DNA from: an uncultured Spirochaetia bacterium
GTDB taxonomy: Bacteria > Spirochaetota > Spirochaetia > JABEVK01
Direction: 5' to 3'
DNA length: 56,499 nucleotides
Assembly: GCA_937960645.1 (NCBI GenBank)
Contig: CALGPJ010000010.1
Coordinates: forward strand, 1 to 56,499
Below, in pieces: positions 1 through 56,499 of this stretch (position 1 is the stretch's first letter; every line of letters begins with the position of its first letter). The translations under genes were made by a program, and so were the position numbers. A model generated the notes under the pieces. That model made no database searches, was not told where the DNA came from, and saw nothing but the letters and a program-made list of their open reading frames with translations.

Positions 1-1
1 T

Positions 2-22
2 GAAAAGAAAATTCGTCGATAA
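2..22 (+). CDS. C-terminal tail of an upstream gene, possibly hrcA (partial)
   Basis: One frame reads Glu-Lys-Lys-Ile-Arg-Arg and then a TAA stop, 14 bases before grpE. In many bacteria, spirochaetes included, the heat-shock repressor gene hrcA lies directly before grpE. Only six residues are visible, so the identity rests on gene order alone. Confidence 0.35.
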   Translation, partial: EKKIRR

Positions 23-36
23 ATCGAAGGTGAATT

Positions 37-678
37 ATGTCACAGCAGAAGAATCATACCCCTAAACATCCGACCGAGACCGAGGGGGCTCCCATCGCTG
101 AGGAGCCCAAAATTCAGGAAGGCGGAGAGGCATCCGCGGCAGAATCGCAGCCGGCATCCCAGACTCCCGATCAGCCTGCCGATTTGGCCCTGGAAAATCA
201 GCGGCTGCGTGAGGAACTGAGCGAACTCAAGGACCAGTACCTCCGCAAAGCCGCCGATATGGACAACTACCGCAAGCGGATGCAACGTGAAAAGGAAGAA
301 GCGATCAAATACGCCAATGCCCAGCTTTTGACGGACGTGATCACCATCATGGACGATTTTGAGCGCGCCATAGCATCCAGTACCGCCAGCCGCGACTTCG
401 ACTCGTTCCATCAAGGAATACAAATGATCGAATCGCAGTTTCTGTCCCTGCTGGAGCGTAAATACGGGCTCAAGAGGTTGGACTCCCTGGGAGAACCCTT
501 CGACCCGAACATCCACGAGGCCCTTGCTGGCGGCGGCGCCGAACACGCGGTGGTTCTCGAGGTCTATCAAAAAGGCTACATGCTTCAGGATCGCGTGCTG
601 CGACCGGCCAGGGTCCGCGTCGGCACACAGGAATCGCAAAACACGGACAACACCAATCAAGAAGAAACAAAGAACTAG
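37..678 (+). CDS. grpE: Nucleotide exchange factor GrpE
   Basis: GrpE is the cytoplasmic co-chaperone that releases ADP from DnaK so that the folding cycle can turn over. The 213-residue length is normal for the family. Residues 1-50 are acidic and low in complexity. A long charged helix follows (about 50-110, with DNYRKRMQREKEEA), which forms the dimer coiled coil. The C-terminal beta domain carries the family motif FDPNIHEAL near residue 155. The ATG is preceded by GAAGGTG at good spacing. dnaK follows after 9 bases, so the two form one heat-shock operon with dnaJ. A promoter or CIRCE element, if present, would lie left of the window. Confidence 0.96.
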   Translation: MSQQKNHTPKHPTETEGAPIAEEPKIQEGGEASAAESQPASQTPDQPADLALENQRLREELSELKDQYLRKAADMDNYRKRMQREKEEAIKYANAQLLTDVITIMDDFERAIASSTASRDFDSFHQGIQMIESQFLSLLERKYGLKRLDSLGEPFDPNIHEALAGGGAEHAVVLEVYQKGYMLQDRVLRPARVRVGTQESQNTDNTNQEETKN

Positions 679-687
679 GAGGTTATT

Positions 688-2607
<1,920 letters not shown>

Positions 2608-2626
2608 ACGCCGGGGAGGGTGAGTC

Positions 2627-3766
2627 GTGGCCAAGCGTGATTACTACGAGGTGCTGGGCGTCAGCAAAAAAGCCACCGTCGACGAAATCAAAAAAGCCTA
2701 TCGTAAACTGGCGATCCAGTACCACCCGGACAAAAATCCGGGCAACAAGGAGGCCGAGGAAAAGTTCAAGGAAGCCACCGAGGCCTACGAGATCCTGAGC
2801 GACGACAAAAAACGGGCCATGTACGACCAATACGGTTTTGCCGGATTGGAAAACATGGGCGGCGGCTTCAGCGGGGACTTTCGAACTTCGCACGCATTCC
2901 ACGATTTTGAAGACATCTTCGGCGGTTTTGGCGACATTTTCGACAATTTCTTCGGTTTCGGCGGCGGGTCTTCGGGCCGTCGCCGAAGCTCCCAATCAAA
3001 TCGCGGGGCCGACCTTCGCTACGATGCGGAGATCGGCCTCAAAGAAGCGGTGTTCGGTACCACGGTAGAAATCAGTTACACCCGTAACGTGACCTGCGAA
3101 GTCTGCGGGGGGAGCGGCGCAGAACCTGGCTCAAAACGGAAGACGTGCCCCACGTGCCAGGGAACCGGACAAATCCGCCGCTCAACAGGCTTTTTTTCGA
3201 TCGCGCAGACCTGCCCGACCTGCCATGGCGAGGGGTCCATTGTGGAAAAGCCCTGCCGCGCGTGCAACGGCACGGGCCTGAAGAAAAAACCGGAAAAGAT
3301 CAAGGTCGATATTCCTGCTGGAATCCAGGAAGGGCGTAAGTTACGCTTTCCTAACAAGGGCGAGTCAGGTCAAAACGGAGGACCGGAAGGAGACCTTTAC
3401 GTTTACATCCACGTCAAGGAACACCCGTATTTTGCCCGCCAGGACGACGACATAGTCTGCATCGTTCCCATCAGCTTTACCCAGGCCATGCTGGGAAGCG
3501 AAATCAAGGTACGCACCCTGGACGACAAACTCATCAAGCTCAAGATTCCGCCGGGGACCCAAAGCGGCAAAACCCTGCGGATCCGGGGCGAGGGGTCACC
3601 AAACCTGAACAATCCCAGCCAGCGCGGCGATTTGTGGATCAAAATCAAGGTCCTCTATCCGGAAAAACTTTCACCAAAAACCAAGGAACTTCTCCAGCGT
3701 ATTGCCGAAATCGAGGGCGAAAACCTGGAGCCTCAACCCCTGCCCATTTCCTCGTGGCAGGAGTGA
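2627..3766 (+). CDS. dnaJ: Chaperone protein DnaJ (Hsp40)
   Basis: DnaJ delivers unfolded clients to DnaK and stimulates its ATPase. The J domain occupies residues 1-70, with the essential HPD at 33-35. A Gly/Phe-rich stretch follows (about 75-120). Four CxxCxGxG zinc-binding repeats ([32 protein letters not shown]) span about residues 157-217, so it is a class I DnaJ. Two beta-sandwich client domains follow. The start is GTG, read as [12 protein letters not shown], with a GGGGAGGGTG ribosome site; the gap from dnaK is 19 bases. Only three bases separate its stop from the oppositely oriented lipoprotein gene, and no hairpin terminator is visible there. Confidence 0.97.
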
Positions 3767-3769
3767 CCT

Positions 3770-4447
3770 TCAGGGAAGAACGGCTCTCAGGGTTTCAGAA
3801 ACGATACCGGTCTGTTCATCCCCAAGAAACTCGAAAACCCTGACGTAATACTCTCCCGGTCCGTCGAAGGGCTGGAGTCTGACCTCGCGAGGATCGTTGG
3901 GCCCTCGATACAGCGACAAGTCTCCGGCACGGGTGGGAAACACAGGGGCCGGATTTTTGGACCAGACCACCATGAACCCCAGGGGAAAAGAGCCATAAGC
4001 CGTAAAGAGAATTGTGGATGCTTGAAGCCGAACCTCGATCCGCCGGATTGGTGCGGGCGGAGGGGGAGGCGGAGCCTGCAAATACACGGTGATGGGTCGA
4101 GAAGACAACACCAGCTGACCTTGCCGAAGAACGCCGACAACGGCCGTATAGTTCCCGGTATCGTCAAAGGGCTGAAGCGATGCGGACCGTCGTTCATCCT
4201 GACGGTGCATCGACTTTTTGACATTCGTATCCGAAGAAATCTCGGGGCTAGAGAGGTCGCGGCCGTAAAAGATCACGTAGACGTCATCGGGCATCAGGTC
4301 AAAATGTTGGGGTTCATCCCAACTAATGGTGGTATCATCGATGTAGACCGCCAATACGGGGCTGGGCCGAGCGACTGGAGGCGTGGCGCAATTCGCAAGA
4401 AGTAAAAGGAAAACAGTAACGCCGCAGACGAACCTGAGTGGGATCAC
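3770..4447 (-). CDS. Putative lipoprotein of unknown function
   Basis: I do not recognise the family. With the GTG start at 4447 the protein has 225 residues. It begins with a short positive segment and a hydrophobic stretch ending in LLLLANCATPP, a lipoprotein signal with Cys as the likely lipidated residue. The rest is rich in beta-type sequence and proline, with a PPPPPPAP stretch in the middle and two similar halves that each end in a segment like FDDTGNYTAVVGVL or FDGPGEYYVRVFEF. This suggests two tandem beta-sandwich repeats. The frame is open 20 codons further upstream, but the GTG overlaps the stop of the preceding lipoprotein gene as GTGA, which indicates translational coupling. It is the last gene of a three-gene operon. 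Confidence 0.7.
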   Translation of the reverse strand: MIPLRFVCGVTVFLLLLANCATPPVARPSPVLAVYIDDTTISWDEPQHFDLMPDDVYVIFYGRDLSSPEISSDTNVKKSMHRQDERRSASLQPFDDTGNYTAVVGVLRQGQLVLSSRPITVYLQAPPPPPPAPIRRIEVRLQASTILFTAYGSFPLGFMVVWSKNPAPVFPTRAGDLSLYRGPNDPREVRLQPFDGPGEYYVRVFEFLGDEQTGIVSETLRAVLP

Positions 4448-4848
4448 GGTGTTTGAGGCTGGCCCTTCATTTTTTGCAACAGTCTCTGGCTCAGGACCTT
4501 GGGCCAAACAGGCACCCGGCTTTCATCGACTGGGTCATCGTAGTAAGTCCTCAAGAGCTTCTCGAAAGCTTCGATCGATTCCTGCTTCTTTTCCATCTTG
4601 TAATACAGAAATGCGATCTCGTATTCCGCCGAAATCACGTAATAAAGATCGTTGATACCGCTATCCAGAAACTTCCGATAGATCCGAAGCGCTGTATCGA
4701 AATCGTTGATGTCGACAGCCCTTTGGGCCCGCTGAAAATAAATCTCTGGATTGGCTCCCTCCTCGAATTCGGTGCTGATTGTCGTACAGCCGAGGAAAAC
4801 CATCGCCAAAAACAGCGATTTCGAGAGTATCCTGAATGTGTCCATCAT
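4444..4848 (-). CDS. Small lipoprotein with a TPR-like helical domain
   Basis: A protein of 134 residues. It has an N-terminal signal and a lipobox-like end (LAMVFLGC), so it is probably anchored in the periplasm or outer membrane. The mature part resembles tetratricopeptide helices: FQRAQRAVDINDFDTALRIY, then AEYEIAFLYYKMEKKQESIEAFEKLL, with the Ala/Gly/Tyr spacing of TPRs. This is a protein-binding scaffold, and nothing suggests an enzyme. It lies 6 bases after the Cys-rich gene and overlaps the next lipoprotein gene by 4 bases. This resembles the many small lineage-specific lipoproteins of spirochaetes; a precise role cannot be given. Confidence 0.75.
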   Translation of the reverse strand: MMDTFRILSKSLFLAMVFLGCTTISTEFEEGANPEIYFQRAQRAVDINDFDTALRIYRKFLDSGINDLYYVISAEYEIAFLYYKMEKKQESIEAFEKLLRTYYDDPVDESRVPVWPKVLSQRLLQKMKGQPQTP

Positions 4849-4854
4849 CGTTCC

Positions 4855-5163
4855 TTAAGAATAGATTATGTCTTTCGTGGGCAAGGCCGCACGGAGCTCC
4901 TTGATGAATTCGCGAGTACTCCCCATCGGGCTGTAGTACTCGCAGGAGTCCATGACACGGCGCGAAAGGGTGAAGTACTTGTGCAGCTTCTCTTCACCGC
5001 TCTTTTTTTTCCATTTCCCCATGGCACAGCGCACCCGAAGCACGTACTGGGATCCATCGCCTACCGCCATCTTTAATAGCTTGCAATGTTCACAATTGGC
5101 GCAATACACTTTATTTTCCTGGTATTCCTGAGGGTCCCCGGACATTTCCTCTTTATCGACCAT
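4855..5163 (-). CDS. Small cysteine-rich conserved protein of unknown function
   Basis: A cytoplasmic protein of 102 residues without signal peptide. It carries CANCEHC near residues 21-27, a further Cys in RVRCAMGKWKKK and another in DSCEYYSP. The arrangement looks like a small zinc-ribbon or metal site. It is acidic at the start and basic in the middle, which would suit nucleic acid or protein binding, but no function can be named. It is the first gene of the operon: a strong ribosome site (GGAGGAGGAACC) precedes the ATG, and a good promoter lies at 5182-5210. The two lipoproteins downstream are probably co-expressed. Confidence 0.7.
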   Translation of the reverse strand: MVDKEEMSGDPQEYQENKVYCANCEHCKLLKMAVGDGSQYVLRVRCAMGKWKKKSGEEKLHKYFTLSRRVMDSCEYYSPMGSTREFIKELRAALPTKDIIYS

Positions 5164-5181
5164 GGTTCCTCCTCCGACCTT

Positions 5182-5210
5182 AGTGTAACACCTGCTTTAC
5201 TTCGGGTCAA
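5182..5210 (-). promoter_or_regulatory. Sigma-70-type promoter of the 5163-3770 operon
   Basis: On the minus strand the -35 box TTGACC (5210-5205) and the -10 box TACACT (5187-5182) are separated by exactly 17 bases. The predicted start point is about 10-15 bases upstream of the ribosome site of the Cys-rich gene. The region is shared with the divergent DUF554 gene. Confidence 0.6.
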
Positions 5211-5230
5211 GTTTTAGATACCTTGGCCCC

Positions 5231-5938
5231 ATGCTTGGTGTCATCGTCAATGCCTCTGCTGTCATTATCGGCTCGTTAGCGGGAATACTCGTCGGAAATC
5301 GATTGTCCGACGCCACAAAAAACCTGGTCCTTTACGTGGCTGGTATCGTCACGTTGATCATCGGTTTCCAGATGGGTTCCCAAACCGGTAACATCATCCT
5401 TCCCCTCCTGGCTGCCATCCTCGGCGGTCTGGTGGGGAACGCTCTGCGGATCGAGGAAGGTATCCTGGCCCTGGGGGAAAGGCTCCATGGCCTCCTCCCC
5501 AGGACCGATAAACGCAGCTTTGCCTCCGGATTCCTGGACGCTTCGGTGCTTTTTTGCGCCGGGGCGATGACCATCGTCGGCAGCTTCCAGAGCGGCACCC
5601 TTGGCGACCATCAACTCATCTTCCTAAAAAGCACCCTCGATGGGTTTATGTCCGTCATCCTGGCAAGCACTCTGGGCATCGGCGTGATGTTTTCGGCCCT
5701 GACCATCCTGGTGTACCAGGGCATCCTCGTGTTCAGCTCGAATTATTTGGCTCCCGTGATTCAAGGGCGGATCCTCGAAGAAATCGGGGCCACGGGCGGC
5801 ATCATGGTGATCATGATCGGGTTGAACCTTCTGGATTTGAAAAAAATACCCGCTGCCAATTACCTTCCCGCCCTGCTGATTGCCCCCCTCCTTGTCAAAC
5901 TTCAAGAGCTTCTACAAAATCTGATCTTTCAGCCTTAA
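5231..5938 (+). CDS. DUF554 family integral membrane protein
   Basis: A protein of 235 residues, almost entirely hydrophobic, with about seven membrane segments. The opening MLGVIVNASAVIIGSLAGILVG and the central segment with FCAGAMTIVGSFQSG are typical of DUF554 (YdfK/YqgA-like) proteins. These are assumed to be small-molecule transporters, but the substrate is unknown. No convincing Shine-Dalgarno sequence precedes the ATG (CCTTGGCCCC), so the transcript may be nearly leaderless. The gene ends convergently with the LysO-like gene and the two overlap by four bases. Confidence 0.8.
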   Translation: MLGVIVNASAVIIGSLAGILVGNRLSDATKNLVLYVAGIVTLIIGFQMGSQTGNIILPLLAAILGGLVGNALRIEEGILALGERLHGLLPRTDKRSFASGFLDASVLFCAGAMTIVGSFQSGTLGDHQLIFLKSTLDGFMSVILASTLGIGVMFSALTILVYQGILVFSSNYLAPVIQGRILEEIGATGGIMVIMIGLNLLDLKKIPAANYLPALLIAPLLVKLQELLQNLIFQP

Positions 5939-6882
5939 AAACCTAAATTCATCCATAAGATGACCAGAGGGGGAACAGCCATAGTGACCAGGAGTCCGTG
6001 GGCCAAAGCCAGGGGCACCAGGTCCACCCCTCCAAATTTTTCCAGGAGCGGCAGCGCCACGTCCATGCTGGCCGCCCCGGGACTGCCGACTGCGCCGCTC
6101 CGAAAGCCCAGGTGTAGCAGGGCGGGAATCAAAAGGAGACTGAACGATTCCCTCAGAAGATTTGCCAGAAAAGCGGCACTTCCCAGAAGCGGATTGCCCA
6201 TGCCGGTGATTAGGCCGGAACTCAGGCTGTACCAGCCCATCCCCGAGACCAGGGCCAGGGACTCGCTGAGTTTCCAGCCGGTCAGAGGTGGAAGAAGAAA
6301 ACCTGCCAGCAAGCTCCCGACGATCGTGAGCAGAGGATAGACCAGGTTTCTCCAACGCAACAGGAGAGGAAGCAAGGGCTTTTGGGCATACCCGAAGTTA
6401 TACCCTACCAGGAAAACCAGGATCGCCAGGACGATGTTTAGCACTAAATCGACGTAAAAATTTACCTGGCCCCGGGTGTACCAACCGATCAAAAAGCCCG
6501 CAAGAGTCACAAGAATCAAAAGGGCCGGAAAACGAAAAACACAGAGCAGACAGGGTTTCTCCCCATCTCCCGAGTTTTCGGTAGGGGTTGGATTGGGAGT
6601 GTCGGAGCGGTGATGAAAAATCAACCGACCCAGAAAATGGGTGAGCCAGGTCCCCAACAAAGGCAGGATGGATCCCAAAACTGCGGAGATTCCCAACAAC
6701 GACCAGTGGAGTTCGATATTCGGAACGCGAGCCGTGGAAAAGCCCATCAGCATGAGAAGTAAAAACAGGGCAAAGAACATTCCCTTATCGGCGAGTTTTT
6801 GCGAAAACGGCCGCCTCCAACCGATCCCGGCTCCCAGTGCCACCAAACCCACGATGATGAGGGTTGTCGAAAGTCCAGACAT
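5935..6882 (-). CDS. lysO: LysO family (DUF340) lysine exporter
   Basis: A multi-pass inner-membrane protein of 315 residues. LysO proteins export L-lysine and toxic lysine analogues. The C-terminal half has the family's signature region, GMGWYSLSSGLITGMGNPLLG, followed by FLANLLRE and GAASMDVALPLLEKFGG. The N-terminal half has about four membrane helices and a charged cytoplasmic loop near residues 95-115. The ATG at 6882 was chosen over the GTG at 6888 because AGGGGTGAG sits correctly before it. It is divergent from the amino acid ABC operon, which may matter physiologically (import next to export). Confidence 0.85.
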   Translation of the reverse strand: MSGLSTTLIIVGLVALGAGIGWRRPFSQKLADKGMFFALFLLLMLMGFSTARVPNIELHWSLLGISAVLGSILPLLGTWLTHFLGRLIFHHRSDTPNPTPTENSGDGEKPCLLCVFRFPALLILVTLAGFLIGWYTRGQVNFYVDLVLNIVLAILVFLVGYNFGYAQKPLLPLLLRWRNLVYPLLTIVGSLLAGFLLPPLTGWKLSESLALVSGMGWYSLSSGLITGMGNPLLGSAAFLANLLRESFSLLLIPALLHLGFRSGAVGSPGAASMDVALPLLEKFGGVDLVPLALAHGLLVTMAVPPLVILWMNLGF

Positions 6883-6959
6883 ACTCACCCCTGCTATGAA
6901 ATATGACCTATCTTGACAGAAAAGGTTTATTAAAACAAGGTTAGCTCGGAGGTTAACTC

Positions 6960-7694
6960 ATGAAATTCCGATCATCGCTCACTTTACTTTTTACGATTCT
7001 GGCTCTCGGTTGTGCCCCTGACGAGAAGAAAATTGTGTTCGCTTCGGATGCCACCTGGCCGCCGATGGAATTTATCAATGCCCAGGGCCAGCTCGTGGGA
7101 TTTGATGTCGATTTGGTCAAGGCCATTGCCGAGGCAGAGGGTTTCGAGTACGAAATCCGTAACGTCGCCTGGGACGGAATCTTTGCCGGTTTGGCCAGCG
7201 GGCAGTATCAAGCTGTCATCAGCTCCGTTACCATTACCGACGAACGCCGTCAGACCATGGACTTTTCCGCGCCGTATCTCAATGCCGGTCAGGTGATCGT
7301 GGTTCGTAAAGGAACTCCCGGCAAGGCCCTTCAGGACTTCGTCGGAAAGAACGTGGGCGCCCAGGTCGGTACCACTGGCGCCATCGAGGTCGGCAAAATC
7401 AATGGCATTACCCTCAAAGGCTTCGATGAAATCGGTCTGGCTTTCGAGGCCCTGGTCAATGGCGTCATCGACGCGGTGATCTGCGATTCGCCCGTCGCCG
7501 CGGACTTCGCCCTTCAACGACAGGAGTACAGGGACAAGCTGGAGATCGCCAGCGATGTCCTGACCGAGGAATATTACGGCATCGCCGTCAACAAGGGAAA
7601 TTCCGCCGTGATCGCCAAAATCGATTCCGGTCTGAGTAAGATCAAGGCGAACGGTACCCTCGAGTCCCTGAAGGCAAAATGGGGCTTGAAATAG
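6960..7694 (+). CDS. Amino acid ABC transporter substrate-binding lipoprotein
   Basis: This is the periplasmic receptor (244 residues) of a polar amino acid importer. The signal peptide ends in the lipobox ILALGC, so the receptor is membrane-anchored. The mature sequence is a classical family 3 binding protein: FASDATWPPMEFIN at the start, then GFDVDLVKAIAEAEG, AVISSVTITDERRQTMDFSAPY and a late VICDSPVAADFA. Acidic and aromatic ligand-pocket positions are present, but the amino acid bound cannot be read off. CGGAGG precedes the ATG. It is the first gene of a three-gene transporter operon; a TTGACA box at 6913-6918 could be its -35 element, although no clear -10 follows. Confidence 0.93.
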   Translation: MKFRSSLTLLFTILALGCAPDEKKIVFASDATWPPMEFINAQGQLVGFDVDLVKAIAEAEGFEYEIRNVAWDGIFAGLASGQYQAVISSVTITDERRQTMDFSAPYLNAGQVIVVRKGTPGKALQDFVGKNVGAQVGTTGAIEVGKINGITLKGFDEIGLAFEALVNGVIDAVICDSPVAADFALQRQEYRDKLEIASDVLTEEYYGIAVNKGNSAVIAKIDSGLSKIKANGTLESLKAKWGLK

Positions 7695-8473
7695 ATCGCG
7701 AACCCCGGGTCAACATACAGGTTACCGACGGGGTTCTCCTTCCGGAAAAAAGCCAACCCACACTCTTCAACAGCTGGGCCATCGCCTTCACCCTGGCGGT
7801 GGTCCTTCTTGTCGTTCTGCCGATCGTTCGCCCCGATCCCTACTGGAACATCCTGGTCACCTTTCCCGCGGGCATCCTGGTCACCTTTCAGGTCACTGTC
7901 TCGGCCATCATCCTGGCCACCCTGATCGGTATCTTTGTGGGGATCGGGCAACTGAGCAAAAGAACCTTTATCAACCGCCTGGCCACCGTCTACGTAGAAA
8001 TCATCCGCGGCATTCCCTTGTTGGTTCAGATCTTTTTCCTCTATTTTGCCCTGGGTCGATTCCTGCGGTTGCAGGATTTTCCAGCTGCGGTACTCAGCAT
8101 GGCCATCTGCTACGGAGCCTACATGGGCGAGGTGTTTCGTGCGGGTATCCAGGCCATTCCCCGGGGCCAGATGGAGGCGGCCCTTTCCCAGGGTCTTTCA
8201 CGAGGTCAGGCCCTGCGTCTCATCATCCTGCCGCAAACCGTGAAAATCATCCTCCCGGCCATCGGCAACGAGTTCATTGCCCTCCTGAAGGATTCCAGCC
8301 TGGTCAGCGTCGTGGCCCTTACCGACTTATTCCGTCAGGCCCGCAACTACGCCAGCGTAACCTTCAATTATTTCGACGCCTACCTCATGGTCTCGTTGGT
8401 CTACCTTGTGTTCACTTTGTTTTTGAGCCGACTGGTCGCCTTTATGGAGGAGAAGTTGAAGCAACATGACTGA
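7679..8473 (+). CDS. Amino acid ABC transporter permease (HisM/GlnP type)
   Basis: The inner-membrane channel subunit, 264 residues. A short soluble N-terminus is followed by five to six membrane helices. It has the family segments [34 protein letters not shown] (the common ExxRGxPLxxQ motif) and the ATPase-coupling loop around [21 protein letters not shown]. The ATG overlaps the receptor gene by 16 bases and has GAAGG before it. Only one permease gene is present, so it probably acts as a homodimer. Confidence 0.93.
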
Positions 8474-9203
8474 GCCTCTGGTCCGCATTGAACAGGCCCG
8501 CAAAAGTTTCAACAAGGTGCACGCCCTGCGCTCAGTGAATCTCTCGATCTATCCCGGTGAGGTTCTTTTCATCATCGGTCCCTCCGGAAGCGGTAAGAGC
8601 ACCCTCCTGCGAACCATCAATCGCCTGGAGATGCTGGACAGCGGATCGGTCTGGTTCGACGGTATCGATGTCATGGACCACAAAACCGACATCCGTCACA
8701 TCCGGGAGCAGATCGGGATGGTGTTTCAAGCCTTCCACCTCTATCCCCACTTGCGCGTTTTGGACAACATCACCCTGGCCCCGCGGGTTGTCAAAAAAGT
8801 CACTGCGGAACAGGCGCGGTTGAAGGCGCAGCAGCTCCTCGAAAAAATCCACCTGCCCGACAAGATTCACGCCTGGCCCGAGCAGCTTTCGGGGGGCCAG
8901 AAGCAGCGGGTGGCCATCGCTCGGGCCCTGGCCATGGAGCCGCGCCTTCTGCTGTTCGATGAGCCCACCAGTGCCCTCGACCCGGAAATGGTCAAAGAGG
9001 TTCTGGACGTCATGCTGGACCTGGCACGGGAAGGCATGACCATGGCCGTGGTCAGTCACGAGATGGGATTCGCGAAAGCTGCGGCACACCGGGTGATATT
9101 TATGGATGAGGGCGAAATCGTGGAAGAAGGAAGCCCGGACCAAATCTTCAACCGGCCGCAGAATCCTCGAACCGAGAAGTTTTTGCAGCACGTCCTGCAC
9201 TGA
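8466..9203 (+). CDS. Amino acid ABC transporter ATP-binding protein (GlnQ type)
   Basis: The ATPase subunit that powers the importer; 245 residues is normal. Walker A is GPSGSGKS (residues 38-45), the signature is LSGGQKQR (about 141), Walker B is LLLFDEP and the H-loop is VSHEMGFA. The insert [18 protein letters not shown] is typical of the polar amino acid group. It overlaps the permease gene by 8 bases, completing a receptor-permease-ATPase operon. It meets the leftward sugar dehydrogenase gene after 18 bases. Confidence 0.95.
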
Positions 9204-9221
9204 GCGTTCGATGATCCAGAC

Positions 9222-10298
9222 CTAGCGCGGCTGAACCCAAAGAATGTAATCCGAATTCGGGGAATCGGGACCGGCGTTCCAGGTTCCCACCAGCAGTTGC
9301 GTGTTCTGGTAGGTCGCGATGGCCCGAAGCCTTCCGTGAGCCCGCGTCAACAACTGTTCGAAAAACAGGATCTTGGTAGGTTCCCGCGGATCCAGTGTGA
9401 TCCGATAGAGGGATTGACTTTCCAAACCAGTCCATACCAGGCTGTTGGCCCAGGGACCGCTTCCCAGGGCGGTTAAACCGGCGGGATCCCAGAGGCGCAC
9501 CCCCGTGGAGTGGACGATGGGCGCCTGAAAATCGGAGGTGGCCCGCCCCCCGAACACTTCCGGGTAGCCATAGTTTCGTCCTTTTTGCACAAGATTGATT
9601 TCGTCCCAGTTTCGGGCCAACGGCGGACGCGGACCCAGGTCGGCGGCAAACAGCAAATCGAAACCGGGCAAAAAGGTCAGTCCATGCACACTGTGGAAGC
9701 CCTTGGCCCAGACCTCGGGGCGGCTTGGACCGAGGGGGCCGTCCGCCAGGGAAAAACGGAGGATCTTGCCCCCGAGCGAAGCATCGTCCTGGGAAAGGGA
9801 ATCTTCCCCCGCATTGCCGGTCCCGAGAAACAAATCGTTGTTTCGAACGGCCATACCGCCGCCCATCCGTGTTTCGGCCCCCGGCAATTCTTCGAGAAGA
9901 GTACCCGCCCATAAACGAGAAGCCACGCCCGATCCATCGACCACTTCCCGCAGGATTGACAACCTTCCCGTACTCTTACCCTCACCATCGACATGGGCAA
10001 GGTAAAGTGCCATCTGAAGTTCTGGAGCCTCCCTGAGGATGATGGCCCCAACGACCCGGTGAGGCACCCGCCCCTCCCAAACGCGGAACCAGGGTTCCGG
10101 TGCCCGAACGCCTCGGGAGTCAAACTCAAAGACCAGGCCATTTTCCTGGACGACGAGGACCCTCCCATCCACGACAGGGAGAATGGCAACGGGACGATCG
10201 AGACCGCGCGCCCAAACGCTGACGCGGGGCTGGGCCAGGAGCATAGTCCCACCCCAAAAAACCAAAAGGATGAAATGTTTCAAAATCCTCAAGAACAA
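9222..10298 (-). CDS. Secreted PQQ-dependent sugar dehydrogenase-like protein
   Basis: A protein of 358 residues with an N-terminal signal peptide (VFWGGTMLLAQ). It belongs to the six-bladed propeller family of soluble glucose/sorbosone dehydrogenases (YliI-like), which oxidise aldose sugars with PQQ in the periplasm. Family features are GLDRPVAILPVVDGRVLVVQENG, SLGGKILRF and WDEINLVQKGRNYGYPEVFGG. No PQQ synthesis genes are in the window, so the cofactor may come from elsewhere. The start is TTG at 10298, supported by AGAGGT just upstream and by tight spacing (3 bases) to the SPOR protein gene. It is probably co-transcribed with that gene. Confidence 0.82.
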   Translation of the reverse strand: MFLRILKHFILLVFWGGTMLLAQPRVSVWARGLDRPVAILPVVDGRVLVVQENGLVFEFDSRGVRAPEPWFRVWEGRVPHRVVGAIILREAPELQMALYLAHVDGEGKSTGRLSILREVVDGSGVASRLWAGTLLEELPGAETRMGGGMAVRNNDLFLGTGNAGEDSLSQDDASLGGKILRFSLADGPLGPSRPEVWAKGFHSVHGLTFLPGFDLLFAADLGPRPPLARNWDEINLVQKGRNYGYPEVFGGRATSDFQAPIVHSTGVRLWDPAGLTALGSGPWANSLVWTGLESQSLYRITLDPREPTKILFFEQLLTRAHGRLRAIATYQNTQLLVGTWNAGPDSPNSDYILWVQPR

Positions 10299-10301
10299 GT
10301 G

Positions 10302-12305
10302 TTACCTCTGCGGTCGAACGATATAGGCGTCACGGAATCCCTGACCCTGATAATGTCTCAGTAACAATCCTACCTGGCCCTCGGTTACAGGCCCTGCCAA
10401 AAGACGCATCCCCCGCGTTGTTTGATGGACCACAAAGGGAACATAGGTCCGCACGCGTTCCAGAGTCGAGAGCAAGGTAGCCTCATCACGGTAAGATCCC
10501 AACTGCACATAAAAACCACCGGGCTGCAGTTGATCGACGATGGCGATGTCCCCGACGATGTCGCCTTCGGGTTTCTGAGGCCGGGACACGTAGCGACGAC
10601 CGCTGGGTGTGGGACCCTGGGTCAGCTGAGTCACCCCTGCGGAGGGTTGCTGCGGACGGGAAGAGGGCACTACCGGTGCAGGAGGTGTTGGAGATGTTTC
10701 CTGCGGAGGCGGGATTTGGGCGACTTCCCGCGGTCTTTCGATAGCTGTCGGCACATCCGCAATCCTTTCAGTTGTAGGAAGCGACGGTTGTACCGATCGC
10801 GGGCTTTCTCCAGCTGTCGGCACATCCGCAACACGCTCACCCTCCGGTAAGGTCGGTCGCACGAGACGCGGCCCTTCCTCGAGAACGGGCATGTCGGCCA
10901 CCCGTTCCCCTTCCGGGAAAGAGGGTTGAACCGTTCGAGGCGATTCATAGGGGGAAGGCAGATCGGCAATTTCTCCCAGTGGCGGCTGGTTAAGATTTAC
11001 CGTTCGGGGGGATTCATAGGGGGAGGGCAAATCGGCAATTTCTCCCAGCGGCGGCTGGTTAAGTTTTACCGTTCGGGGCTGTTCGGCGATGGGTGGCAAG
11101 TCCACCATCCTTTCCATAAAATCCGGAGATTGCCGCCTGACCACCCGGGGCTGTTCCACGACACTGGGGCGATCCGCCACCTCCGTCTCCTGAGGTGGAA
11201 GCGTGGGCCGGACCACACGCACCTGATCGGGAAGGCGGGGCAAAATGACCACACTGCTATCCATCGGCATTCGGAACTCAGGCGACACCACTGCGGTTGG
11301 CTGCGGCTCCGGCGGAACGATCACGATGCGATCGTCCTCGGGTAAACGAATGGAAGGTCCCACAGCCCGGGGCCCTCTCTCCGGGGCCTCGCGGGGGGCC
11401 GGAGGAGCATCGGGATGAGTTTCGGCCACCCGGGGAGGCACCGATTGGGGTGATACCCGAGGACCCTCCGGTGGTTGGGCAGCCAAAAGAGGTAGGGACC
11501 TTTGAGCGGGTAACCTGGGATTGGCAGGTGACGTTCTTGGTCGATCTTCCGTGATGGTGGTCGGTGTAAAGGTCGGTGTTGTCGGCTCTGCGGGTTTTTC
11601 CACCGGAGGGGACGATCGCGTGATCACCGGCCTGTCGCCCTGCGGTGTCCCCACAAACTCGGGACGCTGGGTCTGCAGTGCCCGGGTCACTGGCTCGCTG
11701 GGGATTCGGGGTGTCACGGTCCTGGGCCCCTCGTCGGAAACCGGCGGCATTTCCACAGTCGAAGGGGTCAACGGCGGCATAGGCTCGAGCTGGGGTTGAG
11801 GCTGTCGGGTCACGGTTTGAGGAGCTTCCTGTACCGGGGCCGCTTCGAAAGATTGTGGAGAGATGATTTCTGGGACAGAAATGTCTTGTGGCCGCTGGAC
11901 CAGGAGGGCAGGGTTCGTTTCCGGGTCTGGATTCACCGGTCTCTCTTGTGCCAGGGTACTGGGCAGGCTTCGCAGGGTCGAACTGACCGTTGCCCGAGCC
12001 GGGGCGCTTTCACCCAGGTCCAGACCCAATTCGGCAGCGGCCTGCGAACTCAGTACCAGGACCGGTCCTTCGATACCCTCGATGTTTCGTTTCAGTACCT
12101 CGACGAGAACCGTTTTTCCCGTCCGCGGAAGGGTGATTTCCAAAAACGTGTTGCGCGGGAAATCGTTGGCCGCCGCGTAGAGGCCCGCTTCCGGCAGGAC
12201 GCCCGGCTCTGCCCGAAAAACCTGGCCCTCCCAAAGATTCTGTGCCCACAAAGCACTCAGAACCCCAAAAACGGTCAAACCGATCAAGATCAGGCGTCTC
12301 ATCAT
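10302..12305 (-). CDS. SPOR-domain envelope protein with RlpA-like start and proline-rich repeats
   Basis: The product has 667 residues from the ATG at 12305, which has AGAGGA before it. The order is: signal peptide (1-22, ending ALWAQ); a region resembling the RlpA double-psi barrel (about 23-95, including GLYAAANDFP and VLVLSSQAAAELGL); a long Pro/Arg/Glu-rich region (about 100-560) containing seven 23-24-residue repeats (363-525); and a C-terminal SPOR domain (about 590-667, with GGFYVQLGSYRDEATLL). SPOR domains bind denuded glycan strands at division septa, so a role in septal peptidoglycan is likely. The RlpA-like part is divergent, and lytic activity cannot be claimed. Confidence 0.8.
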   Translation of the reverse strand: MMRRLILIGLTVFGVLSALWAQNLWEGQVFRAEPGVLPEAGLYAAANDFPRNTFLEITLPRTGKTVLVEVLKRNIEGIEGPVLVLSSQAAAELGLDLGESAPARATVSSTLRSLPSTLAQERPVNPDPETNPALLVQRPQDISVPEIISPQSFEAAPVQEAPQTVTRQPQPQLEPMPPLTPSTVEMPPVSDEGPRTVTPRIPSEPVTRALQTQRPEFVGTPQGDRPVITRSSPPVEKPAEPTTPTFTPTTITEDRPRTSPANPRLPAQRSLPLLAAQPPEGPRVSPQSVPPRVAETHPDAPPAPREAPERGPRAVGPSIRLPEDDRIVIVPPEPQPTAVVSPEFRMPMDSSVVILPRLPDQVRVVRPTLPPQETEVADRPSVVEQPRVVRRQSPDFMERMVDLPPIAEQPRTVKLNQPPLGEIADLPSPYESPRTVNLNQPPLGEIADLPSPYESPRTVQPSFPEGERVADMPVLEEGPRLVRPTLPEGERVADVPTAGESPRSVQPSLPTTERIADVPTAIERPREVAQIPPPQETSPTPPAPVVPSSRPQQPSAGVTQLTQGPTPSGRRYVSRPQKPEGDIVGDIAIVDQLQPGGFYVQLGSYRDEATLLSTLERVRTYVPFVVHQTTRGMRLLAGPVTEGQVGLLLRHYQGQGFRDAYIVRPQR
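10731..11219 (-). repeat. Seven tandem 23-24-codon repeats inside the SPOR protein gene
   Basis: The repeats read in protein as R-(T/V/S)-V-x-(P/L)-x-x-P-x-x-E-x-(V/I)-A-D-x-P-x-x-x-E-x-P. Two have 24 residues and five have 23, giving 163 codons. Two adjacent copies (RTVKLNQPPLGEIADLPS and RTVNLNQPPLGEIADLPS) are almost identical in DNA, so duplication was recent or is still active. Such an array probably forms an extended rod between membrane and cell wall. Confidence 0.85.
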
Positions 12306-12382
12306 CTTTTTCCTCTGATTCACTATCGGATCGATTGCCTGCACCCTTGAAGTTTTTCCGTTTTATGGCATTTTAAGAATTG

Positions 12383-14929
12383 ATGAAAAAAAGCATCCTG
12401 GTGATTGTCGAATCTCCAACCAAGGCCAAAACCCTGAAGCGCTTTCTTTCCGACGATTACATGATCGAGGCCAGCGTGGGGCACGTTCGAGACCTACCCG
12501 AAAAAGCCGCTGACATTCCCAAGGAGTACAAGGGTCAAAAGTGGGCTACCCTGGGAATCGACGTCGAGCACGACTTCACTCCTTTATATGTCACGCCCAA
12601 AGAAAAGACCAAGGTCATCGACACGTTGAAAAAAAGGCTGAAACAGGCCAGCGAGGTCCTGCTTGCCACCGATGAAGACCGTGAGGGTGAGAGCATCTCG
12701 TGGCACTTACTCGAGGTCCTACGGCCGAACATCCCCGTCAAGCGGATGGTTTTCCACGAAATCACCAAATCGGCTATTTTGAACGCCCTGAACCAGACTC
12801 GTCAATTAGACATGAATCTGGTCGAGGCCCAGGAAACCCGCCGAATCCTGGACCGTCTGGTGGGCTACACCATTTCTCCCCTCATCTGGAAGAAAATTGC
12901 GTACGGGCTTTCGGCTGGCCGCGTCCAGAGCCCCGGTCTGCGGCTACTCGTGGAACGGGAACTGGAACGCTGTCGGTTTCAAAGCGCCGAGTACTGGGAC
13001 ATGATGGCCCTGCTCCGTCACAGCGGGCAGAGTTTCGAAGCCCAACTCATCGAGGTCAGTGGGAAAAAGATCGCACGGGGAAAGGATTTCGATCCCGAAA
13101 CCGGCAAACTCCCCCCAAAATCGGACCTGGAGCTCCTGGATGGCGACACCACCCGGCGGCTGGAATCGGAGCTCCAGAACCTGCCCTGGATCGTACAGGA
13201 GGTGACCGAGAAGCCCATCCTGCAGAAGCCGCCCATTCCCTTCATCACCTCCACCCTGCAGCAAGAGGCTAACCGCAAACTCCGCATGAGCACCCGGGAC
13301 ACCAGCCGGGTTTCTCAGAAGCTGTACGAGGAGGGCTACATCACCTACATGAGGACCGACAGTCCCAGCCTCTCCCAGGAGGCCATCGAGGGGGCCCGAC
13401 GGCAAATCACGGAGCTTTACGGCCAGGATTACCTGAGCGAGAAGCCCCGGCAGTTCAGTGCCCGCTCCAAAGGGGCACAGGAAAGCCACGAGGCCATCCG
13501 GCCTGTAGGCCCCAATTTTCTCCATCCGGACCAGACACCCCTCACCGGCCTCGAGCGCGCCCTCTACGAGATGATCTGGAAACGCACCCTGGCCAGTCAG
13601 ATGGCCGAGGCACGCAAACTCCAGATCACGGTTCGCATTCGTGCAGGCGATACCGTGTTTTTGGCAACCGGTAACCGCATCCTGTTCCCCGGTTTCCTGC
13701 GGGTTTACGTTGAAGGCCACGATAACCCCGAGGAGGCCCTCGAGGACCGAGAAACATTGTTGCCGCCCCTGCACGAGAACGACCAACCCCAACTTCAAAA
13801 GCTGGTGGCCCAAAGCCACCTTACCAAGCCACCGGCGCGGTTCACCGAGGCCAGCCTGGTTCAGCGTTTGGAGAAGGAGGGAATCGGCCGGCCCAGCACC
13901 TACGCCAGCATCATCTCCACCCTCATGGAGCGCAAATACGTGTTCAAGAAGGACAATGCCCTGGTTCCGAGCTTTACCGGTATCGCCGTCACCGGCATTC
14001 TCAAGAACTCCTTCGCCGACCTGGTGGACTATGAATTCACCAGCCGCATGGAAGACCATTTAGACAAAATCGCCGAGGGCAAGGGGGAAAAGCTGGGTTA
14101 CCTCCGGGAATTTTACAGTTCGCCCCAGGGTCTTCTGAACCGGGCTAAAGAACAAGAAAAGATCATCGACCCGGAGAGGGCCCGGACCATCGTGCTGCCG
14201 CAATTACCCGACACCCCTATTCGGATTTCTCGATATGGTCCGTATTTTCAGGTCCCTGCCGAGGACGGCACGGTACGAAACATCAATCTGGATTCCAACA
14301 TCCCCCCCTCGGAACTCACGGCGGAGATGATTCAGAAACTGATCCAGCAAGGCTCGAGTGGCCCCCGCAGTTTGGGAACCGATCCGAAAACCCAAAAGCC
14401 CGTTTACCTGGCGCTGGGACGCTATGGTTACCATATTCAACTCGGGGACAAGTCCGAAAACGAAAAACCGCGAACCGCGAGCCTCCTGCCGGGGATGGAT
14501 CCGGCGGAATTGACCCTGGAACAGGCCCTGGCCCTCCTGGAACTCCCCCGAAACCTGGGCATTCATCCGGAAACGGGTCAGCCCGTCCTGGCATCCAACG
14601 GTCGATACGGCCCCTACATCGCGCACAATGGCGAGTTTCGCTCTCTCAAGAAAGAGGATGATTTACTGAGCATCTCGCTCGATCGGGCCCTGGAGCTTTT
14701 GCGCGAACCCAAAACCGGACGGCGCAACGTCACCGTGCTGGCCGATTTGGGCCAGGACCCCAAGAGCAAAAAAAAGGTCAAGGTCCTCAAGGGCAAGTTC
14801 GGCCCCTATGTGAAATTCGGGGCCACCAACCTCTCTTTGCCCAAAACCATGACCGAGGAGGAGGCCAAAAACCTCACCCTCGAACAGGTGGTGGCCCTGC
14901 GGCAGGAAAGGGCCAAGAAGGCCAAATGA
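12383..14929 (+). CDS. topA: DNA topoisomerase I (type IA)
   Basis: This enzyme relaxes negative supercoils through a transient 5'-phosphotyrosine break. The Toprim domain begins at residue 3 (ILVIVESPTKAKTLKRFL) and includes ATDEDREGE, the acidic metal site. The catalytic Tyr lies in EEGYITYMRTDS. The 848 residues include three or more C-terminal repeats of the pattern HPETGQPV...NGRYGPYI, and no CxxC zinc fingers; the protein has almost no cysteine. The first possible codon is a TTG at 12380, but the ATG at 12383 gives the usual N-terminus. No strong ribosome site is seen. It overlaps the esterase gene by 4 bases (ATGA). Confidence 0.96.
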   Translation: MKKSILVIVESPTKAKTLKRFLSDDYMIEASVGHVRDLPEKAADIPKEYKGQKWATLGIDVEHDFTPLYVTPKEKTKVIDTLKKRLKQASEVLLATDEDREGESISWHLLEVLRPNIPVKRMVFHEITKSAILNALNQTRQLDMNLVEAQETRRILDRLVGYTISPLIWKKIAYGLSAGRVQSPGLRLLVERELERCRFQSAEYWDMMALLRHSGQSFEAQLIEVSGKKIARGKDFDPETGKLPPKSDLELLDGDTTRRLESELQNLPWIVQEVTEKPILQKPPIPFITSTLQQEANRKLRMSTRDTSRVSQKLYEEGYITYMRTDSPSLSQEAIEGARRQITELYGQDYLSEKPRQFSARSKGAQESHEAIRPVGPNFLHPDQTPLTGLERALYEMIWKRTLASQMAEARKLQITVRIRAGDTVFLATGNRILFPGFLRVYVEGHDNPEEALEDRETLLPPLHENDQPQLQKLVAQSHLTKPPARFTEASLVQRLEKEGIGRPSTYASIISTLMERKYVFKKDNALVPSFTGIAVTGILKNSFADLVDYEFTSRMEDHLDKIAEGKGEKLGYLREFYSSPQGLLNRAKEQEKIIDPERARTIVLPQLPDTPIRISRYGPYFQVPAEDGTVRNINLDSNIPPSELTAEMIQKLIQQGSSGPRSLGTDPKTQKPVYLALGRYGYHIQLGDKSENEKPRTASLLPGMDPAELTLEQALALLELPRNLGIHPETGQPVLASNGRYGPYIAHNGEFRSLKKEDDLLSISLDRALELLREPKTGRRNVTVLADLGQDPKSKKKVKVLKGKFGPYVKFGATNLSLPKTMTEEEAKNLTLEQVVALRQERAKKAK

Positions 14930-15675
14930 GCACCTGGACCTTTACCCAAACCGGCGAGGGGCCCGCCCTGGTCATCTTGCACGGTATCTTCGGGGACCGA
15001 AACAACTGGAAAACAGTGGCACAAAAAATCCCCGGGCACACCCTCTATTATGTCGATTTGCCCGGGCACGGCGAAACCCCCTCCCCGAAGTCCTGGGCCC
15101 TCGCCGACCTTGCCCGCGACGGCTGGGCCTGGATGGAAGCGAACCGAATTGACCACCCCATCCTCCTGGGACATAGCTGGGGCGGGAAGATCGCCTGGGA
15201 AATGGCCCTCCAGCGGCCCGATTCGGTGCGCGCCCTCATCATCGGGGACATCGGCCCGCTGACCACCCCTATCGAAATCCTGCGAATTGGCACCATTTTG
15301 AATCAGGCTGCCGCTCAGAACGAGCGCGACGGCGTCAAGGCCGTCCTTCTTCAACACTTTCCGCCCAACCTCGCCGGTTTTTTCCTGAAAAGCTGGAAGG
15401 GGGGAGAGCGTGCCTGGGTGTTCGATCTGCCAGCCTTTATCCAGCATGCGGAAACCCTAAGGCAGGGGCTGCCGCCAGGGCGGATTTATCCTGGCCCGAC
15501 CCTGCAAATCTGGGGCAAAAACTCGGAATACCCGACACCCGAAGCCCTCGAAGCGTCTCGACCCTTTTTCCCACAGCTCACCACCGCCTTCGTCGAGGGG
15601 GCAGGCCACTGGTTTCACGCCGAAAACCCCCAGAGAACCCTGGAAATCGTCACCGATTTCATCCATAAACTCTAA
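14926..15675 (+). CDS. Alpha/beta-hydrolase, YbfF-like esterase
   Basis: A cytoplasmic hydrolase of 249 residues. The oxyanion-hole motif LHGIFGDRNNW is characteristic of the YbfF group of acyl-ester hydrolases. The nucleophile elbow is GHSWGG (Ser near residue 84) and the catalytic His is in EGAGHWFHAE near the C-terminus. The natural substrate is unknown; related enzymes cleave acyl-CoA or short-chain esters. Its ATG overlaps the topA stop as ATGA, so translation is coupled. Downstream a weak inverted repeat CCCGA...TCGGG and T-runs (15693-15740) might form a terminator. Confidence 0.85.
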   Translation: MSTWTFTQTGEGPALVILHGIFGDRNNWKTVAQKIPGHTLYYVDLPGHGETPSPKSWALADLARDGWAWMEANRIDHPILLGHSWGGKIAWEMALQRPDSVRALIIGDIGPLTTPIEILRIGTILNQAAAQNERDGVKAVLLQHFPPNLAGFFLKSWKGGERAWVFDLPAFIQHAETLRQGLPPGRIYPGPTLQIWGKNSEYPTPEALEASRPFFPQLTTAFVEGAGHWFHAENPQRTLEIVTDFIHKL

Positions 15676-15752
15676 TTTTAACCGTTGTGACCGTCCCGAG
15701 GAGACGATCGGGCAGATCTCTGTCTTTTGGGCATTTTTTTTGAACAACCCCC

Positions 15753-15798
15753 TTGCAAGATTTTTGGAAACGTTGTATTTTAATAATAGAAACGTTTC
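15753..15798 (+). promoter_or_regulatory. Promoter with two LacI-type operator boxes for the large amylase
   Basis: The -35 box TTGCAA (15753-15758) and the -10 box TATTTT (15776-15781) are 17 bases apart. A box GAAACGTTG (15767-15775) lies between them, and a perfect 10-base palindrome GAAACGTTTC (15789-15798) follows the -10. The two boxes are 22 bases apart, so they face the same side of the helix. Centre-CG palindromes of this type are bound by LacI/CcpA/MalR-family regulators. Binding here would block polymerase, pointing to sugar-controlled repression. No LacI-family gene is in the window. Confidence 0.6.
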
Positions 15799-15812
15799 CA
15801 GGAGGAAAAAGA

Positions 15813-18800
15813 ATGCGTGGTATCGTAAAAAAAAGTTGGCTGCTTTGGGCAGTGTTCACCGTTTTTTGGGGCCACGGGTCCTGCAGCAATCCCACTGTGG
15901 AGACAAAAAAGGTCATCGAAGAAATCCCTTTGACCCCGGCCTCTCTTGAAATTGCCCTGACGCTTCCCTCGGAATTTGTGGGGACGACCGACACCGTGGA
16001 AATCCGCCTGGAAAGTAACGATGGCTTTAGCCCCGTCATCCGCCGGCTGACTTCCTGGGGATCCACCATCACCCTGTCCAACATCGCTCCCGGAAACTGG
16101 ACTGCCAGAATCCGCGGTTTCAATGGCGGCGTGGACGGTACCCAGCTGTTCGAGTCCGTGGTCACCCTGAGTCTCCAATCCGGAGGAAACTCCACCACGG
16201 TGGCCCCAACTTCCAACGCCGTCGCGAATGTCGTTTTTTCGCCCAGTGGTGGAAACGTTCCTAAAAACCAGCCCGTTCAACTGAGCACGCCCACGGAGGG
16301 TGCCACGATCCGTTACACCACCGATGGATCGGATCCCGGCGAAAATTCTGCCATTTACAGTAGCCCGATCATTTTAAGTACCACCGGCGCCGTCACGATC
16401 AAGGCGCGCGCTTATAAGAGCGGCCTGACCGCGAGCCCCATCACCCAGGCCGCGTTCACGGTTTCCACCGGCGACGACATCACTCCATCGCCGACTTTTT
16501 CTCCGAATGGCGGAAGTTTCTCCAGCGACATCGAGGTAAGTTTGAACGGCAGCGGCATCATCTACTACACCATCAACGGTGAAGACCCCACAGAATCCTC
16601 CTCGGTTTACAGTGCACCCCTTTCTCTGACCTCCCCGGGAACCTACACCCTCAGGGCCCGCGCCAAGGAGGGCAGCAAACAGCTTTCCGCCGTGGCGAGC
16701 TCCACCTACGTACTCACCCAGCCCAGCGTCTCGGCGCCGGTTTTCAGCCCCTCGGCCACCACCATTCAGTCCACAACCAACATCACCCTCACCAGCGCCA
16801 CCCTGGATGCCACCATCTTTTACACCACCGACGGCAGCGATCCAACCAGCAGCTCCACCCGAGTGCAGTACACCGGACCCTTCTCCCTGAGCGCCGGAAG
16901 CCACACCGTCAAAGCTTACGCGGTCAAAGCCGGCCACAGCCCGAGCACCGTGAGCACGCAAACTTACACGGTCAACAACCCCACCGACGGCATTCGGCTC
17001 CACGTGTACGGGTACACCAAGATCCACATCTGGAACGCTCAGCCGGCCGGCTCCTATCCCAACACCACCTGGCCGGGAACCAACCTCACCGCCGAGGGCG
17101 ACAACTGGTTCGGCATCTCTTACCTAAATGCCACCTCTCTCAACATCGTGTTCAACACGCCGGCCGCTGGCACAGGTCTTCCCAACCAGACATCCGACCT
17201 CAGCCGGACAACGGGCGAGTGGTGGTACAAGAACGGCCAGTGGACCGACACCGATCCCGATATTCCGGCCATTCCGGTCATTTCGGCAACGCCCAACCCA
17301 GCCCAAAAGTACAACACCGCCCAGACCATCACCCTGACCAGCACCTCGAGCCAGGACAACATCTTCTACACCTTGGACGGTTCCACCCCAACGGTCAACA
17401 GCACGCCCTACACAGCGCCCTTCACCCTCAATTCCTCGAGCACGCCGCAGTCGGTAAAGGCCATTGGTCGAAACCGCCTGGGCCAGGTGGGCCAGGTTTA
17501 CACCTTCGTCTATGACATCAACACCAACCACGACCTCCAGCCCCCTGCCATCACCGCCAGTCAACAACCCGGCGGCCATCCTAGCCCCATCACCGTACAA
17601 TTCACCATTACCGACAACCGAAATGGCATCACCGCCTACTACACCACCGATGGCAGCTCCCCCACCACCAGCTCCCCGGTCTATGCCACCACCGCGGGCA
17701 CCTCGGTCAGCGGGGCGACTATCAACGTCACGGCCAACACCCGGTTCCGGTTCCTGGTCCGGGATGCCTCGGGCAATAGCACCGAAGCGAGCTTTAACTA
17801 CTTCATCGGACAGATGCCCCGGGGGGACTTCCGCGAGGAGACCATCTACTTCCTAATGACGACCCGGTTCTACGACGGGGATTCCTCCAACAACTTCTAC
17901 TGCTGGGACGACCAGCGCGCCGGCAACGTCGCCAACAACGACCCTGCTTGGCGGGGTGACTTCAAAGGTCTGGTAGAAAAACTGGACTACATCAAGGCAC
18001 TCGGGTTCAGCGCCATCTGGATCACGCCCATCGTCAAGAACATGTCGGGCTACGACTACCACGGTTACCATGCGGTGAATCACAGCGTGGTCGACCCCCG
18101 CTACGAAAGCCCCGGCTACGACTACCAGAGGCTACTCGACGAGGCCCACGCCCGCGGCATGAAGATCATTCAGGATGTGGTGGTGAACCACACCGGTAAC
18201 TTCGGGGAGGAAATCCTCCACCCCATCTTCCAGAAGGACGCCAACGGCAGCTACCTGAACTGGTTAAACCCCAACCAACACGTCGCCAATTCCCTGCTGG
18301 AGCAGGCCGCCCAACAGTTTGGTGGGACCTACGCCAGCCTGACCCCCGGCAACCAATTCCAGGCACGAATCCGAACCCTGCGCGCTCCCCTGGACGTGAA
18401 TGTGCACTACCACAACCACAACTTCCAGGGCGGTTGGGAGCAGTACGAAGTGCAGCTCGGTTCGATTGCCGGAGACTGCCAGGACCTGAACACCGAAAAT
18501 CCCACGGTGGCCGAGTACCTGCGTAACGCGTACACCAACTTCATCAACATGGGCGTGGACGCCTTCCGCGTGGACACCGTCAAACATATCAGCCGCCTCA
18601 CCTTCAACCGCGAGTTCATCCCGCAGTGGAAACAGGCCGGCGGCAACAACTTCTTCATCTTCGGCGAGGTGGCCACCCGCTACCGAAGCATCTGGAACTC
18701 GGGCATTCCCGCGATTTCCTCGCCCTTTTACACCTGGAAATGGACCAACAACAAATGGGATACCGACTACCCCTGGGGCAACCGGGCGACCAACGAGGCC

Positions 18801-19694
18801 CAGGCCTTCCAGCACTACAACGACAATCAGAACACCGGCAACCAGCCCAGCTCCGACAACCACCTGCTGCTGAACAATACCTACCGCATCCCCGACTGGA
18901 GTAAAAGGAGCGGCATGGACGTGATCGACTTCCCCATGCACTGGGCCTTCAACAGCATCGGCGACGCGTGGAATACTGCTATCGGTGGGGACTGGGCCTA
19001 CAGCGACGCCACCTTCAACGTGACCTACGTGGACAGCCACGACTATGCTCCGGACGGCGCCCCGGAAAACAAACGCTACACCGGCAGCTGGCCCGAAAAA
19101 CTCAGCCTGATCTTCACCTTCCGCGGTATTCCCACCATCTACTACGGCACCGAGATTGAGTTCAAAAAAGGGGCCGTGATCGACGTCGGACCCAACGCTC
19201 CCCTGGAATCTACAGGCCGAGCCTACTTCGGTAACCACATCACCGGCAGCCTGACAGTGAGTGGATTCGGACAGTACAGCAACGCCACGGGCAATATCGC
19301 TACCACCCTGAGCCACCCCCTGGCCAAGCACATCCGGGCCCTCAACCTGATTCGCCGTGCTGTCCCGGCCTTGCAGAAGGGCCAGTACAGTGTCAACAAT
19401 GTCACGGGGGCCATGGCCTTCCGCCGCCGCTACACAGGCACAATGAACAATGGCAACACCGTGGACAGCTTTGCTCTGGTGGCCCTGGACGGTACAGCGA
19501 CCTTCACCAACATCCCCAATGGTACCTACCGTGACGTGGTGACCGGTCAGAGCCACACCGTGAGCAACGGCACCGCAACCCTCGGCGCCGGTGGTGCGGG
19601 CAACCTCAGGGTTTGGGTCCTCTATGGTGGCGCCAACCAGCCCGATCCGGGTCACGTGCTCAATGGGATGTTCCCCCTGGAGTACATCAAGTAA
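15813..19694 (+). CDS. Large secreted alpha-amylase (GH13) with starch-binding and chitobiase-type domains
   Basis: The protein has 1293 residues and an N-terminal signal with a probable lipidated Cys24 (GHGSC; the lipobox is not canonical). Modules follow in this order: a beta-sandwich (about 40-130); three chitobiase C-terminal-type repeats, each with a YYTTDGSDPT-like core (about 145-390); a CBM26-like starch-binding module (IRLHVYGYTKIHIWNAQPAG, with several Trp, about 390-480); two more chitobiase-type repeats; and the GH13 barrel (about 670-1220). Catalytic motifs are DVVVNHT, AFRVDTVKH (nucleophile Asp, near 916), FGEV (acid Glu, near 951) and VDSHDY (Asp, near 1072). It would attack starch at the cell surface. 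The ATG at 15813 has an ideal GGAGG; an in-frame ATG 60 bases upstream falls at the promoter. Confidence 0.93.
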   Translation: MRGIVKKSWLLWAVFTVFWGHGSCSNPTVETKKVIEEIPLTPASLEIALTLPSEFVGTTDTVEIRLESNDGFSPVIRRLTSWGSTITLSNIAPGNWTARIRGFNGGVDGTQLFESVVTLSLQSGGNSTTVAPTSNAVANVVFSPSGGNVPKNQPVQLSTPTEGATIRYTTDGSDPGENSAIYSSPIILSTTGAVTIKARAYKSGLTASPITQAAFTVSTGDDITPSPTFSPNGGSFSSDIEVSLNGSGIIYYTINGEDPTESSSVYSAPLSLTSPGTYTLRARAKEGSKQLSAVASSTYVLTQPSVSAPVFSPSATTIQSTTNITLTSATLDATIFYTTDGSDPTSSSTRVQYTGPFSLSAGSHTVKAYAVKAGHSPSTVSTQTYTVNNPTDGIRLHVYGYTKIHIWNAQPAGSYPNTTWPGTNLTAEGDNWFGISYLNATSLNIVFNTPAAGTGLPNQTSDLSRTTGEWWYKNGQWTDTDPDIPAIPVISATPNPAQKYNTAQTITLTSTSSQDNIFYTLDGSTPTVNSTPYTAPFTLNSSSTPQSVKAIGRNRLGQVGQVYTFVYDINTNHDLQPPAITASQQPGGHPSPITVQFTITDNRNGITAYYTTDGSSPTTSSPVYATTAGTSVSGATINVTANTRFRFLVRDASGNSTEASFNYFIGQMPRGDFREETIYFLMTTRFYDGDSSNNFYCWDDQRAGNVANNDPAWRGDFKGLVEKLDYIKALGFSAIWITPIVKNMSGYDYHGYHAVNHSVVDPRYESPGYDYQRLLDEAHARGMKIIQDVVVNHTGNFGEEILHPIFQKDANGSYLNWLNPNQHVANSLLEQAAQQFGGTYASLTPGNQFQARIRTLRAPLDVNVHYHNHNFQGGWEQYEVQLGSIAGDCQDLNTENPTVAEYLRNAYTNFINMGVDAFRVDTVKHISRLTFNREFIPQWKQAGGNNFFIFGEVATRYRSIWNSGIPAISSPFYTWKWTNNKWDTDYPWGNRATNEAQAFQHYNDNQNTGNQPSSDNHLLLNNTYRIPDWSKRSGMDVIDFPMHWAFNSIGDAWNTAIGGDWAYSDATFNVTYVDSHDYAPDGAPENKRYTGSWPEKLSLIFTFRGIPTIYYGTEIEFKKGAVIDVGPNAPLESTGRAYFGNHITGSLTVSGFGQYSNATGNIATTLSHPLAKHIRALNLIRRAVPALQKGQYSVNNVTGAMAFRRRYTGTMNNGNTVDSFALVALDGTATFTNIPNGTYRDVVTGQSHTVSNGTATLGAGGAGNLRVWVLYGGANQPDPGHVLNGMFPLEYIK

Positions 19695-19750
19695 TGTCCC
19701 GAGTATTGAAGTCAGGGGTGTCGACGGCACCCCTGGAACTGGAAAACGTT

Positions 19751-19779
19751 AAGCGCCCCGAAAGGGGCGCTTTTTTTGT
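19751..19779. terminator. Bidirectional intrinsic terminator
   Basis: A GC-rich stem AAGCGCCCC / GGGGCGCTT with loop GAAA is followed by seven T on the plus strand, with A-rich sequence on the other side. It lies between two convergent genes (amylase and phosphatase) and can serve both directions. The stop of the phosphatase gene begins at its edge. Confidence 0.9.
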
Positions 19780-21479
19780 TAGCCGACCTTTCGTTTGAGT
19801 TCGAGCAGCTCCTGGTCGCTCGGACTGAGCCTCAGTGCATCGTCGACCACACGGCGCGCCTGATCGAGTTTACCGATCTTGTAAAGAAGGGAGGCGTACA
19901 AGTGCGCTACCTTGGGCTTGTCCATCCACTTCTGGTAGATCGAACCCAGAAGTTCCTCCGCTTCCACCAGACGGTTGTTTCGGGCGTGATCGACGGCCAC
20001 ACGGATCAGTTCTTTCCAATCGGTTTGTGTTCCCGATCTGTACGCTTCCTGGATTTCGATGTTATCCTTGCCTCGATATTCGATCATCAAGACCGCCTGA
20101 TCATCTCCAGGATCCCTTCCCTGACTGAATTTCTTTACATCCTCCATCAGCCCGTCGACAAAATCTTTGAGATTTTTATGCCGATTTTTGTCCGCATAGC
20201 GCATCAGACGAGGGTGGTCGTACAATTCGTCTTGCGGGTTCATGGCTTCTACCAGTCCATCCGTATAAAGCAAGATGCGCTGGCCCGGTTTGAGTTCCAC
20301 CTGCTCGGATCGGTAGGTGACCTCCTCGAAATAGCCGATGAAGGGATTGGGGTTTCCCAGCTGGACAATGTCTTTCTGATGGGGGTGCAGAAGCAGGGCC
20401 GGATGGTGCCCCGCATTCGTGAAACTGAACACGCCCGTCTCCAGATCCAGGATGCCCAGGTAGGCAGTCAAATAATGGGAGCGGTCCTCCCCCAGAAGGC
20501 GGATGATGTCCGCGTTTACCTGGGCGCAAATCTCTCCGGGCGATATCCCGTAATTGGCGTGGGTGTTGAAACTAACCTTGGCCATGGTCGTCACCATCGC
20601 GGCGGCGACACCGTGCCCCGAGACGTCGGCAATCAGAAAGCCATAGCTGTTACGTCCAATCCTGAGGATATCGAAAAAGTCTCCCCCGACGGTATCCAGG
20701 GATTTATAGGTGCTGGAAAAATCCAGCTCTTTGCGTTTGGGATAAGTTTTTTCGTTGGGGAGGATGTTGAGCTGGATCCGCTGCGCCAGGCGGAGGTTTT
20801 TCTCGATTTCTTCCTGTCGTGCAAAGAGTTTGATATTCGCCTCGGCAAGTTCCTGAGTCCGCTGCTCCACCCGTTGCTCCAGGGTTTCGTTGTACGCCTT
20901 GAGCTCCTTCAACAGCCCCTTGTTTGTTCGATCGATGACGAAGACCATGTAGTTGATCGTCAAAATCAGGGTCAGTGTCGTAAGAAAGTTGCGCATCAGC
21001 TCACCTTCAAACCCGCCGAGCACCGGTACGTAGGTAGTAAAGGTCCCCACGAAATAAATCGTGAGGCTTCCGAGCAGGAAAGAAGGTATCTGCCAGGCAT
21101 GCAGGCTGATCATGCCGTTGGCGATGATGGCGCTCCCCACGTACAGGGCGAAGCGGTACATGTCGGAAGGCTCATCCACCGGCAAGAGAATGCCCACCCA
21201 AAACACTTCCAGGATGAGCCCCAGGCTCGAGAAGTAGGAGGCGAGTTTGTAATGTTGAAATCGCACGAGGAAAAGCGACGCGACGAAGACCAGCGAAGTA
21301 ACACTCACTGCAAGAAAGAACACGCGGCTACGCTCCGGATCGTTGATGTAGCGCAGGGCGCTGGCGATGATTAAGTAAACCGGGAGCATGATGTCAGTCA
21401 GAATCAGAGGGCCGATGCGCTTGGCGACATCGAGAGGTATGGACTTCTCATGCTTCTCGGGGAAAAAGATTCGGATCAT
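19779..21479 (-). CDS. Membrane RsbU/SpoIIE-type serine phosphatase with TPR-like tail
   Basis: A protein of 566 residues. The first 180 form about six membrane helices, followed by a coiled coil (about 190-240, with NETLEQRVEQRTQELAEA). The catalytic domain (about 255-470) is of the PP2C-like SpoIIE type: LDTVGGDFFDI, IADVSGHGVAAAMVTTMAK, TNAGHHPALLL and DDQAVLMI carry the metal-binding Asp residues and conserved Gly. The last 85 residues resemble TPR helices. Such proteins dephosphorylate anti-sigma-factor antagonists or similar STAS partners after a membrane signal. No partner gene is nearby. The ATG has GGGAGG upstream, and a TATAAT lies about 20 bases before it. Confidence 0.88.
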   Translation of the reverse strand: MIRIFFPEKHEKSIPLDVAKRIGPLILTDIMLPVYLIIASALRYINDPERSRVFFLAVSVTSLVFVASLFLVRFQHYKLASYFSSLGLILEVFWVGILLPVDEPSDMYRFALYVGSAIIANGMISLHAWQIPSFLLGSLTIYFVGTFTTYVPVLGGFEGELMRNFLTTLTLILTINYMVFVIDRTNKGLLKELKAYNETLEQRVEQRTQELAEANIKLFARQEEIEKNLRLAQRIQLNILPNEKTYPKRKELDFSSTYKSLDTVGGDFFDILRIGRNSYGFLIADVSGHGVAAAMVTTMAKVSFNTHANYGISPGEICAQVNADIIRLLGEDRSHYLTAYLGILDLETGVFSFTNAGHHPALLLHPHQKDIVQLGNPNPFIGYFEEVTYRSEQVELKPGQRILLYTDGLVEAMNPQDELYDHPRLMRYADKNRHKNLKDFVDGLMEDVKKFSQGRDPGDDQAVLMIEYRGKDNIEIQEAYRSGTQTDWKELIRVAVDHARNNRLVEAEELLGSIYQKWMDKPKVAHLYASLLYKIGKLDQARRVVDDALRLSPSDQELLELKRKVG

Positions 21480-21568
21480 GAACGACCTCCCATCAAATTA
21501 TATAACATGAAACATCGATGGGGAGAAAAATTCAAGGCGATCGAAACAAACAAGTGTTTTACGGGAGT

Positions 21569-23140
21569 CTAAATAAAAATCCGGTAATCGAGATGAGGGA
21601 AAATGCCGTTCTGTTTTTCCAAATTGGTCAGCCATTCGGTGTCGAGTTTGTTCCCCGAGAGGCTTTCATAGATGTTGGTAAAATTGAGAACGTGGCTGCG
21701 GAAACGGGATTTGGCGTAATCTGCTGTAGCCCCGGTTTTGATCATCATGGGCCAATCGGAGGCCTGGGCCAGGATGATCTCCCGGGCCGCCTGGTTCAGG
21801 GCTCGTTCACGTCTGCCGGTCTCGTCCGGAAACCGCCGAAGGAGTTCGAAAAACCGATCGAGGGCCCGGTAACTGTGGCGATACACCCAATCGTTGCTGC
21901 CGTCCAGCCAGACCTCCGAAAAGCCACCGGTGCCCCAGCTGGAATAGATCGGGCCAAGAGTTTGGTATTTGGCATCGAGGTCGAGATCGCTGGGGCGAAT
22001 GAACTCCAACTGAGCGATGGTCGATGCCTGAATGAACAGCTCTTCCAACCAGGAAACACCCTCGAACCACCAATGTCCCAAAAGTTCGGCATCCAGGGGG
22101 ATGGTGAAAATCGGCTCGAAATGGTGTCCGTGCTTTTGAAGGTTTTCAACGGTGAGCTTGCGATTGTAAAGAAAATTGCCGGCGTGTTCTTTGACCTTGA
22201 TCAGGGCCGCCTGGGGATCGTAATACTCCTTGATATTGGTTTTTCCGGTGACCCTGAAGTATTTGTAACCCGTCATCGAGGGGTTATTCCCCGAGTAGAG
22301 ATACGGACCGACGTAGTCCATCGGGAGGTCGTAGCCGATGTCCCGATAAAAATCACGGTAAACAGGGTCGGCGGGGTAGCCGTAATCCTTGTCCCAGACG
22401 TCGTTCGAGGATCCCAGATGACGCGCAAAACCGATCAATCCTGCCGGGGTACGAATCGGGGCCAAAACGCCATGTTGCGGCCGGGATTCACCCAGGAGTA
22501 CCCCGTGAGCCGCAAGGAAAATGTACTTGATTCGGGTCTTGGCGATGATGCCGTCCAACCCCGGATAGTAGCCGTTTTCAGCGAGCCAAAGACCTGAAGG
22601 TTCCTGACCAAAGTACTGATAGTGGTTTTCGATAGCAACCTTCAACTGTCCTAGAAGGTTCTTGGGATAGGCCTGGTACAGGGGAGCGAAGGGATAGGCT
22701 GCCAAACTCGTGATGATGTCCAGGTGACCTGCCTTTTGAAAATATTGAAATCCCTTCAGGATGTTCCCGTTATAGAGATCGTTGAAATCCTCACGGTTTT
22801 TACTGAACAGATCGAGATAGAGGCGCGCCAGGTCTTCTTCACGCGTGCCGCGCGTCCGTTCGATTTCTTTTCTACCCAGCTCGATTTTTCGTTCCAGATA
22901 ATCGCGGTAACGAGCTTGCAAGGTCTTGTCGGCGAGCATGGTGACCAGGGTTGGGCTCAGACTGATGGTGAGTTTGAACGGTATCTTCCTGTTTTCGAGC
23001 CGTTGAAAAACGCGTAACAGGGGGAGATAGGTGTCGTCGATTGCCTCGAATAGCCAGGTCTCTTCAAATAAAATTTGCTTACCCGGCGAACGGACATAGG
23101 GCAGGTGGGCGTTTAACACCAGGTTGAGCTTGAAGTTCAT
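21569..23140 (-). CDS. GH57 1,4-alpha-glucan branching enzyme
   Basis: This enzyme makes alpha-1,6 branches in glycogen by cutting and rejoining alpha-1,4 chains. It has 523 residues; the GH57 fold starts with LNLVLNAHLPYVRSPG and carries the segments PSGLWLAENGYYPG (nucleophile Glu region) and PLDAELLGHWWFEG (acid Asp region). A C-terminal DUF1957 helical domain follows, including SNDWVYRHSYRALDR. It is distinct from the GH13 branching enzyme GlgB. The ATG at 23140 shares a base with the stop of the DUF4912 gene (TGATG); a GTG one codon earlier is also possible. The two form a coupled pair driven from the promoter at 23908-23936. Confidence 0.92.
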   Translation of the reverse strand: MNFKLNLVLNAHLPYVRSPGKQILFEETWLFEAIDDTYLPLLRVFQRLENRKIPFKLTISLSPTLVTMLADKTLQARYRDYLERKIELGRKEIERTRGTREEDLARLYLDLFSKNREDFNDLYNGNILKGFQYFQKAGHLDIITSLAAYPFAPLYQAYPKNLLGQLKVAIENHYQYFGQEPSGLWLAENGYYPGLDGIIAKTRIKYIFLAAHGVLLGESRPQHGVLAPIRTPAGLIGFARHLGSSNDVWDKDYGYPADPVYRDFYRDIGYDLPMDYVGPYLYSGNNPSMTGYKYFRVTGKTNIKEYYDPQAALIKVKEHAGNFLYNRKLTVENLQKHGHHFEPIFTIPLDAELLGHWWFEGVSWLEELFIQASTIAQLEFIRPSDLDLDAKYQTLGPIYSSWGTGGFSEVWLDGSNDWVYRHSYRALDRFFELLRRFPDETGRRERALNQAAREIILAQASDWPMMIKTGATADYAKSRFRSHVLNFTNIYESLSGNKLDTEWLTNLEKQNGIFPHLDYRIFI

Positions 23141-23883
23141 CACTCCTCACTCCATTCGCTCAGACGATAAGGGTTGGACTTCTCGATGTCCTGCTGGTTC
23201 TGCTCGAGCCGTTTCATCGGTTCGGTTTCGAAGAAATTGGAAGCCTCGAGAATGGCCAGGTAGGCAGGATCGTTCACCCGAGAAAGCTCGTTTATCCGAT
23301 CCTGGACCGGAGGAGAATAAATGATGGAACTTTGGGTCAGGACAGTCCGTTCGGTGGCCAAAACAACGAGGATTTCAACCTGATAGTAGTAGCCCTGTTT
23401 GGGAAGCTGGATATATCGGCTCCCCAGGCGGGAATCGAGCATGATTCGATACGTCGTGTTCATCGGCCCGTTGATTTCCGGGGTCTGGTTTTCCATGAGT
23501 TGGAGGAAAAACCCTTTGAAACCGCCATGTTTCGCGTAGTTTTGCCAGGTGATGGATTTGATTTCCCAAAAGCAAAAGGCCCAATCCGGGTCCCGCAGCA
23601 ACAAACCACAATAGGTATCCTCATAAGATTCCTGAAGTTCCCGGTCCTTCGGCATTTCAGAGGGCTGAGTCCACGCATCATCCGCAAATCCAAACTTACT
23701 TCGTTCAATTTGAATGATGAGAGAATGGAGCTTCTGCTTTTCTTTTTCTTCTTCTTCGTAGACTTCTATCAGGGCGGCGATGAGATCGCTTCGTGACATT
23801 CCCGGGAGGATGTCGATTTCCTCTTTTTGACAAAGTGCCTCGAGAGATTTATCATCGAGTTCGTTCAGCCTTGTAACGGTCAT
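23140..23883 (-). CDS. DUF4912 protein with a Rho/SAP-like N-terminal motif
   Basis: A soluble protein of 247 residues. Residues 1-45 form a short helical motif (ELDDKSLEALCQKEEIDILPGMSRSDLIAAL) of the Rho-N/SAP kind, followed by a Glu/Lys-rich helix. The rest matches DUF4912, with PDWAFCFWEI, a Tyr/Trp-rich beta region and GYYYQVEILVV. DUF4912 genes are commonly neighbours of GH57 branching enzymes; from that context a glucan-binding or regulatory role is inferred. No catalytic residues are visible. It is the first gene of the two-gene glycogen operon. Confidence 0.85.
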   Translation of the reverse strand: MTVTRLNELDDKSLEALCQKEEIDILPGMSRSDLIAALIEVYEEEEKEKQKLHSLIIQIERSKFGFADDAWTQPSEMPKDRELQESYEDTYCGLLLRDPDWAFCFWEIKSITWQNYAKHGGFKGFFLQLMENQTPEINGPMNTTYRIMLDSRLGSRYIQLPKQGYYYQVEILVVLATERTVLTQSSIIYSPPVQDRINELSRVNDPAYLAILEASNFFETEPMKRLEQNQQDIEKSNPYRLSEWSEE

Positions 23884-23907
23884 ATCATGAAGTCCATTTT
23901 GAACGTC

Positions 23908-23936
23908 AGATTAGATAAAGTCAAAAATACTGTCAA
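23908..23936 (-). promoter_or_regulatory. Strong sigma-70-type promoter of the DUF4912-GH57 operon
   Basis: On the minus strand a perfect TTGACA (23936-23931), 17 bases of A/T-rich spacer and TAATCT (23913-23908) precede the DUF4912 start by about 25 bases. It sits in the 64-base gap shared with the divergent GH57 gene. Confidence 0.75.
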
Positions 23937-23947
23937 GGGGAACAACA

Positions 23948-26230
23948 GTGTCCGTACAGGTTCTTTACCATCTTCACTTTTCCGATGAGCCCAGGATCAA
24001 TCCCTGGTTGGGCGTCGAGGGGGAGCCTCCGGGTTACAGGGTCACCCCCTCCCTGGAAGAAATGATGAAGCGGGTTTGGGGAGCACATACCGCCAGCCGG
24101 GTGATCGCCCCCGACGGGATGATCGAAAACATCGTCAACAACCTTTCCTGGTGCTCGTTCAGCTTTGCCCCGGAAGTGCTCACGATCCTCAAAAACAGGG
24201 CACCGAACGTCTATCATCGTATCCTGGATGCCGATCAACGCAGTACAAGGCGTTTGGGTTGGGGAAATGCCGTGGCGACTAGCTTCAGCGGCGCCATCCT
24301 CCCCCTGCTCTCGCCCCAAGCCATCGAGCTGGACATCGTCCTGGGACTCCTTTTTTTTGAAGACACTTTTCAACGCAAGGCTCGAGGGTTTTGGTGCCCC
24401 GAGTTGGCCATCAGCAACTATGTCGCGGACGTACTCCTGGCAAACGGCATCTCATACACCTTTGTTTCTCCCTGGCAGATCCAGGCAATTTCCGAGGAGG
24501 GCACCGGCCGATGGCAGGTGATCGGCCCCCACTCCTATGATGGCTACCCTGTGCTCAGGCTCAAACGCCCCAGGGGAACGCTGCATCTGCTCGTGTTCCA
24601 CCCCGATCTTCACCAGAACGTGCTGGAGGGGACGATTCTTCATCACTCGCAGTCCCTCGAGGACAAAATCCGGCTTGTCTCGGAAAAGAGTAAGAACCTG
24701 GTCATCGACGCCCACCACGGCGAGCATTTTGGTTTCACGGAACCCTACGCCGACATGTGCCTGGCCGACCTCATCCATCGGACCCAGGCGGCCACGGACT
24801 TTAGCTGGGTCAACGGTGATGTCGTGCTGGAGAAGGCCCGACCTTCCCAACTTGCCAAACTGAAGCGCGGCGAGGGGGAGTTCGGCACCAGTTGGAGCTG
24901 TGTTCACGGTCTGGCCCGGTGGTATCGGGATTGCGGTTGCCGCTCCCATTCCGAGCCGAATTGGCACCAGGCCTGGAGGGCCCCCCTCAAGGACCTGCAG
25001 TATCGCGCCTTTGATCGTGTATTTCAAAAATCCTGCGAGATCATTTCCAGTGATCCCCAAGAGCTTGGCTCGAGGATTCTAAGGGCCATCATGATGGCTC
25101 CTGCACCCGGCCACGAATCTCCCGACAGAGACCAATTCCTGGCAGCCTGGGCCCTCGCTCTTGCCTATAAGGGACTGCATCAAAGCGCCTGGTACTATGC
25201 CGACCCTTTTCAAAACCCCTGCCTCCGGGCCCTGGGGAACATGCTCCGTGCCCTCGAGATCCTCGAACACCGGTTGGGTTCCGAATCGATCCGAGACTAC
25301 CTGGATGACCTCAGCAAGATTCCATCCAATCTCGGTGGATCGGACTTCGGTCTCAAGGACCTGGTTCTCAAGCGGGAGCGCCGCAGTCCCTCCTACATCG
25401 CTGTTTCCGTGATTCTCCAGCGGATTCAGGGCAACCCTACACCCTTGACCACGGGATTTTGGCGGGTGCAGGAATCGGAGCTGACCGAAAAATCTCTGGA
25501 CTCGCAAAACCGAATCTACGGGGGCAGGGTTTTGTTGCACGACCAGCTTCTGGACGAGAAGCACGAATTCCAGTTTACCTTCACCGAAGATTTAATGGCA
25601 GGACTTTCCCTGGAGTTGACCAGACCCCAGCAGGGTACTCGCGAAACGATCGATTTCCGCCACCTCGATCAGAACGAAGGGAAACGCCTCCTGGCCTGGA
25701 TCATCGGCAAGATGCTGCAGCTCATCGCGCCGATAGGATCGGAGATTTACTCGACCCTGAAACAGGTCAGCGCCTGGTTTCGTTTTTTTCACGAGCCCAT
25801 TCCCGAAGCCTTGCAATACCTGACCCAGGACCTAATTAGCCGGCGTCTCCAACAACTCGATGTCTCTCTCGAGTCCTGGCAGATTTGGGACGAGGAGTTT
25901 CGATTTGCCCAGGAGCATGGGTTGAATCTGGAGAAAGAGAGCCTGCGCCGCAGGGTGAGCCACATGATCAGCGGCATCGTCTCGGCACCGGATTCTCTTA
26001 GCGACGCGGCTACCGTGAAGAAACTGGAATCGATTTTGAATCACACTCGGCAGTGGAACATCGAGCCTGATCTCACCATTCCCCAGAACATCCTTTGGGC
26101 GCAATTGCGGTGGTGGGGCAGCGTCGTGGAAAACAAGGGGGGCAAGCTATCTCGTCAAGACAAAAACAGGCAGGAGCTGTTGTTTCATTGTGCCCGACTG
26201 ATCGGGATCAAACCTACCCTGCCCGCCTAG
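23948..26230 (+). CDS. GH57-type glycoside hydrolase, DUF3536 family
   Basis: A protein of 760 residues. The N-terminal half is a GH57-like barrel: YHLHFSDEPRINPWLGVE at the start, NNLSWCSFSFAPEVLTIL, ARGFWCPELAISNYVADVL and VIDAHHGEHFGFTE. The C-terminal half fits DUF3536, a large helical domain. Members accompany glycogen genes, but their reaction is not established to my knowledge. The start is GTG with AAGGGG before it. The gene is divergent from DUF4912-GH57 and so plausibly co-regulated. Its 3' end overlaps the leftward methyltransferase gene by 17 bases. No signal peptide, so it acts on cytoplasmic glucan. Confidence 0.85.
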   Translation: MSVQVLYHLHFSDEPRINPWLGVEGEPPGYRVTPSLEEMMKRVWGAHTASRVIAPDGMIENIVNNLSWCSFSFAPEVLTILKNRAPNVYHRILDADQRSTRRLGWGNAVATSFSGAILPLLSPQAIELDIVLGLLFFEDTFQRKARGFWCPELAISNYVADVLLANGISYTFVSPWQIQAISEEGTGRWQVIGPHSYDGYPVLRLKRPRGTLHLLVFHPDLHQNVLEGTILHHSQSLEDKIRLVSEKSKNLVIDAHHGEHFGFTEPYADMCLADLIHRTQAATDFSWVNGDVVLEKARPSQLAKLKRGEGEFGTSWSCVHGLARWYRDCGCRSHSEPNWHQAWRAPLKDLQYRAFDRVFQKSCEIISSDPQELGSRILRAIMMAPAPGHESPDRDQFLAAWALALAYKGLHQSAWYYADPFQNPCLRALGNMLRALEILEHRLGSESIRDYLDDLSKIPSNLGGSDFGLKDLVLKRERRSPSYIAVSVILQRIQGNPTPLTTGFWRVQESELTEKSLDSQNRIYGGRVLLHDQLLDEKHEFQFTFTEDLMAGLSLELTRPQQGTRETIDFRHLDQNEGKRLLAWIIGKMLQLIAPIGSEIYSTLKQVSAWFRFFHEPIPEALQYLTQDLISRRLQQLDVSLESWQIWDEEFRFAQEHGLNLEKESLRRRVSHMISGIVSAPDSLSDAATVKKLESILNHTRQWNIEPDLTIPQNILWAQLRWWGSVVENKGGKLSRQDKNRQELLFHCARLIGIKPTLPA

Positions 26231-27056
26231 CCCGAATCATCATCACGTCCCCAAACCCCAGTTTTTTTGCCAGGGGATCGACGAAGGTTTTGACCCATTT
26301 CGGCGCTGTTCCCACTCCCAGTCCTCCCCAGGTCTGAAACCGAAGAGGTATCAACCCCGCTCTGCGGCAGAGGCGGACCAGGGTTTTACGAGAGAACAGG
26401 TAAAGGTGGTCGGCGATGGCGCTGCGCCAGCGGGTCTTGAAGAGTCGGGCCTGCAGCCCCGTGTACCGGGGAGTGACGATGAACGCCTGTCCCTCCGGCT
26501 TGAGCAGGCGCGCTACCTTACTCAGAAAGGCGAAGGGATCGTTGACATGTTCGATAACGTGGCTGAAATGAATGGCATCGAAGCTGTTTTCCGAAAACGG
26601 GGAAGACTCCAGGTTCCCGAGGAAGACGTCGAGTCCCCGTTTTTCTCGGGCGTGACGCGCACTGGGTTCGCAGACCTCGACCCCCTGCGTTTCCCAACCC
26701 CTTTGCCGCATTTCCTGGAGCAAGCGGCCGGTAGCACACCCGATATCCAGAAAGCGTTTGGTTCGGGGAAGCGATGCTTCGAATTCCTCAAAACCGACAT
26801 CCCTCAGGCCGAGCATCATGAGGCCAAAAAAGTTCTCTTCGTTTGCCAGTTCGTATTGGTAATATTCCTCGGCGTACCGGCTAAGTATATCTTTGGGAAT
26901 GGGCTGTGGATTCTGGTACAAAACCCCGCAATCCAGACATTTCTGGAATTGATACGTCCCGCAATCCCAATAGAGGCGATAACGGTTGCTGCCGCACACC
27001 GCACAGCGGATGGGAAGGAGGGTCTCGCCCTCGGGGGCCGTCGAGAAAGTTTTCAT
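26214..27056 (-). CDS. SAM-dependent methyltransferase with N-terminal zinc-finger motif
   Basis: A protein of 280 residues. Residues 17-45 contain two CxxC pairs (CAVCGSN and CLDCGVLYQNPQP), a zinc-ribbon found at the start of many class I methyltransferases of secondary or surface-glycan pathways. The SAM-binding core follows: FLDIGCATGRLLQEM (motif I), then a conserved FSHVIEHVNDPFAFL and LLKPEGQAFIVTP. The substrate is unknown; the fold group includes sugar C-methyltransferases and O-methyltransferases. It overlaps the preceding gene by 4 bases (ATGA) and is the last gene of the operon that begins with cheW. Confidence 0.86.
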   Translation of the reverse strand: MKTFSTAPEGETLLPIRCAVCGSNRYRLYWDCGTYQFQKCLDCGVLYQNPQPIPKDILSRYAEEYYQYELANEENFFGLMMLGLRDVGFEEFEASLPRTKRFLDIGCATGRLLQEMRQRGWETQGVEVCEPSARHAREKRGLDVFLGNLESSPFSENSFDAIHFSHVIEHVNDPFAFLSKVARLLKPEGQAFIVTPRYTGLQARLFKTRWRSAIADHLYLFSRKTLVRLCRRAGLIPLRFQTWGGLGVGTAPKWVKTFVDPLAKKLGFGDVMMIRARRAG

Positions 27057-27901
27057 GGGCGGCGGCCCACGACTCGAAAAAGTTGGCTAACGTTACGATT
27101 ATTGAAAGCGACCGCCGTAACCTCGAAGGTGTTGAGTCCTACGTTGACGAAGACCGTCCCCAAATCGTATTCCTGGTTGTTCCTGACCCAGGCACTCAAA
27201 ACCTGGCCATCCCGAAGCCGGGGGCCCTCTGGAGTCCATTCCGCCTGATCCAATTTCCACTCTCGGGTTTCTACGGCATCGACGGTCAGGCTCCAGGATC
27301 GCAGGGGCCGCCGAATTACCGCGCCCCCGTCCCCCTGTTCCTGATCCACAGCGACCATTCGGATATTGTAAAATCCCGCGGGAAGAAGGTTTTGAGCGTA
27401 AAGCGGGAACTCCTGGCCGGCGGTGTCGCGAAGGGTCACTGAAATGAAACGAGGGCTGGCTTCGAGATTGGGTGTCGGCAGGAAATCCAGGGGATTAACG
27501 AAATGCCGGTTATCTCGAATCACGAGGAGCTGCAAACCCCGTTGCATATCGGTCGTTTCACCCACACGTTCACCTGCCTGAAGCCTGAGTTTGAACTTAA
27601 TCGACTCCTGAAGACGCAGACCGGACAAAATGCTCCTGATGCCCTCGGGGTGTTCCGATACCAAAAACTGTCCGTTGGGATAGGGAAGGTTTCGGCGAAA
27701 ATCGGCGTGGCTCAACGACAAAAAAAGGATCTCTCCCTGTTGCAGAGCGCCTACCTCGGGAGTGAAGGGCTGAACGGTGAGGCCCCGGGAAACCCCCTCC
27801 GGGGTAGTTTGCAGATAATTCACGAGGAGTCGTTTGGGCGGCGAGGGCCACTGAAACGACAAACAGACGACGCAGCCAATCAGGATCGGCAGCCTATTCA
27901 A
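27053..27901 (-). CDS. Secreted protein of unknown function
   Basis: I do not recognise this family. The 282-residue product starts with a signal-like segment (LPILIGCVVCLSFQWPS), which could be a cleaved signal or an anchor. The remainder is mostly beta-type with few cysteines. It contains DTAGQEFPLYAQNLLPAGFYNIRM and a terminal RVVGRRP. The two halves may be separate beta-sandwich domains binding envelope components. The TTG start overlaps the stop of the previous gene (TTGA) and has CGGAG at good spacing, so it depends on coupled translation. Its neighbour is a membrane-anchored propeller-like protein, so the two may form one periplasmic complex. Confidence 0.65.
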   Translation of the reverse strand: MNRLPILIGCVVCLSFQWPSPPKRLLVNYLQTTPEGVSRGLTVQPFTPEVGALQQGEILFLSLSHADFRRNLPYPNGQFLVSEHPEGIRSILSGLRLQESIKFKLRLQAGERVGETTDMQRGLQLLVIRDNRHFVNPLDFLPTPNLEASPRFISVTLRDTAGQEFPLYAQNLLPAGFYNIRMVAVDQEQGDGGAVIRRPLRSWSLTVDAVETREWKLDQAEWTPEGPRLRDGQVLSAWVRNNQEYDLGTVFVNVGLNTFEVTAVAFNNRNVSQLFRVVGRRP

Positions 27902-28965
27902 CGCAGACTCCGTTCGAACACCTTGAGCGCCCCATCACGGATAAAGAAAAACCGATCCCCAAATCGGGCGCCCCAGGGAAGTTGTGTCGGGGAGGGGATG
28001 AGAACGCGTGACAATCCCTGTTGGGTGAAAATATGCCAGGTTAGCCGCCCCTGATGATAGAGCGCCAGCAGGATTTCGGGAACATCCCCAAGCAACTCGG
28101 CGTGTGCGACATCGCCCATCGCCTCTTTGACGATGCTCCATTCGGACAAGACTCGACGCACCTGAAATCTCTGGCCATCACGATCGCTAAACAGGTAGTG
28201 TTCCTCATCGAGCCACCTGAGTTCGGTAGAGAACCTTCGGTTATCTTCCACCCTTTCGTGCTGGATGGGCTTGTAATCTTCCAGCCCCTTTTCCAAAATC
28301 ACGAGACGTTTGGGCTCCAGTCCCGACAGCACCAACACCCGCCGACCGCTGGGGCTCAGTGCCACTTGATAGATCACCTCGTAACGGCTTCCCCCAGGCC
28401 GAAAGCTCGATACCACCTTGCCCTGGCGGTCGTAAATCTCCACCAGGCCCGAAGCGTCGCCAGCGGCCAGAAGATCGGCGGACTGGGAGAAGCAAGTCAG
28501 GGGCGAGCTTCGTGTCCGTGACCATAACATCGTTCCCTTATCATCGAGAATCTGTAAACCGAGGTAGCTCTCCATCGGGCTAATCTTCCAATTGCCGGAC
28601 ACGAACACCGGCGAGGGCCATTCATAGTCGATGACTCCACCGGTTTGAAGCTGTTTAATTTTGCGATTGGCCGAGTCGCTGATAATGACCTCTTTTTCCG
28701 TACCGGAAATGTAGCCGGAGAAGCGCTCGTACCACTCTACCTTTCCTGCGGAGCTGAGGTATCCGACGTATTCGCCGTTGTTAAAAAAACAGCCTTCGGC
28801 ATTTAGAGGAAATACGGGTGGCACGGAAGAAAATTCGGTGGAAGATACGGGACGCCAAAACGTGGTGGGCCCCAATCTATCGGCAATCAGCAGCCGATGG
28901 ATAAGAGAAAAGAGAATGCATACGGCAAGGATCAATCCCCGGGGGACTTTGTTTGTTTGCTCCAC
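27898..28965 (-). CDS. Membrane-anchored beta-propeller-like protein of unknown function
   Basis: The product has 355 residues. One N-terminal membrane helix (GLILAVCILFSLIHRLLI) is followed by repeated beta-strand units with WD/PQQ-propeller character. Examples are ADLLAAGDASGLVEIYDRQGKVVSSF, YQVALSPSGRRVLVLSG and LRWLDEEHYLFSDRDG. The units are about 40-50 residues long, enough for six or seven blades. It probably faces the periplasm and binds a partner; no enzyme residues are evident. The GTG start is close to the upstream stop (2 bases between). I regard it as a spirochaete-type conserved protein, but that is from context. Confidence 0.65.
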   Translation of the reverse strand: MEQTNKVPRGLILAVCILFSLIHRLLIADRLGPTTFWRPVSSTEFSSVPPVFPLNAEGCFFNNGEYVGYLSSAGKVEWYERFSGYISGTEKEVIISDSANRKIKQLQTGGVIDYEWPSPVFVSGNWKISPMESYLGLQILDDKGTMLWSRTRSSPLTCFSQSADLLAAGDASGLVEIYDRQGKVVSSFRPGGSRYEVIYQVALSPSGRRVLVLSGLEPKRLVILEKGLEDYKPIQHERVEDNRRFSTELRWLDEEHYLFSDRDGQRFQVRRVLSEWSIVKEAMGDVAHAELLGDVPEILLALYHQGRLTWHIFTQQGLSRVLIPSPTQLPWGARFGDRFFFIRDGALKVFERSLR

Positions 28966-28967
28966 AC

Positions 28968-29768
28968 CTATTTGACTCCCTTTTGCTTCATATCACTTTC
29001 CAGTTTTTGTTTCCAGACCTCGTGCTTCCGTTTCATTTCATTGGCCTCCTCGGACTTCCCGATGGCCATATAAATTAGGCGCAACCCTTCCAGGAACTTG
29101 ATGGCGAGCTTGAAGTCGTTGAAACTATGTGTGGACAACTCGTATTTTTCCCTCAATTTTTGGGCGGCTTTTTCCATCAGCTTTCGGGTGAGCTCGAAAT
29201 GTTCGACCGCAGTCTCGTAAACCGGTGAGGTGGGATCGATGTCGTTGTAGAGAGTCTTGAGATTCATCATGTTTTTGGCGATGGCGGCATACCGAGCCTC
29301 GATGTCCGCAAAGGCCCACTTCCACTTGGTGTTGTCTCCAAACTCAAAGATAACACTGTCGATGGCAAAGCCGAGTTTTTTCACGATGTGCAGGCGCTGC
29401 TCCGCAGTCAGTCCCTGAATTTTATCGAGCTTTTCCAAATAATCCGAGAAAGGCTGGTCGATGCTGTCGGTGACAACCTGTTCCAGGTAGATCAGGGCCT
29501 TGTAGAGAAGTTTCCGGGCGTTATTCAGGATGGGTTCATTCTTGACCTTGAGCAGATGGGAAGAAAGGTTGCTCATGAGAACGTAGTAGGAAATGATGGT
29601 GAGGTTTTCTTCGGCCAGGCGAATTTTTTTATACTCGATTCCTTTGGGGTCCTTCTGGAGAAGCTGAAGAACCATGTTTTCGCGCTTGGTGATTTCGTCG
29701 ACCTTTTTCTTGTAATCGTTGATCCGTTGATCGTAACGTTTGCGTGCCTCGTCGGTTACCTTTGCCAA
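28968..29768 (-). CDS. Helical, coiled-coil protein of unknown function
   Basis: A cytoplasmic protein of 266 residues, almost entirely alpha-helical and highly charged. It starts with a coiled coil (EARKRYDQRINDYKKKVDEITKRE) and ends with another (KRKHEVWKQKLESDMKQKG). The middle has leucine-rich helices such as NARKLLYKALIYLEQVV and FKLAIKFLEGLRLIYMAIG, the last of which looks TPR-like. No membrane segment or catalytic motif is present. The start is TTG with GGAGG upstream, inside the end of recN, and only three bases separate the genes. Its constant linkage to recN would be needed to infer a role in DNA repair; I do not claim one. Confidence 0.7.
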   Translation of the reverse strand: MAKVTDEARKRYDQRINDYKKKVDEITKRENMVLQLLQKDPKGIEYKKIRLAEENLTIISYYVLMSNLSSHLLKVKNEPILNNARKLLYKALIYLEQVVTDSIDQPFSDYLEKLDKIQGLTAEQRLHIVKKLGFAIDSVIFEFGDNTKWKWAFADIEARYAAIAKNMMNLKTLYNDIDPTSPVYETAVEHFELTRKLMEKAAQKLREKYELSTHSFNDFKLAIKFLEGLRLIYMAIGKSEEANEMKRKHEVWKQKLESDMKQKGVK

Positions 29769-29771
29769 CCC

Positions 29772-31469
29772 TTATTCCTCCCCGGGCCCATAGAGCTCCA
29801 ACATTTCCCTTGCGTGCTCGTAGCTGAGGTTGCTTTCCGGTGATCCCGACAGCAACCGAGCGATTTCACGTATCCGATCCTCCGACCGCAGGCGTTTAAC
29901 CGTGGTGTGCGTCCGCCCGCCCGTTTCCTGTTTGGTGATGAAAAACTGCGCTCGGGCGTGGGCCGCCAGGGAGGCCAGGTGGGTGACGCAAAGCACCTGC
30001 CGAGAGGTGCCTAACTTTTGCATATAACGCCCCAACGCTAACCCGACTTCACCACCGATGCCGGTATCGATTTCGTCAAACACCAGGACATTTCTATTAT
30101 CGGTATCGTTCAGCACACTTTTAATTGCAAGCATGATCCTTGATAATTCTCCTCCGGAGGCAGTCTGGCGGAGGGGTTTGAGCGGCTCCCCGGCGTTGGC
30201 GGCCAGATAAAACTCCACCCGATCCATACCGCTGGGGCTGATCTGGGCCTGGTTCTGATCCCCGATTCTGGGTTCCACCCGAACCTCAAAACGCACCGAT
30301 GGCATCCGCAACTCCGCAAGGACCGTGGAAACCTGGGCCTCGAATTGGCGGGCTGCCTGCTGCCGGCGCTGACTGATTTCCTGAGCCTTCCGCAACAGGA
30401 GCTTTTCCTGCTGGGCAACACGGCTGCGTATCTCCTCGAGACTTTCCTGGGCACTGGTGGCCATCTCCAGTTCCTTTTGGGCATTTTCCAGGACTCCGAG
30501 GACGGTTGGAATATCGTGCCCGTATTTTTTTTCGAGGGTAAAAATGGTGGACAGACGCTCTTCCACCTCCCGGAGGCGGCTTTCGTCATAGCTGAGGGTG
30601 GCAAGAAGGTGGCGATAGGTGTCCGCCACGTCGTTGACCTCGATCCAGGCGCTTTCCAGACGCTCCTCCAACCCTTTAAGGGTGGGATCGATGGCGCTGA
30701 GTGAGGCCGCATGATGCTGCGCTCCCCTCAACAGACCGAGGGCACTGTCTTTTCCATCCCAGAGCAGCTCCTTGAGGTGCTGAAGGGCCTGGGCCACCTG
30801 CTCGTGTTTTTCCAGCCGTGCCTTTTCACTCTTCAGCTCCTCTTCCTCACCCGCCTGAAGCCGGGCTTTGGAGATGTCGTCGATAATTTTACTGAGACGC
30901 TGAACCTCCTCGTCCCGCCGCTCCATGAGGCGCTGGCGCTCGCGGATTTCTTCATTGAGACGGGTCAGAGCCAGATAATCTTTTTGAAATTGCTGGACGT
31001 AATCCCCCAGGCCGCCGAAAGAATCCAGCACCTGGCGTTGAACTTCGGTTCGGCTCAGGCTCTGGTGTTCGTTTTGGCCGTGCAGATCGATGAGAAACCC
31101 GCTCAATTCCTCCAGCTGCTGGCGGGATGCGGGAGCTCCATTGATGTAAATCTGATCTCGTTTACCTTCGCGCAAAAGGCGTCGAAGGATGAAACGACCG
31201 TCTTCATCCGTAAACCCGTTGTCCTCCAACCAACGATCCAGCTCGGGATAGGGCTGTGGCCGGAGCAATACACAGCTGACCTCGGCCGAGTCCTGCCCGG
31301 TGCGAATCAAACCTTGATCGTTCTTGGACCCCATGAGGAGGGCGATCGAGGTGACAAAAAGGCTTTTCCCAGCACCTGTTTCTCCCGTGATGACGTTGAA
31401 GCCCTTTTCCAGCTCCACGTGAACATCTTCCAGCAAGGCCAGATTTTTAACTCTGATTTCCTCGAGCAT
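29772..31469 (-). CDS. recN: DNA repair protein RecN
   Basis: RecN is an SMC-like ATPase that helps join and hold broken DNA ends during recombinational repair. The 565 residues are typical. Walker A is GETGAGKS (29-36), a long coiled-coil arm lies at about 150-370, the ABC signature is ASGGELSRIMLAIK, and Walker B is VLVFDEIDTGIGG. The ATG lies 40 bases after nadK. On the minus strand TTACAA and TATAGT (18-base spacer, about 31490-31525) might be an internal promoter, which would allow damage-specific expression. No LexA box was recognised. Confidence 0.95.
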   Translation of the reverse strand: MLEEIRVKNLALLEDVHVELEKGFNVITGETGAGKSLFVTSIALLMGSKNDQGLIRTGQDSAEVSCVLLRPQPYPELDRWLEDNGFTDEDGRFILRRLLREGKRDQIYINGAPASRQQLEELSGFLIDLHGQNEHQSLSRTEVQRQVLDSFGGLGDYVQQFQKDYLALTRLNEEIRERQRLMERRDEEVQRLSKIIDDISKARLQAGEEEELKSEKARLEKHEQVAQALQHLKELLWDGKDSALGLLRGAQHHAASLSAIDPTLKGLEERLESAWIEVNDVADTYRHLLATLSYDESRLREVEERLSTIFTLEKKYGHDIPTVLGVLENAQKELEMATSAQESLEEIRSRVAQQEKLLLRKAQEISQRRQQAARQFEAQVSTVLAELRMPSVRFEVRVEPRIGDQNQAQISPSGMDRVEFYLAANAGEPLKPLRQTASGGELSRIMLAIKSVLNDTDNRNVLVFDEIDTGIGGEVGLALGRYMQKLGTSRQVLCVTHLASLAAHARAQFFITKQETGGRTHTTVKRLRSEDRIREIARLLSGSPESNLSYEHAREMLELYGPGEE

Positions 31470-31509
31470 GATTCACCCCGCCTTTAACACTATAACTATA
31501 TAACTTGAT

Positions 31510-32331
31510 TTATTGTAACTTGGCGCGTACCAATTCGTAAAAACTTCGATTGCCGGGTAAGATCAATCCCGTTTTGACGGGTGCCCGCAGAAACCGCACC
31601 TCATCGCCGGGCCTGAGTTCGGTAAAGGTGTGGCCATCGACCGTTAGCCCCAACTCGGTCCGTTGCCTTTCGGCGAGGGTCACAGTGACGCGCTCGTTGC
31701 TCGGGATTACAATTGGGCGATGCGTCAGGCTGTGCGGGCAAATCGGTGTCAGCACAAAAACCTCGGCCTCTGGATGAACGATGGGCCCGCCGGCGGAGAG
31801 TGAGTAAGCCGTGCTCCCCGTGGGAGTGGCCACGAGGATACCGTCTGCTCGATATTCTCCCAGCCAAACCCCGCTCAAGTTGACCTCCAGAAAGGCGATC
31901 TTGGCTAATCCATGTGCGGCAATCACCCCTTCGTTGAGGGCCTGATGGCGAAAAATCTGCAGTCCATCCCGATAAACCGCCACATCCACCATCATTCGGG
32001 GGCTCAGGCTGTAGCTGCCCTCCAGCCAGGCCTGCAAAGTATTCCTCCATTGTTCTTTGACCGTGCTCGTGATAAACCCCACGTTGCCGAGGTTAATACC
32101 TAAGAGGGGAATGTCCGTCCCATATAAAAGTGAGGCCGCGTAGAGCATGGTACCGTCGCCGCCCAGCACCAGTGCCAGGGTACAATTCTCGGGCAAAGTT
32201 TGCCCGGCATAATGGTCAGGGTCCCAGACCACCGGCTCTAATTGTTTTTCTTTCATCCAGATTTGGAGTTCCGTTGCAAGTTTGCTGGCTTCTTCCTTTT
32301 CTCGATTGATAACGATGAGCACGCTCTTCAT
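31510..32331 (-). CDS. nadK: NAD kinase
   Basis: It phosphorylates NAD to NADP with ATP or polyphosphate and is the source of cellular NADP. It has 273 residues, the usual size. The catalytic GGDG motif is at residues 57-60 in LVLGGDGTMLYAASLL. The NE motif is in ALNEGVIAAHG, and the conserved glycine-rich segment GSTAYSLSAGGPIVHP follows. Its start has AGGAG in TAGGAGCGGTC and lies 8 bases after the DegT-like gene. The nadK-recN order is common in bacteria. Confidence 0.95.
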   Translation of the reverse strand: MKSVLIVINREKEEASKLATELQIWMKEKQLEPVVWDPDHYAGQTLPENCTLALVLGGDGTMLYAASLLYGTDIPLLGINLGNVGFITSTVKEQWRNTLQAWLEGSYSLSPRMMVDVAVYRDGLQIFRHQALNEGVIAAHGLAKIAFLEVNLSGVWLGEYRADGILVATPTGSTAYSLSAGGPIVHPEAEVFVLTPICPHSLTHRPIVIPSNERVTVTLAERQRTELGLTVDGHTFTELRPGDEVRFLRAPVKTGLILPGNRSFYELVRAKLQ

Positions 32332-32339
32332 GACCGCTC

Positions 32340-33368
32340 CTAGGGCAGACTGCTCAAGACCGAGAGTAAGGCTTTTTGCTCGTTGGTGGACAAGGCAGGA
32401 TAGAGAGGAAAAAGCAAGGTCCTGCCTAAAAACGAAGCGGCGTTGGCAAGCCCCTCCAAAGCCGAGGGGTGGGAAAGGTGAGCGGCATCCTGGAAGGCCT
32501 GGCGTATCACCACACCCTTCTTGCGACCGTAGGCAATGACTTCCGTAACGCCGTTGGGAACTTGAAAGACAAAGTGGCTCATCACCGGCTCGAATTCCGT
32601 TGCTTGAACTGGCAGGTGGCCTGAATCACGTCGGAAGGTCTGGGCCCAACGTTCCCACATTTCGCGCCGTCGAGCAACCTGGGCGGGCAACTGGTCCATC
32701 TGCACCAACCCCAGGGCAGCATTGACATCCGAGAGAAAGACCTGATCGGGTGTTTGCTGCAGCAGCTGTTTGAAACGCTGGACAGGCTCTTTCCCCCGCA
32801 ATACCAGGACCTCGCCTCCGCCGGCACACACCACTCCATCGTCTTCGAGGCTAATCAGGGCGGCGTTTCCTCTACTACCAACGCTCTCCATTTCGGCCAT
32901 TCCGCCCAACCCCCAGCGCAAATCCTCCAGAACCATCACCCCTAACTTGCGTAACCTTCCCACGTCCGGTATCAACCCGTAAGGATAATCGGCTACGACG
33001 ATCTTGATCTGGGGATGATCGTTCAAAGCTTTCTGGACAGACTGACAATCCAAAACCGGTACTTCGGCCTGAACATCGGCGTAGAACACTTCCAGGCCGT
33101 AAAGTTGAGCGGAATAGACTAAAAGCCGAGACCCCAGGGGAGAAAACAAAATGCCGTCTTGCGGGACCAGGCCGAGCGTATTCCAGAGAAAGTGAGCGGC
33201 CGTGAGACGGTCGCGGAAAACCCGAGATTCATCGCCAAAAAGGAGCTTTTCGAACCGGTTGGAAAGCTTTTGGCTCAGGGATCCCGGGCCTACTTGATCA
33301 TTGACAAGGCTTTCCAACACCGCCTCAAGCTCGCGGCGCTGAATAGCCGGGCGGTGTAAGGCAATCAC
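32340..33368 (-). CDS. DegT/DnrJ/EryC1-type aminotransferase homologue lacking the catalytic lysine
   Basis: A protein of 342 residues with the fold-type I layout of the sugar aminotransferase (DegT/StrS) family. It has RPAIQRRELEAVLESL at the start, the cofactor-ring Asp in VLEDLRWGLGG and a late FVFQVPNG segment. In active members the next motif supplies the lysine that binds PLP (typically in a His-x-x-Lys-x stretch). Here it reads ALISLEDDGVVCAGGG, with Asp-Asp where His/Lys would be expected and no Lys nearby. It may be a pseudo-enzyme, or a dehydratase-type relative in which the Lys is naturally replaced. I recall a similar gene annotated spsC between cheW and nadK in Treponema pallidum. 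The start is GTG. Confidence 0.75.
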   Translation of the reverse strand: MIALHRPAIQRRELEAVLESLVNDQVGPGSLSQKLSNRFEKLLFGDESRVFRDRLTAAHFLWNTLGLVPQDGILFSPLGSRLLVYSAQLYGLEVFYADVQAEVPVLDCQSVQKALNDHPQIKIVVADYPYGLIPDVGRLRKLGVMVLEDLRWGLGGMAEMESVGSRGNAALISLEDDGVVCAGGGEVLVLRGKEPVQRFKQLLQQTPDQVFLSDVNAALGLVQMDQLPAQVARRREMWERWAQTFRRDSGHLPVQATEFEPVMSHFVFQVPNGVTEVIAYGRKKGVVIRQAFQDAAHLSHPSALEGLANAASFLGRTLLFPLYPALSTNEQKALLSVLSSLP

Positions 33369-33369
33369 A

Positions 33370-33915
33370 TCAACGCCCCATTGCGCCTATTTGCTGTAGC
33401 TCGCGCGGATCGAAGAGTCGATGAATGTCGAGGATGATGAGATAGCCGTCTTCTGCCGAGATCACACCCTGAATGTATTCGGCCCCGATTCCGGTAAGAA
33501 TCTGCGGCGGCGGCTGGATGCTGGCCACCTCGATCGGCAAAACTCGAAGGATCTTGTCTACGATCATACCGATTTTGGTATTGTTGATGCTAATGATGAT
33601 GGTCCCTGTCAACAGGTCCTCATCGTCCTCGAGATCCACCTTGCGAATGTGGAAACGCTTATGCAGATTGATGACGGGAATGATCTCACCCCGCAAATTG
33701 AAAATACCCTCCACGCTCGGAGGAGCGTTCGGGATGGGGCGGACGCTATCCATTTGAACAATTTCCCGGACATCCATGATGTCGATACCGTAGATCTCCG
33801 GGCCTAATTGAAAGGTCACCAGCTGCCGCTGCGATTCGTTATGGGATTCCACAAATGCAGCATAACTGAAGAAGGCCATTTTTTCAACCGCGGCATCTAT
33901 TGCGTAGCTGATCAT
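33370..33915 (-). CDS. cheW: Chemotaxis adaptor CheW
   Basis: CheW couples chemoreceptors to the kinase CheA. The SH3-like domain starts at QLVTFQLGPEIYGIDIMDVREIV and contains the conserved PNAPPSVEGIFNLRGEIIPVINL and the terminal IQGVISAEDGYLIILDI. The start is uncertain: the frame is open to 33969, but the likely promoter (33933-33960) excludes that. The ATG at 33915 (181 residues) or at 33879 (169 residues) remains, and neither has a clear ribosome site. It heads a long operon without other chemotaxis genes, so CheA and receptors lie elsewhere. Confidence 0.9.
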   Translation of the reverse strand: MISYAIDAAVEKMAFFSYAAFVESHNESQRQLVTFQLGPEIYGIDIMDVREIVQMDSVRPIPNAPPSVEGIFNLRGEIIPVINLHKRFHIRKVDLEDDEDLLTGTIIISINNTKIGMIVDKILRVLPIEVASIQPPPQILTGIGAEYIQGVISAEDGYLIILDIHRLFDPRELQQIGAMGR

Positions 33916-33932
33916 GGCAAAGAATGTTTTAT

Positions 33933-33960
33933 TAATTAGCCACAAATTACGAGGTTGCAA
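33933..33960 (-). promoter_or_regulatory. Likely promoter of the cheW-recN-methyltransferase operon
   Basis: On the minus strand TTGCAA (33960-33955), a 16-base spacer and TAATTA (33938-33933) give an AT-rich promoter about 18 bases before the ATG at 33915. The match is moderate. Confidence 0.45.
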
Positions 33961-33989
33961 TACAACCAAAGCAGGTTGACAAGCCCCGG

Positions 33990-34922
33990 CTAGCGAAGAT
34001 TTTGAACTTCTTCCTCTGTCAGGCCCGTGACCGCGGCGATCACGGAAACTCCCAACCCCTCGGCCTTCATTCGCCGTGCCACGTCATAAAGCGTCTCGAC
34101 ACGTCCCTCCTGACGCCCTTCCTGACGTCCCTCTTGACGCCCTTCCCATCGGCCTCTCTCCCGGCCCCGGGTCTCAAAGTAATCGGCTAAGGTCACGATC
34201 CCCTCCTTGGCGCCTTCACTCTGCATCAACTCCTGCAGAGTCTGCTCCAACGTCTCCTCTCCCTGGATCTCCATGCTCCCCAAATATGCCTCTATCATAC
34301 CAAAATTTTCCCCTCTGAGAAAGTCCTTCCCATACCTCTCGATCAAAGCACCCAGCATCCGCGCCATCACCTTCAGTCCCCGTCGAATCGCCTTCATCGC
34401 CACCGCCGCCGCCACCACTTCCCTACCAGCTTGCAGCTCCAACGGCTCCATCGCCGCCAGGTTGAACACCTGCGTCATAAACGTGGGCTGGTACACCCGC
34501 AGCTCCCCGGCCAGCCCCGCATCAAACAGCTTCCCAAACTCCCCCTCCACCTCCTTCCTCTGCCCATGATAAAACAACAGCGGCAAGATCGGCGTCAGCG
34601 GTACCTTCTTCTCCTCAGACCATACCCGCACCATGTAGCGTAAAATCTGAACCAGCGCCATCGGATCATAAAACGATTTGTGTTCCACCACCACATACAC
34701 CTTCACCTCACCCGCCTTCCCCTGCACACTCGCCACCAGGTCCGACAAATGGCTCTGCAGCTGCTCATCCAGAAAGGTCCCCGGTTCAATCCTCAGGGTG
34801 CTGAAATCCAACAGCCCCGTCACCTCGGCGGGAAAGCTCGCCCTCACCAGTTCCGCCAGCGTCTGAGGTTGGCCAAAGTACGCCTTGAAAAACGCATCGT
34901 GACGTTGATGTTCCAGATCCAT
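33990..34922 (-). CDS. Rpn-family recombination-promoting nuclease / putative transposase (YhgA-like)
   Basis: A protein of 310 residues of the Rpn (Transposase_31) family, PD-(D/E)xK nucleases that raise RecA-independent recombination in E. coli. Typical parts are HDAFFKAYFGQPQTLAELVRASFP at the start, the catalytic Asp region LSDLVASVQG, the Glu-x-Lys in VVVEHKSFYDP, and QILRYMVRVW. After residue 245 comes GRERGRWEGRQEGRQEGR, encoded by a 12-base tandem repeat, then a helical tail (LGVSVIAAVTGLTEEEVQNL). No terminal inverted repeats or target duplications were seen, so it is not an obvious insertion sequence. It stands alone between two operons. Confidence 0.88.
   Translation of the reverse strand: MDLEHQRHDAFFKAYFGQPQTLAELVRASFPAEVTGLLDFSTLRIEPGTFLDEQLQSHLSDLVASVQGKAGEVKVYVVVEHKSFYDPMALVQILRYMVRVWSEEKKVPLTPILPLLFYHGQRKEVEGEFGKLFDAGLAGELRVYQPTFMTQVFNLAAMEPLELQAGREVVAAAVAMKAIRRGLKVMARMLGALIERYGKDFLRGENFGMIEAYLGSMEIQGEETLEQTLQELMQSEGAKEGIVTLADYFETRGRERGRWEGRQEGRQEGRQEGRVETLYDVARRMKAEGLGVSVIAAVTGLTEEEVQNLR
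34101..34148 (-). repeat. Four tandem 12-base repeats in the rpn gene
   Basis: Units such as ACGCCCTTCCTG and ACGTCCCTCTTG repeat four times and encode (W/Q)EGR on the minus strand. The 12-base period keeps the frame, so copy-number change would lengthen or shorten the linker without inactivating the protein. Confidence 0.9.
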
Positions 34923-34995
34923 GCCGGCAGTATCGGTACACCGGCCGAAAAAAGCAAGGGAAATAGAGGAAAGGAACTGTTCTGTCGATGTAGGA

Positions 34996-35427
34996 CTACA
35001 GGTCGCTCACAAGGTCCATCAGCTCGGCAATCCGGCGCATTTTAGGCTCCAGATCAGGAAGGTTACTTAAAAAACTCAGGCATTTTTGGATGTTGACTCC
35101 GAAAGCCATGATCGCGGTTTCAAACCTCGCTTGTACTGCTTCGTTCATCGCTACGATTTTCATTAGCTCGGCCTCGGTTGGTTCGTAATCGCCGGAGTAC
35201 TTTGTATGAAAATTGCGCACCAGGGGCTCCAGAGCGCTCAAGTCACGGAGGAAGCCCTCTAAGGACTCATGGGCCGTTCGCGATGTCAAGTTCGCCGCCA
35301 TACGGCTGTTAAAATTTTCCAGGGCCTTGATGTAGATATCGATAATCGCACGCAGGTCCTCGGGCATACCCGCTGAAAGAGAGGCCGCAAAAACCAAAAG
35401 AAACACGAAAAGGAAGGGTGTTTTCAT
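34996..35427 (-). CDS. Small secreted helical protein of unknown function
   Basis: A protein of 143 residues. A clear signal peptide (TPFLFVFLLVFAASLSAG) is followed by a helical, acidic mature domain of about 120 residues with a single Cys (NIQKCLSFL). Its helices (EDLRAIIDIYIKALENFNSRM and ESLEGFLRDLSALEPLVRNF) suggest a four-helix bundle. I recognise no family. It is divergent from arsC across an AT-rich 120-base gap, and nothing links the two functionally. Confidence 0.65.
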   Translation of the reverse strand: MKTPFLFVFLLVFAASLSAGMPEDLRAIIDIYIKALENFNSRMAANLTSRTAHESLEGFLRDLSALEPLVRNFHTKYSGDYEPTEAELMKIVAMNEAVQARFETAIMAFGVNIQKCLSFLSNLPDLEPKMRRIAELMDLVSDL

Positions 35428-35548
35428 AAATAGATCTTAACACAATTAAAAAACAGGTGTTGGCGATCGTCTTCACGATTTATTAAACAAAAACCTAACA
35501 TTTACTCTTTACTTTCAAAAAGGTTTTTTTTGAAATCAAGGAGTCCCC

Positions 35549-35980
35549 ATGTCAAAAAAACGTGCTCTGTTCGTGTGCATCCACAATTCCGGCCGCAGCC
35601 AAATGGGAGAGGCCTTTCTCCGCCACCTCGCTGGTGACCGCTTCGAAGTCCACAGTGCAGGTCTTGAGGCGGGACGACTCAATCCTCTGGTGGTCCGTGC
35701 TATGGAAGAAATCGGTATCTCGATGGAAGGCCACCATGCTAAGACCGTCCAAGAGTACCTGGACCGCGGTGAACGGTTCGACTACGTGATCACCGTGTGC
35801 GACGAAACCAACGCCGAGCGTTGTCCCATGTTCCCCGGAGGAGGCAAACGCATCCATTGGAGCTTTCCCGACCCCAGCGCCCTCACCGGATCCGACGAAG
35901 AAAAGCTCGCGGGTATTCGCCCCATCCGCGATGCCATCGAAGCCAAAATTCGTGAATGGTTGGCAAATTCGGAATCTTGA
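35549..35980 (+). CDS. arsC: Arsenate reductase, thioredoxin-coupled type
   Basis: It reduces arsenate to arsenite. The 143-residue protein has the low-molecular-weight phosphatase fold with P-loop CIHNSGRS (Cys10, Arg16) and the two further redox cysteines Cys84 (VITVCDE) and Cys92 (ERCPMFPG). This is the Cys10-Cys82-Cys89 pattern of the Staphylococcus/Bacillus enzymes, which are re-reduced by thioredoxin. A good AAGGAG precedes the ATG. It is not next to the ArsR/permease genes at 50.9-52.8 kb, but the two loci could act together. The lipoprotein gene follows closely on the same strand. Confidence 0.92.
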   Translation: MSKKRALFVCIHNSGRSQMGEAFLRHLAGDRFEVHSAGLEAGRLNPLVVRAMEEIGISMEGHHAKTVQEYLDRGERFDYVITVCDETNAERCPMFPGGGKRIHWSFPDPSALTGSDEEKLAGIRPIRDAIEAKIREWLANSES

Positions 35981-36022
35981 AAACAAGTCGTTCATTTTCT
36001 AAAATCCTCGATGGAGGATTTT

Positions 36023-37066
36023 ATGAACAGGTTTGGTATTTTTTTATCCATTTTCTCGATTCTTGCCTTGCTGGGCGCCTGCTCCGGTCGTGACTATTCA
36101 GGGACGTACACCGGTTACGCCTGGAAGGACGAGATCAAGGGTGTGTCCTTGGAGGAGGCCAAGGAAAAGATCGTAACAACTCTGACTCTGGATAAGGACA
36201 GCACGATTTTGGACGCCAAAATGGACTTTTTGGTCCAAAAAAGCGATGGGTCCTGGTCTTCACGCCTGGATGAAAGCGCCGACATCAAGGTGGACTTCAC
36301 CGTGACTCCCACTCCCGCCGTTCCACCCCGCGAAGGCGTCGAATACAAGGCAGGCCAGTCCATGTTCCAGATCAAGACGGCGAGCACCATGTCGCTTTAC
36401 GCGGTGGCAGTGGCAGAGGATCGCACCCTTGCCCTGGCCATTGCCGAGCCCCTGACCCGTTACCTCTTCGAATCCAAACTTCCCCCGAAATTCGACTACA
36501 ACCAGCCGATTTCGGCCCTCACGATCGCAAGCGGTCTGTCGGTGCCCACCGTTCGCCTATCGGCGGGGGGACTGATTAAACCCAAGAGCTGGGACGAGTT
36601 CAAGGACAAGACCTTCCTCGATTTCTACCGGGACACCTACCTCTTTACTGGCCGGGGTGTATTCCAAGGACTGACCAGGAACGATTCGATCAAAGCCTAC
36701 CTGGAGCGGCTGGGTGTGCGCTTCGATGACAGGGGCCCCAAACCCACCGATCCCCTCCATGGATTCACCGGCAACGGCGGCTGGAAGGGCAACTACGAAG
36801 CCATTCGCAATTTTCTGATCGGGAAGAAGGCAACAGAACTCACCTCGCTGGTCGACTGGTCGAACCCGCGCTATGCCGGCGCCATCAACGAAAACAACTT
36901 CTTCGGTGTTGACGTCAAGGCTGGAGCCACCGCAACCGTACAGAATTCGGTGGATGGCATCGCCGGAGCCACGGTGCGCATGTCTCGGGAATCCAACAGC
37001 TATCAGCGGGCACTGGTGGCCGCAGGTATCCTTACCGAAGACAAGGTGATCAAGGGACGGTTCTAA
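36023..37066 (+). CDS. Lipoprotein with an FMN-binding-like C-terminal motif
   Basis: A lipoprotein of 347 residues. The signal ends in ILALLGAC, so Cys is probably lipidated. The mature part contains two copies of a region rich in Ser/Thr/Lys, with repeated mention of DSTILDAKMDFLVQKSDGSW. Near the end, SVDGIAGATVRMSRESNSYQRAL matches the D-x-x-(S/A)-G-A-(T/S) pattern that ApbE uses to attach FMN to Thr in RnfG/NqrC-type domains. A covalent flavin carrier in the periplasm is therefore plausible. The ATG at 36023 was chosen because GGAGG lies 5 bases before it; an earlier ATG at 36011 overlaps that site. No Rnf or ApbE genes are in view. Confidence 0.7.
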   Translation: MNRFGIFLSIFSILALLGACSGRDYSGTYTGYAWKDEIKGVSLEEAKEKIVTTLTLDKDSTILDAKMDFLVQKSDGSWSSRLDESADIKVDFTVTPTPAVPPREGVEYKAGQSMFQIKTASTMSLYAVAVAEDRTLALAIAEPLTRYLFESKLPPKFDYNQPISALTIASGLSVPTVRLSAGGLIKPKSWDEFKDKTFLDFYRDTYLFTGRGVFQGLTRNDSIKAYLERLGVRFDDRGPKPTDPLHGFTGNGGWKGNYEAIRNFLIGKKATELTSLVDWSNPRYAGAINENNFFGVDVKAGATATVQNSVDGIAGATVRMSRESNSYQRALVAAGILTEDKVIKGRF

Positions 37067-37118
37067 ACTCGCGGCAACTGGACTCCGTTGGGGTATACTG
37101 AACTGAACGGAGGGTCCG

Positions 37119-39821
37119 ATGGAACTGCTCGTCTTTTTTGGTTTTGGTAGCCTGGCCGTCGTCTTTGTGCTGGTTCTTCAGCTGGACGTCAAGGTCCGCC
37201 AGCTGGAAAAAAGAATCCAGCTTTTGGAAGGGGGACAACATCCGGCGCCGATCCCAGGCCTGGAACCGCAGACCGAGTCGACGCCATCCCAGGCCGCTGA
37301 AATTGTCTCGGAACCAGTCGAAATTCCAACTGCGGCCCCGCCCCCCGTCGAGGCCGCCCCGTCTTTACCCAGACCTGCGGTGGCCTTCCGTGCTCCCGAT
37401 GCCGCCTTTTGGGACCGGGCGATCGGCTTTCTCGGGATTGGTGTTCTGATTCTGGGCATCGGTTTCGGCATCGTCTACGCCGGGTTGGTTTTGGACGCAC
37501 TGGGAAGATTTTTCCTTTTAATTGCCGTATCCCTTGCCCTATTTGCGGCGGGTTGGCTGACCTCGCGCAAGGACTTCCTTAAAGACCTCGGACTCTGGCT
37601 GCGTAGCGCCGGCGGGGCCCTCATCCTTCTGGCTACCCTGGGAGCCGGCCACCTCGAGGGACTGAAATGGGTGGACTCCAGCATCGCGGCCTTTGCCCTC
37701 CTTGCAGTCGGCCTTACCGTGAACCTGGCCCTGGGGTGGGTTAGCAGGCTCACACCGATCACCACCCTACATCAGATCCTTGGCATCGTGGCCCTGGCCC
37801 TTGCAGAAAAGAACGAGGTGACACTGATCACCGCCGCCGTAGTCTCCCTGGCCGCTCTCGTGCTGGCGGGTTTTCGACGTTCGCCCGGAGGGATGGTTGC
37901 CGGTGGGCTGGCGTTCACCGCCTTTCTGATCTTCTGGGCGCAGGGACAGGAGGGGGTACCCACCCTCTTTTCGGTGGAGTCGGCGGCCTTCGCGGTGGTT
38001 TACGGGAGTACCCTGACCCTCCTCGCTCATCGCAATGAAAGTTTTACGGATGGCGGCCGGGCGGCCTCGGTCATTCTGATTCTGGGCGCCCTCGTGACCG
38101 TTGCGGGCGGTTACGTGGTGTTTCGCGACCTGCGCCTGTTCACCCCGCTATTTGCCGCCATCGCCCTTCTGGCAGGAAGCTCTTTTGGACTGAGGCGCCG
38201 CAAGGTCCCGCCCGCCTTTCTGGAGACCCTGGGTTCTCTTGCATTGTTTTCGGTCCTGGCCGCCCTGGCATTTTTACCCTTCTGGGATCAGGCGATCCCG
38301 ATCCTGCCGCTCGTTTTGGTAGCCGGGTTCTGGTGCGCCCTGGTGTGGGCTTTCTCTTCCCGTTTCCAGTTGACGATCACCCGCCTCGTCGCGCTGGTCC
38401 TCCTGCCTTTGTTGAACCTTCTCCTCCTACCGTTTTTCTACGAGGGACTCAGCCGTCAGCTGGCACATCCGGTCCTTCTGATGTTGCCCGCGCTGGCCCT
38501 CATCCGTGGTGAGGAAAAAGAGGCCGAGTCCCTTTACGTTCAACTGGTGAGCGGAGCGGCGTTTCTGGTTGCCACACTCGCCAGCATCCCCGAATACTTC
38601 TTCCCCTGGTCCCTGGTGATTCCCGCCCTCTGGCTCGGCCTGGCCGTGGTCGCAGACGTCCGCCGCAAAGTCATTCTCTCGGCCTTCCTAATCGCCGCCT
38701 TTGTCTTCTCCTCCTTGATCTATCTCCCGGCCTACGCCGATTCTGCGGTTTACCCCGTCGATAGCTTTCCTCACCTCGCCATCTTTATCACCGGCTTCTG
38801 GTGGATGGGCCGCGGGGTACTCGGCAGGACCCGCTGGTTCTCCTCCCTGGCGGGGGCGGTGGTCAGTGGCCTGGCTTTTTATGTCATCCTCGAAAAGTGG
38901 TCTTTCGTTCTGAAGCCCGCCGGGGTCCTGGCCGTAATCTCCGTCCTTTTCGTGATCCTCGAAGCCCTCGCGCCCCTCATCCGCCAACGGCCGATTTGGG
39001 GGCTGGACGAGGCGCAATTGCGGGTGTGGCGCCTTCTTTCAGAAAGCGCCGTGTTATTTTTTGCCCTGACGGTGCATCACCTCGTCACGTTCGAGGCTCA
39101 CTCCCCGATGCTCTGGCTATGGGGGGGCCTCCTGGCAGCATCCGGCGCCATCTGGCGCAGCCTTCTATCCCAGGGCAGCGAACGCTTGAGCTTCGCCGCC
39201 TTCGCAATGGCAGGTTGGTTCCTCGACCGAATCCTCCCCGAGTCCATTCCTTATGCAGTGTGGCTGGCATCGAGCAGCATCCTGGCCCTGGCAGCCTGGC
39301 GCATCGAGAGCCTCAAAAAACCCCTCGGCGGGGCTGCCGTGGGTCTGTTTTATCTTGGACTTTTGGCCTGGCTCCTCCTGGCTTCCGGTCCGGTCCCCTT
39401 TTGGCCCTACCCCCTGGTGAGCCTGGCCGGGGGACTGGGTTTTTGCGCTGCCGCTCTGTATGGGAAGACGCCCCTGCCCCCCAAATACGCGGCCCAGAGC
39501 AGCGCCCTTCCCCTGGTCGGAGTCGCGTTCCTGGTTTTGGGGCTTCGGTGGGATTCCGGGGCGCCTTCGCTGCTGTTGCTCTTTCTGGGCATAGGGCTTT
39601 ATCTTCTGGCCCTCGTACGGGAGGGGGCCATCCCACGGATCACGGCCTTCGTGGCCCTGGCTCTGACTGCCCTGAGGCTCTTGTTAGTGGACTTTTCCGA
39701 GGGCGACTTCGGTGTTCGCGCCCTGGTTTTTCTGGTGAGTGGGGCCGTGCTGACGGGCCTGAGTCTCTTTGCCCGTATCCTGGACCATCGCCGCAAACAA
39801 TCGATCGATCACCAGGGCTAG
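37119..39821 (+). CDS. DUF2339 polytopic membrane protein
   Basis: A protein of 900 residues. One N-terminal membrane segment and a short coiled coil (VKVRQLEKRIQLLEG) are followed by a Pro-rich linker (about 45-85). More than twenty hydrophobic helices then run to the end, ending in FARILDHRRKQSIDHQG. This layout is that of the DUF2339 family, whose role is unknown; surface or envelope processes have been suggested. CGGAGGG precedes the ATG and TATACT lies shortly upstream. The last 138 bases overlap the convergent YehW-like permease gene. Confidence 0.85.
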   Translation: MELLVFFGFGSLAVVFVLVLQLDVKVRQLEKRIQLLEGGQHPAPIPGLEPQTESTPSQAAEIVSEPVEIPTAAPPPVEAAPSLPRPAVAFRAPDAAFWDRAIGFLGIGVLILGIGFGIVYAGLVLDALGRFFLLIAVSLALFAAGWLTSRKDFLKDLGLWLRSAGGALILLATLGAGHLEGLKWVDSSIAAFALLAVGLTVNLALGWVSRLTPITTLHQILGIVALALAEKNEVTLITAAVVSLAALVLAGFRRSPGGMVAGGLAFTAFLIFWAQGQEGVPTLFSVESAAFAVVYGSTLTLLAHRNESFTDGGRAASVILILGALVTVAGGYVVFRDLRLFTPLFAAIALLAGSSFGLRRRKVPPAFLETLGSLALFSVLAALAFLPFWDQAIPILPLVLVAGFWCALVWAFSSRFQLTITRLVALVLLPLLNLLLLPFFYEGLSRQLAHPVLLMLPALALIRGEEKEAESLYVQLVSGAAFLVATLASIPEYFFPWSLVIPALWLGLAVVADVRRKVILSAFLIAAFVFSSLIYLPAYADSAVYPVDSFPHLAIFITGFWWMGRGVLGRTRWFSSLAGAVVSGLAFYVILEKWSFVLKPAGVLAVISVLFVILEALAPLIRQRPIWGLDEAQLRVWRLLSESAVLFFALTVHHLVTFEAHSPMLWLWGGLLAASGAIWRSLLSQGSERLSFAAFAMAGWFLDRILPESIPYAVWLASSSILALAAWRIESLKKPLGGAAVGLFYLGLLAWLLLASGPVPFWPYPLVSLAGGLGFCAAALYGKTPLPPKYAAQSSALPLVGVAFLVLGLRWDSGAPSLLLLFLGIGLYLLALVREGAIPRITAFVALALTALRLLLVDFSEGDFGVRALVFLVSGAVLTGLSLFARILDHRRKQSIDHQG

Positions 39822-40484
39822 GGCGGCTGCCGTCAGCGCCCCCTGGAGGACATACGCATACCGAAACTGTGTGATCCCTGCGATGATAGGCCGTCCCAGT
39901 CCACCGGCTCCCATGGTGGCACCGATGGTAGCGGTTCCGATGTTGATGAGTAGCGATGTGCGGATGCCCGCCAGAATTCCGGGAGCGGCCAGGGGAAGTT
40001 CGATCCCGACCAGGATTTGCAGGCCTGTGAATCCGCAGCCCCGGGCCGCGTTTCGGACCCCCTCCGGCACGGTCTGGAGGGCCCCGTAGGCGCCGTTGAA
40101 CACCGGCAGGACCCCGAAAAACAGCAGGGCAAGAAAGACCGGCCCGTTCCCAAATCCCGCCACCGGTATCAGAAGGGCCAAAACGGCCACCGGCGGAACC
40201 GTCTGCATCAGGCTGGTGGAGAAACTAAAAAGTTTCTGTACCGAGGCGGAGCGGCTGAGGTGGGACAGCAGGGCCGCGGCCAGTCCCGCTCCACAGGCGG
40301 CGAGGCTGCTGGCCAGCACCATCCCCAGGTGTTCTGCCAACAGGACGAGTGGCTCCTCGAAGGGATAGATCGATCCTTCTTCGGAAAACACCAGTCGCAA
40401 TAGAAACTCGAGGCTGGCGGGCCAGATCAGAACGCTCAGGATGGACACGGCCAAAATCGGGCCGCCGAGGATTTTAAGATTCAA
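39684..40484 (-). CDS. Betaine/osmoprotectant ABC permease, YehW-like
   Basis: One of two membrane subunits (266 residues, about six helices) of the importer encoded by the next three genes. The family segment LMQTVPPVAVLALLIPVAG and the coupling loop GVRNAARGCGFTGLQILVGIELPLAAPGILAGIRT are clear. The normal end is near IDRLFAAMVQDTG; beyond it come 30 extra hydrophilic residues read from DNA antisense to DUF2339. The start is TTG at 40484, with GGAGGACAGCC before it and 11 bases of overlap with the ATPase gene. Confidence 0.87.
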   Translation of the reverse strand: MNLKILGGPILAVSILSVLIWPASLEFLLRLVFSEEGSIYPFEEPLVLLAEHLGMVLASSLAACGAGLAAALLSHLSRSASVQKLFSFSTSLMQTVPPVAVLALLIPVAGFGNGPVFLALLFFGVLPVFNGAYGALQTVPEGVRNAARGCGFTGLQILVGIELPLAAPGILAGIRTSLLINIGTATIGATMGAGGLGRPIIAGITQFRYAYVLQGALTAAALALVIDRLFAAMVQDTGKETQARQHGPTHQKNQGANTEVALGKVH

Positions 40485-41565
40485 GGCTGTCCTCCCGCAG
40501 CAGGGACTCGATCGTGGGCAAATTCAGCTCGCCCACCAGCCGGCCGAGGTCATCCAGAACCGGCAGGTGCTTCAGTCCCAGGGCCAGCATCATGGAGAGC
40601 GCATCCTTCAGATTGGTCTCGGGGGTAGCACACTCCTCCCAGGACAGCGGGGTCACTGCGTCGTGCCACCGCTCACGCTCGGTATCTTCGAAGTTGATCC
40701 AGCCGACAAATCGGTCCTGCTCGTCCACCACCCAGCCCCAGACCCGGCCGTTATCTTCGAGGGAGTCGCTGCCCAGGCGCAGGGGATGAACCGCCGCCAT
40801 GCAGCACGTCACCGGTAGGCGGATCAGACGCTTGAGGCTGCGGTCGGTACCCACAAAGCGCCGCACGAAGGCGTTGTTTGGAGACCGCAGGATGGCCTCG
40901 GGGGAGTCGAACTGCACGGCACGGCCCTGATTCATCACCAGCATGCGGTCCGCCAGGAGGATGGCCTCGTCCAGATCGTGCGTCACCATGAGGACGGTTT
41001 TCCTGACCTTGGCCTGGATGGCGCGAAGGAAGCGCTGGTGGCGGGCCCTTTGCAAAGGATCCAGGGCCCCGAAGGGTTCGTCCATCAACAGCAGGGGCGG
41101 ATCTGCTGCCAGGGCCCGGGCTATCCCCACCCGCTGCGCCTCCCCGCCCGAGAGCTGGTGGGGAAACTTGCGCCGGTACGCCTCGGGATCGAGGCCCACC
41201 AGCGCCAGCATCTCGCGGACCCGATCGCGGATCCGCTCCCTGGGCCATTTCAGCAGCCGGGGCACGGCGGCGATATTGTCCTCCACCCGCCAGTGGGGGA
41301 AGAGCCCCACATCCTGTATGACGTAGCCCATGCTCCGCCGAAGCGCCACCGGATCGAAGGTGCTCAGGTCCTGCCCCCGAAGCAGGATGCGGCCCCGGGT
41401 TGGTTCCAGCAGACGGTTGACCAGCTTGAGCGTGGTGGTTTTCCCACATCCCGAGGGGCCAATGAGTACCACGAATTCCCCACGTTCGACGGAAAAGCTA
41501 AGATCAGTGATGGCCGGGATGCTGCCGTAGGTGTAATGGACTTGCTCAAAGACCAGCTCGGACAT
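40474..41565 (-). CDS. Betaine/osmoprotectant ABC ATPase, YehX/OpuCA-like
   Basis: The ATPase of the transporter, 363 residues. Walker A is GPSGCGKT (36-43), the signature is LSGGEAQR, Walker B is LLLMDEP and the H-loop is VTHDLDEA. A C-terminal extension of about 110 residues (from GWVVDEQDRFVGWINFED to VLDDLGRLVGELNLPTIESL) looks like a pair of CBS domains. In OpuA-type transporters such domains gate transport by ionic strength. The ATG at 41565 has GGAGGGG upstream; the open frame continues to a GTG at 41580. It overlaps the YehY-like gene by 20 bases. Confidence 0.9.
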   Translation of the reverse strand: MSELVFEQVHYTYGSIPAITDLSFSVERGEFVVLIGPSGCGKTTTLKLVNRLLEPTRGRILLRGQDLSTFDPVALRRSMGYVIQDVGLFPHWRVEDNIAAVPRLLKWPRERIRDRVREMLALVGLDPEAYRRKFPHQLSGGEAQRVGIARALAADPPLLLMDEPFGALDPLQRARHQRFLRAIQAKVRKTVLMVTHDLDEAILLADRMLVMNQGRAVQFDSPEAILRSPNNAFVRRFVGTDRSLKRLIRLPVTCCMAAVHPLRLGSDSLEDNGRVWGWVVDEQDRFVGWINFEDTERERWHDAVTPLSWEECATPETNLKDALSMMLALGLKHLPVLDDLGRLVGELNLPTIESLLREDSLES

Positions 41566-42694
41566 GGCCCCTCCGCTCACTCTGCGCCCCCTCCAGAAGC
41601 CTGAGCAGTACGTCCGCCCCCAGCGTGAGCATCAACAGGGGCAGGACCCCGAGGAGTACCATGTCGGCGGAGGTCTGGCCGATGCCCTGAAAGATGAAGT
41701 ACCCCAGGCCGCCCGCTCCAATCAACGGGGCGAGGGCGGCATTTCCCAGGTTCTGCACCACCGCCGTCCGTAGCCCCGCCAACACGAGGGGCAGGGAGAG
41801 GGGGACTTCCACCTTCCAGAAGAGCTGCCACTCCGAAAGCCCCAACCCGCGGGCGGCCTCCCGGACCTGGGGCGGCACCGCCCGCAGCCCCTCCCGGATA
41901 CCGCTCATCAGGGGGAGCAGGGCATAGATGGCCAAAGCCGCCACCGCCGGGGCGCTTCCGATTCCCGAGAGTCCCCAGGCTCGCAGAGTCGGAAACAAAC
42001 GGGCCAGTCCACTGAGCGGCACCATCAGCAGGCCCAGCAGGGCCAGGGTGGGCACGGTCTGGATCAGGCCGCTGAGGCTGTATACCCAGCCGCCCCAGAT
42101 CGTTCGGGCAGCGGCGACCCCCAGCGGCAGAGCCAAAAGCAGCGCCACGGCGAGGGACGTCCCGGAGAGCAGCAGGTGCTGAACCAGCTCGGCCAGCAGA
42201 CGGTTCTGTTGGGACCGCAGCTCGACGAAGATCGAAAGCGGGCTTCCGCTCTGAAAGGCCAGCACCCCCAGGACAAACCCCCACAGGGCCAGGTGGAGGG
42301 GCCAGCGGCGCCGGCGCTCGTCGAGGAGCAGGGGCAGCAGGAGCCAGATGTGCAAGGCCCAGAACCCCAGCTCGGGACTGAGCCGCATTCCCATCGGCAC
42401 CAGCTGTTGACCCACCAACCCGGGAAGCCCCCAGAGTCCCAAAAGTCCCCAAACCGCCACCACGGCAGGGGCGGCAAAACCGAAGGCTAAAACCAGGACA
42501 GCGCCCCAGGTCAGGAACCCGACCGCAGCCAGCCCCCAGCTCCCCACGAGGTCGAGGAAGAACACTGCCGTGCCACGAACCACGCGGTTGGGGTCCAGGC
42601 GGTACAAGGGAAACAGGATGAGAATCAGACCCAGGCCAATGGCGAGGATGGTCGCTCGTTTCCAACTTCCCGGCATCCCGCCCCAGGGTCCCAC
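41546..42694 (-). CDS. Betaine/osmoprotectant ABC permease, YehY-like (long form)
   Basis: A membrane protein of 382 residues, about the length of E. coli YehY. The first 170 residues carry about five extra membrane helices, and the second half is the transport domain proper (VQHLLLSGTSLAVALLLALPLGV, LIQTVPTLALLGLLMVPLSG, and the coupling loop VREAARGLGLSEWQLFWKVEVPLSLPLVLAGLRT). The start is GTG at 42694; GAGGAG lies just upstream and overlaps the stop of the binding-protein gene. Substrate by family: glycine betaine or a related compatible solute, of uncertain affinity. Confidence 0.88.
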   Translation of the reverse strand: MGPWGGMPGSWKRATILAIGLGLILILFPLYRLDPNRVVRGTAVFFLDLVGSWGLAAVGFLTWGAVLVLAFGFAAPAVVAVWGLLGLWGLPGLVGQQLVPMGMRLSPELGFWALHIWLLLPLLLDERRRRWPLHLALWGFVLGVLAFQSGSPLSIFVELRSQQNRLLAELVQHLLLSGTSLAVALLLALPLGVAAARTIWGGWVYSLSGLIQTVPTLALLGLLMVPLSGLARLFPTLRAWGLSGIGSAPAVAALAIYALLPLMSGIREGLRAVPPQVREAARGLGLSEWQLFWKVEVPLSLPLVLAGLRTAVVQNLGNAALAPLIGAGGLGYFIFQGIGQTSADMVLLGVLPLLMLTLGADVLLRLLEGAQSERRGHVRAGL

Positions 42695-42704
42695 CCGCGG
42701 CTCC

Positions 42705-43619
42705 TCAGGGGATCAGGCGCCGGGCCCGAAGCCATTCTCGGGCCACCTCCTCGGGGACCTTTCCCTCCACGATGATGCTGGCGTTGAGTTTCTGCAGACT
42801 CTCCAGGTCCAGGCTGCGAAAGATCGGTTCCAACAGGCCGGGCAGATCGGGATACCGGTCGAGTACCTCCCGGCGCACGATGGGGGCCGGCTCGTAAACC
42901 GGTTGAACCTTTTGATCATCTTCCAGGACCACGAGGTCGAAGGCCGCAAGGGTCCCGTCGGTGCCGTAGGCCATGGCGGCGTTCACCCCATCGATGGCCT
43001 CGGCGGCCGCCTTCTGCGTCGTGGCCGTGTTGCCTCCAGAGAGGATGAGCAGCTGATCGGGTCTTAGCCGAAAGCCGTAGACCTTCGCGAACGCCGGCAG
43101 GGCCGCTGAGGAGTTGACGAACTCCTCGGAAGCCGCCAGCCGCAGCACCCCGCCGCGGTTCAGATAGGACGCCAGATCCGAGAGGGTGCGCAGTCCTTCC
43201 CGGCCCGCCAGATCCCGGCGGACGGCGATGGCCCAGGTGTTGTTGGCCGGGGCCGGAGTCAGCCACACGATGCCGTTGTTTTGTAAATCCAGCTCCCTGA
43301 CCCGCTGGTAGCCCTGCTGCGGGTCCTGCCAGACCGGGCTATCCGCCTCGTTGAAGAAGAAGGCCCCGTTTCCGGTGTATTCCGGGTACAGATCGACCTC
43401 GCCGGCGAGGATGGCCTGGCGGAGGATGGGGGTGCCGCCCAGTTGGATCCGGTCGGTTATTGTATACCCGTGTTTTTCCAACACCAGTTTCATCATGTTC
43501 GCGAGGAGGGCGCCCTCGGTGTCCATCTTGGACGCAAGCACGAGGACCCTGGACGACTGCTGACATCCCAGGACGAGAAAAAGCGAAAATAACCCCAAAA
43601 ATCGCGTTGTGTGATGCAT
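42705..43619 (-). CDS. osmF: OsmF/YehZ-like betaine-binding lipoprotein
   Basis: The periplasmic receptor, 304 residues from the ATG at 43619, which has AAGGGG before it. Other in-frame codons further upstream fall inside the preceding DUF427 gene. The signal ends in FLVLGC (lipobox), so it is anchored. The mature protein has the OpuAC/OsmF layout: EGALLANMMKLVLEKHGY, GEVDLYPEYTGNGAFFF (ligand-binding Tyr region) and the terminal LESLQKLNASIIVEGKVPEEVAREWL. Gene order receptor-YehY-YehX-YehW is the same as in E. coli. Confidence 0.9.
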   Translation of the reverse strand: MHHTTRFLGLFSLFLVLGCQQSSRVLVLASKMDTEGALLANMMKLVLEKHGYTITDRIQLGGTPILRQAILAGEVDLYPEYTGNGAFFFNEADSPVWQDPQQGYQRVRELDLQNNGIVWLTPAPANNTWAIAVRRDLAGREGLRTLSDLASYLNRGGVLRLAASEEFVNSSAALPAFAKVYGFRLRPDQLLILSGGNTATTQKAAAEAIDGVNAAMAYGTDGTLAAFDLVVLEDDQKVQPVYEPAPIVRREVLDRYPDLPGLLEPIFRSLDLESLQKLNASIIVEGKVPEEVAREWLRARRLIP

Positions 43620-43641
43620 AAAAAACCCCTTGTATTTCGTG

Positions 43642-43923
43642 TCAGGACTGGATTTGGACACCCTTCCAGAAGGCGTAGTATCCCTTGATCTGGCGAGCGG
43701 CATCCTTGGGCTGGGGATAGTACCACACCGCATCGGTGTTCACTTTGCCGTTGATGCTCAGGGATTTGTAACTTGCCAGTCCCTTCCACGGGCAGGTGGT
43801 GTGGGTGTCACTGTCGAGGAAGTATTGGGTGTTGACGGATTCCGGGGGGAAGTAATGATTTCCCTCGATCACGATGGTCCGATCGCTCTCGGCAATCGTG
43901 ACCCCATTCCAAATCGCTTTCAT
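43642..43923 (-). CDS. DUF427 family protein
   Basis: A small cytoplasmic protein of 93 residues that covers the complete DUF427 domain: MKAIWNGVTIAESDRTIVIEGNHYFP, then HTTCPWKGLASYKSL and a final DAARQIKGYYAFWKGVQI. The family is widespread and of unknown function. The ATG at 43923 has a strong AAGGAGG; earlier codons have none. It is the first gene before osmF (22-base gap), so it is probably co-transcribed with the transporter. A weak promoter (TTGGCG, 18 bases, TATCTT) may lie just upstream. Confidence 0.88.
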   Translation of the reverse strand: MKAIWNGVTIAESDRTIVIEGNHYFPPESVNTQYFLDSDTHTTCPWKGLASYKSLSINGKVNTDAVWYYPQPKDAARQIKGYYAFWKGVQIQS

Positions 43924-44003
43924 CGGGGCGCCTCCTTTTATAATAAGATAAGCGTTTTTTCCAGAGAGCGCCAAACGCCGATACTTTTGGGGCATGGCCG
44001 CGC

Positions 44004-44118
44004 CAGGGGCACGGAGGGGGCGCCCCGGCGCCGTCCGCAGGACCGAAGCGAAGCGGAGCCCGGAGTCGACCCGGTGCCCCGCCGAAGGCGGGGCAGGCGC
44101 CCGGACCCCGCCAGACGA
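44004..44118. other. GC-rich intergenic stretch with palindromes
   Basis: The gap between the DUF427 and thioredoxin reductase genes has much higher GC than its surroundings. It contains the palindrome GGGGCGCCCC (44028-44037) and a perfect hairpin GCCCCGCC-GAA-GGCGGGGC (44076-44094). There is no T-run after the hairpin on either strand. It may be a Rho-dependent pause, an RNA-stabilising 3' structure or a copy of a dispersed palindromic repeat. No second copy was noticed in the window. Confidence 0.5.
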
Positions 44119-44119
44119 T

Positions 44120-45355
44120 TTACAGATATTGGGACACCATCGCGGGAAGGGTGGTTTCCAGCTTGGTGAGGTCCTCGAGGCTGCCCACCAGCTCGCCCTT
44201 TTTCAGGAAGAGGATGGACGGGGACTTTTTGTACATGAGGCGGCAGGCGATGCGGTCGGACTTGTAGATGTCGATGCGGCGAAGCTTGACCCGCGGGTCC
44301 ATGCCCGCGTGTAGCTGCTCGATGCGGGACAGGTACTCGCGTTCCAGGGCCTCGACGGCGTTGTACACGTAGGCCATCACCAAGCCCTCGGCGCCAAAGA
44401 TCTCGTCGCGGACGTAGTTGACCTCCTCCACATACTTTTCGGCCATGAAGCCGCCGATGGCCCCGTCACCGACCGCGGTGGCCACCTGGCGCAGGACCTT
44501 GTCGCGGCAGTCGCCGACGGCAAAGATGCCGGGGCGGCTGGTTTCCATTAGCTCGTTGGTCTTGATGTAGCCGCGGCTGTTCATCTCAACCAGGCCTTCG
44601 GCGAGCTTGGTGTTGGGAACGTAGCCGATGAAGAGGAAGCAGCTGTCCACCTTGAAGGGCATCAGCTCCCCGGTCTTGATGTTCTTCAGCACGACCGTCT
44701 CGAGCATGTCCTCGCCCTCGAAGGAGTCCACCACCGTGTTCCAAACAAATTTGAGCTTGGGGTTCGCCAGGGCCTTTTCCTGGGCCACCTTGTTGGCGTC
44801 CATCTTGCCCTCGTCGTGGATCACCGAGACGATGACCTCGGTGGCGAACTTGGACAGGAACATGCCCTCCTCGATGGCGGCATCTCCCGATCCGATGACC
44901 ATAACGCGTTTGCCGGTGTTGCAGGCGGCGTCACAGGTGGCACAGAAGGAGATGCCCTTGTCGTTGAGGAACTTCTCTTCGTTTTTAGCTCCGGTGAGGC
45001 GCGGCTTGTTGCCGGTGGCCAGGATGAGGGCCTTGGCCACGTACTCGTTGCGGAAGGTGGACACCACGATCTCCTCGCACTCGATGGAGATGTCGGTGAC
45101 CGCAGTGAGTTTGACCTGCACCCCAAAGCGGCGCATCTGTTTGTCGAAGATCTTCATCATTTCGATGCCGTCGATGCCCTCGGGGAAGCCGGGGTAATTT
45201 TCAATTTCGCTGGTGTAGGTAGCCATGCCTCCCATCAGCGATTTTTCGATCAGGATGGTCTTGAGGCGGGCTCGCCCCGCATAGAGGGCGGCCGTCATCC
45301 CGGCGGGCCCCCCGCCCACCACGACGACGTCGTACTCTTCACGTTTTTTGTCCAT
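44120..45355 (-). CDS. Thioredoxin reductase-like flavoprotein fused to a cysteine-less thioredoxin-like domain
   Basis: A protein of 411 residues, against about 310-320 for TrxB. Residues 1-310 are a complete TrxB: FAD site VVVGGGPAGMTAALYAGRA, redox-active CATC (in ISFCATCDAAC, near residue 140), NAD(P)-binding VIGSGDAAIEEGMFL and the FAD-closing motif GIFAVGDCRD. The last 90 residues have the strand-helix order of thioredoxin, including SPSILFLKKGELVGSLEDLTKLE with the cis-Pro region, but the CGPC site is replaced by residues without Cys. Its ATG shares a base with the YeeE-N stop (TGATG). It is the last gene of the sulfur operon and probably reduces an imported sulfur group or its carrier. 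Confidence 0.85.
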   Translation of the reverse strand: MDKKREEYDVVVVGGGPAGMTAALYAGRARLKTILIEKSLMGGMATYTSEIENYPGFPEGIDGIEMMKIFDKQMRRFGVQVKLTAVTDISIECEEIVVSTFRNEYVAKALILATGNKPRLTGAKNEEKFLNDKGISFCATCDAACNTGKRVMVIGSGDAAIEEGMFLSKFATEVIVSVIHDEGKMDANKVAQEKALANPKLKFVWNTVVDSFEGEDMLETVVLKNIKTGELMPFKVDSCFLFIGYVPNTKLAEGLVEMNSRGYIKTNELMETSRPGIFAVGDCRDKVLRQVATAVGDGAIGGFMAEKYVEEVNYVRDEIFGAEGLVMAYVYNAVEALEREYLSRIEQLHAGMDPRVKLRRIDIYKSDRIACRLMYKKSPSILFLKKGELVGSLEDLTKLETTLPAMVSQYL

Positions 45356-46068
45356 CAGAGGGCCCCTGCCTTCTTCTTCCCCCAGTAGTCAGCGGCCACG
45401 TAGAGGCCGAAAAGGGCACCGAACTGCACGATGACGGCCGGGATCCATCCCCCTAAAACTTCCGGCAGGAAAACCGCCGTCCCCGTCCAGAAGATCGGCG
45501 AGGTTTTCATGAGGTTGAGGAGGGCCGTTCCCAACATCGATCCAAACACAAAGAACACGAAGGCCAGCCAGTTTTGCGCATAGCCCTCGCCCATGCGCAT
45601 CAGGGTTCCCGACGCACAACCACCGGCAATCACCGCACCGATGCCGAACAGGAAGCCTCCGATGGCCGTGTGCAGCCCGATGGGGAGAACATTACCCAGA
45701 GCCTTTTCCACCTCCAATTGCTTCAGATCCATGCCGAATTTCTGCATGTTGAGAGCCATGAACACCAGGCTGGCCAGGGTCAGCGCAATGACCACGGCCT
45801 TGGTGAGGTCGGTCGTTCCCGTCAACAGGGGATCCCGGAGACTGGAAGTGAAACAGAAACGGCTGCGCTGCAGGGTGTACCCGAATCCCGTGCCGACAAG
45901 AATGATGAAGGCTCCTGCGGGATTGGTCTGCTGAGCCAAATAGGCAAAAAACAGCACCACGATGCTAACGACGACGCCCAGACTGATCTGGATGATTTTG
46001 CTGCGCCGGCGCTCCTCCGGGGTTTGGGCTTTCCGGCGAGTGCGTGTGACAGGTATGGCATTGCTCAT
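45355..46068 (-). CDS. YeeE/YedE-type sulfur transporter, half corresponding to the N-terminal part
   Basis: An inner-membrane protein of 237 residues with about six helices and a basic N-terminus. It aligns in pattern with the first half of YeeE (TsuA), the thiosulfate importer: QRSRFCFTSSLRD, then GFLFGIGAVIAGGCASGTLMRMGEG. The Cys in SRFCF and in GGCASG are at positions like those that relay thiosulfate in the YeeE structure. GAGGT precedes the ATG, 9 bases after the other half. Substrate is inferred from family: thiosulfate or another sulfur anion. Confidence 0.86.
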   Translation of the reverse strand: MSNAIPVTRTRRKAQTPEERRRSKIIQISLGVVVSIVVLFFAYLAQQTNPAGAFIILVGTGFGYTLQRSRFCFTSSLRDPLLTGTTDLTKAVVIALTLASLVFMALNMQKFGMDLKQLEVEKALGNVLPIGLHTAIGGFLFGIGAVIAGGCASGTLMRMGEGYAQNWLAFVFFVFGSMLGTALLNLMKTSPIFWTGTAVFLPEVLGGWIPAVIVQFGALFGLYVAADYWGKKKAGAL

Positions 46069-46077
46069 GATTTTACC

Positions 46078-46608
46078 TCACATGAAGTATCGTTTCAGCA
46101 TCTGGCTGCCGACGGCAGCTCCCAGGAAGAAGAACAACAGAAAGGCCCAGCCGTGCAGGGAAAAGGCCGGTAGAGCCGAAAACAGCGAGCCGATGTTACA
46201 CCCCAGGGCCAGGCGAGCGCCGATGCCCATCAGGACGCCGCCGAGGACCGCGGCCACCACCTGCCGCCAGCTCTTCATCTTCTTGATCTTGAACGAGGCT
46301 GCCAAAAGCACGGCGAGCAGGGCCCCCAGCACGATGCCCAGGTCGGTCATCGACACGATGTCCTTGAAAAAATCGTAGGTGGCGATGCCCTCGGCCCAGA
46401 AATTCAGGCTCTCGGCGCTCACCCCAAACAGTTCGAACAATTTGCCGCCCCACACTGCAAACGGGCCGGTCACTCCCCAGGCCTTGCCAGTCACGACCAC
46501 CAGGCTGACGGCCAGGATCACGAGCATCACCCCCCCGGCCGTATAGGACCATTCCTTTTTGAAATACGCTTCCCAAAAGCTCAGCTTTTTCTCGGTTTCG
46601 TTTTGCAT
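46078..46608 (-). CDS. YeeE/YedE-type sulfur transporter, half corresponding to the C-terminal part
   Basis: An inner-membrane protein of 176 residues with about five helices. It matches the second half of YeeE: VVVTGKAWGVTGPFAVWGGK near the start and GIGARLALGCNIGSLFSALP near the end, with the third conserved Cys in LGCNIG, then LHGWAFLLFFFLGAAVGS. It is encoded before the N-terminal half, so the order is the reverse of that in a single-chain YeeE. GAGGAC precedes the ATG; the gap from the TusA gene is 7 bases. Confidence 0.86.
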   Translation of the reverse strand: MQNETEKKLSFWEAYFKKEWSYTAGGVMLVILAVSLVVVTGKAWGVTGPFAVWGGKLFELFGVSAESLNFWAEGIATYDFFKDIVSMTDLGIVLGALLAVLLAASFKIKKMKSWRQVVAAVLGGVLMGIGARLALGCNIGSLFSALPAFSLHGWAFLLFFFLGAAVGSQMLKRYFM

Positions 46609-46615
46609 AGCGTCC

Positions 46616-46843
46616 TCACTTCATTTTCTGGATGATGATGTCCCACTCGCCCTCGCCCACTTCCTCGATTTCCACCCCGTGCCCGACCGATCGAGCCCAA
46701 TCGGGGATGTTTTTCATCGCGCAGCTGTGGTCGATGTTGACAATCAGCACATCCCCAACGGCCATTTCCTCGAGGGCCTTTTGGGTTTTTACCAGGGGGA
46801 CGGGACAGGCCTCCCCCAAACAATCCAGGGTTCGTTCCGCCAT
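46616..46843 (-). CDS. TusA/YeeD-family sulfur-carrier protein
   Basis: A protein of 75 residues. The sulfur-carrying Cys lies in LDCLGEACPVPLVK (CPxP motif, near residue 13). A second Cys in VNIDHSCAMKNIPDWARSVGH is shared with YeeD (FDCTQATEAIP in E. coli as I recall), so the protein is closer to YeeD (TsuB) than to true TusA. YeeD works with YeeE to take up thiosulfate. It is the first gene of a four-gene operon; a strong GAAGGAGG precedes the ATG and a candidate sigma-54 promoter lies at 46878-46893. Confidence 0.9.
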   Translation of the reverse strand: MAERTLDCLGEACPVPLVKTQKALEEMAVGDVLIVNIDHSCAMKNIPDWARSVGHGVEIEEVGEGEWDIIIQKMK

Positions 46844-46877
46844 TGTTGACCTCCTTCAATGTGGCTGACTTTGACTT

Positions 46878-46893
46878 AGCACGTACCATGCCA
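46878..46893 (-). promoter_or_regulatory. Candidate sigma-54 promoter of the TusA-YeeE-YeeE-reductase operon
   Basis: On the minus strand the sequence TGGCATGGTACGTGCT fits the -24/-12 pattern TGGCAyrNNNNNTTGCW: GG and GC are separated by exactly 10 bases and only one of the conserved T in the -12 box is changed. The predicted start is near 46868, leaving a 25-base leader before the ATG that contains the ribosome site. An AT-rich, bend-prone stretch lies upstream at 46921-46947. Confidence 0.7.
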
Positions 46894-46979
46894 AACTTCG
46901 CCCTGGAAAAGAGGTCACAACAAATCGTTAATTAATAATGATTTAACCCATCGCGGGTTCCGAACGAAAACCCAGGGAG

Positions 46980-47017
46980 CGTCCCAAAACGGACAGGGCA
47001 ATGTCCGGATTCGGACA
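46980..47017 (-). promoter_or_regulatory. Two inverted-repeat sites, likely enhancer binding sites of the NtrC-type regulator
   Basis: Site 1 (47002-47017) is TGTCCG-AATC-CGGACA on the minus strand, a perfect 6-base inverted repeat. Site 2 (46980-46995) is TGTCCG-TTTT-GGGACG, an imperfect copy. Centres are 22 bases apart (two helical turns), and the pair sits about 110-150 bases upstream of the predicted sigma-54 start, where such enhancers usually lie. They start right after the stop of the regulator gene. Confidence 0.65.
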
Positions 47018-47019
47018 GT

Positions 47020-48357
47020 TCAGCTGTGGGGCGCCATCTCGGCCAGGCGGCGCAGCAGGGCCTGGCGGGAGATGCCCAGGAGTTCGGCGGCCCGGGTGTG
47101 GTTGCCGCCCGTCCTTTCCAGCGCCAGGCGGATGAGGCGTACCTCCTGGGTCCGAAGGTTTAGCTCATCCAGATCGGTGGAGGGGGAGTTTTGGCCCTCC
47201 GGGTTGGCCATGACCTCCTCCGGCCCCAGGATCAGGGCACGCTCGACGATGTTGCGCAGTTCCCGCACGTTGCCGGAATATCGGCGCTGGCGGAGGTATT
47301 TGAGAAATCCCTCGGGCAGGTTCCGCTCCGGCTTTCCCATCCGCAGGGAAAGGGTTACCCATAAATGGCGGGCCAGAACGGGGATGTCCTCGGGAATCTG
47401 GTTCAGGCTGGGCATGACGATTTCCAGTACCGAAAGGCGGTAGTACAGGTCCTCGCGGAAACGCCCTTCGCGGACCATATCGGTCAGGGGGCGGTTGGTG
47501 GCACAGATCACCCGAAAATCGACGGGCACCTCGCGGTCGCTGCCCAGGGAGCGCACCGTTCGGGTTTCCAGCACCCGCAGAAACTTTGCCTGAAGCTCCA
47601 GGGGCAGCTCCCCGATTTCGTCGAGAAAGAGGGTGCCGCCATCGGCAGAGCGAATGTGTCCCTTACGGTCGGCCGTGGCGCCGGTGAAGGCCCCGCGAAC
47701 GTGACCGAAGAGTTCGGACTCCACCGTGGACTGGGGCAGGGCCGCACAGTTGACGGCCACGAAGGGTCCGCCGCTGCGGGGGCCCTGGTAGTGGATGGCT
47801 CGGGCCGCCAGCTCCTTTCCCGTGCCGCTTTCCCCCAGGATGATGACGGCGGCCTCGACACCCGCCGCCTTGTCGATCCGCTCCCGGACCCGCCGCAGGG
47901 GTTCGGAGGAACCCAGGAGGAGTTCTCCCCCGCCACCACTCAGAACCTGACTCAGGGCCTGGCGCAGGTTGCGGTTTTCTCGCAGAGAAGCCAGGTAGCG
48001 CTGCAGCCGGATCACGGCCGCTTCCAGTTCCGGCGGCGTGAAGGGCTTGGCCAGATAGTCGAAGGCCCCCTGCCGAAGGGCCTGAATGACCGTGTCCATG
48101 TCCCCATGGCCGCTCATCATGATGGCCTGAAGGGCGGGAAACTCCTGCTTCAAGAAACGCAACAGCTGGAGGCCGTCGTACTCGGGAAGTTTGATGTCGA
48201 TCAGGGCCACATCGATGTCGTGGGCGCGGGTCAGCTGCAAGGCCTGGCTCGGACTCGCGGCGCTCAGCACGCTAAAACCCCGGCCCTGCAGGTATTCCGA
48301 AAGCTCCTCGGCCAGGCGCCCATCGTCCTCGACAATCAAAATGCGAAAATGGTTCAT
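47020..48357 (-). CDS. Sigma-54-dependent response regulator, NtrC/DctD type
   Basis: A protein of 445 residues. The receiver domain (1-120) has the acidic pair EDD (10-12), the phosphorylated Asp54 (ALIDIKLPEYDG) and the late Lys in YLAKPFTPPELE. The AAA+ domain (about 150-380) has Walker A GESGTGKE, the sigma-54 contact loop GAFTGATADR and Walker B GGTLFLDEIGELP. The C-terminal helix-turn-helix (NHTRAAELLGISRQALLRRL) belongs to the Fis type. It overlaps the kinase gene by 4 bases (ATGA). A sigma-54 promoter with paired inverted repeats directly downstream makes the sulfur operon its probable target. Confidence 0.95.
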   Translation of the reverse strand: MNHFRILIVEDDGRLAEELSEYLQGRGFSVLSAASPSQALQLTRAHDIDVALIDIKLPEYDGLQLLRFLKQEFPALQAIMMSGHGDMDTVIQALRQGAFDYLAKPFTPPELEAAVIRLQRYLASLRENRNLRQALSQVLSGGGGELLLGSSEPLRRVRERIDKAAGVEAAVIILGESGTGKELAARAIHYQGPRSGGPFVAVNCAALPQSTVESELFGHVRGAFTGATADRKGHIRSADGGTLFLDEIGELPLELQAKFLRVLETRTVRSLGSDREVPVDFRVICATNRPLTDMVREGRFREDLYYRLSVLEIVMPSLNQIPEDIPVLARHLWVTLSLRMGKPERNLPEGFLKYLRQRRYSGNVRELRNIVERALILGPEEVMANPEGQNSPSTDLDELNLRTQEVRLIRLALERTGGNHTRAAELLGISRQALLRRLAEMAPHS

Positions 48358-50594
48358 GACTCCTCCCGGAGTGGCAGGGTGATGCGAAACATCGTCCTCC
48401 CCGGTTGCGATTCCCAGCTTAGCTGCCCTCCCAGGGACTTGAGGATGCCGTAAGAAATGGACAGCCCCAGTCCCGTCCCGCGCCCGGGGGCCTTCGTGGA
48501 GAAGAAGGGGTCGAGGATGCGGTTTTGAATCTCCTCGGGGATTCCCGGCCCGTTGTCCTGGATTTCCAGTTGGGCAAACTTGCCCTCTTCCCGAAGGCGC
48601 AGGATCAGCCGCGGTTGGTAGGCATCGGCCTCCCCCCGCTCTCCGGCGTCCATTGTAGCGTCCTCCAGGGCATCGCGGGCGTTGGACAAAAGGTTGATCA
48701 GCACCTGTTCGAACTGATACGCATCGCCGCAGGCATGCAGGGGGCGTTCCGGGACCTGCAGGTCCACCGCGATGCCCAGGGTGGTGTACTGCACCTGAAA
48801 AAGCTCCAGTGCGGACCGCAGGGCGTCAGCCAGACAGAAGCTGGTATCGCAGGTGCCGCCGGAATCTCGGGCAAAGAGGCGCACGTGGCCGATGATCCGC
48901 CGGATGCGCTCGATGTCGTGCCGCAGCTGGCGGGTCTTCTTTTCCAGGTAAGCCTCGTCCAGGTTGCCCTGGCGCAGGCGCTCGAAGGTGTTTTCCAACC
49001 CAAAGCTGATGGAATTGAGCGGCTGGTTGATCTCATGGGCGATTCCCGCCGCCAGCTCGCCGATGGCGGCGAGCCGGGACTGGAGCAGGGCCCGCAGCTC
49101 CTGCTCCCGCTGTTTTTCCAGCGCCTGCGCCACCTTTTCTTCCAGGTGGCGGGTCCAGTCCTCGAGTTGCCGCTGACTTTTAACCTTTTCTGTCACGTCC
49201 TGAGAAATGCGGATGATGCTGTCGATGTCGCCCTCGGAATCGACAACGGGGATGGCCGTGTGCTCCCAACAGACCGAATTTTCCGCATCGGGGGTTTCCT
49301 GACAGAGGGCCACCAGGCTTCGGGCCTCGAAGGCGGCCCGGATGCGTTCCTGCTCGCCAGCAAAGAAGCCCGTCTCGGGAAGCTCTCGTCCCAGCTGAGC
49401 AGGAAGCGGCACCTTGAGTTTCAGGGTCTCCCGGGCCAGCCGGTTCATCCAGCGAAGCTCCCCGTGCACGCTGAAAAAAAACACCAGACCGGGAAAGCCC
49501 TCGGCGATGGATATGAGCATCCGGTGCCGGTCCTTGAGGTTTCTAACCAGGGTCTCGATTTCCCGGATGATTCGGGAAAGGTCCGAGGTGTCGGCCTCAT
49601 CCTTTGGGCTTTCCGGAAAGAACACCTCCCCGATGCCACCCCGGATGGCCGCCGCCTGGGCCACGGCCTTTTTTAGGGGATTCAACAGGACCGACAGACC
49701 CCAGAAAGAGCCCAATCCGACGATGGCCACCATCGCCAAACCCAGGTAACTCAACCGCTCCCGACTGGACAGGATGTCCCGGACCAGAAGCCCCCGGTCG
49801 ATTTCCGCCTTGATGTAGCCCCCCACCTCCCCGCTGTAATACCGCAGCGGAAAATACCCAACAGCCTTCGAGGCCTCGCAGGAGGTGAGCCAGAACCTTT
49901 CCCCGCCCCGAATGCGTTCGAGGACCTCTCTCGAGGTGGGACAATTATCCACCGGCGCTGTCCCGGTGATGGGCAGATAACCGGGCGGCTCCTGGGTCAG
50001 TAGTCTCAGGTAGAATTCCCCCTCGTAGCTTTGCTTGAGCCGGTTCAAAAAACCGATGTCGAACTCCATGCTGTATTCCAGGGCACCCAGGTAGCGACCG
50101 CTTTCCGACCAAACCGGTTTGATGACCCTGAGTCCCAACCCATGCACCCCCATTTCCAGGCCGCGCAACCGTTGAGGCTGATCGTGCATTTTTTGCAACA
50201 TGGGACGCAGCTCCGAAATTGGGTCGTCGTAATGGTCGGGAGAATGAATTCGCAGAAAGGTCCTGCCGTCGGGCAGGTGAAAATGGATCTTCGACAGGCG
50301 TTCTTTAATGGACGGGTAAAAGTTCATGAAGTAGCGCAAAAGACCCGGGCGGTCCCGATTCTGGAAAAGCCGGCGCAGCTCTGGATTGGAAAGCTGCGAG
50401 TCCAAGGCGAGTTCGGCGTAGTCAAGGTCCTCCTCGATTGCCCGCTGGATCACCCGAAACACCAGTTCAAAGGCCCGGGCCTCGCTTTGGACGATGACCT
50501 CAGAGGTCTGCTGGTTGATCAAAAAACCGGCGAGCGTCGTGAGAACGGCCAGGAGGAAGGAGACGAACAGCGTGAGTTTGACGACGATGCCCAC
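48354..50594 (-). CDS. Membrane sensor histidine kinase with Cache-type sensor and PAS domain
   Basis: A protein of 746 residues. One membrane helix at 5-26 and a second near 280-305 enclose a periplasmic domain of about 250 residues. It reads like a double-Cache (dCache_3) domain, with FLRIHSPDHYDDPISELRPM and GVHGLGLRVIKPVWSESGRYLGALEYSMEF. Two cysteines there (about 218 and 239, VDNCPTS and LTSCEAS) could respond to thiols or sulfur compounds. A PAS domain follows, then HisKA with the phosphorylated His in GIAHEINQPLNSI (near 518) and an ATPase domain with DNGPGIP and GRGTGLGLS. The start is GTG. It is co-transcribed with the regulator. Confidence 0.92.
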   Translation of the reverse strand: MGIVVKLTLFVSFLLAVLTTLAGFLINQQTSEVIVQSEARAFELVFRVIQRAIEEDLDYAELALDSQLSNPELRRLFQNRDRPGLLRYFMNFYPSIKERLSKIHFHLPDGRTFLRIHSPDHYDDPISELRPMLQKMHDQPQRLRGLEMGVHGLGLRVIKPVWSESGRYLGALEYSMEFDIGFLNRLKQSYEGEFYLRLLTQEPPGYLPITGTAPVDNCPTSREVLERIRGGERFWLTSCEASKAVGYFPLRYYSGEVGGYIKAEIDRGLLVRDILSSRERLSYLGLAMVAIVGLGSFWGLSVLLNPLKKAVAQAAAIRGGIGEVFFPESPKDEADTSDLSRIIREIETLVRNLKDRHRMLISIAEGFPGLVFFFSVHGELRWMNRLARETLKLKVPLPAQLGRELPETGFFAGEQERIRAAFEARSLVALCQETPDAENSVCWEHTAIPVVDSEGDIDSIIRISQDVTEKVKSQRQLEDWTRHLEEKVAQALEKQREQELRALLQSRLAAIGELAAGIAHEINQPLNSISFGLENTFERLRQGNLDEAYLEKKTRQLRHDIERIRRIIGHVRLFARDSGGTCDTSFCLADALRSALELFQVQYTTLGIAVDLQVPERPLHACGDAYQFEQVLINLLSNARDALEDATMDAGERGEADAYQPRLILRLREEGKFAQLEIQDNGPGIPEEIQNRILDPFFSTKAPGRGTGLGLSISYGILKSLGGQLSWESQPGRTMFRITLPLREES

Positions 50595-50622
50595 GCTGCC
50601 ATCTTACCCTCTTGCGTCCCGT

Positions 50623-50871
50623 TTAGGAAGCCGACGCGCTATCCTGCTTCGACACAACGACCCTGCTCAAAAAGAACTTTTGCAACCGAGGCATCAGGAA
50701 GATCACCAGGGGAAGGGCAAGAGCATAGGCGATTGCCCAGGCACGTAAAAATCGAAACAAAAACTCCTCGCTGATTCCAAAGTTGATACTCGTTGAAACG
50801 AGACTCATAAAAAATGTCATGATGGCGACCATGGTTGCCATCGACAAAAGTTGCGCGGTTCGCTGATTCAT
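50623..50871 (-). CDS. DUF2798 family small membrane protein
   Basis: A protein of 82 residues with two membrane helices (LLSMATMVAIMTFFMSLVST and AWAIAYALALPLVIFLMPR), which is the DUF2798 layout. The function is unknown. GAGGTG precedes the ATG, and the gap from the permease gene is 13 bases, so it belongs to the same operon. It could be an accessory subunit of the permease, but there is no evidence beyond position. Confidence 0.85.
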   Translation of the reverse strand: MNQRTAQLLSMATMVAIMTFFMSLVSTSINFGISEEFLFRFLRAWAIAYALALPLVIFLMPRLQKFFLSRVVVSKQDSASAS

Positions 50872-50884
50872 GTTTTCACCTCAA

Positions 50885-52063
50885 TCAGAAAAAGTTTCCG
50901 TAGGCCCAGCCGGCCAGGGTCGAGAGGGAGATCACCAGGATTACGTAGGTCACCGTCTTCTTCCAACCCAGTTCACCAAGAATCACCAGCATCGAGGGCA
51001 GGGAAAGGCTGGGACCTGCGAGCAACAGAGCCAGGGCGGGTCCCTGGCCCATGCCGCTTCCCAGAAGCCCTTGCACGATCGGCACCTCGGTAAGGGTGGC
51101 GAAGTACATGAAGGCCCCCGCGACGCTTGCAAAAAGGTTGGCCCAGAGAGAGTTTCCCCCAACCAGGGCAGAGACCCACTCGTTGGGGATGAGTCCCTGA
51201 TGTCCCGGCCGGCCGAGCAAGAAGCCCGCAATGAGCACGCCCCCAAAGAGCAGGGGAAGAATCTGCAAGGCAAAGTCCCTGCTGGAAAGGACCCAGGACT
51301 CCCGCTCGTACGGGGCGTACCAGCGCCAGATGGTCAGCGCGAGAATCACGCCAAAAAATCCCGCTATCCAGAACCGATACTGATGGATGACATCCCAGAT
51401 CGCCGAAACGCCGCGGGAGCTGGCCCAATTGAGGAAGACCAGGATGGCGATCATCGATCCAAGAGTCAGGGCGGTCTGCCACAAAGGCCGCTCGCTGGTT
51501 CCCGCCTTGAACATCCGCTCGTCGATGGTTCTCTGGCTGTCCTCTTTTCGGTAGATGAGGGCCATGGCCAGGCCGATCACCACCGAAAACGCCACCGCCC
51601 CCACCAGACGCGCTGTTCCCAGACGGGGACCGAAGACCTGAAACGAGAACACGACCGCCAGCACACTGATGGCCGGTCCCGAGTACAGGAAACTGATCGC
51701 CGGCCCCAGACCCGCGCCCTTTTTGTAGATGCCCTTGAAAAGGGGCAGGACGGTGCAGGAACATACGGCGAGGATGGCGCCGGAAACCGCGGCCACCCCG
51801 TACGCAACCGGCCGGGGGGCCGAAGGCCCGAGATATCGAATGACGGACCTCTGGTTCAGGAAGACCGCAATCGCCCCGGCAATGAAAAAGGCGGGGATCA
51901 GACACAGTAGCACGTGTTCCCGGGCGTAATCGCCCAACATCGCGAAGCCCTCCACCAGGGCACCTGACACCACGCCAGATTCCCAGGGGATGAAGTACGC
52001 CGCTAGAAAAACGCCCGCCATTACGAGCAGGAGGCTGTTCGGCCCTAGTTTGGATTCGCTCAT
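50885..52063 (-). CDS. Permease of the ArsP/DUF318 (COG0701) family
   Basis: An inner-membrane protein of 392 residues with about ten helices. The diagnostic metal- or thiol-binding motif AVCSCTVLPLFKGIYKKGAGLGPAISFL is present in the first half, and a symmetry-related segment SVAGAFMYFATLTEVPIVQGLLGSGMGQGPALALLLAGPSLSLPS in the second. Relatives export arsenite or organoarsenicals, and others have unknown substrates. The gene order ArsR-thioredoxin-like-permease is a frequent arrangement for the family. Its ATG overlaps the thioredoxin-like gene by 4 bases (ATGA). Confidence 0.88.
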   Translation of the reverse strand: MSESKLGPNSLLLVMAGVFLAAYFIPWESGVVSGALVEGFAMLGDYAREHVLLCLIPAFFIAGAIAVFLNQRSVIRYLGPSAPRPVAYGVAAVSGAILAVCSCTVLPLFKGIYKKGAGLGPAISFLYSGPAISVLAVVFSFQVFGPRLGTARLVGAVAFSVVIGLAMALIYRKEDSQRTIDERMFKAGTSERPLWQTALTLGSMIAILVFLNWASSRGVSAIWDVIHQYRFWIAGFFGVILALTIWRWYAPYERESWVLSSRDFALQILPLLFGGVLIAGFLLGRPGHQGLIPNEWVSALVGGNSLWANLFASVAGAFMYFATLTEVPIVQGLLGSGMGQGPALALLLAGPSLSLPSMLVILGELGWKKTVTYVILVISLSTLAGWAYGNFF

Positions 52064-52335
52064 GTCGTGGTCCTTAAATTTGACACGCGCAACCCCTGGG
52101 ATCCTCCTTTTACGAACTGGATAATTTGATCTTTGTTGAGGACCTTACCGGCACTTTTGACATCGCCGTCGATGGCAAACGCCGGGGTAATCATGACACC
52201 CATGTCCTGAATGGTATCGAGGTCGGTGATCTTTTCCACCCGGATACCACCGCCCAATTCCTCCGCGGCCTTACGCGCTTCGGATTCCAACAGGTTGCAC
52301 TTGGCACAACCCATTCCCAGAATTTGAAAAGTCAT
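52060..52335 (-). CDS. Small thioredoxin-like protein with CxxC (redox-active disulfide type)
   Basis: A protein of 91 residues with the short thioredoxin fold of the MTH895-like group. The active site is GMGCAKCNLLE (Cys10, Cys13), and the cis-Pro region is GVMITPAFAIDGDV. It is cytoplasmic and often found next to COG0701 permeases, where it may hand a thiol-bound metalloid or sulfur group to the transporter. It is the first gene of the operon that ends with the kinase and response regulator. GGAGAG precedes the ATG, and a clear promoter faces the ArsR gene. Confidence 0.9.
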   Translation of the reverse strand: MTFQILGMGCAKCNLLESEARKAAEELGGGIRVEKITDLDTIQDMGVMITPAFAIDGDVKSAGKVLNKDQIIQFVKGGSQGLRVSNLRTTT

Positions 52336-52353
52336 ACGCTCTCCTTTGTTTCA

Positions 52354-52397
52354 AATATTGGAAACTTTTAGACTTTTGTCAAGAGTACACTTGACAA
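52354..52397. promoter_or_regulatory. Divergent promoter region with an inverted repeat formed by the two -35 boxes
   Basis: An inverted repeat with arms TTGTCAAG (52376-52383) and CTTGACAA (52390-52397) and a 6-base spacer lies between the divergent genes. Each arm holds one TTGACA -35 box. Leftward, TTGACA (52382-52377), 17 bases and AATATT (52359-52354) serve the thioredoxin-like gene. Rightward, TTGACA (52391-52396) and a weaker AACAAT 16 bases on serve the regulator gene. An ArsR-type dimer bound here would shut both promoters. Confidence 0.7.
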
Positions 52398-52426
52398 TTT
52401 TCCAAACAAGGAAACAATTTATAGTG

Positions 52427-52753
52427 ATGACTACCCTCAGAGATTCCCAGGTAGAGCTTTTGGCCGATGCGTTTCAGGCTCTGGCCAACCCCCACCGTCT
52501 CCGGATCCTGTACCGACTGGCCCAAGGGCCACACTGCGTTTGCGAGCTGGCGTCGGTTCTCGGCTTGAAGAAGGCGCTGACCTCCAAGTACCTTGCCCAG
52601 CTTCAGGAGGCCGGGCTGGTGCACTCCCGGAAATCCGGCGTGACCGTCAGCTACGAACTCACCGCACCGTGTGTCCTCAGCATGTGCGATTGTACCCTGG
52701 ATTCGATCGTCAAGACCAAACGGGGGCGGATCGAGGAAGCAGACACGGATTGA
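52427..52753 (+). CDS. ArsR-family transcriptional repressor
   Basis: A winged-helix repressor of 108 residues from the ATG at 52427. The frame is open further upstream, but that part covers the promoter. The fold starts with LLADAFQALANPHRLRIL. Cys in HCVCELASVLGLKKALTSKYL lies at the metal-sensing helix position of ArsR (the ELCVCDL motif), and three more Cys sit near the end (CVLSMCDC). Ligands could be arsenite, another thiophilic metal or a persulfide, and the sequence alone does not decide this. It is divergent from the operon 52335-47020 and most likely represses it and itself. No Shine-Dalgarno site of note; the mRNA may be nearly leaderless. Confidence 0.9.
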   Translation: MTTLRDSQVELLADAFQALANPHRLRILYRLAQGPHCVCELASVLGLKKALTSKYLAQLQEAGLVHSRKSGVTVSYELTAPCVLSMCDCTLDSIVKTKRGRIEEADTD

Positions 52754-52810
52754 TGGGGCTCACCTCGCTGGTTGGAGACCTTGTTGGGGCCAATGGAGTT
52801 TTGATTCAAG

Positions 52811-52835
52811 CTCCCCCCTTGCGGGGGGAGATTTT
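52811..52835. terminator. Intrinsic terminator between ArsR and amylase genes
   Basis: A perfect 8-base stem CTCCCCCC/GGGGGGAG with loop TTGC is followed by ATTTT on the plus strand. It lies 57 bases after the ArsR stop and 4 bases from the convergent amylase stop, and may act in both directions, although the T-run is short. Confidence 0.7.
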
Positions 52836-55800
52836 CAGGGGGTGTACCCCTGCTTTTTGAGAATCCGTACCGAGTTCGGGGGTATTTTGAAATAGGCCGC
52901 GTTGGTTTTTGGCGGCTGATTGAATGTTGTTACTGTAGTAACCCAGGCAGAGCCGTTATAAACGGTATCTGTTCCCGTAACGCCCGGAATGGGAACAACC
53001 TCGAGGACGGTGCCCACAGGCCAGTCCAAACCGATGTCGTTTCCAGATCCGGCACTGGGCGCGCTATCAGCTGTTGGATGCGTGTTGATCACGATGAGGA
53101 TGTCCTCGTTGACAGTGGCGCCCTTGCGCAGGTAGGCCAGGATACCGTCGTCGCTAGCTGGAAAAGAGCCGTTGTCGGTCCAACGGATGGACACGGCCCC
53201 CCGCCGCAGGGCCGGGTAGGTAGCCCGAAGCTGGTTCAGTCCCTTGATCCATTTGAAGGTGTCGTGGGTTTCGTTCCAGGGGGTACTGCCCTGGGTGCCA
53301 TTGGCGACCTGCCAGAGGTTGGGCCGGTTTCCCTTGTTGACATTTCCCGCTCCATTCCCATGTTCTCCGCCGCTGGTCAGAGCCAGACTCTGTTTGTAGT
53401 TTTGCTCCGTGCCGTAGTAGAGTACGGGGATGCCCTCCCAGGTGTACAGCCAGGCCAGGGCCAGCTTCAGGTTGGTGATCTCTCCCGCCGAGGGCGCCTC
53501 GTTGGCTGTCCCGCTCGTCCCATTCAGGAAGCGGTTCAGGTCGTGGTTATCGAGGAAGTAGCCGATTTTCTGCCTCGCCGTCAGACCATCCCCGCTGGCG
53601 TGATTGGAGTTGGCGTTGAGATTCGGTTCTCCGGTAATGGTGTTGTGAGCGAACTCGATGGTGTTGGTTTTGGGCCGTGCGGACCAGGACCCAGTATCTT
53701 TGAACACGGTAATGTTGTCCCCGCTATTCCAGTCGAACACCTCCTCGGCCATGTGGAAGCCTAGCACACTGTCCAGGCGGTTGGTATGGGTGTAGTTCCC
53801 CAGGCCCGAGGCGCTGCCGTCGTAGACCTCGGCCACCATGTAAAAGTCCTTGTTGAAATTCGTCTTGGCCCAGGTGCGGATCTCGTTGCAGAACTCGGTC
53901 CAGAACGTCCCTTCGACGTGCTTCACCGTATCGATGCGGAAGCCGTCGATGTTGGTGTTGGCGATCCACCATTTGAAGATCTCCTTCATCCGGTTGCGCA
54001 CCGTGGCGTTCTCGGTGTTGACGTCCCTGAGGCCGGCAAAGTCCCCTTTGAGCACCTCGTCACCGCTGCCGGTGGTAGCGTTCCCTCCCTTCCGATAGAA
54101 AAAGTCCCAGAGGTTGGTGCTGCCGATGTCCCCGAAGTAGGGCTGGCGGCGGTTGGCTTTGAGGGCCCAAACAAAAGCCGTGAGCCATTTGGCGCTGGTG
54201 TAATACGAAGAGCTGTTGTAGCTTGGCTCCCACTCTCCCGAGTCAGGGGAGTCGTTGGAGTTCAAATCGTAGTAGAAAAGCCCGGCGGTGTGGTTTACCA
54301 CCACGTCCATAATCACCTTGATTCCCTTGCTGTGTGCCTCGGCCACCATCTCCCGGAAGTCCTTCATGGTGCCCAGGTGAGGGTCCACGGCCAGGAAATC
54401 CTGGGCCCAGTAACCGTGGTAGCTGGTCCAGGTAGCGTTTTCCCAGGCTTGCATCACCGGAGAGGTAATCCAGATGGCCGTCACGCCCAGGTTCTGAAGG
54501 TAGCCCATCTTGAGTTTTAGCCCGGCAAAGTCGCCGCCCTGGTAAGTTTTGCCGTCACCCGGGGTATGATCCACGTCCCCGCTCATGATAAACTGGTTGT
54601 TGGTGGTATCCCCATCGTTGAACCGATCGGTGAGCAGGAAGTAGATGTTCTGGTCGTTCCACTGGTTGAGCGGGCCGCTCAGGTTGTTGGTCAGGCCGAT
54701 GTGCGTGGTGGTAAAGCTGTGGGTAATGGTACTGGGCCCACTCATCCCAAGGCCGCTGGCCGGGGAGAAGCCGCCCACTCGGGGATTGGCGTAGGTCTGG
54801 AAAGCGTAGCCGTAGAGGGGCGTAAAGGTCACCGTGTCGTTGGGCACGTGGGTGGTGCTGAAGTTCACCGAGGCCGCGATCCGTAATCGGTCCATGGTGG
54901 TGGGATCGAACTTGGGCGGGCTTTCCATGTAGCGCCGCGGCACGTGGTCGTATTCCAACCAGCCCTTGACCGAGGTGTTCAGGCTTTTGTTGAAGCGGAT
55001 CACAATGGCCAGTCCTACAGGGTTGACACTGGAGCCGGTCGGGGAAATGACCTCTACGGCGGCCAGGTTGGCATCGTTGGTCGTCACGCTCTGGGGTGCG
55101 TACAGGGCCTTGTTCCCAGCGGCATCCCTTACCAGCACCGCAAAATAATAAGTGGTATTAACGCTCAAGCCCGTGGCGTTGGCCGTGAGCGCGTTGGTGG
55201 TCCAGTTCATGACCAGTCCAGCCCCCGTGATCGCATCGGCCTTGACCACCGTGTCGATCTCGCCCGCCGTGGCGGCCCGCACCAGCTTATATTCCAGGCT
55301 GGTTTGCGGAGTGACGACGTCCGTGGCCGCCCCCCAGCTGACCGTGGTTGCTGTGGTAGTTGTGCTGGTATAGGTAATGCCCGTGCCCACGGTGGGCGGG
55401 GTGGCATCCGCGGTTGTGGTGACATTCTGCGGTGTGTAAAGCGCTTTGTTCCCAGCGGCATCCCTTACCAGCACCGCAAAATAGTACGTGGTGCTCGCGA
55501 TGAGTCCCGTGGCGTTGGCCGTGAGTGCGTTGGTGGTCCAATCCAACACCAGCGCACTACCCGTGATCGCATCGGCCTCGGCCACCGTGTCGATCTCGCC
55601 CGCCGTGCCGGCCCGCACCAGCTTATATTCCAGGCTGGCCTGCGGAGTGACATTGTCGGTAGCGGCGCCCCAACTCACGGTGGTACCCGTGGCAGAGGTG
55701 CCGCTGAAGGTAATGCCCGTGCCCACGGTGGGCGGGGTGGAGTCCGGTGCGGGACCTCCACCGCCGCCGCCCCCATCCGAGGTGGGGCTGGGACACCCGC

Positions 55801-55843
55801 TCAGGAACACGATGGCCACCAAAAAGCCGATTGTTTTACGCAT
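52835..55843 (-). CDS. Lipoprotein alpha-amylase (GH13) with duplicated Fn3-like domains
   Basis: The protein has 1002 residues. The signal ends in IVFLSGC (Cys17), then a Gly-rich linker. Two nearly identical Fn3-like domains (34-145 and 146-256) follow, then an Ig-like beta domain (VEVISPTGSSVNPVGLAIVI) to about 390. The GH13 barrel starts at NDQNIYFLLTDRFNDGDTTNN. Catalytic motifs are DVVVNHT, GFRIDTVKH (nucleophile Asp), MVAEVYDG (acid Glu) and YFLDNHDLNRF (Asp). It probably hydrolyses alpha-glucans at the cell surface. AAAGGAGA precedes the ATG and 20 bases separate it from the GlgX-like gene, so they form an operon. Confidence 0.93.
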   Translation of the reverse strand: MRKTIGFLVAIVFLSGCPSPTSDGGGGGGGPAPDSTPPTVGTGITFSGTSATGTTVSWGAATDNVTPQASLEYKLVRAGTAGEIDTVAEADAITGSALVLDWTTNALTANATGLIASTTYYFAVLVRDAAGNKALYTPQNVTTTADATPPTVGTGITYTSTTTTATTVSWGAATDVVTPQTSLEYKLVRAATAGEIDTVVKADAITGAGLVMNWTTNALTANATGLSVNTTYYFAVLVRDAAGNKALYAPQSVTTNDANLAAVEVISPTGSSVNPVGLAIVIRFNKSLNTSVKGWLEYDHVPRRYMESPPKFDPTTMDRLRIAASVNFSTTHVPNDTVTFTPLYGYAFQTYANPRVGGFSPASGLGMSGPSTITHSFTTTHIGLTNNLSGPLNQWNDQNIYFLLTDRFNDGDTTNNQFIMSGDVDHTPGDGKTYQGGDFAGLKLKMGYLQNLGVTAIWITSPVMQAWENATWTSYHGYWAQDFLAVDPHLGTMKDFREMVAEAHSKGIKVIMDVVVNHTAGLFYYDLNSNDSPDSGEWEPSYNSSSYYTSAKWLTAFVWALKANRRQPYFGDIGSTNLWDFFYRKGGNATTGSGDEVLKGDFAGLRDVNTENATVRNRMKEIFKWWIANTNIDGFRIDTVKHVEGTFWTEFCNEIRTWAKTNFNKDFYMVAEVYDGSASGLGNYTHTNRLDSVLGFHMAEEVFDWNSGDNITVFKDTGSWSARPKTNTIEFAHNTITGEPNLNANSNHASGDGLTARQKIGYFLDNHDLNRFLNGTSGTANEAPSAGEITNLKLALAWLYTWEGIPVLYYGTEQNYKQSLALTSGGEHGNGAGNVNKGNRPNLWQVANGTQGSTPWNETHDTFKWIKGLNQLRATYPALRRGAVSIRWTDNGSFPASDDGILAYLRKGATVNEDILIVINTHPTADSAPSAGSGNDIGLDWPVGTVLEVVPIPGVTGTDTVYNGSAWVTTVTTFNQPPKTNAAYFKIPPNSVRILKKQGYTP
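55076..55744 (-). repeat. Tandem duplication of a 111-112-codon Fn3-like domain
   Basis: Copies 55744-55409 and 55408-55076 share long identical stretches in DNA and protein (for example TTYYFAVLVRDAAGNKALY and the TNALTANATGL segment). High identity points to a recent duplication or gene conversion. The flanking domains are not repeated. Confidence 0.9.
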
Positions 55844-55863
55844 CTTTCAATCTCCTTTACTTG

Positions 55864-56499
55864 TCACGGGTTAAGCGCCTTGAACACCACAATGGACCAG
55901 GCCTTTACCCCATAATGGGGCCCCGAGTAGGTCCATGCCGTGCTATCCGTCCAAAAATTTCCGATGGGGTTACCACTTGCGTTCTCTGCCCAATGCGCCG
56001 TGTCGATGATGCGTTTCCAGGACTTGCCGCTTGGCGGCGCCGGTGGTGTGAAGTTGATATCCGCCGTCCACATGTTCACGCACACGAGGTAATCCGTGCC
56101 GCCACTTACCGAGCTGCCGTGGATGCGGATCATTCGGGCCCTGTCCGAGGCCGCCAACGATGTAACGCCGTCCTCCTTGGTGTAGGTGAACGTCACCGAG
56201 TAATCGCTGTGGCGCAAAGCCGGTTCGCCAGCGCGCAACTTGATGATGGAACGGGCAAACAGGAAGAGGTTGTTCAAGCCGTCCGCCTTGGAGTCGGTAT
56301 TCAGATTGTTGTGGTAAGCGGTTTCCACCCATCCTGTGGTGCTAAGGGGGGACAGCGTCCCTTGTGGGGGTCTCGCCTGAGGAGAGTCGGTATTGATAAA
56401 CTCGTAATTGTTCCAGGTGGCCACCGTGTCGATGTTGTAGGGGTTATTGTTGCCGTTCTGGGTGCGACCGAACTCGTCGCCCCAAACGATCATGGGCAC
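55864..56499 (-). CDS. Glycogen debranching enzyme / isoamylase (GlgX type), C-terminal part
   Basis: Truncated by the window edge; the start and catalytic core lie to the right. The 211 residues seen include WGDEFGRTQNGNNNPYNID, a hallmark of GlgX/isoamylase (TreX-like) GH13 enzymes, then the region FARSIIKLRAGEPALRHSD and a C-terminal beta domain ending GPHYGVKAWSIVVFKAL. Such enzymes cut alpha-1,6 branches of glycogen or amylopectin. Whether this one is secreted cannot be decided from this end. It lies 20 bases before the lipoprotein amylase on the same strand. Confidence 0.85.
   Translation of the reverse strand: MPMIVWGDEFGRTQNGNNNPYNIDTVATWNNYEFINTDSPQARPPQGTLSPLSTTGWVETAYHNNLNTDSKADGLNNLFLFARSIIKLRAGEPALRHSDYSVTFTYTKEDGVTSLAASDRARMIRIHGSSVSGGTDYLVCVNMWTADINFTPPAPPSGKSWKRIIDTAHWAENASGNPIGNFWTDSTAWTYSGPHYGVKAWSIVVFKALNP

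Follow-up and report, generated by a model that had tools for sequence, protein, structure and literature searches.

Why a thioredoxin reductase (TrxB) should carry a C-terminal thioredoxin-like domain that has lost its active-site cysteines, and what such a protein does beside a YeeE-family membrane protein and a TusA-family sulfur carrier, is the question raised by this locus. We addressed it in the window, meaning the whole 56,499-nucleotide stretch of an uncultured Spirochaetia genome, and in the homologous loci and genomes of its relatives. Coordinates of the features discussed are collected in Table 1.

Table 1. Positions of the fusion gene, its motifs and the neighbouring genes in the window; counts refer to aligned family members.
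Feature	Position	Strand	Details
Fusion of TrxB and pseudo-thioredoxin (TRXF)	44120..45355	(-)	411 aa open reading frame
CATC redox centre	44933..44944	(-)	residues 138-141; C138/C141 in 116/116
H-D-E-G-K-M-D in place of the NADPH motif HRRxxxR	44798..44818	(-)	residues 180-186; alignment to PDB 2q7v
C-terminal thioredoxin-fold domain without active-site cysteines	44123..44410	(-)	residues about 316-411; AlphaFold2, Foldseek and profile
E-A-L-E at the thioredoxin CGPC position	44342..44353	(-)	residues 335-338; tail alignment
D-I-Y-K, near-invariant DxYK motif of the tail	44261..44272	(-)	residues 362-365; D 115, Y 114, K 114 of 116
P379, cis-proline position of the thioredoxin fold	44219..44221	(-)	114/116
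YeeE half-gene A	45355..46068	(-)	237 aa; PF04143 model positions 1-154; conserved neighbour
YeeE half-gene B	46078..46608	(-)	176 aa; PF04143 model positions 161-309; conserved neighbour
TusA/YeeD-like sulfur carrier	46616..46843	(-)	75 aa; PF01206 3e-24; C13 (CPVP), C41 (DHSCAMKN)
Candidate sigma-54 (-24/-12) promoter TGGCATGGTACGTGCT	46878..46893	(-)	50 bp upstream of tusA; 9/11 consensus positions
NtrC-type sigma-54 response regulator	47020..48357	(-)	PF00158 7e-68, PF00072, PF02954
Sensor kinase	48354..50594	(-)	4-base overlap with the regulator; from reading of the sequence; homologs beside the operon in relatives

A reductase domain with an altered nucleotide site

Residues 1-313 of the fusion correspond to a thioredoxin reductase (TIGR01292, PF07992 at 2e-48), with a TIGR01292 score of 315.3 bits that lies below the cut-off of 343.45 bits. 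The whole protein was modelled by AlphaFold2 with a pLDDT of 88, and among solved thioredoxin reductases the best Foldseek E-value was obtained with that of D. radiodurans (2q7v), which is 44% identical over the reductase domain. In the model, the tail is preceded by a long helix (H291-320) that is continuous with the reductase domain.

Both cysteines of the CATC centre are invariant, and C239 is kept in 115 of 116 aligned members. The CATC is followed by D-A-A, also invariant in the fusion family; ordinary TrxBs of the class mostly have GPFF or a similar sequence at this place. In the E. coli complex, the aromatic pair of the ordinary enzyme touches thioredoxin. Since this aromatic loop is replaced by D-A-A, ordinary thioredoxin is probably not a substrate of the fusion. 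A separate ordinary TrxB and several thioredoxins are encoded elsewhere in the window genome, so the general thioredoxin system does not need the fusion.

The nucleotide-binding site differs from that of a standard TrxB in one of its two motifs. GxGxxA (GSGDAA) is intact in all members, with G155, G157 and A160 invariant. The second motif, HRRxxxR, has become HDEGxMD in the window protein and nearly all homologs, and D186 is present in all 116 aligned members. In thioredoxin reductases, the Arg residues of HRRxxxR hold the 2'-phosphate of NADPH. As the motif is lost, NADPH is probably not the electron donor of the fusion and NADH is the likelier one; the loss presumably resembles the situation in NADH-type enzymes such as AhpF. 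A preliminary description of this DNA had called the reductase part a complete TrxB, which is accurate for CATC, the FAD domain and GxGxxA, but not for the NADPH motif.

A thioredoxin fold retained without its cysteines

The same description had read the order of strands and helices in the tail as that of thioredoxin, and structure prediction bore this out rather than returning an unrelated fold. Predicted alone from 70 aligned tails with AlphaFold2, the tail had a pLDDT of 92.8 and a secondary structure of E10-16, H21-35, E41-47, H53-57, E65-70, E73-78 and H84-95, and most of its top Foldseek matches to solved thioredoxins had TM scores of 0.82-0.88. Searches with the single tail sequence gave only marginal matches (HyaE 0.0034, Thioredoxin 0.083, PDB thioredoxins 0.1-0.2), so the fold was settled by the structure together with a profile of 70 homologous tails, which matched PDB thioredoxins across almost the full length (7e-17 to 1e-10). 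Chance is excluded, because the tail is conserved across phyla.

The profile alignment sets E335..E338 of the window protein against CGPC, in agreement with the earlier reading that the CGPC positions are replaced. The absence of the cysteines had been presented as a trait of this one protein, and here the comparison changes the picture: it is the norm of the fusion family. Of the 116 members that we aligned, 74 have D, 32 have E (D or E in 106) and 5 have C where thioredoxin has its nucleophilic cysteine, and at the position of the second cysteine 56 have S, 29 have D and 26 have C; both cysteines are kept in only five. A specific residue pattern of the tail is retained without the CxxC. In addition to the DxYK motif and the cis-proline position (P379, rightly picked out beforehand), this pattern includes Y or W at position 331 in all 116 members (Y331 in the window) and R339 in 105. 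Any purpose served by the acidic residue that has taken the place of the nucleophile is putative. The sole tail cysteine of the window protein, C371, does lie in a helix other than the active-site one, as had been described. It was rejected as a functional cysteine, being conserved in just 12 of 116 members.

The five members with a tail CxxC (L013-L016 and L007; SCPNC, SCVNC or TCELC) are all from Spirochaetia and have the same operon type, and in their lineages the tail may act as an electron relay. Their tails sit at two nested places in the reductase-domain tree, an arrangement compatible with both an ancestral and a regained CxxC. Separately, L099 (7879-9162, minus strand) and L017 encode a divergent TrxB (38% identity) that has its own thioredoxin-like tail without active-site cysteines and no YeeE neighbour, possibly a separate case of a like fusion.

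These patterns bear on whether the tail has a function at all. The protein might be an ordinary TrxB-Trx fusion of the NTRC or M. leprae type, with a decaying thioredoxin tail that has no function; the domain order is that of the known fusions, and five members still keep the CxxC. However, decay would not keep a near-invariant DxYK and a consistent acidic replacement of the nucleophile across phyla, and we give this explanation very little credence. A purely structural or regulatory tail, which would stabilize the dimer or fix a domain conformation without touching TusA or YeeE while the reductase domain alone recognized the partner, deserves more consideration. The helix continuous with the reductase domain fits such a tail, as does the faster fall of identity to the window protein in the tail (18-58%) than over the whole protein (54-76%). 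Nonetheless, the near-invariant positions (Y/W331, D362, Y364, K365 and P379) are few and motif-like, resembling a binding site, and the remaining tail drifts, so that we regard a structural tail as unlikely. We prefer a tail that docks or gates a partner, and the operon suggests which partner this would be.

An operon with YeeE and TusA

The genes from tusA to the fusion share the minus strand and either overlap or are separated by no more than nine bases, and the start codon of the fusion has one base in common with the stop of the upstream YeeE half-gene, a tight coupling. The TusA of the window is nearer to YeeD than to YedF models, and its C13 and C41 are present in every readable TusA among 77 fusion partners. 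E. coli YeeD has the corresponding cysteine pair C13/C39 (PMC11073785). Clostridial operons contain a second YeeD-like TusA upstream, with CPxP and DHSC; the C13/C41 pair therefore marks YeeD-like carriers generally and is not specific to partners of the fusion.

Of 297 genomes sampled from the window's class, 50 contain the fusion, and relatives of the query were encoded on 269 stretches of GTDB genomes. Most of the best 80 named among these 269 relatives come from Spirochaetota or from Bacillota (Clostridia, Paenibacillus), and a few isolated ones bear the label of another phylum; many carriers of the fusion are anaerobes. YeeE adjoins the fusion in 79 of the 80 named loci; in the remaining one (L166), the sequence begins at a contig edge. 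In the class, YeeE/TusA neighbours were found beside the fusion at 36 of 39 sampled loci; of the three loci without YeeE, two are truncated by a contig edge directly upstream of the fusion, and the third is L099, the 38%-identical non-member. Every full family member with upstream sequence available has an adjoining YeeE, an association that the preliminary description had put forward as a check, and none of these members has the tail outside a sulfur-gene context.

Co-occurrence across genomes gives a similar result. The YeeE subtype (E below 1e-60) occurred in 49 class genomes, 46 of which also carry the fusion, and in the reverse direction 46 of 51 class genomes with the fusion carry the YeeE subtype. 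YeeE is usually encoded by two genes, and we found the orders YeeA-TusA-YeeB-fusion, TusA-YeeB-YeeA-fusion and TusA-whole YeeE-fusion. As the gene order varies, the link of the fusion with YeeE and TusA outlasts rearrangement. Judged from these genomic patterns, a functional link between them is very probable.

The closest homologs of the window protein are in genomes labelled Treponema and Gracilinema (83% identity of the reductase domain). Neither the fusion nor the YeeE subtype occurs in the one sampled genome from the same genus or in the five from the same family, so either the operon reached the window genome by transfer or it was lost in the sister genomes. A second YeeE-like region of the window genome (G000:C46:8853-9464, minus strand) lies within a reading frame that stays open for about 699 codons and is probably a YeeE fused to another domain.

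Upstream of tusA are a candidate sigma-54 promoter and genes for an NtrC-type regulator and a sensor kinase. In a scan across the window, a site with 9 of 11 consensus positions was not above chance, and the weight of this candidate comes from the comparison of relatives only. Among relatives in the window's clade, the seven loci with an NtrC-type regulator (L103-L108 and L111) all have a site with 10-11 of 11 positions, located 53-128 bp upstream of tusA; the regulator is directly upstream in six of them and elsewhere in the locus in L106. Four others (L109, L110, L112 and L115) have no NtrC-type regulator in the available locus sequence and a best site of at most 7/11.

Several other genes flank the operon. 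Upstream of the sensor kinase are genes for a DUF2798 membrane protein (50623-50871) and an ArsP_1-type permease (PF03773, 50885-52063). Downstream are genes resembling an osmoprotectant (OpuC-type) ABC transporter (39684-43733; permease, ATPase, permease and binding protein), and a DUF427 protein (PF04248, 43642-43995) is encoded between these and the fusion. All of these are on the minus strand. In other loci, including L069, L073, L077 and L085, tandem-rhodanese pairs of about 310 aa are encoded downstream of the fusion, and these may supply sulfane sulfur to YeeE from outside. Of 39 Spirochaetia loci, 25 have tandem-rhodanese proteins (PF00581) close to the fusion, and one such protein reads as a lipoprotein.

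A proposed role in sulfur uptake and its alternatives

From the architecture, fold, CxxC loss, motif replacement and synteny that we observed, we infer an electron donor, a reaction, a direction of flow and a docking role. YeeE, in its two halves, would bring thiosulfate, or a different sulfane-sulfur compound, to the membrane's inner face. There, C13 of the YeeD-like TusA would accept the sulfur, and the carrier would finish as a persulfide, an S-thiosulfonate or, by way of its second invariant cysteine, a C13-C41 disulfide. The FAD/CATC centre of the fusion would then reduce the carrier, probably with NADH and not NADPH, which would free sulfide and return TusA to YeeE. The tail would relay no electrons. 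Most likely it would dock the carrier or the YeeE-TusA complex through its substrate groove, using Y331, D/E335, DxYK and cis-Pro379, or gate access, and it would also exclude ordinary thioredoxin. The preliminary description had already suggested a docking domain for a sulfur carrier such as the YeeD-like protein; the fold and the link to YeeE and TusA genes strongly support that reading in part, and the docking itself is putative. Taken as a whole, the statement that the fusion is a dedicated electron-supply flavoprotein of YeeE-TusA sulfur uptake, with a tail for docking or gating, is one that we hold with slight preference.

The physiology of the window genome bears on this role. The near-complete genome (99.3%) has no PF01077 sulfite/nitrite reductase, no PF00384 molybdopterin oxidoreductase and no selD. 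The absence of the first two means that it contains no known PhsA-type thiosulfate reductase, Dsr or assimilatory sulfite reductase. Fusibacter species reduce thiosulfate, and no phs/psr, dsr or glpE was found in them (PMC10386464); we found the fusion operon in three Fusibacter genomes (L168, L178 and L182).

Electrons might also flow in reverse, with the flavoprotein oxidizing reduced TusA or a sulfide-derived persulfide to form NADH, as part of persulfide detoxification or of sulfur oxidation. For YeeE-TusA clusters that include DsrEFH type II, a role in sulfur oxidation or disproportionation has been proposed (PMC13293266, PMC13047784), and the tandem-rhodanese neighbours noted above would suit this direction. 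It is nevertheless very improbable, since the window genome has neither a sulfite reductase family member to act as DsrAB nor a molybdopterin oxidoreductase, and some of the organisms with the operon are fermenters for which thiosulfate reduction is known.

A selenium system would differ in its cargo: YeeE would be a YedE-like selenium transporter and the reductase would act on a selenium-loaded carrier. The best NCBIfam match of both YeeE halves is indeed YedE/FdhT, far under the cut-off, and archaeal YedE is split into two genes (PMC5322559). A LysR gene at clostridial operons also resembles the selenium-associated model NF040786; it is divergent (L160:5327-6229 and L181:5370-6269, both minus strand), with a match above the cut-off in L160 and below it in L181. 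But selD is missing from the window genome and from 25 of the 50 fusion-bearing class genomes, and TusA is nearer to YeeD than to YedF models. This co-occurrence led us to reject selenium as a general explanation, and we consider it improbable as the role of the operon.

We return to reduction of a sulfur-loaded TusA by the fusion. A more specific and doubtful version is that YeeE, TusA and the fusion together form a cytoplasmic NADH-linked thiosulfate or sulfane-sulfur reductase, unlike the molybdenum enzyme PhsABC, in which the tail would make a thioredoxin reductase into a carrier reductase. If this were true, it would explain sulfide formation from thiosulfate in fermenters such as Fusibacter. 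YeeD breaks down thiosulfate with release of sulfide, and the electron route for this was stated to be unknown (PMC11073785). Because the fusion is hardly ever separated from YeeE and TusA in the different phyla, both this route and thiosulfate reduction in Fusibacter without known reductases (PMC10386464) become directly testable. The tail is also a clear case of a thioredoxin domain that has turned from catalyst to non-catalytic module, with a signature of an acidic residue in place of the nucleophilic cysteine together with DxYK.

Comparison with known systems

Fusions of TrxB with thioredoxin and YeeE-TusA systems are each known already. Among the open-access papers searched, some of them judged by title and abstract, we found no description of the two combined, with a thioredoxin tail free of cysteines and an altered nucleotide site.

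Among reductases, the low-molecular-weight thioredoxin reductases (TIGR01292; 2q7v) are alike in the FAD/NAD-binding domains and CATC, with 44% identity. The fusion differs from them in the loss of HRRxxxR and the post-CATC aromatic loop, in the added pseudo-thioredoxin and in its sub-cut-off score. AhpF and its homologs (TIGR03140, TIGR03143) share the TrxR-type domain, but the thioredoxin folds of AhpF are N-terminal and that of the fusion is C-terminal; TIGR03143 covers only residues 7-313 of the fusion and not the tail. Plant and cyanobacterial NTRC and the Mycobacterium leprae TrxR-Trx are TrxB-Trx fusions with a working CGPC tail. They have the same order of reductase then thioredoxin fold, whereas the fusion described here has Asp or Glu at the nucleophile position in 106 of 116 members. 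NTRC has been described as a TrxB-Trx fusion (PMC3792407). Ferredoxin-dependent flavin thioredoxin reductases (FFTR) are defined by the loss of both GxGxxA and HRRxxxR (PMC10880999), and we rejected membership in this group, as the fusion retains GxGxxA.

The sulfur-uptake partners also have known counterparts. The YTD cluster and the yeeE-tusA-dsrEFH type II systems (PMC9751629, PMC13293266) combine YeeE/YedE and TusA in one operon, as here, but no such reductase was described there. We rejected membership, since the window operon contains no DsrE-like gene and the genome encodes no sulfite reductase. The thiosulfate uptake system YeeE/TsuA-YeeD/TsuB (PMC11073785) shares the YeeE-family membrane protein and the small two-cysteine TusA-family protein with CPxP. 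Here, by contrast, YeeE is usually split, the operon includes a flavoprotein reductase, and the scores fall under the TsuA and TsuB cut-offs.
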